Positions 1 through 64,000 of a DNA stretch of 64,000 nucleotides are shown here, piece after piece. Made by a program: the position numbers and the translations under genes. The number at the start of each line of letters is the position of its first letter. Positions within the stretch are counted from its first letter, which is position 1. This DNA comes from Carallia brachiata (Eukaryota; Streptophyta; Magnoliopsida; Malpighiales; Rhizophoraceae). Below the pieces are notes generated by a model, which was not told where the DNA came from, made no database searches, and worked only from the letters and a program-made list of their open reading frames with translations. The stretch is from contig JADCRB010000016.1 in the NCBI GenBank assembly GCA_021464245.1, positions 8,251,674 to 8,315,673 of the forward strand. The letters are read 5' to 3'.

Positions 1-575
1 TGTGTCATTCTGTTGAGACTTGACTCTCAGAATTTGAAATAAAAATCTTTGGCATAAATGTTTCACGTCTTAACTCTTGGAGAGTTCTCCGAAAAACATT
101 ATGAATATATTTGTATATGAAGAAATGGCAAACAAAAAAAAAATTGTCAAATATTTGAGTGAGATCAATTCATTCAAGTGATAGTATAATAGATGATACA
201 CCTTTAAAAATTAGTAAATTAAGTCGCAGCTAAAATTTTGCTAACCTTTTTTTTTTTTTTTGACTTTGTAGGAGGCCAAAGACCGAACATAAATAGGTAT
301 GGAGCTGACTGAGAAACCCTACGAATGTCATTAAAATGTAGAGTTTCAGAATAATTCCAACTTCCAATTACCACCATCCATCTACCAACGCCCAAAGGGG
401 CCCAATGATCACATCATCGATGGCCGAAGAAAGCTGCAAACCAAGAGTCCCCACTTCAAAACATGATCCATATCTAATGTTCCATCCCAATGCAAAAGCC
501 TTTACAGTCGGTAGCTCTGTTAACTTCACTGCCTCTAGTAAAAATCTACCTAGTTCACTCCTGGTATTCAATTTC
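1..575. repeat. Left copy of a duplicated segment, with unrecognised minus-strand ORF
   Basis: This stretch matches 35325-35745 in the same orientation. Both share the runs 'aatgtttcac', 'gaaaaacattatgaata' (or gagaaacattatgaata), 'cttccaattaccaccat', 'gatcacatcatc' and 'aaagctgcaaacca'. An open frame lies on the minus strand at 368-571 (67 codons, containing LSSAIDDVI). The right copy breaks this frame, so it is probably an exon remnant rather than a live gene. I do not recognise the protein family. The segment may be the edge of a larger duplication whose left part lies outside the window. Confidence 0.6.
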
Positions 576-1877
576 CTGCTTAAACATGTAGCTGGCTGAA
601 AATTAGTTACTATTCCACATGGTAATTGTGCTAGCCTTGCAATTGGTTCTCATAATGCCCTATTAAAAAAAGCGCATCATCAGGTTTAAACTTGTATATA
701 TATAGTATGTTTGAACTAGCTTGGTTTCAATAGAGCGTAAGCAAGTCAATAAAGGTCTGCAGGAACAAGAAAATTGATGGGTTCGTGTACCGAGAGAATA
801 AAATAATAATATGATTTCAATAAAAAAAAATTTTGCAAAAGAAATTTTCAAGATTTATGGCTTGGGATTTACAGTGTAAAAATGGGAATTTAGACTGTAA
901 AATTTGGAATAACGCAAACGGTTGCTTACCGGGTTACAATCTAGAGTTTTGTTTTTGAAAAATAAAAAAAATTAATACAGTGGCTGGCTAAAAGCAAGTA
1001 GACCTTACCACAAATAACTCCTACGTCCTTAAGTAGGCCTTCATTATTTTTGGTATGTTTATTATTTATTATTCCTTAAATTGACATTCATTATGTTGCG
1101 ATAACAATTATGAGATATCTACTTTATTGTAGTATTATACCTAAATTATTTCGAGTAGATGAGCTATTAAACAAAACATTGATAGTGTCATGAAACAGGT
1201 TCCTTTATTTTATTTCTCTCACAGCTCATTAGCTGTATTTATTAAAATTATTTTCATTTATTTTTAAAACTGTCTCAATGTATATTTTTTATATTTATAT
1301 TAGCACTCTTTGTTTGAAATATTTTATCTTTTAATGAAATAAAATATTAGTTTTGATTATTATTAAAAAAAAAGATATTTAAAAATACAATGTATATATA
1401 TTCAAACAAATATTTGTTTATAAATTAACTTCAATTTTATCAATTATAACAATTAAAGAATTTTTTTTTTGTAACAATAGACATCATAAAGAATTTATTA
1501 CAAAATTATATGAGAGATAAATGACTAAATTTATATAAAAAAATGTATTTAATTGTATAAAAATAAAAAATCAAAATATTAGAACTCACAATTATAATTA
1601 TAATATTTTATTATTCAGAATAATTAATAAAACTTTTTAAATTTCATCATATATGTATTTAGTTCCCTTTTATATATTATTATTACTGCCCCTCCCTCTC
1701 ACCTTGGATGTAGGATTCAGTAACCATAACATCTGAGATTTTAGCTGTGTCATATAGTTATTGGCTTATTTCCATATCGGTCTTGGGACGCAAACATCTG
1801 TTGAAGTTCAGAAAGAGATGACTAGCATTAAAGTGCGGAAGAAAATGGCACATAGACGGAAACATCCGGCACAGCCA
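576..1877. other. AT-rich intergenic DNA, no gene seen
   Basis: Long A/T runs and short broken frames only. No domain, RNA gene or clear transposon end could be recognised. Confidence 0.5.
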
Positions 1878-2136
1878 TGTTGTAAGGACCGGATTAGAGA
1901 TTGAACCGAAAAGTTTAGTAGTTCAAAGTTTAACCGATTTAACCGATTTAACTGAAAGTGACCAACCCTGATCAACCCGAGACCGATTCACCGATCCGAC
2001 CGGTTGAACCGGTTCGTTGACCGGGTTTTGACCGGTCCGGTCCGCAGCTAATTTAAGCTACAACCCGGACCGGACCTCTGACTGGTCACGAGTCTGATTG
2101 GTTGAACCGGCCGGTCCGGTCCGGGTTTGACAACAA
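1878..2136 (-). mobile_element. Short non-autonomous Mutator-like element (CCGG-rich ends)
   Basis: The ends are inverted repeats: TGTTGTAAGGACCGG on the left, and TGTTGTCAAACCCGGACC as the complement of the right. They match the termini of the 642-bp element at 13889-14530 in the opposite orientation. The body is dense in 'accggtccgg' and 'ttgaaccggtt'. A clean target-site duplication is not visible here; the class is taken from the 13889 copy, which has a perfect 10-bp one. No coding capacity. Confidence 0.55.
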
Positions 2137-4080
2137 TGCAGCACAGTACCGACATAGGTGATATTAAGATGTCATCACTTCATTTGCAATAAATTTTTTT
2201 TTTCAGTCAAAAAAATAAAATAATTTTTTTTAAAAATTTAAATGCTTTTGACAAAACTTACAAGATGAACTAACAAAAGGTGTAAGAAACAGAACAAGAT
2301 GAGTATAGAAGCTGGAGAAAATTGCAAGAATGGTGTTACTTCATTGTATTGTACTTTTCACAAATTTTCGTGCACATTTTGTTCAATTGCTTGCACATTT
2401 TAAACTGTTGTGTTTTTTAATAAAAAATTTAACATCAGCCGTAGCCGTCCACAGCAGACTGATTTATGGTTGTCAGTAATGGGACTCTTCTTTTCTTTTT
2501 AGTGGCACTTTGTATCTTTCAATTAGCGGTGCTGCCAACTTTGTGAGAGAGGTATTTCTCTCTCCTCTTAATCATGAAAAAAAAAAAAAAAAAAAAGGAG
2601 TGGAGCGTGTGTCCTTATTTAAATAAAAAAAAGAGAGGTGGTACCCCCTTTTAGTATTAGATACATTATATTAGGCTTTACGGAGCTGTGTTTTGGGCTA
2701 ACTTCAAAATTCTTTTACATTGATCATTGATTAGTTTATAGTTTTGCTAGATACGCCGATCCCAGAATTACATCGGACATTTATATGTTGTGTCATATAA
2801 TTCCAAGAAAAGTGAATTATTTTTATTTCAAAAAAAGAATAAATACTAAACAAAAAAAGAAACAAAAACATATATGCAATTTGTGCATAGGGTGTCCAAC
2901 CCTCCATCATCTCACAATGCTTTTTCACTTTTTTTTGAGCGTAAAATTTTGTTTTCGATATTAGAATATGATAAACTAATATAGTATATCACATAGTCAG
3001 CTTTTACAAATTATATTGTGTTAGAATACTTCATGAAAATGGCGGGTAAAGAATGAATAACTCTAGTCATGATCTATTTGATTAATAAGAAAATAATGTA
3101 TAGTTATCACGTAAAATAAGGAAACTAATATCAACCGTTGATTTTGGCATTTGAAGGACAAGCCAAATTAGGTATGATATATACTCTCTATCTAATTTAC
3201 AGAAACCCTTATCTAAAAGTGTGTAATTATGTTAATGTCAAGAATCGGAAACAAGTCGTTGTGTTAAGGCAAATCTTCCAGACTCATCAACGGTATTGAG
3301 TTCTGAAACTCCGGCGCATTATTTATGTTTATTATTTGCACGACGATATTTAGTTTCAAAATTTAAAATTAATGTTTAATTATTGATATTCTTGTTTAAA
3401 AAATCTAACAAAACCTCTCACTTCTCGTTAAAAATTTGTTTTTTAATATCAAGATTAAAAAATTCACAGAAAATCACTTCTTACAGTTTAATTTTAAGAT
3501 ATGATTCTTAGTCTGCAAAATTGCAAGAAAATGAGATATACTCTTAAGACACGAAAAAGATTTTCCAGATTGATGCCATTGACTGGAAGCTCCAGTTACA
3601 GGTAGAAGCTGCTCTTTTCACGACTGTATATTATGAATGGCATTTTTCATTTTCTTTTGGGCCTACTTTTTTGTTTTCTTTGTGCAGTGCCTCAGTCTTG
3701 TTTGTTACCATGAACACTGATCGTCACTGCTACGGTCAAACAACTTGATTAAAGCGCTTCAAAGTGGCCTAATATGAAAAATAATTGCGTTTACTTTTTC
3801 TTAAAAAAAATAGAAAAAAAAAAAAGAAAAGAAAACGAAGAGAAATGCTATCACAATTATAGTATTTAATTATTTATTTATTCTTTTGTTTATTGTTGCA
3901 CATTTGCCACTAAAAGAATTGCTTGTCTTGGAAGTGTTTTTTTTTTCAATAAAAAATCATTGCATTAAAATGAAGTAAAGTCGCACATAAGTTTGGTATG
4001 AAAGTGTGGGAAAAACTTGTATATAACAAAATTAAAAGATAGCCCTAATGACCTACAACTAACATGGTTAAAATGACCAT
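2137..4080. other. AT-rich intergenic DNA, no gene seen
   Basis: Contains a long A run near 2578-2597, which could be the tail of an old retroposed sequence, and many short A/T tracts. No supported coding region or named repeat. Confidence 0.4.
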
Positions 4081-4083
4081 TTA

Positions 4084-4690
4084 CTAACTAAGTAAGAAGT
4101 CTGTCTTAACAAAACTCTCAGAAGAGGCACCTACTGAACTGATGTTAAACTTATTTAGAATTGAAGTTTTAACTAAATATAGACCAGTCAGATAAAGTTG
4201 TCCAAAACAGTAAATACCACATTTCAGTGAACTTAAGACAGAAATCAACCGGATAAGTCCAGTAACGATTTTCCAAAATACGAAGCTATAGACACAAATT
4301 GACAAATACATACGATCAATACAAGTCTCCCAAATTAAAATAAACCAACAAACAACGTTCCCATCAGATCTGGTAACAGTATTAGTAGCGAAAGGCAGCA
4401 GACTCGGGACCGACAACAGCAAGATCAGTGACGGCGATAGTAGGTCCGACGATGGCGACGGCGACAGCCGCAGTAGAGGCGTGGATGAAGGGCCGGTAGC
4501 AACAGAGCTGACGGCAGCAACATCAGCCTTGGAAGCAGCAGCGCTGGTCGTCGCATCATGAAAGAGAGCAAGGGCATCAGCATCACAGCACCAGCAATGG
4601 TTGAGTCAGAGGAGGCGGCAGACACGACAGAGATGGTAGCAGAGGTGGCAGACATGGCAAAGGAGGTGGCAAAGTCAACAAAAACGCTAA
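4084..4690 (-). other. GC-rich, coding-like block of unknown origin
   Basis: Two abutting minus-strand frames (4425-4655, then 4084-4422) sit in a local island of much higher GC than the flanks. The first is alanine/leucine/serine/arginine-rich and low in complexity. The second looks hydrophobic. No family is recognised. It could be the 5' part of an old LINE or another retroelement, or a fragment of a GC-rich plant gene. It is probably not an intact gene. Confidence 0.25.
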
Positions 4691-4899
4691 CTGCATATAA
4701 AGGAGCATGGATCTAAAGATAGGTAGGTTGTGGGCAACGTTATTTAGGCTAGATTAAAGGAAAATAAAGCTAATATTTTAGAAAGAGAAAAAAATAATGA
4801 GATGAAAAAGATTAAAGGGAGAAAACTAGATGGAGAGGATGAGGGAAGCAAGTTAAAGGAAACTAGGAAGCTGGCCGACAGTGGTGGCTAGCTCCACTA

Positions 4900-5190
4900 C
4901 CGGCCAAAGAGTGTTGGTTTGTGTTAGGGCAGAGAGTTAGAGAGAGGTAGAGAGAGAGAGAGACTAGTCTAAGATTGCCCAATTATAATATTTTTTAATT
5001 TAAGACCGTCCAGTGTCCAGCTCAATAGGCTGACTAATTTGGATTGACCCGGGTAGGACCTCAAAGGGTGTCAAAGGTCTCCCAGCAAGTATTTAACGCG
5101 ACTGCATTCTTCGAGACTCGAGTTTAAGACCTCTAGTTAAGCGGTGACGGACCCCTACCATCCGCACCAGCGCTTGCTGGTGCCCAATCA
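4900..5190. repeat. Possible short retroposed repeat
   Basis: After a (GA)n run near 4940-4970 comes a GC-richer stretch ending 'accagcgcttgctggtg', a short hairpin. The reverse complement has a stretch reminiscent of a pol III B box (GAGTCTCGAAG). A SINE or the end of another transposon is possible. No second copy in the window confirms it. Confidence 0.2.
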
Positions 5191-6479
5191 TAATATTGGC
5201 GTTTGAAATATGCATTTTTTATAAGGTAACAGTTATGCATTAAAACAATAGTTATCCATTTTTTTTAATTCCTTAATTAAGCATACCTAAGCTTATTTAA
5301 AAGATGATCCTCAATTGCCGCTATATGGATTTAAATTGAGATTATATTTAAACTGCTATATATATATATATATAATCTTTTTGCCAATCACTAATGTTGC
5401 CTGTATTTTGATACGGAATTGGAGTCCCATAATTGATGGAAAAAACACATGCATGTGGATTCAAACCCCCACACTATTGGCCTTCCGCATGGCCGCATGA
5501 GGGGACAGGACAAACGTGTTGTTGTGTGATCATTCTTTTTTGAAAAAGATAAAGATATGTAATAAATTGTGTAGAATATGCAACGAACATAAAAAATGTG
5601 CAATAATCTTCAAATAATGTGGAATCGCCACCTGTCATATATTATATGATAATTGTTACATATTATCGTAATTTGTTGCACATCATATACTTGTTTAAAA
5701 AAAAAAATAGTTTTTAGGCAAAAAGCATGTTAACCCCATCTGCCCTTACACGTACTTGTAATTGGACGCTTTACTAGTACCACAAAGAAATGCCCCATTT
5801 AGTTCCTAGTCCTGTATGTAAACTAGACCTCAAACATAAAAAAAAATTTTAAAAAGTCATGTCTGATAGTTACCCATGTATAAAAAATATATAGTTATAT
5901 ATATTTGAGAGAAAAATAACTATTAAGAAAAAAATTGTAATATTATTAGTTATAAAAATTAATTATTACTTTTTTGTGTTTTTATACATGTATTGCTTTT
6001 AATTTTTATATTATAACATATATATACTCTCATGAAAATTTCTGCAGCATTGTCCCTGCCCTCGAGTTACAAAACGGAATTAAAACTAAAAAACAAAAAC
6101 AGTCGACAAATGCACAATTGTTAAGAATAAACAACTAAGCAATTTATACGTGGGGAACAACTCTCCCCTGTCTAACAACTCTTGTTAACTTGTAATATTC
6201 TATGAAGTAAACTTTCTTTGATATTATGAAGATTAAGATTATAGGGAAACATTCAAATAACAAAAAGTAACAATCCAATTTTATTCAACAATATTCAACA
6301 TTTTATTTTAATTTTTTATAAATTTAATTATATAACATTTTATATCACTTTATTAATATTTTTAAGTCACTATTATAAAGTCGAAAACTTTTTTCCTATT
6401 ATTCATAGCATTTTTCGTTTTATTTTGGGCCTACGTCTTTTTTTTTTTTTTGGCAATACCCTCAATTTTGTTTGTTATT
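5191..6479. other. AT-rich intergenic DNA, no gene seen
   Basis: Includes a (TA)n tract at about 5361-5374 and long A/T tracts. Nothing else is supported. Confidence 0.4.
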
Positions 6480-7229
6480 ATACATGTCCATTGTGTTAAA
6501 TTTAATAATAAATCTATCATCATAAAATATACGTATTTTGGATTTTGAAAGAGAATATATGAAAATAACATACCCGAATGCATCTATAGATTTGCCTTAT
6601 CCGATTTCTTTTTTTTTTTTACCTTTACTGTAATTACATACCTTTAGATTGAGTTTTTATGAGTGTTAGGAAAATAGAGGACTGGTTATCTATATACAAG
6701 TTTAGACATAATTTAGTTTGTCAATCAATACTGAGATTAATTATCAAGATTGATTTACTTAATTGATTATTTTCTTATTAATCAAACCACATTATGAATA
6801 TTTTTAAGATACGTATTCTTTGGGTTTACTTTAAGAATACTAATTTGAAATATTCTAATATTTTTCCACTTGATCCGATTAGAATCCATAAATTTAATCC
6901 TTATGCGCAAATAACGATACTAACCAATCTCTTGTCATTTCAACATAATGTGATAATGCGATAAACTATTCAGTGCGAGTGATAAAGGTCGTACCCTACT
7001 AATTTAGAGTACTCCCTTCTATATGCCAAAAACACTTTCAATTCACCATACAAGGTTTATAAAGTACATATATGAAATATAATTTTATAATAGTTCACAA
7101 TAATGTCTCAATGAGATTTTGTTGTTAAACTTAAAAGTTTATGTGCACATAATCATAAAGCAATAGAAAAATATAATGTATGTCAGAAACACATTAATGA
7201 GCTGAAAGTATCGTATATCATCAATCATC
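6480..7229 (-). mobile_element. Probable LTR / post-pol region of a copia element
   Basis: This lies just 3' (minus-strand sense) of copia pol remains. Positions 6480-6860 are similar to stretches inside the tandem modules at about 10365-10760, 18570-18960 and 29930-30330; all contain 'tgttagaaaa' (or similar), 'atatatacaagttta' and 'taattgattatttc'. The motif TGTTAG near 6663 could be an LTR terminus (TG...CA). The partner LTR was not found, so the boundary is approximate. Confidence 0.35.
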
Positions 7230-8655
7230 ATTCCAACCAAGATTCATTCTAAGAACAAGTTCGTTACATAATACTAGTTGTAAAACTTCATCATGATCTA
7301 CTATTGTGAGATCTGTTCTGATGCATTTATTACACATTTGTTGTTTTTGAACTTTCTTTATAATGACAAAATACTTTAATTTTATAAGTTTGACACCTTT
7401 ACGTACTTGTTATTATTGGAGATACTACCCTAGAATTATCACATAATATTCAATGACTTGATGATGACATCAACAACCTCAAGTTTTGAAATAAAATTTC
7501 ATAATCATAATGCATGAATTGTAACTTTAGTCGTGTCATAAACTTTGCTTACATAATAAATGACGTAATGATAGGCTTTTACATGATAAAGCTACTTTTC
7601 CCTCATAAGAACAATAACTTAATGTGAACTTCATACTATTAAGACATCCAGCAAAATTTAAATTTGAATATCTAATCACTTTTAAAAAGTTAGATTTTCT
7701 GTATATGAGCGTGTAATTCTTTGTTCTTTGCAAGTACCTCTTCCACTTTCTTTGCAAATTTTCAATGATCTATTTCAATATTACTTTAATATTTGCCTAA
7801 TATTCCTACCATGAAGCTGATATCCGATCTAGTGTAAGTTTGCAGATACATTAGGCTATCAACAACAAATACATATGGGATTGATTTTATTGTCTTACAT
7901 TCCACATCCTTTTTGGGACATTGCATGAGACTACATTTTTTGCCCTTTTATACAGGAGTAATCTTAGGTAAACATTTACCCGTGTTGAATCTTTCTAGAA
8001 TTTTTTCGATATGTCCTTTCTGAGATAATCCTAGCATTCATTGTGATCTATCATGGAATATTTCTATTCCAATCACATAAGATGCCTCTCCCATATATTT
8101 CATTTCAAAATTCTTTGAGAGAAAATCTTTAGTTTCAAAAATATATTAAGTCACTAGCAGGAAGCAAAATGTCGCCAACATATAAGACTAGAAGAATGAA
8201 CTTACACCTACTAATTTTTTGGTATACACAATGATCAACATTATTTTCCTTAAAATCGAAAGATGTAATGATATCATTGAACTTAATATACCATTGTCGA
8301 GAAGCTTGTTTTTGTCCATATATTGACTTCTTCAGTTTACACACTAACTATTCTTTACCTTCTATAGAAAAACTTGATAGTTGATTCATATAAACTTCCT
8401 TTTTAAGATCTCCATTAAGAATGCAGTTTTCACATTCATTTGATAATGCTCCAAATCATACTAAGCCATCAATTTCATAATTATTCTAAACAAATCTTTT
8501 TCTGAGACTTAAAGAAAATTCTCTGTATAGTTAATGTCACCCCTTTGAGTATAGCCATTAGCAACAAGTCTGACTTTATATCATTTGATACTATCACTTG
8601 AGTTTCGCTTGGCCTTAAAGACCCACTTCCAAGCAACTCTTCTACACAACCTTTT
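7230..8655 (-). pseudogene. Degraded Ty1/copia pol (reverse transcriptase / RNase H part)
   Basis: Read on the minus strand, this gives broken but clear copia pol: a WVFKAKRN-like stretch near 8600, KSIYGQKQASRQWY around 8290, the catalytic-site region LVLYVGDILL near 8180 and a GEASYVIGIEIF-like stretch near 8080. The RNase H part runs to about 7450. The catalytic YVDD of the family reads YVGD here, so the first active-site aspartate is lost, and there are several stops and shifts. The gag and integrase parts lie outside the preserved stretch. It ends abruptly where the first tandem module begins. This is a dead copy. Confidence 0.85.
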
Positions 8656-9914
8656 AGCAATTCGACTCATTAAATAAAAATAACAAATTAAGTATGCAAG
8701 TAAATCATAAAAGTTACAAAACTGTAATTGCTTATAATTCAGATTCAGTCAATTAGAGTACATTGTAGTTTTCCTTTGCGAAATCCTACAACACACTATC
8801 ATAAGTCAATACTACAATTAACTTTAATATATATATTAAATATTTTTCAATTAAATACATTTGACATCTTTGGATAAACAAATATATGTAACTAAAAACA
8901 TTAATCTATCCTAATTATCGCTACTAATTACAAAATAATAATTTAATTTTGTGTAAATACTGTAATTCTAATAATTAATAATTCCAAATTATCCAATCAT
9001 TTTCCTTTATCATTAGTATTTCATTAAAATCATAGATAAATGGCTATTGATGCCTATTGTTAAACATACCAGTTTGGCACTTTAGTGATTAACAAATTAT
9101 AACAATAATGATTATTTGAACATTTTAATTTGTCACTTTAGTAACAATCAAAATATAAATATAATATTGCATATAAAAATACAGTTCAATATTATTTATA
9201 GTGCTAGACATAATATTCAAGTCCAAAAGTTATTAGGTACATAGTTCAAAATTCACAAATGGTCACGGCCTAAACGTACATGGACTGAAACTGTAATTAT
9301 GCAGCATAGACACATAACATACTGCATTATTATTATTTTTCTTACATATCCCGTTGATCATTGTGACTTCTTCATACAAGGAATACTAGAAATTTCTTTG
9401 TGCTCTTAAGGAACAGCCGGGAGTTGATTTATGGAATTAAGTAAGTTCTTTGTCCTTTAATTCAATCATATATTTGTGGGCCGTTTAACAAGCAAGTTCG
9501 AGTTGCATACGCCGCTTTGTTCATAATTGAACAAATCAACAAATGTGACGGCGGCAAGACATTATCTTCGAACATCCAGTCTGGTGGCTGCAACTTATGT
9601 TTTTACAATGAAGATTTTTGGTTTAAAATCCTTCGACCACACGATATTCTTTTTACACTTAAGAAATTAATTATTCCTCAAGGTTGCACTGCCATCGTCC
9701 TATCGTCAAGGGATTTTATTCCCAAATTGGGATTGTAAATCATAACTTACAACTTCGAGCACCTCAACAAAGGAATAATCACAACATCCGTGTTGCTTTC
9801 TCTAGATTAAGACGCATGTAGAAAATCTGAATTATAGATTTCCTTTTGAACGTTAATAGTCAAACTAATGGCGAAACAACCCAAACTCTAAAGCACACTT
9901 TATGTATATATATA

Positions 9915-10155
9915 TATATATATGGGAAAATTTTAATGGCTGAAGGGAAAATTTCTAAAATATTGTCTAGAACTGTAACTGGCTGCATTAATCGCGCAAT
10001 CAGCTTCATTTATTGTGCAACGAAAAGATAAGTAATTTTTTTTCCTTCATTTAGTTGCACTTGTAATTAAAGCGATTGTTACAATAAATTTAATCAGTTG
10101 CATACTAACAATTTCTCCAGCAAATTCTTCCGGCTATGTAATTGTGCCCTATATG
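9915..10155. mobile_element. MITE unique to module A
   Basis: Module B1 reads straight through from 'actttatgta' to 'gttctatcaattgtcataaag'. Module A has about 240 extra bases here. The extra DNA starts GGGAAAATTTTAATGGCTGAAG and ends with the complement of GGCACAATTACATAGCCGGAAG, giving terminal inverted repeats. Next to it is a (TA)n tract, so the target duplication cannot be read exactly. The interior has TTGCAC/GTGCAAC motifs like the elements at 19828 and 59011. No coding capacity. Confidence 0.6.
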
Positions 10156-10764
10156 TTCTATTAATTATCATAAAGCCCGGAAGCATTAGTATATATTAAA
10201 TCACAATTCTCAATTACTATGGCCCCAAACGTAAATAAGCAATTGATATTTCTTTAAGGCCATCTTATTTTCGGTTATTGAACGATTAGAAATTGGGTAT
10301 GTAGTTCTTAATCATACATAAAAAGTATTCATTTTTAAATTACAAGTTCTAATACAATTTGTTAGATTGAAAAATAAATCTATCATCATAAAATATAAGT
10401 CTTTTGTGTCTTGAAACTGACTTTTGCATCTTAAAACTGAATATATTTATCTAATTTTTTTTATAAATAACATATTTCTGAAATTGTTAAGTCGTCTATA
10501 TATTTCTCCTTAATCAATTTCTGTCTCTCAACCTTTATTGGAATTACACGCTTTTAAATAGAGTATTCGTGTGTGTTAGAAAAAGAAATGATCAGTTATA
10601 TATATACAAATTTAGACCTAATTTAGTATATGTATTAATAATGAGATCAACAGTCTGGATTAATTTAATTAATTGATTATTTCTTTATTAATTAAATTTT
10701 AATATGAATATTTTTTAATATACGTATTCTTTAAGTATATTTTGAAAAAGAAAATATTAGTGTC

Positions 10765-12600
10765 TTGAAATTTATTATCTCGGTTAGTATTTTGATTGAA
10801 ATTAAAATTAATATTTTTAAAATAAGACTGATATTTTTTAAACACCTAATATTTTATATTTTTAAAAACTATCAATTCTGTTTAAAAATATTAATTTTTA
10901 TTTTAATTAAAATATTAACTAAAATCTTAAATTTTAAGATATTTAATTTCAAAATATATATTAGTGTTCACTTTAAAAATATTATTTTAAAATACAAATT
11001 AAAAATATTTTAAAGTATTAATGCTCGCTTCTCCATCCACGTCGATTAATAAGTGATTTGTGCCTGTCTTTTCCATTAATGTGGATGACCGGTTCCCCCA
11101 AAAAAGGAAAATGAAAATAATAGGACAAAGGAAGTTCTATCATGAAAAATAATTGCGTTTAAATTTAGAAAAAGACAAATAGGTGATAAAAAATGGAATA
11201 AAAAAAAAATGAAATTCATTATTCTTAATCATTTTCTTGAAATTTATTATCTTAGTTAGTATTTTGATTAACTTTTAAAATAAGACTAACATGTTTTGAA
11301 CACCTGATATTTTATATTTTTAAAAATTAACAATTCTGTTTAAAATAATAATATTAATTTTAATTAAAAACATAAAAAATATTTAATTTTAGAAATATTA
11401 AAAATATATATAATGTTCATTTAAAAATATTATTTTAAATACTAATTAAAAATATTTTAAAATATTAATGGTCACTTCTCTATCATGCGATTAATAAGTG
11501 CTTCATGCCTGTCTTTTCCTCAATGTCGATGACCGGTCCCCCAAAAAAGGAAAATGAAAAGAATAGGACAAAGGAATTCTATCATGAAAATAATTACGTT
11601 TGAATTTAGAAAAGACAATAGATAAAAAAAAAAGCGAGGGAAAAAGAAGAAATGAATATTGATTATTTTTAATTACTGTCTTAAAATTTATTATATTAGT
11701 TGACATTTTAATTAAAATTAAGATTAATATTTTTAAAATAAAATTGTTAATTTTTAAATACATGATATTTTATATTTTTAAAAATATCAATTTTGTTTAA
11801 AAATATTAATATTACTATTAATTTTAATTAAAATATCAATTAAAATATTAAATTTTAAAATATATATTAATGTTTAATTTAAAAATATTATTTTAAAATA
11901 CTAATTAAAAATATTTTAAATTATTAATGGTCGCTTCTCCATCCATGTCGATTAATAAGTGCTTCGTGCCTGTCTTTTCCATCAATGAGGATGACCTGTC
12001 CCCCCAAAAAAGGAAAATGAAAAGTGTAGGACAAAGGAAGTTCTATCATGGAAAATAATTGCGTTTCAACTTAGAAAAGACAAACAGGTAATAAAAAATG
12101 AATAAAAAATAACGAATATACATTATTCTTAATCACTCTTTTAAAATTTATTATCTTACTTCATGTTTTGATTAAATTTTAAAATAAGATTGATAAATTT
12201 TTAAACACCTAATATTTTATATTTTTAAAAAATATTAATTATATTTAAAAAATATTAATTTTAATTTTAATTAAAATATCAACTAAAATATTAAATTTTA
12301 AAATATATTTTAGTATTCACTTTAAAAATATTATTTTAAAATACTAATTAAAAATATTTTAAAGTGTTAATGGTCGCCTTTCTAACCATATCGATTAATA
12401 AGTGCTTCGTGCCTTTCTTTTCCATCAATGTGGATGACCTGTCCCCCCGAAAAAGGAAAATGAAAAGAATAGGACAAAGGAAGTTCTATCATGGAAAATA
12501 ATTGCGTTCGAATTTAGAAAAGACAAACAGATAACAAAAAAGGAAAAGAAAAAAAAAAGAAATGAAAGGCTATCACACTCACAGCTTTCCACTAAAAAAA
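10765..12600 (+). repeat. Four tandem ~440-bp AT-rich repeats (module A)
   Basis: Each unit has an extremely AT-rich half (runs such as 'ttttaattaaaatatt') followed by a conserved ~130-bp block with 'gtcgattaataagtgctt', 'gtggatgacc' and 'gaagttctatcatg'. The conserved blocks start near 11022, 11469, 11929 and 12369, giving spacings of about 447, 460 and 440. Two units occur in each of B1, B2 and C, always upstream of the NLR 5' end. Confidence 0.85.
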
Positions 12601-12613
12601 AAATCATCTTACT

Positions 12614-12620
12614 TATAAAA
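12614..12620 (+). promoter_or_regulatory. TATA-box-like TATAAAA in module A
   Basis: Sits in 'acttataaaaggcccc', between the last 440-bp repeat and the NLR 5' coding end. The same position reads TATAAAA in B2 (22304) and TATGAAA in B1 (20152) and C (31319). Conserved placement suggests the ancestral core promoter of the NLR; no transcript data can be seen. Confidence 0.4.
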
Positions 12621-13189
12621 GGCCCCCTTTAATTATTAGCCCTCTATTTTTCACTTTTTGTTTGTTTTTGCAACAAAAAAAATGTATGGCTTTAGGCTTT
12701 CAAAAAAAGAGATAAGGTCCATAAAATCACAATTTCTCACAATTCTTTAATAGTGTGTTTGGAGTGCAGTGATTAGAGGTGAAATATTGAGAGAAGCAAG
12801 AAAATTAGAAAAGAAATGAATAATCAGTTGTTTGGTGTGCAGGTGAAAATAGAAGGGAGTGAAAAGGAAGCAAAAGGCAAGCGAAAATTAGTGTGGGACC
12901 CACGTCAAAAATTTTCTCCCCAAATTGGAGAGAAAGCTGTCAGGAGGCAAACAGTTGTATAGTAAATTTACGAAATTGGCCTCAACAAAAAGGCATAAAA
13001 CTAGGCAATGGAGAAAACAGTAAATTTAGGTCCTGTTTGGAATGAATTTTATTTTCTGTTTTCTGTTTATTTTTCACAAAAAAAAAAAATATGTTTAGTA
13101 TTGATTTTGTTTTCTGTTTTTGTTGAAAAGTTAAAAATGTTTTTCAAAGAAAAAAACAAATTAGGAAAACAATAAAAACTAACTTTCCG

Positions 13190-13880
13190 ATTTGTTTTTT
13201 ACTTTTTTCTATACTTTTTCTACAACCTTTCTCTCTCTATTCACCTTCTCACTCATTTTTCCTCTCTCTATTCATTCTCTCTCTACCCTTTCTCTCCTTT
13301 TTTTCTCTCAACCATTCTCTCTCTACCCTCTCACTCCTTTTTTTATCTCTACCATTCTCTCTCTAACTTCTCTACCATTTTTCTATCTCTACTATTCTCT
13401 CTCTACCCTCTCTCTCTTTTCTCTCTCTACTCATTCTTTCTCTATCCCTGTCTCCTTTTTCTCTTTCTACCATTTTCTCTACTAATTCTCCCTCTTCCCA
13501 CTCTCTCTCTCTCATTTTTCTCCCTCAACCATTCTCTCTAGTCATTCTCTCTATACCCTCTCTCTCTCTCAATTTTCTCTCTACCACTCTCTATTCTTTT
13601 TCTTCCTCTATCATTCTCTCTACTCGTTCTCTCTCTGTACTCTCTCTCTCTCTCTCTTTTCTCTCTCTACCATTCTCTGTCTACCCAAATTTTCTCTGCT
13701 TTCTATCTACCCACATTCTCTCTCCCTTTTCTCACTCTACTATTATCTCTCTACCCTCTCTTTCTCCTTTTTGTCTCTCTATCATTTTTTTTACTTGTTC
13801 TTTCTTTACCCTCTCTCTCTCTCATTTTCTCTACTCATTCACTCTCTGTCCTCTCTCTCTCATTTTTCTTTCTCTACTAT
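13190..13880. repeat. CT-rich microsatellite-like expansion
   Basis: Nearly 700 bp of irregular 'ctctctctacc', 'attctctctctac' and 'tttttctctc' units. It resumes at 14541-14720 on the other side of the nested element, so it was one tract before that insertion. The open frames in it are products of the low complexity. Confidence 0.85.
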
Positions 13881-13888
13881 TCTGTTTA

Positions 13889-14530
13889 GTGTTGTCAAAC
13901 CCGTACCGGACCGGTGACCGGTCAGAAGTCCGGTCTGAGTTGTAGCTTAAATTCAAGTTGGATCAAACCAGTCAAAATCCGGTCAGCAGACCGGTTCAAC
14001 TGGTCCCAAGTTGATCGGGTTGGTCACCTTTAATGGTTAGAAAAAATTTCACGCAACTTTGTAGAATTTGGATTTCAAACCCTTAACTTCCAACATGAAA
14101 GGTAAGTCTTATACCACTAGACCAACTTATAACTTGTTATGATCTTTTTTTTTTTTTTTACTTATTATTTACTCAAATGTCTCATATAATACACACACCA
14201 TCATATGTTTCTAATAAATTAACACTTACTATTTTCTTTTTTTGTTAAGACAATTATTAATTTTTTAAAATTTTTAATTCTACCTTATAATAAATTGTAA
14301 ATCATATTTTTTAAATTTACAAATGTATGTATTCTAATACATGCATATGTATTATAATATTATATTTTACATATAAATTTTGATGTATAATATATATAAA
14401 TATTTATATATATATTTAATATTAAATATTGATTTTATCGATTCAATTTTCGGTTAAACCGGTTAAACAGCTTAGGCCTTGAACCACTAAACTTTCCTGT
14501 TAAATGTCTGGTCCGATTCTTACAATATTG
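13889..14530 (+). mobile_element. Non-autonomous Mutator-like element with perfect 10-bp TSD
   Basis: Flanked by the identical 10-mer ATTCTGTTTA at 13879-13888 and 14531-14540. The ends are related inverted repeats (GTGTTGTCAAACCCG... against CAATATTGTAAGAATCGG...). The first 150 bp are rich in 'gaccggtc' and 'ccggtccg'; the rest is AT-rich. Relatives are at 1878-2136 and 52899-53062. The 10-bp duplication fits Mutator-like elements (9-11 bp). No coding capacity. Confidence 0.8.
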
Positions 14531-15506
14531 ATTCTGTTTACTCATTCTTTCTCTACTCTTTCTCTTTCTATCATTCTCTCTACTCATTCTCTTTCTTTTC
14601 TCTTTTTTCTCCCTCTACTATTCTTTCTACTCATTATCTCTCTACCCTCTTCTCTCTCCTCTCTCTCTCTCATTTTTCTCTCTATATTTATACTTTTTTA
14701 ACCATTTCTCTCACTATCCTTTTCCTATCTATTTTTTTATTCTTATAAGAAAAAATAAAAATTGACAGCAATAAATACAAAAATTCAACAAATAGCAAAA
14801 ACAAAAAACAGAAAATGAAAAATAAAAAAAAAAACTGACAGCGTTTCCAAACTGACCCTTATAAAGCTGATTTTGTACATTTGCTATAATAAAACGTATG
14901 GGCAACCCAATTTTTTTTATCCTTCTCACAGTCGATCAATATATTTGTGTATTGATTTGTGGTTTTTTACATTTTTAAATTTAAAGTAATATAAAAATAT
15001 TTTATAAGTATGAAAATTTTATTATAATTGAAATTAAGATTCTATAAATCAATTAATATAAATTTAATTGTCATTAAATAAGAATTCTATTAATGTATTA
15101 TAGGCAAGTCAACTACGCATTTGGTAAAAATATAATTCTCAAAAAATAAAATTATAGATAAAAATAATTTTTTAGTACATAACTAACAAAATGTATAATT
15201 TAACTATTCATTTATTTGGTTCAAGGGTATAATAGTTATTTTAAATTAAAAAATTTTCTTTCTCTCCACTTTCTCTTCATATCCAAATAAATCATTATTT
15301 TCTCTCAACTTTCTTTCCTCTTATTTCTCTTGTCACTCTAAACAACACATAAAAAATAAAATAAATTCGCTCCTTCTACTTTTTTTCTCTATACTTTCTC
15401 TTTCCAACCCTTATACACTCTAAACACAGTGTAAGTATTCCTGATAGTACCACCGTACCAAGCAACATTTTCTGGGGTTCTAATATCTCCCATTCTAACA
15501 CATTAT

Positions 15507-15833
15507 GTGCCCAATTCCCTATCTCCCTGTAAGCTCAATCCTTTCACAACTATGTTCACCATGAAGGGCGATGATACGTGCACCATTTTACGTATCATTT
15601 CCATGGCCCAACACATTACAAGGCCACCACATAATGTGTCTTTGCCCAGCACATCCACCACTACTAGCACGGCCTCCACAAGTGAAATTAGCAATGTGGG
15701 CAGCAGTGAGTTTGATCATGAAAGCCATGAGTGGCTCCGAAGTCAATTGAAGATGCTGGAGAAGGATCTCGCCGATCTCACCAAAGGCGTTAGTAGCGTC
15801 AGCGATGTAAAGGAAGATGTCAGCTTTAATTAA
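15507..15833 (+). pseudogene. NLR 5'-end fragment, module A
   Basis: An open frame of 108 codons whose last ~94 match the amino end of the longer gene at 31562 (shared stretches SNVGSSEFDHESHEWL, SQLKMLEKDLAD and TKGVSS). The match stops just after GATGTCAGCT, where a TAA in unrelated sequence ends the frame. B1 and B2 break at the same base. The fragment keeps the serine/threonine-rich leader and the start of a helical region but none of the WHD or LRR sequence. It is intact to its stop, so a short protein is conceivable, but more likely it is a truncated gene copy. Confidence 0.75.
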
Positions 15834-16230
15834 TCTGAAATCAGGCATATTTAGAAAGTACTGAGTTGAAAATAAGCTGTCTTAAAAAATGAAAAAAAAA
15901 AATTTTTACTATTAATCCCATGGTCTTGGGTCTTACTGTTATATAAGTCAACTCAATTGTATATTCTTATATAACTCGTGACCGAATAAACTTTATGGTT
16001 TTGAGTTTTGTCATTAGAGTACTGAGTAAATTAATTTGTTTGTAGAAACAAAATATTCGGTTCTTTTACACTTTCTATTTATAAAATACTTTTCATCATG
16101 TGGTTAATAACAACAATTTTTTATAAATATAAGACTTAAATCCATTATTTTATTTCTATGTTAATGGTGTAACTTCTCTTTCTTAATGCTTAAATTAGTA
16201 ATAGTATCCAACTTATAAACCAGTATAACA
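15834..16230 (+). other. Tail of module A
   Basis: AT-rich sequence shared with the tails of B1 (21223-21425, shorter) and B2 (24925-25304), with 'atttataaaatacttttcat' and 'tataagacttaa' in common. It does not match the DNA downstream of the longer gene in module C. No gene. Confidence 0.6.
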
Positions 16231-17044
16231 AGTCAAGTTAAGATTTATAATTATTAAGTGGAAATAAACTTATTCACATCATTCAAAGAAGTTCAACTCA
16301 TTAAATAAAAAAAACAAATTAAGTATGCAAGTGAATCATAAAAGTTACAAAACTGTAATTACTTATAATTATGATTCAATCAATTAGAGTACATGTAGTT
16401 TTCCTTTGGAAAATCCTACAACACACTATTATAAGTCAATACTACATTTAACTTTAATATATATATGTAATATTTTTTAATTAAATACATTTGACATCTT
16501 TGAAAAAACAAATATATTTAACTAAAAATATTAATATATCCTAATTATCGCTACTAATTACAGAATAATAATACCTTTGTTTAAATCCTATAATTCTAAT
16601 AATTAGTAATGTCAAATTATCCAATCATTTTCATATTATCATCAGTATTTCATTAAAATTATGGATAAATGACTATTAATGCCTATCAAAACTACGAGTT
16701 TATTACTTGATGACTAACAAACTATAACAATAATGATTATTCGAACATTTTAATTTGGTCACTTTAGTAACAATCAAACTATAAATATAATATTGCATAT
16801 AAAAACAGTCCAATATTATTTAAGTGCTAGAAATAATATTCAAGTCCAAAAGTTATTAGATACATAGATCAAAATTCACCAATGGTCACGGCCTATACGT
16901 GCATGGACTGAAACTGTAATTATGCAGCATAGACACATAACATACTGCATTATTATTATTTTTTTTGCATATCCCGGTGTTCATTACAAGGAATATTAGA
17001 AATGTCTTGTGCTCTTAAGGAACAGCCGGGAGTTTATTTATGGA

Positions 17045-17849
17045 TGTAAACAACAAAAAATGGTAAAAAATTTATTTTCATTTAATTGATGAAAATAACT
17101 AACCACCAAAAATGGTAAAAAGTTTATTTCCATTTGGTTGGTAAAAAAAATTAACCAAAAAAAAAAAAGTAAAAAGTTCATTTCCATTTGGTTGATGAAT
17201 ATAAATAATCACCAAAAAATGATAAAAAGTCTAATTCTATTTGGTTGGTAAAAATAACTAACCACCTTACCATTTTGACTTCATTTCTCCCACAAAATCC
17301 TATAAATAGGCATCATTTCAAACCTTTCAATCCATCTCATGCAAAGTAAAAATTTCATCTTATAAAACTTTGCATTTCTTCCTTTCTCTCTCTCTGAATA
17401 TTTTGGGTGTATACTCTCTAATTGCCACTAAATTAGATCTGTTAGATGAAAAACTTAAAATATTAAATATCTGAGTGGGATTAAGCCTCCTATGGCGTTC
17501 ATCGAAGTCCATCCAGTCCGAGTGGGATCAAGCTCATACAGCCCTCACCAGAACCAATCCATTCCAAATGAGATCAAACTTCTCTAACCCTAATCGGAGT
17601 TCCAACACCCCTGAAATCAAGTTTCGGCCTTCAGTGGAATCTATTTTCTACAGTGCAAAATCACGCTGTGAAAATTCAACTTTTTTTTATTAAGATCAAG
17701 TCATCGCGGCCCTGAACGACAGCACACAAGAATATTAATTGGAAGATCTATTGAAAATCGAACCATATAAATTTTAAATTTTTATTTATAATTTGTATTT
17801 ATATTTTTGAAATCTAACAATTATAAGTTTGAGATTTTCTTCCGTTACA
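17045..17849 (+). mobile_element. Solo LTR of the Tat-like gypsy family
   Basis: Starts TGTAAACA and ends CGTTACA, the TG...CA termini of an LTR. The body has 'gggtgtatactctcta' and 'gagtgggatcaagc', as in the LTRs of 25305-29447. Module A has the uninterrupted site 'tttatggaattaagtaag' (about 9430). Here it is split as ATGGA / ATAAA plus ATTAAG, a 5-bp target duplication with two transitions. No internal region remains, so LTR-LTR recombination probably removed it. Confidence 0.85.
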
Positions 17850-18949
17850 ATAAAATTAAGTTATTTGTCCTTTTATTCAATCATAAATTCGCGGGCCGTT
17901 TAATGAGCAAGTTCGAGTTACATACGCCGCTTTGTTCATAATTGAACAAATCAATAAATGTAGCTGGCGGCGGCAAGACATTATCTTCGGAACATCCAGT
18001 TTGGTGGCTGCAACTTATGTTTTTACAACTAAGATTTTTGGTTTAAAATCCTTCGACCACACGACATTCTTTTCACACTTAAGAAATTAATTATTCCTCA
18101 AGGTTGCACTGCCATCGTCCTATCGTCAAGGGATTTTATTCCCAAATTGGGATTGTAAATCGTAACTTACAACTTCGAGCACCTCAATAAAGGAATAATC
18201 ACAACATCCGTGTTGCTTTCTCTAGATTAAGACTCATGTAGAAAATCTTGCAAGGAATTATATATTTCCTTTTTTTTTAGTATGGATTATATATTTCCTT
18301 TTGAACGTTAATAGTCAAACTAATGGCCAACAACCCGAACTCTTAAAGCACACTTTATGTATGTTCTATCAATTGTCATAAAGCCCGGAAGCATTACTAT
18401 ATATTAAATCACAATTCTCAATTACTATGGCCCCAAACGTAAATAAGCAATTGATATTTCTTTAAGGCCATCTTATTTTCGGTTATTGAACGATCATAAA
18501 TCGGGTATGTAGTTCTTAATCACACATAAAAAATATTCATTTCTAAATTACAAGTTCTAATACAATTTGTTAGATTGATAAATAAATCTATTATCATAAA
18601 ATAGAAGTCTTTTGTGTCTTGAAACTAAATTTTGCATCTTCAAACTGAATACAATCATCTAATTATTTTATAAATAATATATTTTTGAAATCGTTAATTC
18701 GTCTATACCGTTGCCTTAGTCAATTTCTCTCTCCCTACCTTTATTAGAATCACGCGCTTTTAAAAAGATTTTTCGTGTGTGTTAGAAAAGAGATGATTAG
18801 TTATATATATAAAATTTAAAACTAATTCAGTATGTGCATCATAATGAAATCAATAGTAGATTTAATTAATTATTTCTTTATTAATTAAATTTTATTATGA
18901 ATATTTTTTAATATACGTATTTTTTAAGTATATCTTAAAAGAGAAAATA

Positions 18950-19827
18950 TTAGTGTCTTGAAATTTATTATCTCAGTTGGTATTTTAATTAAAATTAAAA
19001 TTAATATTTTTAAAACAAAACTGATAATTTTTTAAACACATAATATTTTGTATTTTCAAAAGTTATCAATTTTATATAAAAATATTAATTTTAATTTTAA
19101 TTAAAATATCAACTAAAATATTAAATTTTATAATATTAAATTTTAAATTATATATTAGTGCTTATATTAAAAATAATATTTTAAAATACTAATTAAAAAT
19201 ATTTTATAATATTAATTGTCGGTTCTCCATCCGTGTCGATTAATAGTGCTTCGTGCCTGTCTTTTCCATCAATCTGGATGACCTGTCCCCCCAAAAAGGA
19301 AAATGAAAAGAATAGGACAGAGGAAGTTCTATCATGCAAAATAATTACGTTTGAATTTAGAAAAAACAAACAGATAACAAAAAGAGAAAAAGAAAACGAA
19401 GAAATGAATATTGATTATTCTTAATTAGTATCTTAAATTTTATTATTTTAATTAATATTTTAATTAAATTTAAAATTAATATTTTTAAAATACGAGAGAT
19501 AATTTTTAAACATTTGATATTTTGTATTTTTAAAAAATATTAATTTTATTTAAAAAATATTAATTTTAATTTTAATTAAAATATTAACTAAAATATTAGA
19601 TTTTAAAATATTTAATTTTAAAATATATATTAATGTTTATTTTAAAAATATTATTTTAAAATATTAATTAAGAATATTTTAAAATATTAATGGTCGCTTT
19701 CCGTCGATTAATAAATGCTTCGTGTCTTTTACATCAATGTGTATGACCTGTCCCCAGAAAAGGAAAATGAAAAGAAAAGGACAAAAGAAGTTTCGTCATG
19801 AAAAATAATTGCGTTCAAATTTAGAAA
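18950..19827 (+). repeat. Two ~440-bp AT-rich repeats (module B1)
   Basis: Conserved blocks start near 19217 and 19690 (spacing about 473). The second is shortened ('gcttttccgtcgattaa'-like) and is followed by a MITE insertion. Same family as the repeat array in module A. Confidence 0.8.
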
Positions 19828-20053
19828 GGAAAAAGTTAGATTTTCAGAGGAAATAATGCGTGAAATGTTGACTGAACGCAATTAGACGGATTTGATGTGC
19901 AACCAGTTGAATTTCATATGCAAAGAAATGACAGTGATTTTTTCTTCTTATTTTTGGTTGCACTTGAAATACAGACAGTTGCAAATCAAATGCAATCGGT
20001 TGCATTCGGGCAGCATTTCAGACATATTTTTATCTGAAAATGTAACAGTGCTC
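19828..20053. mobile_element. Inverted-repeat MITE with 9-bp TSD
   Basis: Flanked by ATTTAGAAA at 19819-19827 and 20054-20062, with the uninterrupted site in modules A and C. Termini GGAAAAAGTTAGATTTTCAGA and, complemented, GAGCACTGTTACATTTTCAGA. Inside are further inverted motifs (TGAAATG/CATTTCA, CAACCAG/CGGTTGC). A 9-bp duplication suggests a Mutator-type mobiliser. No coding capacity. Confidence 0.75.
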
Positions 20054-20219
20054 ATTTAGAAAAGACAAACAGATAACAAAAAAGGAACAGAAAACGAAGA
20101 AATGAAAGGCACCACACTCACAGCTTACCACTAAAAAAAAATCTTCGTACTTATGAAAGGCCCCCTTTAATTATTAGCCCTTTATTTTTCACTTTTTTTT
20201 TTTCGCACAAAAAAATTGT

Positions 20220-21222
20220 ATGGCTTTAGACTTTCGAAAAAGAGATAAGGTCCATAAAATCACAATTTCTCTGACAATTCCTCAAGTATTCCTGATAGTA
20301 CCATCCTGCCAAGCAACATTTTCTGGGGTTCTAATATCTCCCATTCTAACCACATTATGTGCGCAATTCCCATCTCCCTGTAAGCTCAATCATTTTCACA
20401 ACTATGTTCACAATGAAGGGCGATGATATGTTTACCATTTTACGTATCATTTCCATGGCCCAACACTTAAGATGCACGAACACGAAAATGAGACATAGAT
20501 AGAACACAACATGGATACAGAGACACGATAACTCTAAAAAAATTAAGACACAAACACCTGCTAAACACGATTATAAAATATATTAAATATTATTTAGGTA
20601 TGTATGTAATTTAAATTTTTTTTGTACATATAGTGCTTAATGACAATTATTACATTATTTTATGATGTAACTTGTATTTTATTTATAATTCCTTTAAAAA
20701 ATATTATATGTTTGTGTGTGTATATATATATATAATAAAATATTTAAGTAAATAATATATAGGTGTATAAAATATACTAATTAAAATATCAAATACATAT
20801 AAAAGTATCTGATGCGTATATTAAAATGTTTGATACGTGAATTAGAAGTGCTTGAAATACGTGTCCAAATTTTTTTTTTGTTTGATACGTTTCGAAATAT
20901 CTGACACGTGTCTAATAACAATCAAAAAAAATATTATTTCTCATAAATATTTCTGACACAACTACACATTATTTTAAAAGTTTCTATTCTTCCTAGCCCA
21001 ACACATTACACGGCCACCACATAACGTGTCTTTGCCCAGCACATCCGCCACTACTAGCACGGCCGCCACAAGTGAAATTAGCACTGTGGGCAGCAGTGAG
21101 TATGATCATGAAAGCCATGAGTGGCTCGAAGTCAATTGACGATGCTGGAGAAGGATCTTGCCGATGTCACCAAAGGCGTCAGTAGAGTCAGCGATGTAAA
21201 GGAAGATGACAGCTTTAATTAA
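20220..21222 (+). pseudogene. NLR 5'-end fragment, module B1, split by an insertion
   Basis: The upstream half (to about 20467) and the downstream half (about 20998-21222) match the single stretch at 31440-31860. The interruption is a ~520-bp insert flanked by GCCCAACAC. Beyond it, 'gtggctcgaagtc' has lost a base relative to the other copies, shifting the frame, and the copy ends at the same breakpoint as A and B2. Not functional. Confidence 0.75.
20468..20997. mobile_element. Non-autonomous DNA element inside the B1 NLR fragment
   Basis: Inserted between two copies of GCCCAACAC. Module C has that 9-mer once. The left end reads 'ttaagatgcacgaacacg' and the right part contains several 'gacacgtgt' and 'gatacgt' motifs. 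A 9-bp target duplication suggests a Mutator-type or similar element. The same insert sits at the same place in B2, so it predates that duplication. No coding capacity. Confidence 0.65.
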
Positions 21223-21429
21223 TCTGAAATGCCGTATATTTAGAAAGTAATGAGTTTAAGATAAACTGTCTTAAAAAAAATTCTCTAGTATTAATCCTAT
21301 ATTCTTGAATTTTATTATTATATTAATCAACTGAATTATGTGCTCTTATATAATTCACGACCGAATAAATTTTATAGTTATAAGTTTTGTCAATAGAGTA
21401 CTAAATAATTGATTTGTTTGTAGAAAGAA

Positions 21430-22260
21430 GATATTATTTAAAAATATTAATATTAATTTTAATTAAAAATCAACTAAAATATTAAATTTTAAAATATTTA
21501 ATTTTAAAATATATATTAGTGTTTATTTTAATATATTATTTTAAAATATTAATTAAAAATATTTTATAGTATTAATGGTCGCTTCTCCATCCGTGTTGAT
21601 TAACAGTGCTTCGTGCCTGTCGTTTCCATCAATGTGGATGACCTGTCCTGTCCCCCCCCCCCAAAAATGGAAAATGAAAAGAATAGGACAAAAGAAGTTC
21701 TATTATGGAAAATAATTGCGTTTGAATTTAGAAAAAACAAATAGATAACAAGAAGGAGAAAAGAAAGAAAAGAAATGAATATTGATTATTCTTAATTAGT
21801 GTCTTAAAATTTATTATTTGGGTTAATATTTTGGTTAAAATTAATATTAATATTTTTAAAATAAAACTGATAATTTTTTTAACACATGATATTTTATATT
21901 TTTATATTAATTTTATTTAAAAAATATCAATTTTAATTTTAATTAAAATACCAACTAAAATATTAGATTTTAAAATATTTAATTTTAATATATATATTAA
22001 TGTTTATTTTAAAAATATTATCTTAAAATACTAATTAAGAATATTTTAAAATATTAATGGTCGCTTTTCCATTCATGTCGATTGATAAGTGCTTGGTGCC
22101 TGTCTTTTACATCAATGTGATGACCCCTCCCCCCAAAAAAGGAAAATGAAAAGAATCGGACAAAGGAAGTTCTATCATGAAAAGTAATTGCGTTCGAATT
22201 TAGAAAAGACAAGCAGATAACAAAAAAGGAACAGAAAAAGGAAAAGAAGAAATGAAAGGC
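21430..22260 (+). repeat. Two ~440-bp AT-rich repeats (module B2)
   Basis: Conserved blocks start near 21576 and 22057 (spacing about 481). Same family as at 10765-12600. Confidence 0.8.
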
Positions 22261-22303
22261 TATCACACTCACAGCTTTCTACTAAAAAAAAAATCTTCTT
22301 ACT

Positions 22304-22310
22304 TATAAAA
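22304..22310 (+). promoter_or_regulatory. TATA-box-like TATAAAA in module B2
   Basis: Same relative position as the TATAAAA in module A. It lies between the last 440-bp repeat and the NLR 5' end. Placement only; no expression evidence. Confidence 0.35.
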
Positions 22311-22613
22311 GTCCGCCTTTAATTATTAGCCCTTTATTTTTCACTTTTTTTTTTAAAAAAAATTGTATGGCTTTAGACTTTCGAAAAAGAGATAAGGTCC
22401 ATAAAATCATAATTTCTCTCGCAATTCCTCAACTATTCCTGATAGTACTATCCTACCAAGCAACATTTTCTGGGGTTCTAATGTCTCCCATTCTAACCGC
22501 ATTATGTGCGCAATTCCCATCTCCCTGTAAGCTCAATCATTTTCACAACTATGTTCACAATGAAGGGCGATGATATGTTTACCATTTTACGTATCATTTC
22601 CATGGCCCAACAC

Positions 22614-24699
22614 CTAAGATGCACGGATACGAAAATTAAACACAGATAGAACACGACATGAATACAGAAACACGAAAATTTTAAAAAAATTAAGATACAA
22701 ACACAGGCTAAACACGATTATAAAATATATTAAATATTATCTAGGTATATATGTAATTTAAATTTTTTTTGTACATATAGTGCTTAATGATAATTATTAC
22801 ATTATTTTATGATGTAACTTGCATTTTATTTATAATTATTTTAAAAATATTATATGTTTTTGTGTGTGTATATATATATATATATATATCTCCCTGTAAG
22901 CTCTATCCTTTTCACAACTATGTTCACAATGAAGGGCGATGATATCTGCACCATTTTACGCACCATTTCCATGGCCCAACGCTTAAGATGCACGGACACG
23001 GACAGGAAATACAGATAGGACACGATATAGATATAGAGACACAAAAATTTTAAAAAAAATTAAGATACGGGCACCAAGGTTGTTAGGATCGTTTTGGATA
23101 TATCAGGATCGAATCGTAGGATCGAATCGTAAAGTCGTAAGATTCTACCGAAATTTAAAAAATAAAATTAAAAATAATATTTTTAATATCCAACAATACA
23201 CAAAATATACATCATTTAGTTAACAATCTAATTTTGATCATTATTTCTTTGATGTACATGGTCATCATAATCTTTATAGATTTGTGGTACTTTTTCAAGA
23301 TTTTCTAAATTGTAATTATACCCAAAATCATAAAAAATTAGATCATTGTCGAATGTGCCATCATTGTCTTCATCATTGATATTACGAATTTCCACATTAG
23401 TTGATCCAAATTCATCGGGACCTATATCATACAAACAAATTAAAAGTTAAGTGAATAATGAAAAAGTTTAAAATTTAGACAACTTTGATGACTTACATGT
23501 TTCCCTAAAATTCCTTGGAATACATTCTACTTCTCCTTCATCTCCATTTTAAAAAAGAATGTTAATATGAGCATAAGAAAATTTTATTAAAATAATTTTA
23601 ATAAATACATTATTTTTGTATTTTTGAGTCTAATTGTTACATGCTCGAAATTTATGTCTGTCATAGTATTAATTTAAGAATTATAAGAATGAAAATATAA
23701 TTTGTTTCCCTAAATTTTGATTAGTAACAAATCAAAAGTGAGTATAATGAGTTTTTAACCTTCAATTAAATTAAGTTATTTTTAATTTATTTCATTGTTT
23801 ATAATTAAATGATATTTTATATTTATATTTTCATAGTTGTTAATAAATACTCTTCTAAATATTTTATTATTAAATTTTTTCCATATAATTTTTTTAATTA
23901 TATTTTCCAACTATTAAGTATGGTTGAAATAACAAAATTATGACTAATTTGATAATTTTTATCAAAACAAATGATTATAAATGATATATTTACTAATTAA
24001 TTAATTCCTAAAACTATTTTTCAAAAATTAAAAAAATTATATATTTACGATCCTACCTCGATTCTACTAGCGATCCTACACGATTCTATACGATCCTACG
24101 ATCCGGATCCCGATCCTACCCGATCCTACCAAAAAAACGATTTTTTATACGATTTGGATCGTTGGAAGGATACAGGATCGTAGGATCGTGCGATCCTACG
24201 ATCAGGATCGCGATTTTAATAACTATGACGGGCACACAGCGTAGACATGATTATAAAATATATTAAATATTATTTAGGTATGTATGTAATTTATACTTTT
24301 TTTGTACATATAGTGCATAATAATAATTATTATATTATTTTATGATGTAACTTGTATTTTATTTATAATTTTTTTAAAAAATATTATATATATATATATA
24401 TTATGTATGTGTGTGTATATATATATATAATAAAATTATTAAGCAAATAATATATATGTGTATATAATATCCTAATTAAAATATCAAATACATATAAAAG
24501 TGTCTGACACGTATATTATAAATGTTCGACATTTGAGTTAGAAGTGTTTGATACACGTGTTCGAATTTTTTTATTTTTATTTTTTTGTTAAACATGTTTC
24601 GAAATGTTCGACACGTGTTTGAAAACTATCAGACAAATATCGCTTCTAATACATATGTCTGACATAGACCAACATTATTTTAAAAGTTTTTCTGCTTCG
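22614..24699. mobile_element. B2 copy of the GCCCAACAC-flanked element, with additions
   Basis: Outer parts match 20468-20997. Near 22888-22990 it contains a duplicate of the NLR leader ('ctccctgtaagctc' to 'ccatggcccaac') followed by a second copy of the element's own left end ('cttaagatgcacggacacg'). That is the footprint of an internal tandem duplication. The Mutator-like element at about 23078-24225 is nested in it. Confidence 0.6.
23078..24225. mobile_element. Nested Mutator-like element with GGATCGTAGGATCG termini
   Basis: Left end GGTTGTTAGGATCG; right end, complemented, AGTTATTAAAATCGCGATCC. Both are followed by many copies of 'aggatcgtaggatcg' or 'cgatcctacgatc'. It is flanked by ACGGGCACC and ACGGGCACA, a 9-bp duplication with one change. 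The parental element at 20548 has the uninterrupted sequence. A 68-codon acidic minus-strand frame (23228-23434) is not recognised as a transposase. Confidence 0.7.
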
Positions 24700-25304
24700 T
24701 AGCCCAACACATTACACGGCCGCCACATTATGTGTCTTTGCCCAGCACATCCGCCGCTGCTAGCACGGCCGCCACAAGTGAAATTAGCAATGTGGGCAGC
24801 AGTGACTTTGATCATGAAAGCCATGAGTGACTCCGAAGTCAATTGAAGATGCTGGAGAAGGATCTTGCCGATGTCACCAAAGGCTTTAGTAGCGTCAGCG
24901 ATGTAAAGGAAGATGACAGCTTTAATTAATCTTAAGTGAAATGACGTATATTTAGAAAGTAATGAGTTTAAAATAAATTACCTTAAAAAATTCTCTAGTA
25001 TTAATCTTATAGTCTTGAGTCTTACTATTATATTAGTCAACTTAATTATATACTCTTATATGATTGATGACCTTATGAGTTTTGTCAGTAGAGTACTAAA
25101 TAATTGATTTGTTTGTAGAAAGAAGATATTCTGTTCTTTTTCACTTTTTATTTATAAAATACTTTTCATAATGTTGTTAATAATAACAATTTTTTATAAA
25201 TATAAGACTTAATTCGTTATTTTATTTCTACGTTAATAGGGTAAGTTATCTTTCTCAATGCTTAAATTAGTAATAGCATCGAACTTATAAACTAGTATAA
25301 CCAG

Positions 25305-26076
25305 TTGTAAACATATATAAAAAAAAAAAAGAAAAGTCAAAAGTAAAAAAAAAAAATTAATAGTCGGCTTATTTTTTTCGCAAGCGTGCTTTCACACAAG
25401 AAAGGAACGTTATTCCTTTCGCACACATGTTTTTACAAAGAAAGGGACTTTATTCCTTTTGCAATCGTGCTTTCACACGGAAAAGGATTTTTTTCCTTTC
25501 GCACGCATGTTTTCACACAGAAAGGGACTTTATTCCTTTTGCACGCATATTTTCACATAAGAAGGGAAACTATATAAATAGGCATCCCTCAAGCCTTTCA
25601 ATCCATCCTAGGCAAAGCAAAAATCTCATCTTCTAAAATTTTGCATCTCTTCCTTTCTCTCTCTAAATATTTTGGGTGTATACTCTCTAGCTGCTATTAA
25701 GTTAGATCGGCTAGATCAGAAAACCAAGATATTAAATATTTGAGTGGGATCAAGCCTCCTACGGCCCTTACCGGAGTCTATCCAGTCCGAGTGGGATCAA
25801 ACCTCTTACAGCCCTTAACGGAGTTCTAGCACCCCCTAAGATCAAGCCTCGGCCCTTAGTAGAAATTATTTCCTACAGTTCAAGAGCTTAGTGTAAAAAT
25901 TCAACCTCTTTCGGTCAAGATCAAGTCTTTGCGACCCTTGACTAAATCACACAGGAGTATTAATCAGAAGATCTACCCAGAGATCGAACCAGCATAAATT
26001 TTAAACATTTATCTGTAATTTGTATTTGTTTTTTCGTAGCCTAACTGTTGCAGGCTTTGAATTTACATCGCTCACA
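25305..26076 (+). repeat. 5' LTR of the gag-only element
   Basis: TG...CA termini (TGTAAACA...CTCACA). It contains 'ctatataaatagg' (a TATA box near 25570), then 'gggtgtatactctcta'. The 3' LTR has about 90 bp more: it has an additional 'gagtgagatcaagcc' type unit near 29060-29160. Confidence 0.85.
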
Positions 26077-26100
26077 AATTTTTGGCATGCTCAGTGGGAC
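26077..26100 (+). other. Primer-binding region
   Basis: AATTTTTGGCATGCTCAGTG directly after the 5' LTR, the same as the region after the LTR at 38250 except for one base (GCACGCTCAGTGGGAC there). I cannot assign the priming tRNA with confidence. Confidence 0.6.
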
Positions 26101-26173
26101 ATCTCTGCCTCCCATCTTCTATTCCTTTTTAAAAAAAAATTTAGCAGGAATCCAAAATCGATGTTGTGACAGT

Positions 26174-27386
26174 CATGATGACAAGTGCAACCAACACGGA
26201 AGATAGGATCGCGGAATTGGAAAGCAAAATTTTCCAACTGCTCAAGGCTGTGGAAGAAAAAGATCAACATAACGGTCACCTCAAAGGAAAGGTCCCAATC
26301 CAAGCTGATCGTGAGACCCGCGAAGAGCAGCCGTATCCACCTGGTTTTACCCCAGAAGCAACGCCAGCTGATCTCTTCACTGCGGAAAAGCAACAAGGTA
26401 ATTCCACACAGCTACTGCCTGCAAATTCTGCCGCTTCGCTATTTTTCTAACAATTACAGGATATGATAGCAAATACAATCTATTTGTAACAAAGTGCACT
26501 ATTTCAAGGTTCACAAATATATGTCAAACTGTACACTAAGCGGATCAAAAATCTCAACATGCCTTTGGGCTACCAACTGCCCAAGTTTCGACAATTCAAC
26601 GGACGAGATAATCCCAAACAGCACGTCGCCCACTTCGTTGAAACCTGTAACAATGCAGGAACTTACGAAGATCTCTTGGTAAAGCAGTTCGTTCGTTCAC
26701 TTAGAGATACTGCCTTCACCCGGTTCATAAACCTTGAACCAAAATCAATTGACAGTTGGTAGCAGCCGCAACGCGAGTTTCTCAACAGATTTTTCAGCAC
26801 CCGTCGAATAGTAAGCATGATGGAGCTTACTAGCACTAGACAAAAGAAAGGAGAGCTTGTCATTGAATACATAAACAGATGGCGTGCTCTCAACTTAGAT
26901 TGCAAAGATCGTCTGACGGAGACTTCTGCAGTGGAAATAATGCACTGGGAACTGCTATACATCTTGCAGGGCATCAAATCTCGAACTTTCGAGGAATTGG
27001 CGACTCGCGCACATGATATGGAAATAAGCATAAAAACCTGTGGAGGTACGATTCTCATCCAATTGGGCCAATATGGCGGCAAGAAAGTGATGGCCATTGA
27101 TGCTTCACCAATAAAAGTTGGAGCTAAAGCAAAAATGAGTCCTCCAGCACTGGCAAATCAACCGAAACAACAAGAAAAGGGAAGGACGACATTGCGAGAG
27201 TTGGAACAGAAGAAGTATCCATTCCCCGACTCAGACGTTCTAGACATTCTTGATCAACTTTTAGAAGCTCAGTTGATCAAACTCCCGGAGTGTAAGCAAC
27301 CCAATCACAAGGATCGGGTCAATGTTCTGAAATTCTGCAGGTATCACTGCACAGTCAACCACCCAACCGAGAAGTGCTTCGTCTAA
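26174..27386 (+). pseudogene. Gag-like polyprotein of the gag-only element
   Basis: The amino part has a coiled-coil-like stretch (RIAELESKIFQLLKAVEE) and a PYPPGFTPEA motif. A shift near 26450-26550 then separates it from the capsid-like core (NMPLGYQLPKF, HFVETCNNAGTY, FVRSLRDTAF), which stays in one frame from 26559 to 27386 apart from one TAG at 26760. It ends in a zinc-knuckle-like CRYHCTVNHPTEKC. Gag packages the element RNA. Relative preservation of this frame with no pol behind it suggests late decay, or selection on gag while the element was mobile. Confidence 0.8.
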
Positions 27387-28046
27387 AAGGAGCTGATCTT
27401 GAAGCTCATGGATCAAAATAAAATCATTTTGGACTAGAAAAACGTAGTCTCAGCCAACCAGACTACCGTCCCTTCAAATCTGTCAGAAGAAAGTCAATAT
27501 GAATTTACGCTGCATGCTATCAACGCATCCTGACCTGGTTCGATCAAGCGGTAAACTTTTAAAATTTTACTGCGTAAAAAAAAAAAAAGAAAAGTAAAAA
27601 AAAGGCAAAAAAAAAAAAGAGAAAAGCAAAAAAAAAAATGAAAAAAATGAAAAAGCAAAAAAAAAAAATTGAAATGCACGTGCAAGTTCAAAACCCAGCC
27701 CAAAGTCTAAATTCAGATGTAGGGGCAGATCACAAACCCCGACTCAAATCCCAAAACCACCAAGCCCAAACTTTGGGTTCAAAGTGCAAATTCAAATTCC
27801 AGCTCCAAATCCAAATCCAAATTCGAGTCTAAAAGCCTAAACTCGAACTCCAGCTCAAAGCCCAAATTCACCAAATCTAAACCCGGGTTCAAATTCTAAA
27901 TCCAAATTCCAACCCATAGCCCAAATCCAGATTCGGGGGCAAAGCTTAAACCCTGAATCAGAATCTAAGTCAGCAACTCAGCAGCTTAACAGCTCAATAG
28001 CTCATCAACCCACAGCTTAGCAGCTCAACAACTCCACAAATTAAGA
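27387..28046 (+). other. A-rich and 'cccaaatcc' low-complexity spacer of the gag-only element
   Basis: A poly-purine stretch (about 27575-27670), then short imperfect repeats of 'cccaaattcaaatcc' to about 27960. The full-length relative has an equivalent stretch at 44897-45200. Open frames here reflect composition only. Confidence 0.7.
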
Positions 28047-28465
28047 CTCCTGTCTCGCGCGAGTATAAAAGGCGAACAGTCAAACCAGACTCCTATCTCA
28101 CACGAGTATAAAATACGACAACACAGTTCAACATAGTTCAGTACTCCTGCCTCACATGAGTATAAAAGGTGACAGCGCAGTTCAAAATAGTTTAGCACTC
28201 CTGCCTCGCACGAGTATAAAATGTGACACCGCAGTTCAACACTCCTGCCTCGTACGAGTATAAAAGGCGGCACCACAGTTCATCACTCTTGCCTCGCACG
28301 AGTATAAAAAGCGAAACTGTAGTTTAACACTCCTGTCTCACACGAGTATAAAAGGCGACCCCGCAGTTCAGCACTCTTGTCTCGCATGAGTATAAAAGGC
28401 GAACAATCCAGCAAACCAGACTCCTAACTGGCACGAGTATAAAAGGCAAAACGGCAACAACAACA
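28047..28465 (+). repeat. Nine tandem ~44-bp units, each with a GTATAAAA box
   Basis: Units begin CTCCTGCCTCGCACGAGTATAAAAGGCG or close variants. Starts are near 28047, 28090, 28144, 28198, 28242, 28286, 28330, 28374 and 28421 (spacings 43, 54, 54, 44, 44, 44, 44, 47). Every unit keeps GAGTATAAAA, which looks like a TATA box, while the spacers vary. The full-length relative has one such unit (CTCCTAGCCCGCATGAGTATAAAC) at about 45213, just upstream of its homeobox frame. Confidence 0.9.
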
Positions 28466-28584
28466 CAAGGCCTAGTCGGAGTTAGAAGACTTCAACATTC
28501 AAGGTTTATCAATACGTCTCAAGTTTCAAACTAAATTTCAAGACTCAGTTCGGAGTCCTCACCGACTCTTAAAGTGAGGGCATT

Positions 28585-29447
28585 TGTAAATATATATAAA
28601 AAAAAGGGATAGTCAAAGGTAAAAAAAAAAGTCAATAGTCGGCTTATTCTTTTCGCATGCATGCTTTCACACAAGAAAGGAACATTATTCCTTTCGCACG
28701 CATCTTTTCACACAGAAAGGGACTTTATTCCTTTCGCACACTTGCTTTCACACGAAAAAGGATTTTATTCATTTCGCATGCATGTTTTCACACATAAAAA
28801 GGGACTTTATTTCTTTCACACGCATGTTTTCACACAGGAAGAGAAACCTTATAAATAGGCACCCCTTCAAATCTTTTAATCAATCCCAGGCAAAGCAAAA
28901 ATCTCATCTTCTAAAATTTTGCATCTTTTCCTTTCTCTCTCTAAATATTTTGGGTGTATGTGCTTTAGCTGTCACTAAGTTGAATCCGCTAGATCAAAAA
29001 CCCAAGATATTAAATATCCGAGTGGAATCAAGCCTCCTACAACCCTCACCAAAGTCTATTCAGTCTGAGTGAGATCAAGCCTCCTACGGCCCTCACCGGA
29101 GTCCATCTAATCCGAGTCGGATCAAACCCATACGGCCCTCACCAGAACTAGACCATTCCAAATAAGATTAAGTCTCTACGGCCCTCATTGGAGTTCCAGC
29201 ACCCCCTGAGATCAAACCTCGGCCATTAGTGGAAATTATTTCCTACAGTTCAAGAGCTTACTATGGAAATTCAATCTCTTTCGGTCAAGATCAAGTCTTT
29301 GCGACCCTTAACTAAATCACACCAGAGTATCAATTGCAAGATCTACCCAGAGATCGAACCCGCATAAATTTTTAATTTTTAATTGTAGTTTGTATTTGTA
29401 TTTTCGTAGCGTAACTATTGTAGGCTCGAAAATTTATACCGCTCACA
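28585..29447 (+). repeat. 3' LTR of the gag-only element
   Basis: Preceded by a purine tract (AAAGTGAGGG) that serves as the plus-strand primer. Starts TGTAAATA and ends CTCACA. Same family as 25305-26076, with an extra internal unit and scattered substitutions, so the insertion is not recent. Confidence 0.85.
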
Positions 29448-30329
29448 CCAGTCAAGTCAAGATTTATAATTAATAAGTGGAAATAGACTTATTCATGTCA
29501 TTGAGAGAAGTTCAACTCATTAAATAAAAATAACAAATTAAATATGCAAGTGAATCATAAAAGTTACAAAACTATAATTACTTATAATTCAGATTCAATC
29601 AATTAGAGTACATTATAGTTTTCTTTTGGGAAATCCTACAACACAACTATCATAAGTCAATACTACTTTTAATAGTCAAAGTAATGGCCAACAACCCAAA
29701 CTCTTAAAGCACACTTTATGTATGTTCTATCAATTATCATAAAGCCCGGAAGCATTACTATATATTAAATCCCAATTCTCAATTACTATGGCCCCAAACG
29801 TAAATAAGCAATTGATATTTCTTTAAGGCCATCTTATTTTCGGTTATTGAACGATCATAAATCGGGTATGTAGTTCTTAATCACACATAAAAAATATTCA
29901 TTTCTAAATTACAAGTTCTAATACAATTTGTTAAATTGATAAAAAAATCTGTTATCATAAAATATAAGTCTTGGTTGGCTCAAAACTGATTTTTGCATTT
30001 TAAAAAAATAATATAATCATGAATTTTCTAAGTAATATATTTCTGAAATCGTTAATTCGTCTCTATAGTTCGCCTTAGTTAATTTCTCTCTCCCGATCTT
30101 TACTGAAATCACGCGCGTTTAAATAGAGTTTTCGTGTGTGTTCGAAAAGGGATAATTAGTTATATATATACAAGTTTAAAATTAATTCAGTATGTGTATC
30201 AATAATCAGATAAACAGTCGGGATTGATTTAATTAATTGATTATTTCTTTATGAATTGAATTTTATTATGAATATTTTTTAATATACGAATTTTTTAAGT
30301 ATATTTTAAAAGAGAGAATATTAGTATCT

Positions 30330-31290
30330 TGAAATTTATTATTTCGGTTAGTGTTTTGATTAAAATTAAAATTAATATTTTAAAATAAACTGATAATTTT
30401 TTAAATATATGATATTTTATATTTTCAAAAATTATCAATTTTATTTAAAAATATTAATTTTAATTTTAATTAAAATATCAACTAAAATATTAAATTTTAA
30501 AACATTTAATTTTAAAATATATATTAGTGTTTATTTTAAAATATTATTTTAAAATACTAATTAAAAATATTTTATATTATTAATGGTCGCTTCTCCATCC
30601 GTGTCGATTAATAGTGCGTCGTGCCTGTCTTTTGCATCGATGTGGATGACCTGTCTCCCCAAATAAGGAAAATGAAAAGAACAGGACAAAGAGAGTTTTA
30701 TCATGGAAAATAATCGGGTTTGAATTTAGAAAAAACAAACAGATAACATAAAGGGAAAAAGAAAAAGAAGAAATGAATATTGATTATTTTTAATTAGTAT
30801 CTTAATATTTATTATTTTAGTTAGTGTTTTGATTGAAATTAATATTAATATTTTTAAAATAAAGTTGATAACTTTTTAAATACTAGATATTTTGTATTTT
30901 TTTTAAAAAATATCAATTCTGTTTAAAAAATATTAATTTTAATTTTAATTAAAATATTAACTAAGATATTAGATTTTAAAATATTTAATTTTGAAATATA
31001 TATTAATGTTTATTTTAAAAATATTATTTTAAAATATTAATTATAAATATTTTAAAATATTAATGGTCACTTTTCCATCCACGTCGATTAATAAGTGCTT
31101 TGTGCCTGTCTTTTACATCAATGTGGATGACCTGTCCCCTCCCCCCCCCCCAAAAAAAAGGAAATGAAAAGAATAGGACAAAGGAAGTTCTATCATGAAA
31201 AATAATTGCGTTAGAACTTAGAAAATGCAAACAGATAACAAAAAAGAACAAACAGAAAAAAGAAGAAATGAAAGGCTACCACGCTCACAG
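30330..31290 (+). repeat. Two ~440-bp AT-rich repeats (module C)
   Basis: Conserved blocks start near 30583 and 31063 (spacing 480). They end about 270 bp before the NLR start codon. Same family as in modules A, B1 and B2. Confidence 0.8.
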
Positions 31291-31318
31291 CTTTCCGCTA
31301 AAAAAAAATCTTCTTACT

Positions 31319-31325
31319 TATGAAA
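31319..31325 (+). promoter_or_regulatory. Degenerate TATA position (TATGAAA) of the longest NLR copy
   Basis: Aligned with TATAAAA in modules A and B2; here and in B1 the fourth base is G. It lies about 240 bp before the ATG at 31562. If this was the core promoter, the longest gene copy carries the weakened version. Confidence 0.35.
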
Positions 31326-31561
31326 GGCCCCCTTTAATTATTAGCCCTTTATTTTTCACTTTTTGTTTTTTTTTTTTGCCAAAAAAAATTGTGTGGCTTT
31401 AGACTTTCGAAAAAGAGATAAGGTCCATAAAATCACAATTTCTCTCATTCCTGATAGTACCACCCTACCAAGCAACATTTTCGGGGGTTCTAATATCTCC
31501 CATTTTAACCACATTATGTGCGCAATTCCCATCTCCCTGTAAGCTCAATCTTTTTACAACT

Positions 31562-33553
31562 ATGTTCACAATGGAGGGCGATGATATGTTCACCATTTTA
31601 CGTATCATTTCCATGGCCCAACACATTACAAGGCCGCCGGGCCAACAGATTGCAAGGCCACCACATAATGTGTCTTTGCCCAGCACATCCGCCACTACTA
31701 GCACGGCCGCCACAACTGAAATTAGCAATGTGGGCAGCAGTGAGTTTGATCATGAAAGCCATGAGTGGCTCCGAAGTCAATTAAAGATGCTGGAGAAGGA
31801 TCTTGCCGATGTCACCAAAGGCGTTAGTAGCATCAGCGTTGTAACGGGAGATGTCAGCTGTTTGCTCACGTCGCTTAAAAACCAAGCTAACATCCTGCAG
31901 TCCATTTTGTGGGATGTACTTCTGGCTCCTGGTGGCGATACTATCCTCCCTGCTGGCCAAGTTAACGCCGGCGTCCAGAGGGTTGCTGATGTAGTTTTAA
32001 TGTTGAAGTCCCAAATTCCTAGTACAGGAATTTTAAGAGTGCAAAGTGTCTCCGATTTAATAAACCATTTGGTTAAGATGCCGCCCTCAAGAGTATCTAG
32101 GTTGTTCACATTTGCAAGAATTTGAGAACTATGAGCGTCTCGAGGAAAATTCCTCCGCTTTCCCAGAGAAAATATTACGGCAGTGTTTGTTTTGCTTCTC
32201 CGCTTTCCCAGAGAGTTATGTTGCCGACAAGACACTGTTGATGTACTGGTGGATTGGAGAGGGCCTGATAGATACTCAAGAAAACCCTGGGAAAATTGTC
32301 GAGGAAATTACCAACGAAATTGTGAAGCGGTTCATGGAGTTTCATTTCATCGAGCCTGTTACCAAGAATGGGAAATTGATCGGGCTTCGGATGCCTCCGT
32401 TTATTCGTTATGTAGTTGCGTATCTTGCAGAGCGCGCCAATTTCTTTGATTTTGATTTCGAATGGAATCCCACGTCAAACTTCCGATTGTGCCAGAGGGC
32501 GTGCTTGATAGAAACTGCAGATGGTTCTTCTCAACAACAGCTGATTGAAGGCGCTCGATTGCATCCAGAGAAACTAAGAACCCTGTTCAATTTCAATGAA
32601 CGCATGGTTGATATTACAGGGGAATGGTTCCGGAAAATAAGAAATGTTAATGTTCTCTATTTGGGAGTGTGGGATAAACAAGATGAGTGGAAATTTGAGC
32701 TAAGAGGCAGCAAATCCTTGAAGTGGTTGAGACGTATGAAGCATTTGAGATTTCTTGGCCTCCAAGGATTTGAAACAAGTTGGGAGATCCTAGAGGCTAT
32801 TGAGGAGGTCGAAAACTTGAGGATTTTGACTCTCAAGAAGTGGCGGGGACACTTTTTAAAATTAAAAAACAGTAAGTCGCTGCGAAGTTTATCACACTTG
32901 GAGTTAGGCCGTGGGGAGTACCCGCCCGAGGTGACAAGACAATTCACAGAACTCCAAGTTTTGAAGGGATTTGAAATTTCTGGGCATCAATACTACGATG
33001 GTACCTTTTTGAATGATTTAGCACGATTGACGAAGTTGAGGAAATTGAGCATCACTTCCACTTTTTTCTCCCAGTTTGGTGATTTAGACATGAGAGCACT
33101 AGAAAGTCTCAAGTCTCTTCGAAAACTTACTATTAAGTGGTCCCCCCCTGAGGACCAATATGGGGGCACACACTTTCCGACACTGCCAGGTTTGCAGAAA
33201 CTGGCTCTCCGGTTTTATCCCTATGCCACTGGAGGTGTCTTGAAGGCGGCATTCCCGAACCTCCAGAAGCTCCACATCAGAGGGGGAAAGGTAAGTGACC
33301 TGCCAGACTTAAGCGTAAAAATACTACGTCTCATAGATTTGCTTATTTGTACTTGGACTGGGATAGACTAAGGCATAAGTTCCCGGGCTTGATTTATCTA
33401 GAAAAAGATAAATGCCCCCATCTACAATCTTTCCCCTGCGATGCAAATGGAGTGTGGATCAACAACGAAGAGCTGACAGAGAAGTTGTTGGAAGAATTGG
33501 GATTCAGTTGGTCATTCCTTGCCACTTATCCTTCACTTGAGCAACGTGTGTGA
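31562..33553 (+). pseudogene. RPP13-like-4 / At5g45510-type NLR, no P-loop, two frameshifts
   Basis: The product would be an NLR-type immune receptor or a truncated relative. From the first ATG a frame of 187 codons encodes a Ser/Thr-rich leader and a helical amino domain (SQLKMLEKDLAD) and stops at 32123. From about 32112 the frame one base over encodes a winged-helix-like segment (LFCFSAFPESYVADKTLLMYWW, shown here in part: CFSAFPE, YWWIGEGLID), then LRRs (RNVNVLYLG, MKHLRFLGL, LTKLRKLSI, LPGLQKLAL) to 33371. A second shift near 33340 leads to the conserved end (CPHLQSFPCDANGVWIN, stop 33551-33553). There is no Walker A, kinase-2 or GLPL motif. The amino domain runs straight into the winged-helix region, as I recall for the At5g45510-like group. 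Direct GT-AG splicing cannot repair the first shift, because the candidate intron is only 18 bp. Either a pseudogene or two assembly errors. Confidence 0.8.
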
Positions 33554-33740
33554 CCCGTCCAATCATGCAAACCACATTTGCATCCCATCACGTCTGCATA
33601 CTTTGTTTCGTTATTTATTAGCTGCTGAGTTTTCCTTGTGGATTTTGTTTTCCCTCTCCACGTCCCACACATGTACTCATCGATTTGGTGGGGATAGGAA
33701 TCTTTCTCCTTGATATATTTCTGCTATTATGTAGAGACTT

Positions 33741-34170
33741 TGTTGGACAATGACACTATGACAGCTGTCATAGTTCAACCTTTAAAGCTTGGAACACTTA
33801 GTTCAAATGAAATATTTTTAGTTAGAATGTAATTTATGATTTGTATGAAATGACAATTGTTATGGCCTTTTGTAAAGCTGAATTTTCTGCTAAACTTACT
33901 GTTAGTAGAAGTAAGTGGAAAATTTGATGTGTAAATAAGTTTATGTTCATCATTTCTCTTGTATCATATTTAGTGTGCTAAACTCCTATATAATGGAGTG
34001 TTAAATCAATAAAATTTAAGTCATTTGGCTTTACTTTTTGTTGTGATTTTCCACTTTTTCATTTCTTTCTCTGCTGCAATTTTTGCAGCAATGCTTCCAC
34101 TGTTTTTCTTTCTTACTCTGCTGTAATTTTTCAGTTTCAATCTAAAGTCATAAACTCATCTTTTCCTTCA
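33741..34170 (+). mobile_element. 5' LTR of a Ty1/copia element
   Basis: Starts TGTTGGACAATG and ends CCTTCA, then two bases, then TGGTATCAGAGC, the initiator-tRNA-Met primer site usual for copia. It contains an AATAAA at about 34008. The matching 3' LTR was not found, so the element is broken on its right. It lies about 190 bp after the NLR stop codon and could supply that gene's 3' end. Confidence 0.75.
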
Positions 34171-34172
34171 AA

Positions 34173-34184
34173 TGGTATCAGAGC
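34173..34184 (+). other. Copia primer-binding site TGGTATCAGAGC
   Basis: Perfect 12-base match to the usual plant copia site complementary to initiator tRNA-Met, two bases after the LTR end. Confidence 0.85.
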
Positions 34185-34950
34185 ATCTAATGATCTTTGG
34201 GGAACTCTCAAATTCTGTTTTTCGCGTCCAAACTCAGTTTTTCATCATCATCTTGCTACTCTTTCATTTTCTGCAGCAGTTCATTATCTTTGATGCTCTT
34301 TTGCAGCCTCATCTCTGCTGCAACTCTCAATTTCTGCATTTTGCTGCACTCATTTTGTGCAAAAACTCCTCTGCTGCACTTCATACATTTCTGCAGCTAT
34401 TTCCAGCTTCTGAACTGGTTTGAAACTCTTCCTTTAGGCCAAAATCTGGTTTTAAAATGCTCATTTTCTGCATCTCTCAATATTCTACTGCATCATCATT
34501 TCTGCAGCTCTCATTTTCTACTGCACTTAACTTTCTGCTATATTATCAACTGATTTTCTGCTCCATTTTCAAAAATTTGTTATGCATTTTGAAATTTCTG
34601 CACTCTCAAATGCTGCAATCTGCATCTCTGCAGTTCTTTATACTGCACTTTTAGACCTTCTACTGCAACTTCTGCAGTGTTGCTACTTCAACTGTTACTG
34701 CAATGTTGCTGTTTAGCAGTTCTACATTTCTGCTTTGTGGTTCTGCATTTCTACTGCACTAAAATTTATTGCAATCTTTTTGCTTTTACAAATTCTAGTT
34801 TCTGGACTGGTTTTCTGCAGTATCATTGCTTCAAACTGCATATTTCTGGTTTAGAACTCTTGACATCAAAAAACAGTTTCAAATCTTGGTTTACAAACCA
34901 CTCAAGTTGCACATGCAACACTCATCTATCAACAATGTTCTCTCATCAAG
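34185..34950 (+). other. Copia internal leader rich in CTGCA motifs
   Basis: Dense in 'tttctgcag', 'ctgcatttct' and 'tgctgcact'. Several frames are open because of this bias, but no gag domain is visible. No pol sequence follows, so most of the element is missing. Confidence 0.6.
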
Positions 34951-34954
34951 TTGA

Positions 34955-35135
34955 AGACCTCCATCATGAGTTTGGGAAAAAAAAAATGAACTCAATCTTT
35001 GAAGACCTCCATCATGATTTCAGGAGGAGAAAAAATGAACTCAATTCTTCAATAACCTCCATCATGACTTCGGGAGGAGAAAAATAATGGAGTCACCTTT
35101 TAAAGACCCTCCATCATGACTTCAGGAGGAGAAAA
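34955..35135 (+). repeat. Four ~50-bp repeats with 'cctccatcatgacttcagga'
   Basis: Core CCTCCATCATGA recurs at about 34958, 35006, 35056 and 35107 (spacings 48, 50, 51), each followed by a purine run GGAGGAGAAAAA that resembles a polypurine tract. Part of the broken copia element or of DNA next to it. Confidence 0.75.
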
Positions 35136-35324
35136 ATTGAAGTCAAGTCAATTTGAATGAAGAAATAATTTTCCAGCAATAGTGTCAAGGAGGTGAAAAT
35201 TTCAGTAAAGAAAGAAAGTTGCAGCAGTAGAAACAATGCTGCAGAAATTGCAGAAGAGAAGGAAAGTGCAGAAGTGGGATATTGCAAGAAATTGAAGCTA
35301 AAAGGCTTATCATTCAGTCTTATT

Positions 35325-35745
35325 TTCCTTCAGACTTGTCGCTGATCAGAATTTGAATTTAAAGTTCTTGAAATAAATGTTTCACCTTTTAACTTCTTAA
35401 ATGTCCTCCGAGAAACATTATGAATACCCTTGTATATGCAGAAACGGGAAAAAAATATTGTCAAGTTTTTCAATGAGATAAAATCATCCAAGTGATCATG
35501 GTTCAATAGATGATTTACTACATTAAGTAGCATTTAAAATTCTGCCAACATTTTTTATCATAGAAACATTGAAATGAAGAGTTTGGGAATGGTTACAACT
35601 TCCAATTACCACCATTCATCCACCACGTCCAAACGGGCTCTATGATCACATCATCAACCGCCGAATAAAGCTGCAAACCAAGACATGATACATATCTAAA
35701 GTTCCATTCCAATTATAAGGCCTTTACAAGTGACGCTAGCTTGTC
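35325..35745. repeat. Right copy of the duplicated segment at 1-575
   Basis: Same orientation and order of blocks as the left end of the window, with indels. The minus-strand frame seen at 368-571 is disrupted here. It ends where LINE-derived sequence begins. Confidence 0.6.
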
Positions 35746-36135
35746 GCTGCCCCTCAGCTTGCCAGCTTCTGCTAGCTCTCGGTGAAAGGTATCGTCAAGT
35801 CATTATCGAAATAGACTCACTCTTTGCACACCAGGTTATTTGCAAGGGACACCCTCTACACATCCACATGCTCACTTGATCCTAAACTGTCGAGAGCTCT
35901 TAAAAAGAAGTTGGAAAATTCAACTTGTTCATATTTATTGATAAGACAATCGAGCAGCAGATTGACTTACTTCTTAAGTCATTACTTAGAGACCTGAACT
36001 TAAAATTCTTCGATACCCCTAATGGGTTACATAGCATTTTATTTAAGGATACTGTTGGAGTTTATCTCCCTTAGAGTTGTAACTTCTTAATTTTGGGTAC
36101 TGCCCTCTATATTTAAAAAAAAAAAAAATCATAAC
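35745..36135 (+). mobile_element. LINE 3' end with RNase H remnant and poly(A)
   Basis: Broken frames resemble the RNase H-like carboxyl domain of plant L1-type LINEs (VIIEIDSLFAHQVICKGHP, KSLLRDLNLKFFDTP and a DTVGVYLP ending). A 3' UTR of about 60 bp and an A tract near 36114-36127 follow, as expected for a 5'-truncated insertion on the plus strand. No target duplication could be defined. Confidence 0.75.
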
Positions 36136-36735
36136 TGCAGATAATTTAAGTCCACATATTTCTGTTCAAGGTAGGCGGCTATGGACTTATCAAAGAAAAA
36201 TTATTGCATGATTTTTCAAAAGTCCAAAAGTCCACAGCATAGCAACTATGTGTTCCTGAATCTGACAATTCTATGTGCATTATTGTTCTTTTTTCTGCCC
36301 CAAATTTGTCAATTTGTCATTCACAAAAGTGACAGCATCCAAATATTAAAAAGAAATCCGCTTTTATTCAGTAGGGGGACCTAAGTTGCTTATTCGACTT
36401 ACAGCTTACTAAAAATTCTTTCTTTGTAATTGAAAAGGAAAAAAGGACTTTGAAAAAGATTTTATTGTTTGTCTAAATCGAAATGTATATTAAAAGAAAG
36501 GAGAAAAAAAGAAAAAGAGAGAGAAAACTTTGGATTCTTGAAAAGCTTTGTTTTTTTTTGTTTGCTTAAATGTCAAATTTAAAGAAAGACATTGTAGTTT
36601 GTTATTTCTTATTTAAAGATAGATAAAAATTCTCAAGACAAAAGAAACGAAGAGGATAGCAGGAAACCGAAGAAAATGAGAACCAGAGAGAAAAGGAATC
36701 AACANTTCAAAACTAGCATTTCTTATAAAAAAAAA
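36136..36735. other. Intergenic DNA, no gene seen
   Basis: A/T-rich and purine-rich tracts; one ambiguous base (n) at 36705. Ends in an A run that abuts the long-TIR element. Confidence 0.4.
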
Positions 36736-37009
36736 GGATTAATAAAAAAATCACTAATTTTACATAAAATAATAAATCTAATACTAATTCTAAAAAGTAA
36801 TGATCTAACATAATTAAATTTTTTTATAATAAATCTAACACACCGTCAATTTCTCCTAATAGAAATCATTAGCATGTATACACGGCATGCTTATGTATGA
36901 AAAATTGACCACATAATTAGTCATGCTTCATTTAATTTATAATTCATAAAAATAAAAAGAAAGCTAAATAAAACATAAAAAAATATTTAAAGACATTTTT
37001 CATCTCTCT

Positions 37010-37345
37010 CCTCTCTTCTTCTCTCTCCTCTTCTACCAACGCAATGTAAAAAAACAATTGTTAATCTTTCTCCCGCCACCCACTTTGTTTCTTTTCTTAC
37101 AAATAAATATTTTAAAATAAAATAAAATTGATATAGGGATGATCTTCATATGAATCATTCGATTAGTATTCCTTTATAATTTTGTCAAGGGCTGTACAAA
37201 CTTAATTTTGATAAAAATAAATTCACAATTTTATCTTCAACTGAATAAAGACATTTTTCATCTCTCTCTTCTCTCCTTCTCTCTCCTCTTCTACCAACCC
37301 AATGTAAAAAAACAATTGTTAATCTTTCTCCTGCCACCCACTTTT
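37010..37345. repeat. ~95-bp direct duplication bracketing a 150-bp LTR fragment
   Basis: 37010-37100 and 37255-37345 are near copies ('ctaccaacgcaatg'/'ctaccaacccaatg', then 'aacaattgttaatctttctc'). Between them, 37101-37250 matches 47710-47860, an internal part of the minus-strand solo LTR ('ttcatatgaatcatt', 'gtcaagggctgtac'). This is not a transposition product, since neither LTR end is present. It looks like break repair with template switching. Confidence 0.75.
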
Positions 37346-37466
37346 TTACTTTTCTTCAAAAGAAATCAATATTAAAAATTTTGTAATTAAAATTTGTTTA
37401 TTTAATCTGTAATTATATTTGATTCTTGACATAAAATTTTTTGTACTACATAATTGTAGGGACTGT

Positions 37467-38250
37467 TGTAAACGAAGAAAAAAAAATAATAGTCAATGGT
37501 TGGCGTTGCTGACCTTGAAATCGGCAATGCTGACCAAGGAAAATTTTTTTTCAAAAATATTCCTTTCCCACGATATTTTTACACGGGAAATGATCTCTAT
37601 AAATAGGTCATTACCTCTCAGTTCAAAACATATTCAGAAAATCTGTAAATAGAAAAATACAGAGAATTTGGGAGAAAAAGAAAATTTTGAAAATCTCTCA
37701 AGAAAATTTCTCCTTTTTTATGTATTTTTACTTGCAGTATACTCTCTTAACTTTTTTAGAGATATTTCAGGGGTAAGTTCCAAAAATTTGCTGTTTCCAT
37801 TTTTAAGGTTATTTTTAGATTTATATTCTTTGATCGCTCTAAATTTGAATTTGTGAGATATAGATATGAAAATATCAAAATACTGCAAATTCGGCTGGGA
37901 TCAGCCTCATACGGCCTCAGAAAAGTCCAGGCAGCTCATCCGAGAACAAATCCCTTCGACCCTCGGTGAATAAAGTCAGATTGGCTTAAATCAGGTCTCT
38001 GCGGTTCTTAACCATAATCTAAACGTCCAAACTAGATCCAGTTTCAGTCTACTAGTTCAAGATAAAGTTGTGGAAATTATTTCTGTCAAGATCAAGCTCG
38101 TGCAGCCTTAACAGAGTCAAAAAAAAGGAACACTAATCGGAGGATATACGGAGATCGACCTCACGTAAATTTTCTTTTATTTTAAATTTTTTTGTAATTT
38201 ATTTTGTATTTTCGAGTTTAATTGTTTTAGATTCGAAATTTACCGTTACA
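37467..38250 (+). repeat. 5' LTR of the full-length element
   Basis: TG...CA ends (TGTAAACG...GTTACA). A hairpin near its start has loop GACCTTGAAATC (37511-37522), which is exactly inverted in the 3' LTR. A TATA box lies in 'ctctataaataggtc' (about 37590). Confidence 0.9.
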
Positions 38251-38274
38251 AATTTTTGGCACGCTCAGTGGGAC
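38251..38274 (+). other. Primer-binding region
   Basis: AATTTTTGGCACGCTCAGTG follows the LTR directly and matches the gag-only element at 26077 apart from one base. The tRNA is not assigned. Confidence 0.6.
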
Positions 38275-38284
38275 CTCTTCACCT

Positions 38285-38853
38285 CCCATCTCTTGTTCCT
38301 AAAAAAAAAACAAAAAGAAGCAGCGGAGGAAAAAGAAAAAAAAGAAAAAAAAAAGAAAAAAAAGAAAAAGAAAAAAAGAGAAAAAGACAAAACAGAAAAG
38401 AAGACAAAAAAAAGGTAAAAAGTAAAAAAAAGTAAAAAAAAAAGTTAAAAAAAAAAGAAAAAGAAATTTTTAACAGGTATCCAGCACATCAAATGACACC
38501 AAAAGAAGTACAGCTGTCGGTACCAAAAAAAGGCAACGGCTCCTTTACCTGCATCAACTACCCTACCTGAATACGCAGGCCCAGAAACCCGTGGACGGAC
38601 ACGATTTCTTGCCGTCCAAACTCGAAAAAAATATTAAAACGGAGAGTCCACAGCTCGCACAGCAATAGGATCTCTCCCCTGATTCTCTTGCCGTATGGAG
38701 GAGTCGATCACCCACCCTGATCGAAGTCGGGGCAACGTGACGAAGCCTGCTCAACAGAATCCAACATATTATGTAGAGATCCACACAGAAGAATCATAGG
38801 AATTAGAAGAGTTTTCTCCCCCAGTCTTTCACGGAGCCTCATCTGTTGCCGTC
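38285..38853 (+). other. Element leader between primer site and gag
   Basis: A long A/AAG-rich tract (38300-38465) followed by about 390 bp of less biased sequence with no recognised domain. Confidence 0.6.
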
Positions 38854-40115
38854 ATGATGACCAATACAACTAGTACAAAAGGAAGAATTTCAGAATTGGA
38901 GAACAAGATTTTGCAGCTGATCAGAGTCGTAGAAGAGGATCAACAGATCTTCGCTCTCAAAGGAAAGACCCCGATCCAAATTGATCCCGAGATCCGCGAG
39001 GAGCAACCATATCCACCCGGTTTCACTCCAGAAGCCACACCAGCAGACGTCTTCACTGCAGAAAATAAATCAGGTAGTTCTATACAGCTGCCACTCTCAA
39101 ATTCTGTAGCTTTGCTATTTGTTCGACAATTGCAGGAAATGATAGCTAATACGATCCGCCTGCAACAAGTTACATCCTTCCAAGGATCATAGATGTACGT
39201 CAAACCGTACACCAGACGGATCGAAAATCTCAACATGCCTTTGGGCTACCAGCCGCCCAAATTTCAACAATTCGATGGACAAGGTGATCCCAAACAGCAC
39301 ATCGCCCACTTCGTTGAAACCTGCAACAACGCAGGGACTTACGGAGATCTCTTGGTGAAGCAGTTTGTTCGTTCACTCAGGGAGACCGCTTTCAACTGGT
39401 TCATAAATCTTGAACCAGAATCGATCGACAGTTGGGAACAGCTGCAACAAGAGTTTCTCAACAGATTTTTCAGCACTCGAATGATGGTAAGTATGATGGA
39501 GCTTACCAGCACCAAACAAAGGAAATGAGAGCCTGTTGTCTAATATATTAATAGATGGCGTGCCCTCATCTTGGATTGCAAAGATCATCTGACGGAGACT
39601 TCTGCCGTGGAGATGTGCATCCAGGGAATGCATTGGGAGCTGTTATACATCTTGCAGGGTATCAAACCCGAACCTTCGAAGAACTGGCGACCCGCGCACA
39701 TGATATGGAGATAACCATCCAGACTTTCGGGGGCACGGTTCCCATCCAGCTGGACCAACAAGGTGGCAGAAGGGAGATTAAGAAACCCAACAGCTCTGGA
39801 AAAGGGAAAGAAGTGATGACTGTTGAAGCTGCACCAGTAAAAGTAGGAGCCAAAGCTAAAGTAAATCCTCCGACCCTAATAACTCAGCCAAAATAATAGG
39901 AAAGGCGGAAAGTGACATTGCGAGAGTTGGAGCAAAAGCAGTATCCATTTACTGATTCAGACGTTCCCTACATCCTTGAGCAACTCCTAGAGGCGAAGCT
40001 GATCGAACTCCTAGAGTACAAGTAGTCGAATGAAAAAGATCGAGTCAGCGATCCAAGATTCTGTAAATATCACCGCACAGTAAGTCATCCAACTGAGAAA
40101 TGTTTTGTCCTAAAG
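38854..40115 (+). pseudogene. Gag-like region of the full-length element
   Basis: Coiled-coil-like amino part (RISELENKILQLIRVVEE), PYPPGFTPEA, then, after an in-frame TAG at 39190, the capsid-like core (NMPLGYQPPKFQQFDG, HFVETCNNAGTY). Further stops at 39526 and 39541 and a shift near 39660 precede GYQTRTFEELATRAHDME. The zinc-knuckle-like CKYHRTVSHPTEKC is at about 40060-40112. It is more damaged than the gag of the 25305 element. Confidence 0.8.
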
Positions 40116-40322
40116 TAGCTAATCATGAAGTTCAAGAGTCAGAATAAAATCATTTTGGACTAGGAAGGTGTAACCTTGACAAACCAGACCACCATCACTT
40201 CAAAATCATCAGAAGAGGTGACACACCGTAAGGAGGAGCCGCTCAACAACAAAAAGTCGACAACAGAGAAGGTATATGAAGCTCTCTAAACCCTTTTCGC
40301 TAAACCTCAACTGTTTATAGCT

Positions 40323-40817
40323 TTGCAATCAACAGAAGTGTGGCAAAATCAAGTCATCAATACTCTCCAGACCTCAATTGGATCTCTACCATCAAGTAAT
40401 TTCAACTCGGTGGAGCATCAGGTGGCCCAAAATCATGTCGGATATTACTCCGCTATCTCATTTTCGGATGAGGATCTCCTGCTGGGGTCCAAACCCCACA
40501 ATCAACCGCTGTATGTATCAGGCTATGTGAGAGAACAGAAGGTCCGACGTATTCTGATTGACGATGGCTCGACAGTCAATATTATCCCAAAATCCACTAT
40601 AAAGGAGCTCGGCATCGGCATTGATGAGTTATCAGACAGCCGCTTGATGATTCATAACTTTGATCAAGGAGGACAGAAAGCAATTGGGATGATTCGTTTG
40701 AAGCTAACTATCGGTAATCTCACTTTTAGCACTCTATTTCATGTGATCGATGCACGCACCGCATATAAGATGTTGCTAGGACGACTGTGGATTCATGGAA
40801 ATGAAGTTGTGCTCTGA
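40323..40817 (+). pseudogene. Retroviral-type aspartic protease region
   Basis: 164 codons with the active-site motif LIDDGSTVNIIP (DDGS at about 40560-40571) and a downstream hydrophobic KMLLGRLWIH segment. It would cleave the element polyprotein. Upstream and downstream frames are broken, so it cannot be made as part of a complete polyprotein. Confidence 0.8.
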
Positions 40818-41759
40818 AGTCTACATCAGTGCTTCAAGTACTACAAGGATGGCGTTCAAAAGGAAATCTACACCGACACAGATAATCCGAAGATCATTCC
40901 ATCAAAAGTTACTTGGACTGGGGGCATCCACAAAAAGGGAAAAGCTGTCGAAGAACCTGCCGATGCTCAACCTCAAGCTCCAACAAATGAAAAGCTGCCA
41001 CAGCTGCTGAACTTCGTCCGAAGGATGTTGCATCTTCAAGCTCCACTCCATCCTACGCTATGTGCCAAGTCACGACGCCAGAAGGTCAACCCCCTTTCTC
41101 TTATTGTATTGATCTTAAACAGGAGTAAGGACATACCAACCCAAGACAAAAGAACTGCACAACCTGAAGACTTACACTTACCGATACCAAAGATTGAGCC
41201 GGTTTTGTCCTCAAAACCATTAAAAGGCTTCGTCAGACCACACACGGGGGCAGTCGAAGGCGGCTCACTTCCAGAAAGAAGAGTACACGAAGGATTCGAT
41301 CCTAATGCATACAAGCTCTTGGCCAAGGCAGACTATGACTTCTCAAACCCGAGCACAATGGGTACGCTGCCGTCCACACATGGCGCCACTTCTCAATCAT
41401 CACAGTCCCGACCTGGCTTAGGCTATCAGGAGAAGTCCCCTGTGCGAATCACGCTAAAGAGCCAAAGCCGAGTAGCTAAAGCACGTGCCATCACCACCAC
41501 CAAACAAGACAGACTTATCCAGTAAACAAAGAAGATGAAGTCAGGGCTTTACATTTCATGTCACAATTAGCGAGGAGGCTGAGTCCGACTCATCAGAAGG
41601 CGAAGTAAAGGAGGCTCCCCCGGAACTTGAAGATGGTGGCCAAGGAACTGTTGATGAACTCAAGGAGGTTAATCTTGGCTTTCTGGAAGATCCTCGACCT
41701 ACATTTGTAAGTGCTTTACTTACTGCAGAAGAAGAACAAGAATATGTTAGGTATTAAGT

Positions 41760-43450
41760 CAATACAGGGACGTGTTCGCATGGAGTTACAAAGAAATGCC
41801 TGGACTTGACCCGAAGATTGCAGTGCATCGTCTAGCAGTAAAGAAGGGTGTTCGTTCTGTCAAGCAGCCACAACAACGGTTCTGCCCGGAACTCATTCCA
41901 CAAATCGAGGAGGAGGTTAACAAGCTGATCAATGCTGCTTCATCCGAGAGGTCACCTACCCAACGTGGATTGCCAACATAGTCCCGGTAAGAAAGAAGAA
42001 TGGACAGTTGAGGGTATGTGTTGATTTTCGAGATCTTAACAGGGCCTGTCCAAAAGATGACTTTCCATTGCCCATAACGGAGATCACAGTCGATGCAACA
42101 ACGGGTCACGAAGCATTGTCTTCATGGATGGTTCTTCAGGCTATAACCAAATCAGAATGCACCAGAAGACGAGGAGTTGACAGCATTCCGCACCCCAAAA
42201 GGTATATACTGCAAAGTTATGCCGTTTGGATTAAAAAATGCTGGCGCCACTTATCAACGTGCTATGCAAAAATTTTTGATGACATGCTGCACAAGATTGT
42301 AGAATGTTATGTTGATGACTTAGTTGTAAAGACTAAGAAGCGCAAAGACCACCTCGAGGATCTCAAGACGGTGTTAAAGACTTCGAGGCATCAGCTAAAA
42401 TGAACCCTCTCAAGTGTGCATTCGGTGTCACATCAGGAAAGTTTCTTGGGTTCGTGGTGCGCCATCGTGGAATCGAAGTTGATCAGTCAAAGGTTGAGGC
42501 AATTCAAAAGATGCCTGAACCTAAAAACCTGCACGAGCTGCGAAGTTACAAGGAAAGCTGGCCTACATTCGCCGTTTCATTCCAATTTAGCTGGGAGATG
42601 TCAACCTTTCCATCGGTTGATGAAGAAGGATGTCAACTTCGAGTGGGACGAAGCTTGCAGCAAAGCCTTTGAGAGCATAAAGAAGTACCTTTCCAATCCA
42701 CCGTCCTGGGAGCTCCAATTCAAGGAAAGTCGTTGATTCTCTACATTGCAGCGCAGGAAAGATCTTTGGGAGCCTCTTGCACAGGAAAATGAGCAGGGAA
42801 AGGAAGTTGCCCTGTTACTTGAGCAGAACACTAAACGGTCCGGAGCTGCTAGTTATTCGCCCATTGAAAAGACATGTCTAGCACTGTTCTTTGCCATTGA
42901 AGCTGAGGCACTACATGCAAGCTCACACGGTACGTCTCATTGCCAGAGCTGATCCTGTCAAATATATCTTATCTAGACCAATCTTGTCAGGACGACTTGC
43001 CAAGTGGGCAGTAATCCTAAAGCTACGACATTGTCTACGTGCCTCAAAAAGCAGTCAAAGGACAAGCCTAGCAGACTTCCTTGCAGATCACCCTATCCGT
43101 CAGATTGGGAGTTCACAGATGATCTTCCAGATGAAGAGGTCTTTTATTGAGACACTGCCATGGACGATGTTCTTTGATGGTGCAGCAAGCGTGATGGTGC
43201 TGGTGCGGCATAGTGTTTGTCACTCCTCAACGACAAATACTACCATATGCTATCATTCTCGGTGAGTTATGTTCAAATAATGTTGCTGAATACCAGGCTT
43301 TGATCATTGGTCTTCAAATGGCTGTCGATATGAAGATTCCAACTATAGAAGTCCATGGAGATTCCCAGCTCGTCATCAACCAACTTACAGGATTGTATGA
43401 TGTGAAGAAAGAGGACCTTGCGCTTACCATCAACGTGCTCGACAGCTAAT
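41760..43450 (+). pseudogene. Reverse transcriptase and RNase H region
   Basis: Reverse transcriptase begins near FAWSYKEMPGLDP (41772) and shows VCVDFRDLNRACPKDDFPLP (42013) and the catalytic YVDD (about 42309-42320). The primer-grip side (GKFLGFVV, 42438) is in another frame. RNase H follows with NNVAEYQALIIGLQMA and HGDSQLVINQLTG near 43275-43400. At least five frame changes make it inactive. Confidence 0.85.
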
Positions 43451-43849
43451 GGATGAATTTGAAAGCATCACCTTGGAGCATGTGCCTCGACGAGAAAACA
43501 CTCAGGCAGACGCGTTGGCTAACCTGGCCACTCTCTTGCAAAGTCAGAAATCCAGGCTACAGTTGTTGCCGTATGCCAGAAATGGATAGTGCCACAGAAG
43601 GATGATGAAGAAACTACAGCAGCCAACGCTGTATCTGTACGTCTCGCGGAGGACGAGGATTGGCGCCAACCAATCATTGACTACCTACAGCACGGGAAGC
43701 TGCCCGAAGATCGTCGTCATAAGACAGAAATTCAACGACGAGCTCCCCGCTTCATATATCTCAAGGATGCTCTGTATCGAAGGTCTTTTGATGGAGTTTT
43801 ACTTCGCTGCCTAGGCAATGAAGAGGCAAAACAGGCTCTCACTGAAGCA

Positions 43850-44896
43850 CATTCTTGTTTGTGGCGGACATCAATCGGGGCCTAAGTTGCACTTCCACTC
43901 AGAAGGATGGGATACTACTGGCCAACCATGGTACGTGATTCAATTGAGTTTGCTAAAACCTGTCAAGCTTGTCAATTTCATGCAATTACATACATCAACC
44001 ACCGGAGCCACTGCATCCAACTGTCTCATTGGCCCTTTGAAGCTTGGGGTCTCGACTTAGTGGGGCCCTTGCCAAAGTCATCCCTGGGTCACCTGTACAT
44101 CCTCGCAGCAACCGACTACTTCTCAAAATGGGCGAAGCCATTCCACTTAGAGAGGTAAAGAAGGAGCATGTTGCCAATTTCATCGGACTCAGCTGATCTA
44201 TCGCTATGGAGTCCCTCGATTCATCATCACTGATAATGGTAAGCAGTTCTACAACAGCTTGATCGACAAACTCTGCGAGAAGTTCAAGTTCAAGCAGTAC
44301 AAGTCATCCATGTACAATGCCCCAGCAAATGGCTTGGCTGAAGCATTCAACAAGACCTTATGCAACCTATTGCGGAAGGTAGTCTCTAAATCCAAAAGAG
44401 ATTGGCATGACAGAATTCCGGAGGCATTATGGGCGTATCGTACAACTTACCGGACTCCAACACAGGCGACGCCATACTCACTTGTCTACGGTGTCGAAGC
44501 AATACTGCCGTTGGAAACACAGATTCCATCTCTGCGCATGGCTGTTCTGGAAGGACTCACACGGAGGAGAATGCTCGCCTACGTCTGGATGAGTTAGAAG
44601 CCCTCGATGAAAGGAGGCTCGAAGCACAACAGCAACTTGAGTGCTACCAAGCCCGGCTCACCAACACGTTCAACCGCAGGGTCCGCCCTCGATCTTTTCA
44701 AGTTGGAGACCTTGTTCTTGCAGTACGACGGCCCATCAACATGAAGCATCGGCCTGGTGACAAGCTTACTTCCAAATGGGACGGGCCATACTTAGTGCAG
44801 GAGGCCTATACTCACAACGCTTACATGCTGTCAGACCAAGAAGGCGTCCGAATCGGCCCAATCAATGGTAAATTTCTGAAACAGTATTATGTGTAA
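43850..44896 (+). pseudogene. Integrase region
   Basis: A HHCC-type remnant (GYYWPTM, CQACQFHA), then catalytic-core motifs: WGLDLVGPLP with the first aspartate (44044), DNGKQFYN with the second (about 44233), and AEAFNKTLCN with the glutamate (about 44338). The carboxyl part has a GDLVLAVRRP box and ends ...LKQYYV at 44896. No chromodomain is evident, as expected for Tat-type elements. Several frame changes. Confidence 0.85.
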
Positions 44897-45210
44897 ATAT
44901 GTTGAAAAAAAATCAAAAAAAAAAAAAAAAGAATAAAAAAAATCAAAAGAAAAGAAAAAAAAAGTTCGGAAGTCCCAATCTGAAAGTCCAAGCGAAAATC
45001 CAAGCCCAAACACTTGAGCCCAAATCAGAAAACACAAGCCCAACTTAAAAGCCTAAAAACTAAGTCCAAATTTAAAACCCAAACACTCGACCCAAATCTA
45101 AAAGTCCAAGTCCAAAACCCAAACACTCGACCCAAATCCAATCCAAAAAACCAAAACCCAAAAATCTCAAGTTTCAGACACAAGTCCAGAACTCAGGTTC
45201 AAAATCCAAT
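44897..45210 (+). other. Low-complexity spacer after pol
   Basis: An A-rich stretch, then imperfect repeats of 'cccaaacactcgacccaaatcc'. Same position and style as 27575-27960 in the gag-only element. Confidence 0.7.
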
Positions 45211-45212
45211 CC

Positions 45213-45265
45213 AACTCCTAGCCCGCATGAGTATAAACTGTGAACGGCCCAAAAATATAAAAGCG
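45213..45265 (+). promoter_or_regulatory. TATA-bearing unit upstream of the homeobox frame
   Basis: One copy of the ~44-bp unit (CTCCTAGCCCGCATGAGTATAAAC) followed by AAAATATAAAAGCG. The second TATA-like box is about 95 bp before the ATG at 45351. Spacing and sequence suit a core promoter for the homeobox frame, but this is inferred. Confidence 0.45.
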
Positions 45266-45350
45266 ACGGAGGGTTTGAGTTTGAAACTCAGCCTCAGTCT
45301 CAACCAATCTTCACTACATACCAGACCTTTGCTCCTCTGTTACAAGAAAG

Positions 45351-45960
45351 ATGGAACGAGTTGTAGAATCTCAAGACAAGGGAGAAGAAAGGTCACCCCG
45401 CATAAGGTGGCAACCAACCATGCTACAACTGCAAATTTTGGAGGAAGTCTTCCACAACAATGGAGGTATTATTCATAATACATCTCAGATTTACCAACTT
45501 GTCTCACGATTGTGCCCGCTCGGGGCGATCGAAGGAAAAAATGTGTTTTATTGGTTCCAGAATCGGAGAAAGAGGAAGAAACCAGTACTGAGAACTGCTT
45601 TTTCCAAAGAATAGTCCGATAGTAGATCCCACCGGTACAGCTTCGCCCTCAAATGAAGCAAGTCTGAGTTCTACCACTGCAATAGTCACTTCAGGCTATA
45701 ATGATCAAAGCCGTAGCCTGTGGGATCATGCGTACTAGTCCTGGTGGTCTTACGGAATCAGTTAAGGGTTCATCCCTCCTAAGTACTTAAGTTCAGAAGG
45801 AACTTTTCCAATAAGAAGAAGTCATTCCAGCGAAACTTTGCCTCTCTTCCTAGAATATTCCAGCTGCATCAACCAGCGGGAAGGCTCCAGCGACGTCAAC
45901 ATCATCGGCCCACCAGACGAGGCCGAACTTGACTTGGAGTTGCGCCTCAGGCCCCGCTAG
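45351..45960 (+). pseudogene. WUSCHEL-type homeobox sequence inside an LTR retrotransposon
   Basis: WUS/WOX proteins are plant homeodomain transcription factors that keep stem cells undifferentiated. The first 87 codons hold a homeodomain at residues ~17-79. It begins IRWQPT, has FHNNGG where WUS has YYNNAI (other WOX proteins are one residue shorter there), and ends AIEGKNVFYWFQNRRKRKK; W, F and N of the recognition helix are kept. From RW to WFQN it aligns with WUS without gaps. A one-base shift at 45595-45612 then puts the rest in the next frame. Despite TAG at 45736 and TAA at 45763, that frame carries the WUS-box TLPLF (45835-45849) and a terminal EAR-like LDLELRL (45928-45948), two codons of RP and R before TAG. 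All three WUS landmarks are in order, at a length (~200 codons) usual for WOX genes. No introns are apparent, which suits an RNA-level capture. Confidence 0.88.
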
Positions 45961-46741
45961 GACGGTTGACAAGATAAGGTGCAACGACTTCTGCAGCACA
46001 CGACAACGACTTCTGCAACACAGGGTAACGACTTTCGTGACACGTTTCAGCCGCTGCCGCTTTTGTCTCTTATGCGGGAAAGGGACGTGGATAACCCTGC
46101 TTGATTCTGCGTACCTTCTTTTTGACTTTTCAAAAAAAAAAAACTCTTTATTGTATGTATATATATCCTGCATGCCCGAGTTATAATACTCACCCCTCAG
46201 CTCTTCTTTTTCTCGAAAAGAAAATGGCTAGTCTCTGCACTTGTCTCAGAAAGTCCTTTGATCAAGAAGTTGGAGGTACATGAGCTAAGAAAAGAAGAAG
46301 TAGTATTTCTCGAGGGATTCCTAATAGCCCTCGAAACTCAGTCTCTAACGCCATCGGTGTCATGGAGTTCCAACTACTCTCCTTAGTTCACATCTACCAC
46401 AGAGAGATGAGAAGCTGCAATCATCCTAATCTTCATTTAGATGTGGCGACGTATAGGAAAGTTCCAACTACTCTCCTTACGTTGGAGCAGACTTGGGAAT
46501 CATCACTACAGTCAGTCTCTTTGTGTGCCGGTCTTGAAGTTTCGTAGTGCCGGTCTTGAAGGTTCAAGTTCTTTGCCTATCGGATCGTCCTCACCAGAGC
46601 TATGGAACTTTAAGACATATAAGAAATCTTTTGCGAGCTATGGAAGCTCGACTTCACCTGGAGCCAGAATGTCAATTTTTATATTGGCTGGGCTGCTAAC
46701 TTCCTCAAGATCGTATCGGATCCTTATTGCGATCCAACAAC
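45961..46741 (+). other. Rest of the extra segment after the homeobox
   Basis: Less AT-rich than the surroundings. It includes direct repeats such as 'gttccaactactctcctta' (about 46367 and 46460) and 'agtgccggtcttgaag'. No protein family is recognised. The gag-only element lacks this whole stretch and rejoins at 'tagtcggagtt' (46750). Confidence 0.6.
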
Positions 46742-46867
46742 AGCATGCATAGTCGGAGTTCGAAGATTTCAACGTTCAATGTTCACCAGGACATCTCAAA
46801 TTTCAAACTGGACTTCAAGGCTCGATTCGGATCACGTCCGCAAAGTACTTTCTTACCGACCCTTGAA

Positions 46868-46878
46868 GTGGGGGTATT
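46868..46878 (+). other. Polypurine tract
   Basis: GTGGGGGTATT directly before the 3' LTR, the expected place for plus-strand priming; AGTGAGGGCATT is the equivalent in the gag-only element. Confidence 0.6.
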
Positions 46879-47660
46879 TGTAAACGAAAAAAAAAATTAA
46901 TAGTCAATGGTCGGCGTTGCCGATTTCAAGGTCGGTAACGCCGACCAAGGAAACAAAATTTTCAAAAATATTCCTTTCCCACGATATTTTCACACGAGAA
47001 AGGAGCCCTATAAATAGGCCATTGCCTCTCAGTTCAAAACATATTCAATTTGTAAACAAAAAAATACAGAGAATTTGAGAGAAAAAGAAAATTTTGAAAA
47101 TCTTTTAAGAAAATTTCTCTTTTTCTTACATATTTTTACTCTGCAGTATACTCTCTTAGCTCCTTTTTGAGAGATATTTCAAGGGTAAGCCCTTAAACTT
47201 TTGTTGTTTCCATTTTAAAGATATTTTTGGGTTTATATTCTCCGATCTGAATTTGTGAGAATATAGATCTGAAAATATCAAAATACTGCAAATCCAGTTG
47301 GGATCAAGCCTCATACGGCCATCAGCAAAGTCCAGGCAGCTCATCCGAGAGCAAGTCCCTCCGACCTTCGGTGAAATTAAGCCAGATCGGCTCAGATCAG
47401 GTCTTTACGGTTCTTAACTATAGTCTAAATGTCCAAACCAGATCCAGTTTCAGTCTACCCAGTTCAAGATAAAGCTGTGGAAATTATTTATGTCAAGTTC
47501 AAGCTCGTGCAGCCTTTGACGGAGTCAAAAAAAGGAACACTAATTGGAGGATCTACGGAGATCGACCCCACGTCAATTTTCTTTGTTTTAAATTTTTATT
47601 TGTAATTTATTTTTATATTTTCGAGTTTAATTGTTTTAGACTTGAAATTTACCCGTTACA
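46879..47660 (+). repeat. 3' LTR of the full-length element
   Basis: Matches the 5' LTR with many substitutions. The hairpin near its start has stems GGTCGGCGTTGCC and GGTAACGCCGACC and loop GATTTCAAGGTC (46922-46933), the exact reverse complement of the 5' LTR loop. Confidence 0.9.
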
Positions 47661-48408
47661 GCTATAAATTTTGAACTTGCAGCAGTTAGACTAAAAAATG
47701 TAAATGTAAATTACAAATAAAAATTTTAAAATAAAATAAAATTGATGTGAGGTTGATCTTCATATGAATCATTTGATTAGTATTCCTTTGTGATGTTGTC
47801 AAGGGCTGTACGAGCTTGATCTTTACAGAAATGAATTCCATAATTTTATCTTGAACTGAATAGACTTTGGGCATATGCCTGTACTACAGTGAAAACCATA
47901 GAGGTTTAATCTGGCTTGAACTAACTTAATTTTACTGAGAGTCGTAGAGACTTGTTCTCGAATGGGCTTACTGGACTTTGCTGTGGGACGCAATAGATTT
48001 AATCTTAGATAAATATTAATATTTTAGATTTTTACTCTCGTAAATTCCAATCTAAGGCAACTGGAGAGTATAAACTTAGAATATACTTGAAAATAAGTAT
48101 TAAATATTTTAGGTTATATATCTGAAATATCTCCTTTAATGAAGTTTGAGGAGTATACGCTCAATATACAAAAATGTAGCGAGGGAGAGAAATATTTTAA
48201 ATGTTTTTGTCAGAGTTTGTTTTTGCGAAAATTTTCTGATGCCTTGAGAATAGGAGAGAATGGCCTTTTATAGGTCATCCTCCCCTTACTGTGCCACCAA
48301 CCCTTGACCAACCTTGATTTTGAAGGTCTACAGTCGCTGACCCTTGACCAATCAAATATATATTACATTTACAATAATTGTTTAAGACACCGTCAGGTGG
48401 CTATAGCC

Positions 48409-48640
48409 TTAGAGAGTTTCTATAGTTGTTATATACGACGTGACAGAAGAAATTATATGATGTGTTAAAAGAAATTATACGAAGTGTAACCAACTATTAA
48501 AAGAAATTTTAGTTTTTAATAGTTGGTTACACGTCATATAATTTCTTATGACACGCCGTATAATTTTTTTTCTAATTTCTATATCAAGTCGTATAATTTT
48601 TTTTTGTCACGTCATGTATAACATATATAGAAGCTACCTA
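48409..48640. mobile_element. Foldback MITE
   Basis: Nearly its whole length is an inverted repeat: 'tagttgttatatacgacgtgac' on the left pairs with 'gtcacgtcatgtataacata' on the right, and the centre is 'aaccaactattaaaa' facing 'ttttaatagttggttac'. Outer bases are GAGAG...CTACC with TTA/TAA-like flanks. No coding capacity. It sits 35 bp outside the solo LTR's target duplication. Confidence 0.75.
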
Positions 48641-49082
48641 ACAATATAACTATTTAGCATTTTCCAATTGTTTATTTTCTTCTTTGGTTTCTTTTTATAC
48701 GAGAAGAATTGTCTTATTTTTGGATTAATTATTTTTGTTTCTGGAAAATAAAGGGAGAAAGAGAGGAGAGAGAAAGGATGAGGAAAAGGAGACAGAAGTC
48801 AAGAGGAGCGAAATGAAACTTTTTTTAAAAATATGTATTTTTGTATTTTCTATTTAGTTTTTTTATTTTTATTATTTATAAAATAAAATGACACATATTG
48901 CGATGTGATCAATTTTTTTACTAATGGGCATACCACGTAACATACTAACAGATTAGGTAAGGGAAAATCGACGGTGTTTTAGATTTGTTATAAAAAATTT
49001 AGTTATACTAAATTAATTTATTTGTAAAATTGATATTAAATTTGTTATTTTACGCAAAATTAATAATTTTTTATGTTAACCC

Positions 49083-50029
49083 TAAAAAATGATTAAAAGA
49101 AAGACTTTGTGCATCACTCACTGGTGTTATTATTACTTAGGATTCCTGTATTAAGTAAATAATAAAAGTGTCCATAATAATTAAATAAATTAGAATCAAT
49201 GACTTTCAATTAAAAGAATTCCTTTTTCGTAATGTGATCTTCCGATTTTTTTGCAAAACAAAATATTAGATAACAACACTTGGGGATGTTTGTTTAGTAC
49301 ATAAGAATTCGAATAAAGTAATTGATTTTTATTCTACTGTTTGTTTTTTCATAATTTTATTTTTATTTCTTTAAATTTAGGGATGTAGTTCATGTATCTA
49401 AAAAAATTATGATTCTCACCTTAAAGACATCAACCATTCACATTTTCGGCATAACTAACTCAACAGCCCGTTACCAAGTTATTAAAAACAAGCTTCAATT
49501 TGATATGAACAAAAAAGAAAAAAAAATTATGGTTGCAAGCTTGTGCAGGTTTGTCCACAATGTATCAGTTCTCATTCTCAATTTTACATGTACCAAGTCC
49601 ACCTTGGATGTTTTCATTCAAAATTTCTATCGTGTTATGTTCAAATTAAGCCTAATAAATCTTTAACTAATCCTTGATCTAATTTGGGTTTGCCTATTTT
49701 TAATACTCTGAATAATTAGTTCTTTTAACAACTCATTGTAAGTAAAAAAAATTCCTTGTACTCTTTTTCTCCGCAGAAAAATAAAAGGAAAAACGTGTTC
49801 TTTCTTTCTGAAAAGCAACCCACAATTAAGTGAGGAAACTAATGATTTCAATGAGTTGGGAGTTTCCCAAAGTATCTTGAACAATCTTGAAAATTGTTTG
49901 AACAATCTCGAAAATTTCCTCTGCTTCTTTTGGTATATTATTGACAAGCAAGCTAATAATCAGACACGCGGCATCCTTTTCTTTGAAAGAAATAAGTGAA
50001 GAGAATAATCATATTTAACAATGTCGTGG
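49083..50029. other. Intergenic DNA, no gene seen
   Basis: AT-rich; open frames such as 49409-49666 show no recognised domain. A short near-repeat 'caatcttgaaaattgtttgaacaatctcgaaaatt' type sequence occurs near 49879. Confidence 0.4.
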
Positions 50030-50497
50030 TTTTTTTTTTTTTTGCCCCACTCCTATCAATGTCCCGAGAACCAAAGTTCAGGAGAGTGATCCTGGGTATC
50101 AATGCTTCTGGGTATTCGACATAGTCTAGAGTTGATTTGGGAGTAGAGTTACAAGAGAGTGATTTTCGAGACTCACTCCCTTGCTGCCCTATATTTGATC
50201 TCTCATTCTCCATACCAAGCACACACTCTTTCTGCCCTGATTGCAGATATTGGTGTCTTTTGTGCACGAAATTGGCAACTGAAGTTCCAAAATATTCTCC
50301 ATAAGGGGAAAACTTGTGCAGATTTTCTGACAAACTTGAGCGTTACCATTGATACGGCTATTTCATGCACGTTCTTCGCCTCCCTTTGGTCTTCTTCATT
50401 TGCTTGACGGGGACTCTCATGACACTTTATTTCTTAGGATTTAATTTTGTTTTTGTTTAATTTCCTTGTTCCCTTACATTAAAAAAAAAAAAAAAAC
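50030..50497 (+). mobile_element. LINE 3' end with RNase H remnant and poly(A)
   Basis: The frame ending at 50407 contains LSALIADIGVFCARNWQLKF and GKTCADFLTNLSV, which match the end of the RNase H domain of plant LINEs (the family has ...EGNxCADxLAxxG). A ~75-bp 3' UTR follows and an A run at about 50481-50497 marks the plus-strand end. The 5' side is truncated. Confidence 0.75.
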
Positions 50498-51635
50498 AAC
50501 CAAAACAGTTCAAATTGAATATATATCCCTGCAATCTCCGAGTAATTAATTTTCTTTCCATAACCACCTGAGATGATAATTTGGTAGTTATTTAGCGTGT
50601 TTCTCCCACTCATGATCCAAATTTGAGTCTCATTTCCACATTTGAGGGCAATATCCTTCTTGACTGTCAGTTTAACTGTGCATACGTGAGTTGATTTCAC
50701 ACTCAACTATCATTATGATCAATTTAGAATGAGCCCACTTAAACTTAATAGTATTCAAATAGGATCCTTTCCTTACAAATTCTTTGCAACATGATTTTTC
50801 TGTGCTTCCTTGACAAATGTCAATGTGTTTTGTTTTTTTTCTTTTTTTGTCCTCTTATTATTTGTTTATGTGCCAAGAGTCAAAATGGAGTTATGTTTAT
50901 CCATTTTCTGAGGCTTGTAGCTGCACTTTAAATCGACATACGAATAACAGTAAACTGACAGTCTTTAAATATTTTTTTTTCAACCAAAAAAAAAGTTAGT
51001 TAAATACAAAACGAAAAAGTCATGAACAAAAAAAAAAAGGTTAATTAAATAAGGCTTGTGCCACAAAAGGTTTTTCAAGTAAAACAAGTCGAGATGGGCC
51101 GAAAATTACATAGGTCCATCTCATACGTACAAGATGGGTGCATTGAATACTTGCGATTGAATCCCTCGCAATTCTGTTTTCTCTCGATCTGCCTCGCCGT
51201 GATCTCTAGACGTGATAAAAATTTGAGAACTACTGCAATGCATCGTCTTTCAGATTTGGCATTAGTATTGCAAAGCTGGTTCATCTTCCCCGCAATTTTT
51301 TTTTATGAGCAGACTTATTAGGGTTGTTACGTTTTCTTAATAAACCTTTTGTTGCATGGGAGTAGGGACACTCTAAATGCTGTGGCCAGCAAATGGACGC
51401 ACTAAAATATTCCAATTATTGAGTTCGAAAAGGATTAGGCATATTCAGCCTTACTTTTAATTTTTATACTCGGCACAATAACTTCACCAACTATAGTTCA
51501 TAATCCAGGACACACAGACAAGTGAATTGATTTCAATAAATAATTTTCCAAGTGTTTGGGCTGCCGCAAAGAAATGTAAATGACCACCTTCCTTAGCATC
51601 TCGGGGAGCAGCTTCTTTAGCGAAGAAGCGTACTT
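50498..51635. other. Intergenic DNA, no gene recognised
   Basis: An 87-codon plus-strand frame at 51058-51321 is less AT-rich than its flanks (LHRSISYVQDG, SICLAVISRRDKNLR) but matches nothing I recognise. A few A/T tracts; no transposon ends. Confidence 0.35.
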
Positions 51636-51639
51636 AAAT

Positions 51640-52015
51640 TTGAAGTATTTGTACATAATTTTAAAAATTTAAGTAGTTAAGTTATCAAAACTAAAAATTT
51701 GAGTAGAAATAATAAAAATTTGAGTAAAAATTTTACTCAAATTTTGAATAGTTGTACATAATTTTAAAAAGTTGAGTTGTTGGTACTGAAAACTAAAAAT
51801 TTGAGAAAAAGTATAAAAAATTTGAGTCTAGTTCTATTTAAATTTTGAGTATTTATACATAATTTAAAATTTTGAGTAGTTGGTGTTGGAAACTAAAAAT
51901 TTGAGTAGAAATACTAAAAATCAGAGTCTACTTCTACTCAAAATTTAAGTATTTGTATATAATTTTAAAAATTTAAGTAGTTGATGCTTACAATTAAAAA
52001 TTTGAGTCTTTAAAA
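51640..52015. repeat. ~101-bp minisatellite, about four copies
   Basis: Core 'gtacataattttaaaa' recurs near 51650, 51755, 51855 and 51956 (spacings 105, 100, 101), with 'aaaatttgagtagaaat' between. Each unit also contains the inverted pair 'tactcaaatttt' / 'aaaatttgagta'. Confidence 0.8.
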
Positions 52016-52507
52016 ACCAAATTAATTTTGTTTTCAATATTTACACTAAAATAATTAATTTTAAATTTTTTTACATCTAGATATTTTTTTTTCAAAATTC
52101 ATATTTCATCATATAATTTGAATTTTTTTATTTTATATCCAAATAAAATCGTAGATGCTTATCTAATAAACTTGGGAGAAAAAAAAATATATATTTGCAA
52201 CGGAATACATGCGTTTTGACATAGCCCACAAAAAAAAAAAAAACAATTGCACTTGCTAAAAAAATAAAAAAAAAATAGAAAAACAATTGCACTTGATAAA
52301 GAAGTGAAAAAAAAAAAAAGAAGAAGGTGGGCAACCAGTTAAATAAACTTATTTATATATATACACAAACTAACTTAAATCATTTCGGTTACCGGTTAGA
52401 TTATTTCTATATAATGCATGAAGACAATATCATAACTTAACTTTAAAGACTTTGCATGCTAAGTACACAATAAACTTATAATGCTAACCACCATGCATAA
52501 GACAAAC
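52016..52507. other. AT-rich intergenic DNA up to the gap
   Basis: Contains repeated 'aaaacaattgcacttg' (about 52240 and 52278) in A-rich sequence. No gene. Confidence 0.4.
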
Positions 52508-52898
52508 NNNNNNNNNNNNNNNNNNNNNNNNNNNNNNNNNNNNNNNNNNNNNNNNNNNNNNNNNNNNNNNNNNNNNNNNNNNNNNNNNNNNNNNNNNNNN
52601 NNNNNNNNNNNNNNNNNNNNNNNNNNNNNNNNNNNNNNNNNNNNNNNNNNNNNNNNNNNNNNNNNNNNNNNNNNNNNNNNNNNNNNNNNNNNNNNNNNNN
52701 NNNNNNNNNNNNNNNNNNNNNNNNNNNNNNNNNNNNNNNNNNNNNNNNNNNNNNNNNNNNNNNNNNNNNNNNNNNNNNNNNNNNNNNNNNNNNNNNNNNN
52801 NNNNNNNNNNNNNNNNNNNNNNNNNNNNNNNNNNNNNNNNNNNNNNNNNNNNNNNNNNNNNNNNNNNNNNNNNNNNNNNNNNNNNNNNNNNNNNNNNN
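52508..52898. other. Assembly gap (391 N)
   Basis: A run of N. Any frame crossing it is meaningless. Confidence 1.
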
Positions 52899-53062
52899 AT
52901 TATTTTCTCAAATTCTCACATAATACATATACCATCTATGTAATTAATATATTAACACTTACTATTTTTCTTTTTGTTAAGACAATTATTAATTTTTTTA
53001 ATTTGTTAATTTTATCTTATAATAAATTATTAATCATTTAACTTAAATTTAAAAATGTAAGT
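52899..53062 (+). mobile_element. Partial copy of the 13889-type Mutator-like element
   Basis: Matches 14155-14325: 'taatacatataccatc', 'ttaacacttactatttttc' and 'ttgttaagacaattattaa'. The CCGG-rich end would lie in the gap. The similarity fades near 53062, so the right terminus is missing or diverged. Confidence 0.65.
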
Positions 53063-53498
53063 ATTTTCGTTGTTTAAGTGCAAATTTTTAACAAATTCTA
53101 CTCAGCGAAATTAGTTGAATTTTAGAGGTTTTTGAGTTTTTAAACCTTTTTTACCTTTTTTTTTTGTCTGTTGGGATTTGGAGAGAATTGGTCATCATGG
53201 ATTTAGATTTCATGCTCTTGTCAGTTTCAATCCGAAGTCCCTGACAATCTCCAAAGGTAGCTCGTATTTTCTTCTTTTTTTCCCCCCCTTTTGTTAAGAA
53301 CATTTATGACTTTTTTTTTTTTTTTCGTGATTACATTGGGGAAATTTGACTGCAGCAAATAACCATAGAAATTTGTGTCATGGTTCATCGGTGGTGTTCA
53401 AAGGCCATGTTGTTGGGGAGATATTAGAGATTTTGGAGTGAAAATGCTTTGTTGCCCAAGACTGATGGACTGAAATGCTGTGGCTTTTTTGAAGGTTT

Positions 53499-55403
53499 GT
53501 TGAATATCGCAAATTGGCCATGGTGAGATGAGTTTTCTGGTTTGATTTTTATTATTTTTTGTTATATTTTCTTTGAAGGACTATAAAATTGGCAATAAAT
53601 TGGATTTTTTTTTTTTTTTTTTTGGTATAAGTGCAACAATGGCATCTTGATAGGTGGATGAGCACACTTTCGCTTTTGGGTCAAGCCAAAAGGAAGTTCC
53701 AGAAAATCCAAGAAACCTACTGTGGTAAATTTTATTTAATAAAGTTATATTGTTAGAAAACTCGTTGTAGTTTTGCTTTTTTGAATCCAAAGATTATTTT
53801 TGATTGCTTTTTTTTTCTTTTTTTTTTTATTGAAAACTCTGTTATCAGACAAGAGCAAGAGAACTTTGTTTGATGCAGGATTATATGATCCTGAAGATGA
53901 GAAAGGTGAGGTGGTAGTTTGGTTTTATTGAATGTTTTTGATTTCTCTACTTTTTCTGAAGTTTTGGATACTCATATATCTGGTATTGTTTTAGGGATTT
54001 TTTTATTTTGTGCAAGAAATGATGTCTCTCATGGCGGAGGAGAGGGAAAAGGTATAACCAACCATCCATTTATTTCTTAACCAATTGTGCTCTTATTTTG
54101 GTGACTTAAAGTTTCATCACACATTGTGATCCACTTGTAGTATCTAAAACAGCATGAGAATTTAACAATTTGCCAACTTCACGAATTCATTGCAATATAA
54201 TGAGAAAAATCAAAAAAGAAAAAAGAAAGTCCTCGTTTTGATAGCCTTTTGGTTCTTCAAAGCACATTTTGGAATGACATTTTCATTCTCTTGTATGTCA
54301 AAAGAGTAATAAATGTGGAATTTTCATGGGTTAAGTGTTCTGTAGTAAGCAAATCAAATACCACTTCATTCTCATAATGCATAGGTGATTATCTTATTTA
54401 CTATATTAAATTTCAAACATAGCAAACTCAAACTATAATTGAAAGAAGGTTTATTCTCGATCCCAGGATTTCAACCATGTTGAAACATGAATTTAGCTTC
54501 TATAATTTAAAATATTTGTCATATTGTAAAAAAAAAAAATTGTAGTCAAGTACTATGGACTTTGAAAAGTCCAAGTTTTGTTTTGATCCAATTCTTTTTT
54601 ATTTTGAATGAGATATCAAGTCTAAAATTATTTTTCTAATTTTTGGAATCACCAACTAACAACGATCAATTATCCCAAGAACCAAGTTTCCTTTGTGGAA
54701 GTAAGATTTTTAAGAACCCTCATTTTAGGTGGTAGAGTGTTTTGAATTGGCATTAGGCCTTATTTATAATGCTTGTGTTCTGTATGCTGTGAAGAATTTT
54801 TGCTATCAATTTTTGAAAGTTGGTTTTTTGAGTATTCGTCAATTAAACACATAGCCTTAGCCTTGCGTACAACACGAAGCTTTTCATAATAGGGTAAGAA
54901 TTAGTATATTATCTTACACAAAAAGTATTCCTTTATGAAAGCCTATAAAAAAAATGGTTGCTTTGGATATTATTACCTACTTATAATGTTGCATGCAGGA
55001 TACTGCTGAAATATCCAACTTATTGAATATTCTTCTGTTCGAGATCCAAGTTATATTATTTATTGTGCTACTATTTGGTAATTATGATAATTTATGTTGG
55101 AGAGTGGTTGTTGGAATTTTGATTTGGTGAATATTTAGGCATCTTGTCAACAATTGTTGGTTATATCAATTGGCTTAAGATATTGTTTAGTTATTGAAAA
55201 TGCAGCAATTGGTTCATGCAGGATGAACATTACAAGTGGAGGAATTGTAGACTATGCTACTAAAAATGGCACAAGGATTTGAATCTTCTTCGTGGTACTG
55301 GGAACCCTTGTTCTTGATGATCCTTGACACTCAAAAAGGATGCGATGTGACATGAGTTCAATAATTGGTAGTAGTCGCCAACATTTCAATCTAGCAGACT
55401 GGA
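53499..55403 (+). pseudogene. DnaJ / J-domain protein pseudogene with recognisable exons
   Basis: J-domain proteins stimulate Hsp70 ATPase through an invariant HPD motif. Pieces in order: the end of one exon (VEYRKLAM, ending 53522 at GT); about 53632-53724 (QWHLDRW, LLGQAKRKFQKIQETY, then GT); 53849-53905 (DKSKRTLFDAGLYDPEDEK, flanked by AG and GT); 53995-54051 (FVQEMMSLMAEERE, AG and GT); and from 55222 (KMAQGFESSSWYW) with a stop before it and a shift after it, leading to MRCDMSSIIGSS. The layout matches plant J-proteins with a DEGFxDFxQEMxSLM region. HPD reads HLD, and the last exon is broken, so it is not functional. The first exon is missing or unrecognisable. Confidence 0.82.
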
Positions 55404-55411
55404 GATAAACG

Positions 55412-56335
55412 ACATTATTAGTAAAAAAAATCACTTTGAATATATTTTATTGAAATTTTCTATTTTTAATTTTATTTTTTTAATTTTGTAGTTGTTTTTG
55501 TAGTAGTTTAAGTAAATTATCCACGGTGAAAAACAAATAATAGTATCAAGTGCACTTGGAAACTAGGTCGTGGCACAAGGACAGCAATTAGTTGCAATTC
55601 GCATTTTGTTGAGAAAGTTTGCTTAAATTTGATTAATTGATTGGGTTGTCGGTAAAAAATACTTGTTCAAATTCGATTGGGACTTAGGACATGAGATAAA
55701 CAAAATTACAAGTAGCAATTATATTACTTGCAATATATTTTTATGAAATTATATATTTTTATCTTTTTTTCTTTCTATAGTTAAAAGAATTATCCACAAT
55801 TAAAAAGAAAGGTATCGACTACACTTGGAAACTGGGACGTTGCACAAGGACAACAATTAGTTGCAATTCGTGTTCTGTTACGTAAGTTTGCTTAAACTAG
55901 ATTAATTAATTGGGTAGTAAGGTAAAAAAAACTTGTTCAAATCGGAATGAAAAATTCACACTAGAGATAAACGACATTATTAGAAAAAAAAGATCACTTG
56001 CAATATATTTTATTGAAATTGTCTATTTTTATCTTTTTTTTTTTAATTTGTAGTAGTTTTTATAGTAGTTAAGTAAATTAGCGACGGTAAAAACAAACAT
56101 AGTATTTATTGCACTTAAAGTAGGCCATTGCACAAGGACAACAATTAGTTGCAATTCGTATTTTGTTGCAAGTTTGCTTAAATTTGATTAATTGATTGGG
56201 TTGTCGAGTAAAAAATACTTATTCAAATTCGAATGGAATTAGGACATGAGGTAAACAAGATTACAAGTAGATAATCCACAGTCAACATTAATAGTCGTAT
56301 GACTGCACATGGAAACTAGGTCGTTGCACAAGGAA
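55412..56335 (+). repeat. ~280-bp tandem repeat, about 3.3 copies
   Basis: Each unit has 'gcacttggaaactaggtcg', 'gcacaaggacaacaattag', 'ttgcttaaatttgattaatt' and 'acttgttcaaattcga'. Landmarks at about 55553, 55820, 56111 and 56304 (spacings 267, 291, 193 for the shortened last one). It starts directly after the last DnaJ exon. No coding capacity. Confidence 0.85.
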
Positions 56336-56950
56336 GCTAAGTTGTAGTATAATTATTCAGTGGCTGAAGATCCCAAAATATAATTTAATGAAAGTAAATT
56401 ATTTGGAAACTGACTTAAGTTTTACAACTTAAAGTGAACCACGGATACTGAAATATTTCTAAATGTATATCGTGCACTTGGGAAAATATTTTCCATATTT
56501 TTTGTATATATATTCAACCATTTGCCACGTTTTTATAGTACTAAAAATTAAATAAGGAGGTTTTTTTTTTTCAGTTCGTTTAAATGGATAAAAAAAGGGA
56601 GGCGGAGCGACAAGGATGCAATCACTGTATCGTTTTGCAACCAGACACTTACAATTTGGAAAAAAAAAAGTTAGATGTAAAAATTACTGTTTTTTTGACA
56701 AAAATTAAATGCTTTTTTTTTTTTTTTAAATACAGAAATGAGGTCGATGCAAACCATTCGTAACCACAAAAGTGATCCAACCATAACAAAATTTATCGGA
56801 CCAAACCGCCCTATTTCTCACCATCGATTGGTTCCTCTTACGCCAACCAAATTTAGTAGATATGATGCACTTTATAGACAACAGGATCCACAATGCTGAG
56901 TGTTAATGTAAAGAACAATAAATGCTTGCAATATTACTCATTTCCTTCAT
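56336..56950. other. Intergenic DNA, no gene seen
   Basis: A few A/T tracts and a less biased stretch at 56740-56900. No recognised feature. Confidence 0.4.
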
Positions 56951-57665
56951 TCACAAATTGGACTTTTTAGTCATACCTTTATTCCCCATATAATAAATGA
57001 CATCATCTTTAAATTTCTGCTCAATTCTTCTATTTGTTGTCCTCAATAATCCACCAATCAAAATTATAGTAATTGTATAATGACTTAACATGATCCAACT
57101 AGCAAAATAAGCATTCGGTGTCTCAACGTCATCAGACTCCATGAAAGTTCTATCTTCATTTCAGCTTGTCAACTGCATGGGGGCTGATGGAACTTGCAAT
57201 CCGTTTACTAGTGCAAATGTCAGGAGCATAACTGTAAGGTAAACCACAAAATCCACACGTAAGGGGAGTGGGGTTGAAGTATTTCTCAAACAATGGCAAA
57301 TATCACATACCACATTAGAATTTTGAACATAGCTTCCGCCGTCATGATTCTGTGTGTTCGGTGGGTAGAGATTTGGGGGAGCTAGTCCAAAGAATGGAGG
57401 AAATGGTCCTGCAAGTAAATGTGATTGGCAAGATGTGTTGTGTGACCATTATGATCAACAAAGAGAATAGTTAATTTAAGCTTAACCTCCAACTCAGTAA
57501 ACAATTTATATTTTCACCTGTAGCACTATCTACAAGTAAACAAATGATGATTCCCATTATGGACGATAGACTGTAAGTTATGAAGGTATAAAATCCATAA
57601 TTTTTTCCACCCAAAAAGAAGGTGATGTATGTCAAACCTGCCTTCAAACACATTGCCCATCCCAC
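56951..57665 (-). CDS. Possible small multi-exon membrane-protein gene, family unknown
   Basis: Read on the minus strand, a hydrophobic stretch (YGFYTFITYSLSSIMGIIICLLV) ends at a GT donor after GCTACAG (about 57518). An exon between TTGCAG (about 57413) and a GT near 57307 encodes a proline/glycine-rich segment (GPFPPFFGLAPPNLYPPNTQ). A third exon after CTTACAG (about 57233) encodes MLLTFALVNGLQVPSAPMQ and stops near 57160. Further down is another hydrophobic frame (56951-57142, HYTITIILIGGLL). The splice-like joints and a second membrane-type segment argue for a real gene or its remnant. I do not recognise the family and see no clear start. Confidence 0.35.
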
Positions 57666-57669
57666 AGCT

Positions 57670-58084
57670 CAACAAAATATGTAGCTCAATCCAAGAAAAT
57701 TTACAAATGCTACATTTGTTTCATCATGTTACTGCAACTATCTTTCATATATTTGTCGTCCCAACACATATTCAATTGAGGCTTTTGTGGAAAGCCACCA
57801 TTTATAAATTTATAATGACCACAAGTCCTCTAATGAGCACTCTGCTGAAACCAACCAACAAAAGATTTATAATTCTACTGCAATTTTCATCCATATTCGG
57901 CACCAACCCATCCAAATTCTCCCCTCCGAAGCCATTATATGGCACATGCATGCTACATCATATTATATGTTCGCTTTCCTACACTTCGTAAGTTCGTTCT
58001 TTGACAGTTTATAAACAGAGACAAAAGTCCATTATTTCTCATTTACATCAATTGCAAACAGAAGCCCAGCTCAGCATCAAATAT
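57670..58084. other. Unassigned sequence upstream of the possible membrane gene
   Basis: An overlapping plus-strand frame (57629-57991) is open but matches nothing recognised. It could be the 5' part of the minus-strand gene. Confidence 0.25.
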
Positions 58085-58815
58085 ATGCTATTGATTTCAA
58101 TTTAAGTATTACTACATTGTACTGCATTTAGCAAATTCTTACCATGTTAAGACAACGAAACACCGTTTTCTCTGCATCACTTCAGTTGTTGCTCAGTCTC
58201 CATCTCCTCGACACATCTCTCATCGACGTCACCTTACCTCATCCCTGCATCAAATTTCTCGAACTATCACTATTTAGCAACTCTCAACCAACGTCGCAAC
58301 TGAACAAATACCGTCAGTACATACTTTGCTTTCCAACAAATATAGTCCCGTAGACACCAAATTATCTTGCTACGTCGATCTCTCAATTTGTCCTACCCCC
58401 GCCTTCACATTTTTCCTTTAAGAAATTCGTCTAACCCCAGGTATTTCAGCATCAGACATAAGCTACTGATTTCAATTGAAGCACAACTACGATGTACTAA
58501 TTTTAGCAAATTCTTACTGTGTTAACAAAACGAAACACTATTTCTCTCGTCACTTCAATTGTTGCTCAATCTCATTCTACTTCCTGTAAATCTCTCATTG
58601 ATGCTGCCTCCCAACCCCTTTGCTTCCATTTCCTCATCTTTGCATCAAAATTTTCAAACTATCACCATTTTACTAGCTGGTACCTGATGCCGCGATTGAA
58701 CCAATTGCGTCAATGCATAACACGGTCCCGTCGACGCCGGTTTGTATTGCTGCGTTGATCTCCAAATTTGCCCGTCCTCTGCTTTCACATGTTTTCTTTT
58801 TAGAAATTCGTATAA
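58085..58815 (+). repeat. Diverged ~370-bp tandem duplication
   Basis: Two units: 'tgatttcaatttaag' ... 'gcaaattcttaccatgtta' (58131) and 'tgatttcaattgaag' ... 'gcaaattcttactgtgtta' (58506). Both continue with 'aacgaaacac', 'cacttca.ttgttgctca' and 'tctctcat.gatg'. Both have short open frames, but these differ and are unrecognised. Confidence 0.7.
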
Positions 58816-58859
58816 CTCTGAAGATTTAGGATTATCGAAGTTTCAGAGGATTAATTTTT

Positions 58860-59010
58860 GGAAATGAGAATAAGGGTTTTAAGAGTTCCAGTACTCTTTC
58901 CCCAATTTTGTCCCGCTCTATTGCACACCTTTTTCCCCCTCTTATTTTGTTTTCCCCCCCTTTTTTTTTGGAGCTACAGCACCCTATCATTTCCCGCTTT
59001 TTATTTACTA
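58860..59010. other. C/T-rich flank of the inverted-repeat element
   Basis: T- and C-rich sequence ('ttttccccccctttttttttgg') with no gene. Open frames on both strands continue into the palindrome and are compositional. Confidence 0.4.
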
Positions 59011-59225
59011 AGGGCGCCATTACACTTCCAGAATCGGGCATCCTGCCCGAATTTTTTTTGTGCAACCAGACAAACATTTTGTGCAACCAGACCAACATTT
59101 TGTGCAACAAAAAATATAGAAAAATACAAGTGTTTCTTGTTGCACAAAATAACAGTCTTGTTGCACAAAACGTTCGTCTTGTTGCACAAAAAAAATTCGG
59201 GCAAGATACCCGATTCGGGTGCCTT
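59011..59225. mobile_element. Foldback element built of GTGCAAC motifs
   Basis: Outer arms are inverted repeats: 'gaatcgggcatcctgcccgaa' on the left faces 'ttcgggcaagatacccgattc' on the right. Inside, TTTTGTGCAACCAGAC occurs in tandem (59056-59105), followed by inverted GTTGCACAAAA units (59148-59190). Bases next to the arms are TAA and TTA. It would form a near-complete hairpin. No coding capacity. Confidence 0.65.
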
Positions 59226-59264
59226 ACTTTTTTCCTTTAATATTTCATTAATCAATTAAAGATT

Positions 59265-59325
59265 CCCTGCCACGTAATTACGGCACTTTTTCCGGCTACC
59301 AGATCCGGGCAAAGAACTTTTCCCT
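59265..59325. repeat. MITE-like terminus
   Basis: The complement reads AGGGAAAAGTTCTTTGCCCG...GTAGCCGGAAAAAGTGCCGTAATTACG, resembling the end of the MITE at 9915 (GGCACAATTACATAGCCGGAAG). The partner end is not clear. Confidence 0.35.
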
Positions 59326-59329
59326 ATAG

Positions 59330-60160
59330 ATTTAAGTTTAAAACGTAAATTCATGATATATTGGAAAAAAAACATCATGATAGGTTTAAAAAAATTTGAT
59401 AAGTTCATTGTTTTTTTTAAGGATTAACCCATTATATTTAGTGTATTTCCAGAGTCTTTGTTTAATTGGAAAAAACAATATTTATTTTATTTTTTAATGT
59501 CAAAAATCAACTAATAAAAAAGTCAATAAATACAAGAGACTTTTAAAATATTCAATATAATTACTTCCAAACAATTATTAAAAAATAATTATCATAAAAC
59601 AACTACGCAGGTACTACAACTAGTTCATGTCTCTTTATGTGACAAATACATCTCTTTTTTCATTATTAAAAATATTAATGTACTGAATTTTAATGTCTTA
59701 ATTGAAATTAAAATTGATTTTTAAATAAGGTTGATAATTTTTAAAATAAAAATTAAAATTATTTTTTTTATTACAAAATTATCAATTTTATTTTAAAATT
59801 ATCAATTTTAATAAAACACTAATTAATAAATTAAAATTCAACATATGTATTAATATTTTTTCATTATTATTGAGTATTTTTGACCAATGCGATTTTTCCT
59901 GTTTTGTTTTCTAGGCGCACATTTCTGTTCTCAATGGTTAGAGCTTGTTTACCCCGGGACATTGCACGGCCAATCCAAGGGGGCATTAGACTTTCTTTGA
60001 ACCTGACCTGCTTTTTATCACCTTCTTTTTTTTTTCCCCTTTCTGGGTTTCTTTAAATTTATGGTTCGTGTTCTCTGCTTGGCCAATTGGTATTGAATTT
60101 CAATTGGCTTATAATTAGTTGATCATATTTTTTTCTCACATAGATATATAGATATATACA
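59330..60160. other. AT-rich intergenic DNA, no gene seen
   Basis: Includes 'aaattatcaattttattttaaaattatcaattttaat', reminiscent of the 440-bp repeat family's AT-rich half (59690-59830) but without its conserved block. Confidence 0.4.
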
Positions 60161-60175
60161 TTTTTGTTAGTGATG

Positions 60176-60452
60176 GCACCAGTGCAAAGAAAGCTTCTCC
60201 TGTGAAGTCTCATGAGAAATCCCACTGGTATTTGTCTAATGCGGAGGTCCAAGTAAGCTCTGGGAGAATGCCAAGATGGCAAAAATCTGAGGTAATTCTT
60301 GCCAAATTTCTGATGCGCATTATGTTTGTTCTATATGTTGACTGTGACTTATTGAAAACTTTCCAACCCATGAAATTGAAATAAAGCACAAGGAACTATT
60401 GCCAGTGTTCGAATGCTTTTGTTGCGTCAAAACCGGATGACGGACAGGTGAT
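60176..60452 (+). CDS. Two possible exons of an unrecognised gene
   Basis: Exon-like stretches end in GT donors: 60176-60291 (SAKKASPVKSHEKSHWYL, ending GRMPRWQKSE before GTAATT) and, after AG at 60387-60388, about 60389-60450 (GTIASVRMLLLRQNRMTDR before GTGATG). Composition is less AT-rich than the flanks. I do not recognise the protein, and neither start nor end is found. It may be a fragment. Confidence 0.3.
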
Positions 60453-60534
60453 GACTATATTAGCAATTACTTATTTTTAATCCCTACATCCAATATACAT
60501 TATTCTTTTCGGAAATTATGGTGGGCACGAAAAA

Positions 60535-60715
60535 TAGAAGACGGGAGACCGACGTTTTACAACGGACGACTTTATTATTGCAACAAAACGGCTTAAACTT
60601 TGCAATAAAATATCAAAGTATTTTTTATCTTTTTTCATTGCAAAAGTTTAACACGTTTGTTGCAAAAAAAAGCTACTCATTGCAATGCATTGCTCTGTCG
60701 TCTCTCATTTTTTCC
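60535..60715. repeat. Imperfect inverted repeat with TTGCAAC motifs
   Basis: 'gagaccgacg' and 'ttgcaacaaaacggcttaaactttgcaa' on the left face 'ttgcaaaagtttaacacgtttgttgcaa' and 'cgtcgtctctc'-like sequence on the right. Same style as the elements at 59011 and 19828. Probably a MITE. Confidence 0.5.
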
Positions 60716-61641
60716 ATTCACCTGCGGGGCTCATTCTTTCTGGCCTTAAGTTTCAAAATTTGTCAGCTAAGGTAAATGAACGTGAAGCAGAATTTCTGCT
60801 ATCTATGTTGTTACTTTGTCCAGTAAGATCAACAGGAGACTGTTATTTGCCACTCAAAGCCAGCATCACTCAGCTCGACAGAAAGTGTAGAATGTGGTGA
60901 TCAGATATTATGCCCTTCCATGCATGGTTTGCAATTAACATCCCAATAAATTTCAGAAATCTAATAGGCTATAAATTTTCCCTTCCCCCTTCCGAACAGA
61001 TCACCGAACAATATATCACATAAATGTCTCAAACGAATTTTAGAGTTGCTGTGCATCCATGGCATGACACTTTTCTCCATTGTCAACAGAGCCTGCCATA
61101 ACGTACAAAATCCAACACAACAGAAATCACATGAAGCAACAAAATTTGCTGAAAGACTCACAATTGGAATTTGAATATATGAGAACCAGCCCTAGCCCAG
61201 TTTGCTGCTGCATATCTACACTCCAGTTCTGTAAATATCAGTCTTTCAAGAATTTAACAATATTTGCTAAATTGTTCTTGTAATTTTAGGCGCATCTTCC
61301 AATCTACTGCAAATTGTTGACACCTCAAATCATGGGAAGGTTTCATCTTGCTAACTTGTTACTCACAAATTTCAAATCAAAAGGACAATCAAACATTCCA
61401 TTAAATTCACTCACACAACGTCATAAAACCCTTCAATTGATTCTCATCTGGTCATACGATTGCCAAAGAGGCAAAGATAGATCAAGTAATTGAAAAACTT
61501 GGATTAATTAATCCAAAAGCCGTTTTACTGAAAAGGATGGCATAATTCCTCAAGTTCAAGTGTAAAAAGCATATGATACAACTGTAGATTAGATTCCCTA
61601 AAACCACTAGCATCTTCCAAAAAAAAGAGAGCTTAACAATC
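60716..61641. other. Intergenic DNA, including the probable 3' flank of the H2A fragment
   Basis: A frame at 60685-60900 is open but unrecognised. The part near 61480-61640 lies directly 3' of the minus-strand histone exon and could be its old 3' UTR. Confidence 0.35.
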
Positions 61642-61853
61642 CTACGAAGCAGAATCGATATCTCCTTTACCCTTGCCCATCTTCCTAGGAAGGAGAGTTT
61701 GGTGAATGTTGGGCAATACAACTCCATTGGCAATGGTGACAGAACCAAGAAGCTTGCTTAACTCCTCATCATCACTCACAGCAAGCTGGATGTGCCTCGG
61801 CACAGTACGATTCTTCTTGTTGTCTCTTGCTGCATTTCCAGCAAGCCCCAAAC
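61642..61853 (-). pseudogene. Histone H2A.X-type exon, SQEF tail lost
   Basis: H2A.X is a core histone whose carboxyl SQEF serine is phosphorylated at DNA breaks. This exon encodes the second half of the fold and tail: [45 protein letters not shown], then [11 protein letters not shown] and a TAG. In the plant family SAS is followed by QEF; CAG to TAG would give this stop. The residue before LAGN is G where E is usual. An AG acceptor (CCTAG at about 61854-61858) precedes the exon. I cannot find the first exon (FPVGRIARF region) in the 1.4 kb upstream. Fragment or pseudogene. Confidence 0.85.
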
Positions 61854-61861
61854 CTAGGAAT

Positions 61862-63259
61862 CAAACGGCACACCAATCGGCAAAATCCAGAGAACACTCT
61901 CATTCAAAACAAAAGTAAATTCAAAGGGTATTAAATGAAATTACAATTCAACCCATCAATTTTGGAGATTGCATTTGAGTGCTTACAAACGAGAAAACCC
62001 TCTAAATCAAATACCATTATGTTTGATCTAAAAAAAGGACCATTTATCTGACTCAATTCTTCGTGACACAAATGTGTGTTGAAGTACGAAAACAAAAGCA
62101 GAAACAATCAGATGATAGCAAAAGCAAAAGAATTGTCAAAGCTTAATTGAGCAATTCATAAATATATGTTAGGTAAATTCGAAATTAGATAAACAATGAA
62201 ACTAAACTAACTGTAATAAGGTGACAATATGTTGTATTCTCACAAAATTTAACTTGAAGAGAAATTTTTTCATCCAACCACCCCAAAAGAAAGAGAGGAA
62301 ATTTTCATATGGAGTATTCTCACAAAATTACCTCCTCTAAGGATGAGAAGGTGAAGTTTTTTCTTGACTCCTGAAACAATACACTTGTAAGATGGTACAC
62401 AATCCCGCCGCTGCAACACTCAATTATGCTCATTCCTGTAAGTTGCACAGAAATTTAGCTGTCAAGGAAGTCAAAAACATAAAAACTCGAACATAAATTA
62501 CAAAATGAGACATAAACTAGAAATCTAGGCATGAAAAAAGTTCACAAAAATTAGCATATATTAAACCTCACATAAGTTTAAAACATTAATTTTTATAAAA
62601 TGGCCCAGATTTTCTTATTATAACCTAACAGTTTTAGTAAAACAAAATATTGAAACAGTCAACAAAATGTATATTGATTTATCATACTTAAAAATATCGA
62701 AGAAAAGAAATTTTTTTTTGGATTATTTCTAGGAATTATTTTACTGATTACCTTCTTTAAATATAAATAAAAAATGCAAATTCTATAAAATTTCAGCAGA
62801 ATTTTCATAATGTAGTGATTTTATGTTTCTTATCAAGTAACATGCATATTGAGGAAGTATAATTATTTTAAATTGCAAAATGAAAAGCATATTGAAAAAA
62901 TGATTTTTATACCATTACGCAATCACACAATCTGAGACACACAGAAGATATGCAATTAATTGAACAGTTTATCTTTTTTTTAAAAAAATTTCAATACTTC
63001 ACAATCCAATTATTCATATTTCTACGTGTTAATTTTGTGTCTACTATTGTATGTGTACGTAGTTTTTCTCTGTTTTTTTTTTTACCAACGATTTTTTGAT
63101 ATTAATAAAAGTCTTATGTCTTTTAGCCAGATAAAAATGTTTCATATATGTTTACTTTTACATATAATATACAATACGGATATTATGGATTATAAATAAT
63201 AATTTCTCTTACTCTGGCCTAATATTTATTGATTACCAAATGCAAAGGATTTCTCTATT
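61862..63259. other. Intergenic DNA, no gene confirmed
   Basis: A short minus-strand stretch near 62330-62450 has exon-like AG and GT borders, but nothing in it was recognised. The rest is AT-rich. Confidence 0.35.
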
Positions 63260-63266
63260 CACATAC

Positions 63267-64000
63267 CTTTCAGTAAACAACTGTTGTATGGTAGCATTAA
63301 GATTTCTATGCCAGCGGCCTTTCTCATCTTCATACTTTTGTTTTACTTCTCAAGCTTTGGCGTGCTCAAGGCACCTTTTGAGAAAAACTTCATCTTTGGG
63401 CATTGGCTCACAAACTTTTGACAAAGACGGAAATTTGAAGTTGTGATTCGCTGAGCAGAAGCTAGTGAGGCTTGGTAAACAATTAAGTTCCAAAGTGACT
63501 AATCTTCTGAACATGACATCCTCTTCAGTTTCACAGCCCTCCCTGGCTACTATTTCTGTCAACTCGTTGCATTGTATTATCCTCATGTTTGCAGCTGCAC
63601 CAGAGATTTGGCAGTTGAGGAAGCCACTATGTTTACTAATCCATGGCAATCTTTCATTACCAAAGTTAATAGGCTTTGGAAAGAAGCAGAGGATGGTGCT
63701 AAATTGCTCAAATTGTCACAAGACCATAGTACTAGAATTTCAAGGTTTGGAAGGACAAGGTCTGGCTGAGACTCTTGATTCCATATTTGTTCTAGAACAG
63801 GCATATTTCGTAATTTTAAATACCGTATTTGAGCCAGCGCCCTTTTATGTTCCTCGTTGTCGAAAAGTTCTTTAGATGCAAATAGCTCTTTGAATTGACT
63901 ATATCCAACACCAAGTTCCTCCACATTATGGAATCTGTGAAGGAATTCAAATGGAAAAGCTGTAGATTCATCATGAAAGCATTGCAGCGCAAGAAATTTG
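63267..64000 (-). pseudogene. LRR end of a CC-NBS-LRR (RPS2/At4g27190-like) gene, partial
   Basis: This NLR family recognises pathogen effectors, with the LRRs giving specificity. On the minus strand, entering from beyond the window, come LQCFHDESTAFPFEFL, VEELGVGYSQFKELF, LPNLEILVLWSCDNLSNLAP, SFQSLLTLVMKDCHGLVNIV and SSTAKSLVQL. A frameshift near 63600 follows, then CNELTEIVA, VTLELNCLPSLTSFCS and FKFPSL, further shifts near 63410-63360, and LNATIQQLF up to a GT donor at 63266. The motifs are those of the CC-NBS-LRR group abundant in woody dicots. At least two shifts mark it as a pseudogene; the NB-ARC part lies to the right of the window. Confidence 0.8.

Follow-up and report, generated by a model that had tools for sequence, protein, structure and literature searches.

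A WUS-type open reading frame (ORF) is, as we hold to be almost certain, a regular gene of a Gypsy retrotransposon family in Carallia brachiata, where it has multiplied along with the element many times and into the recent past. The best explanation overall, to which we assign a probability of roughly 0.6, is that the family carries a diverged WUS-type gene encoding a functional repressor, for which we propose a stem-cell benefit. A high-copy WUS-type gene within a Gypsy family is surprising, yet it has a close precedent in Vigna. We focus here on one element in a window of 64,000 nucleotides (the whole stretch of DNA that was analysed, G000:C58:8251674-8315673), on its relatives in the 337.5-Mb assembly that contains it, and on the host's own WUSCHEL genes.

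Structure of the element in the window

The element is 10,194 bp long (37467-47660, all features on the forward strand), is of Gypsy, Tat-like type and contains the WUS-type ORF between the integrase and the 3' LTR, which confirms the location given in a preliminary description of this DNA. It is bounded by a 5' LTR with TG...CA ends (37467-38250) and a paired 3' LTR (46879-47660), which are 86% identical over 801 columns, with 82 mismatches. The primer-binding-site region (PBS), TTTTTGGCACGCTCAGTGGGACC, lies immediately 3' of the 5' LTR (38251-38275); L061 and L068 have nearly the same sequence directly after their LTR. The polypurine tract (PPT), GAAGTGGGGG, lies directly 5' of the 3' LTR (46865-46874) and is identical in L052, L055 and L042. 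Between them are a gag piece (39193-39528; PF03732, 3.2e-07), an aspartic protease piece (40323-40817; PF13975, 8.8e-05), a broken reverse transcriptase piece (41921-42403; PF00078, 3.5e-06), RNase H-like RVT_3 pieces in two overlapping frames (43195-43589; PF13456, 1e-11 and 3.5e-07), integrase pieces for the zinc-binding and core parts (43886-44597; PF17921, 1.3e-05, and PF00665, 3.4e-04) and a C-terminal SH3-like tail of pol (44411-44896; PF24626, 4e-04). The element thereby shows the Ty3/Gypsy order of LTR pair, PBS, gag-PR-RT-RH-INT and PPT, with no separate Pfam match for the first RNase H. The matches to PF13975, PF00078, PF00665 and PF24626 are below the curated cut-offs because this copy is broken, its gag-pol being scattered over many frames. 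We take the RVT_3 pieces to be the second RNase H (aRH) of Tat elements, and the position of this match (PF13456, 43195-43586) between RT/RH and INT points to the Tat lineage; no chromodomain was reported among the integrase-end pieces scanned. No matching target-site duplication (TSD) was seen for the window copy, nothing reached the gathering score in the Rfam scan, and no relative was found among viral contigs.

The window also contains a piece of a related element (25909-28620), whose gag region is 75% identical to the WUS-carrying element (70-75% overall). It matches that element only in the LTR-to-gag and PPT/LTR parts, with no match to pol or to the WUS gene, so that the gene is not universal among relatives. 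An inverted LTR-like stretch, 72-80% identical, follows directly after the 3' LTR (47701-47983). Compared by eye, the 3' LTRs of L052, L055 and L042 are very dissimilar between copies at their start and conserved at their end. Elsewhere in the window, an ORF at 32112-33371 resembles a piece of an NLR resistance gene (LRR_14, 1.8e-15; winged helix WH_DRP, 1.4e-06) and is preceded by an ORF with no Pfam match (31562-32125); strand asymmetry is strong at 13001-14000 (GC skew -0.63, AT skew -0.42); a 100-base tandem repeat, 80% identical, occupies 51763-51962; and there is a run of N at 52508-52898.

Homology and motifs of the WUS-type ORF

The homeodomain part of the gene is an ORF of 87 aa (45351-45614) that matches the Pfam Homeodomain (PF00046) at 8.8e-11. 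By sequence, its closest solved structure is WUSCHEL (6ry3, 5.7e-15), followed by STENOFOLIA (6wig, 8.1e-13), and the remaining 16 structures listed score 0.23 or worse. The alignment to 6ry3 is gapless, whereas that to STENOFOLIA requires a one-residue gap, since the ORF keeps the extra residue of WUS that STENOFOLIA lacks; the gapless alignment and extra residue claimed in the preliminary description thus hold. A structure model of the homeodomain ORF, for which 13 plant proteins were aligned with it, has a mean pLDDT of 74 (87-91 for residues 21-70 and 68 for residues 71-80). The best match of the predicted fold is the WUS-HD structure 6ryl, with WUS-HD structures at rank 1 and ranks 3-9 and STENOFOLIA at rank 2.

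The WUS box TLPLF (45835-45849) and a terminal EAR-like LDLELRL (45928-45948) follow 3' of the homeodomain. The order of the three landmarks is as first described. In the window copy the two motifs share one frame and the homeodomain lies in another; a premature stop closes the homeodomain ORF, which makes the WUS gene of this copy a pseudogene. Intact copies elsewhere in the family encode about 207 aa, with homeodomain, WUS box and terminal LxLxL in frame. Of 22 intact ORFs, 16 have an in-frame ETLPLF and six a version with one or two residues changed; ETLPLF is also in frame in 26 of 28 ORFs from a sample chosen by noncoding DNA. An LxLEL-type end is present in 22/22 and 28/28, respectively, although for the 28 this end was part of the selection rule.

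Upstream of the gene, a TATA-like box, TATAAAA (45256-45262), might serve as a promoter. It stands 95 nt 5' of the ATG in 41 of the 45 copies with enough 5' sequence, which suggests that the ORF may have a promoter of its own; this conservation is weak evidence, because the flanking DNA is about equally conserved.

The identification of the gene as WUS is borne out by homology and motifs. In a homeodomain tree of 27 rows, the copies from the element cluster together (100/100) at the end of a very long branch and are not placed within any WOX clade. A protein search with an intact ORF gave 416 matches, of which the best 120 were listed; of 121 proteins compared, 118 have the ordinary WFQNHKARERQ and 3 a near variant, and none of these resembles the element protein. 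The one Vigna protein among the best 120 of the 416 is an ordinary WUS.

Copy number, position and age in the family

Searching the genome with the 87-aa ORF returned 1632 first-look candidates, and all 150 matches that were scored are 84-100% identical to it. This count is a lower bound; the window copy is among the 150 together with two segmental duplicates of it, the three being a single event. The window locus is present in three near-identical copies, the flank at 47700-49200 being 100% and 98% identical over 1501 bases to C58:6.83 Mb and C132:0.39 Mb. Such copies could mislead a copy count, and they are what would favour a one-off origin of the window gene, by insertion of host WUS, as a nested retrogene or through an assembly join. 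Against this, many contigs have insertions with the gene at the identical place, two of them with their own TSDs, and we regard a one-off event as ruled out by these independent copies.

Two further samples were drawn without reference to the gene itself. The first used as query a noncoding stretch of the young copy L052, located 3' of the gene and 5' of the PPT, and 40 of 1309 candidates, L052 included, were scored. They are 95-100% identical in the query DNA and all 40 carry the WUS gene at the identical place, with only its last part visible in L112. The check proposed in the preliminary description, whether the gene sits at one position in multiple insertions, hence came out in its favour, and the outcome it had named as fatal, a single insertion aligning to host WUS with introns, did not occur. 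In this sample, 39 pieces contain at least 94% of the gene and could be assessed; 28 of these have a frame that stays open past the EAR-like end, the start codon being reached in just 9 of the 40 pieces. The second sample, with the leader sequence after the 5' LTR as query, yielded 40 places, 14 of which were matched by eye through their coordinates to known WOX places and are uninformative on absence; of the other 26, four were fetched blind and 4/4 carry the gene, one copy (L148) being cut at the piece end.

After removal of L002 and L003 (segmental duplicates of L001) and of L006 (= L039), 86 rows represent 85 distinct places, and 31 of the 86 rows are open to the end with LxLxL. This figure is not an estimate of the intact share, as L039-L058 were picked largely for long open frames, and the openness rule was permissive, admitting L038 with I as its first residue, L040 with an altered tail and L044 with LGLEL. 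Intact WUS-type ORFs are frequent among the family copies looked at.

LTR dating was tried on eight copies and gave three LTR pairs, with one 5' LTR cut by the piece end; the other five had no LTR match in the 5' piece. Gaps apart, the pairs differ at 4 of 754 columns (L061/L052), 15 of 629 (L065/L055) and 18 of 689 (L068/L042). Exact 5-bp TSDs (CTCAT, CGCAC) flank two of these three copies, L065/L055 and L068/L042, and none was found in L061/L052. At general substitution rates of about 0.7-1.3e-8 per site and year, the youngest copy would have inserted well within the last half million years, and the window copy about 4-8 million years ago; some copies of the family are thus very young, and that in the window is old.

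Origin of the gene

The host has two WUS genes of its own, L059 (C90) and L060 (C65), each with three coding blocks, and hence two introns, by tblastn with annotated plant WUS proteins. The 624-nt element gene shows no intron-sized gap across 47 aligned rows (a few of them duplicates), so that its apparent lack of introns, suspected from the window copy, extends to the family. Because host WUS has two introns and the element gene none, the element probably acquired the gene via spliced RNA. We propose that a spliced WUS transcript was captured, with a template switch of the reverse transcriptase as the probable mechanism.

In other respects the host genes resemble the element gene, having a homeodomain with the WUS extra residue, a WUS box and a terminal LxLxL, although the host protein is longer (about 307 aa for L059 when its coding blocks are joined) and its homeodomain is identical at 32 of 62 residues. 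Host WUS is no closer to the element gene than are the WUS proteins of other plants: against each of 11 WUS proteins, from the host, other Malpighiales, cotton, a legume, asterids and Nelumbo, the element homeodomain is identical at 30-32 of 62 residues (48-52%), while identity is 14-24% in the linker, 7/9 in the WUS box and 3-4 of 11 aligned residues in the terminal motif. Since homeodomain identity is nearly equal across the 11 proteins, the donor cannot be named. The capture would have happened long ago or have been followed by fast evolution.

Host WUS itself has its best protein matches, among the 120 listed, in Erythroxylum novogranatense (64 and 66%) and Ricinus (63%); the Vigna WUS proteins listed are at 56-58%, with Vigna unguiculata at 58%. 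The motif YYNTGLRSPNA is common to host WUS and both E. novogranatense WUS proteins and occurs in no other of the 11 rows; as it is present in both host paralogues, the two species perhaps share a duplication. These results make Malpighiales likely as the order of the host. In the homeodomain tree, which is without Erythroxylum, the two host genes cluster with rows from Podostemaceae (94/85), a family that also came up, by coverage, in the search with the intact ORF, but no Podostemaceae protein is among the best 120 matches listed for host WUS.

Constraint and decay among the copies

The evidence for selection on the element gene is mixed. Over deep time constraint is visible, as the homeodomain (48-52%) and the WUS box (7/9) contrast with the linker (14-24%). 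Among copies, counted after removal of L089 (= L036), homeodomain variants present in at least 5 of 85 copies comprise 4 nonsynonymous (N) and 11 synonymous (S) changes and the rarer ones 63 N and 29 S (Fisher p 0.003), with a neutral expectation of 2.4-3.3 N per S. This is suggestive of homeodomain constraint and is confounded by sampling: the contrast may be an artefact because the copies were ranked by homeodomain similarity, a ranking that can lose subfamilies with altered homeodomains. Outside the homeodomain there is no frequency contrast (57/32 for common and 218/100 for rarer variants, p 0.44). The comparison of codon positions 1 and 2 with position 3, made on 39 copies without L026 and L034, gives 0.47 for the homeodomain, 0.98 for the linker, 1.16 for the C-terminus and 0.85 overall, and the noncoding distance in 39 copies is 0.12 on the 3' side and 0.076 on the 5' side. 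The pN/pS ratio is 0.46 overall, 0.16 in the homeodomain, 0.73 in the linker and 0.51 in the C-terminus, for copies that were homeodomain-ranked and include one place twice (L006 = L039), and we give these values no weight for that reason. For copies selected through their noncoding DNA, variation is in line with neutrality (N15/S4 for singletons and N7/S2 for shared variants), with little power as the copies are too alike. At the C-terminus, these sequence comparisons indicate no constraint among copies.

Premature stops before the WUS box recur, one of them in 9 of 85 copies and three others in 5-8 copies. Some carriers are adjacent in a tree without support values, and none of the four stops forms a single clade. 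Either truncated lineages have spread, the C-terminus being dispensable or the copies being moved in trans, or the stops have arisen repeatedly.

Much of this is what one would expect if a spliced WUS cDNA had been picked up once and copied along with the element without function, the intact copies being merely young, a possibility that we take seriously without favouring it. Copies that are 95-100% alike in their noncoding DNA need no selection to have open frames, the N/S ratio outside the homeodomain does not drop with variant frequency, and premature stops are recurrent. Unconstrained parts should, on the other hand, decay alike, whereas the homeodomain and the WUS box survive beside a linker only 14-24% identical to WUS. 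Furthermore, the gene is present in the old window copy as well as in young copies, and the homeodomain site-frequency contrast, with its sampling caveat, also speaks for function.

Proposed role and comparison with known systems

On balance we prefer the view that the family carries a diverged WUS-type gene with a working product, and we lean slightly towards at least some copies encoding a functional transcription factor. A sense transcript of the element ORF would start at a TATA-box promoter of its own and encode a homeodomain repressor acting in the nucleus, which would bind WUS-like sites and use the WUS box and the EAR-like end to recruit TOPLESS. More speculatively, expressing cells could be kept in, or pushed towards, a stem-cell state within the cell lineage leading to gametes, through which new insertions would be inherited; we consider such a putative meristem or germline benefit to the element doubtful. 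Against this reading count the recurrent premature stops, the poor retention of the terminal motif (3-4 of 11 residues) and the lack of enrichment of WUS motifs in 12 LTRs.

As a special case of function, whose odds overlap with those above, the WUS-type protein might regulate the element's own LTR or internal promoter and not host cell identity. We think this unlikely: the WUS motifs TTAATGG, TCACGTGA, TGAATG and TAAT are not enriched in 12 LTRs relative to shuffles, a result to be read with the possibility that the true site of so diverged a homeodomain may differ. In its favour, the place between pol and the 3' LTR is that of additional ORFs in plant LTR elements for which a regulatory role is proposed in the passages concerned (PMC7264820, PMC11963269). 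Such ORFs, described there for Retand and others, provide an extra coding region at the same position in Gypsy elements; those of Retand, on the other hand, are antisense, with a TRP28 domain in 97% of clusters, whereas the element ORF here is sense and plainly WUS-derived.

Among the closest known systems is that of Vigna marina and V. riukiuensis, where, according to a 2023 meeting report on work by Naito (PMC10714607), WOX genes lie mostly between identical LTRs with TSDs and exceed 1000 copies in V. riukiuensis. Those elements resemble this family in that WUSCHEL-related homeobox genes are LTR-flanked and at high copy number; the host differs, and a shared origin of the two would be hypothetical. 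Among the literature matches listed, with subscription journals and preprints largely outside their range, there was no WOX-carrying element other than those of Vigna. The passages concerned with cotton WOX genes report transposable elements near these genes (PMC5501002) and others treat WUS in Cladopus (PMC7109043), neither describing an element with a WOX gene of its own. In a survey of extra domains across 121 angiosperm genomes (PMC9289625), Phalaenopsis Gypsy elements are described with a captured AlkB-type RNA demethylase, likewise a host-derived gene fixed as an extra ORF of a Gypsy lineage, and Citrus Gypsy elements with a YgdH (LONELY GUY) domain, which represent capture of a cytokinin-pathway gene, an enzyme as opposed to the transcription factor here. 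The words homeobox, homeodomain and WUS are absent from the main text of that paper.

Implications

Meristem-related genes have been taken up in unrelated plants, namely WOX in Vigna, LONELY GUY in Citrus and WUS in this host. One could imagine that a retrotransposon lineage keeps its own stem-cell regulator and transposes in the gamete lineage, and that with the Vigna and Citrus elements it forms part of a recurrent strategy of hijacking, although we regard this wider idea as improbable. For studies of the gene family, genome-wide counts of WOX genes can be inflated by elements of this kind. If the element protein works, C. brachiata would harbour a selfish element with many copies of a stem-cell switch, and this would be relevant to the route by which transposons enter the gametes of plants, which set no germ line aside, and to what silences them in meristems.
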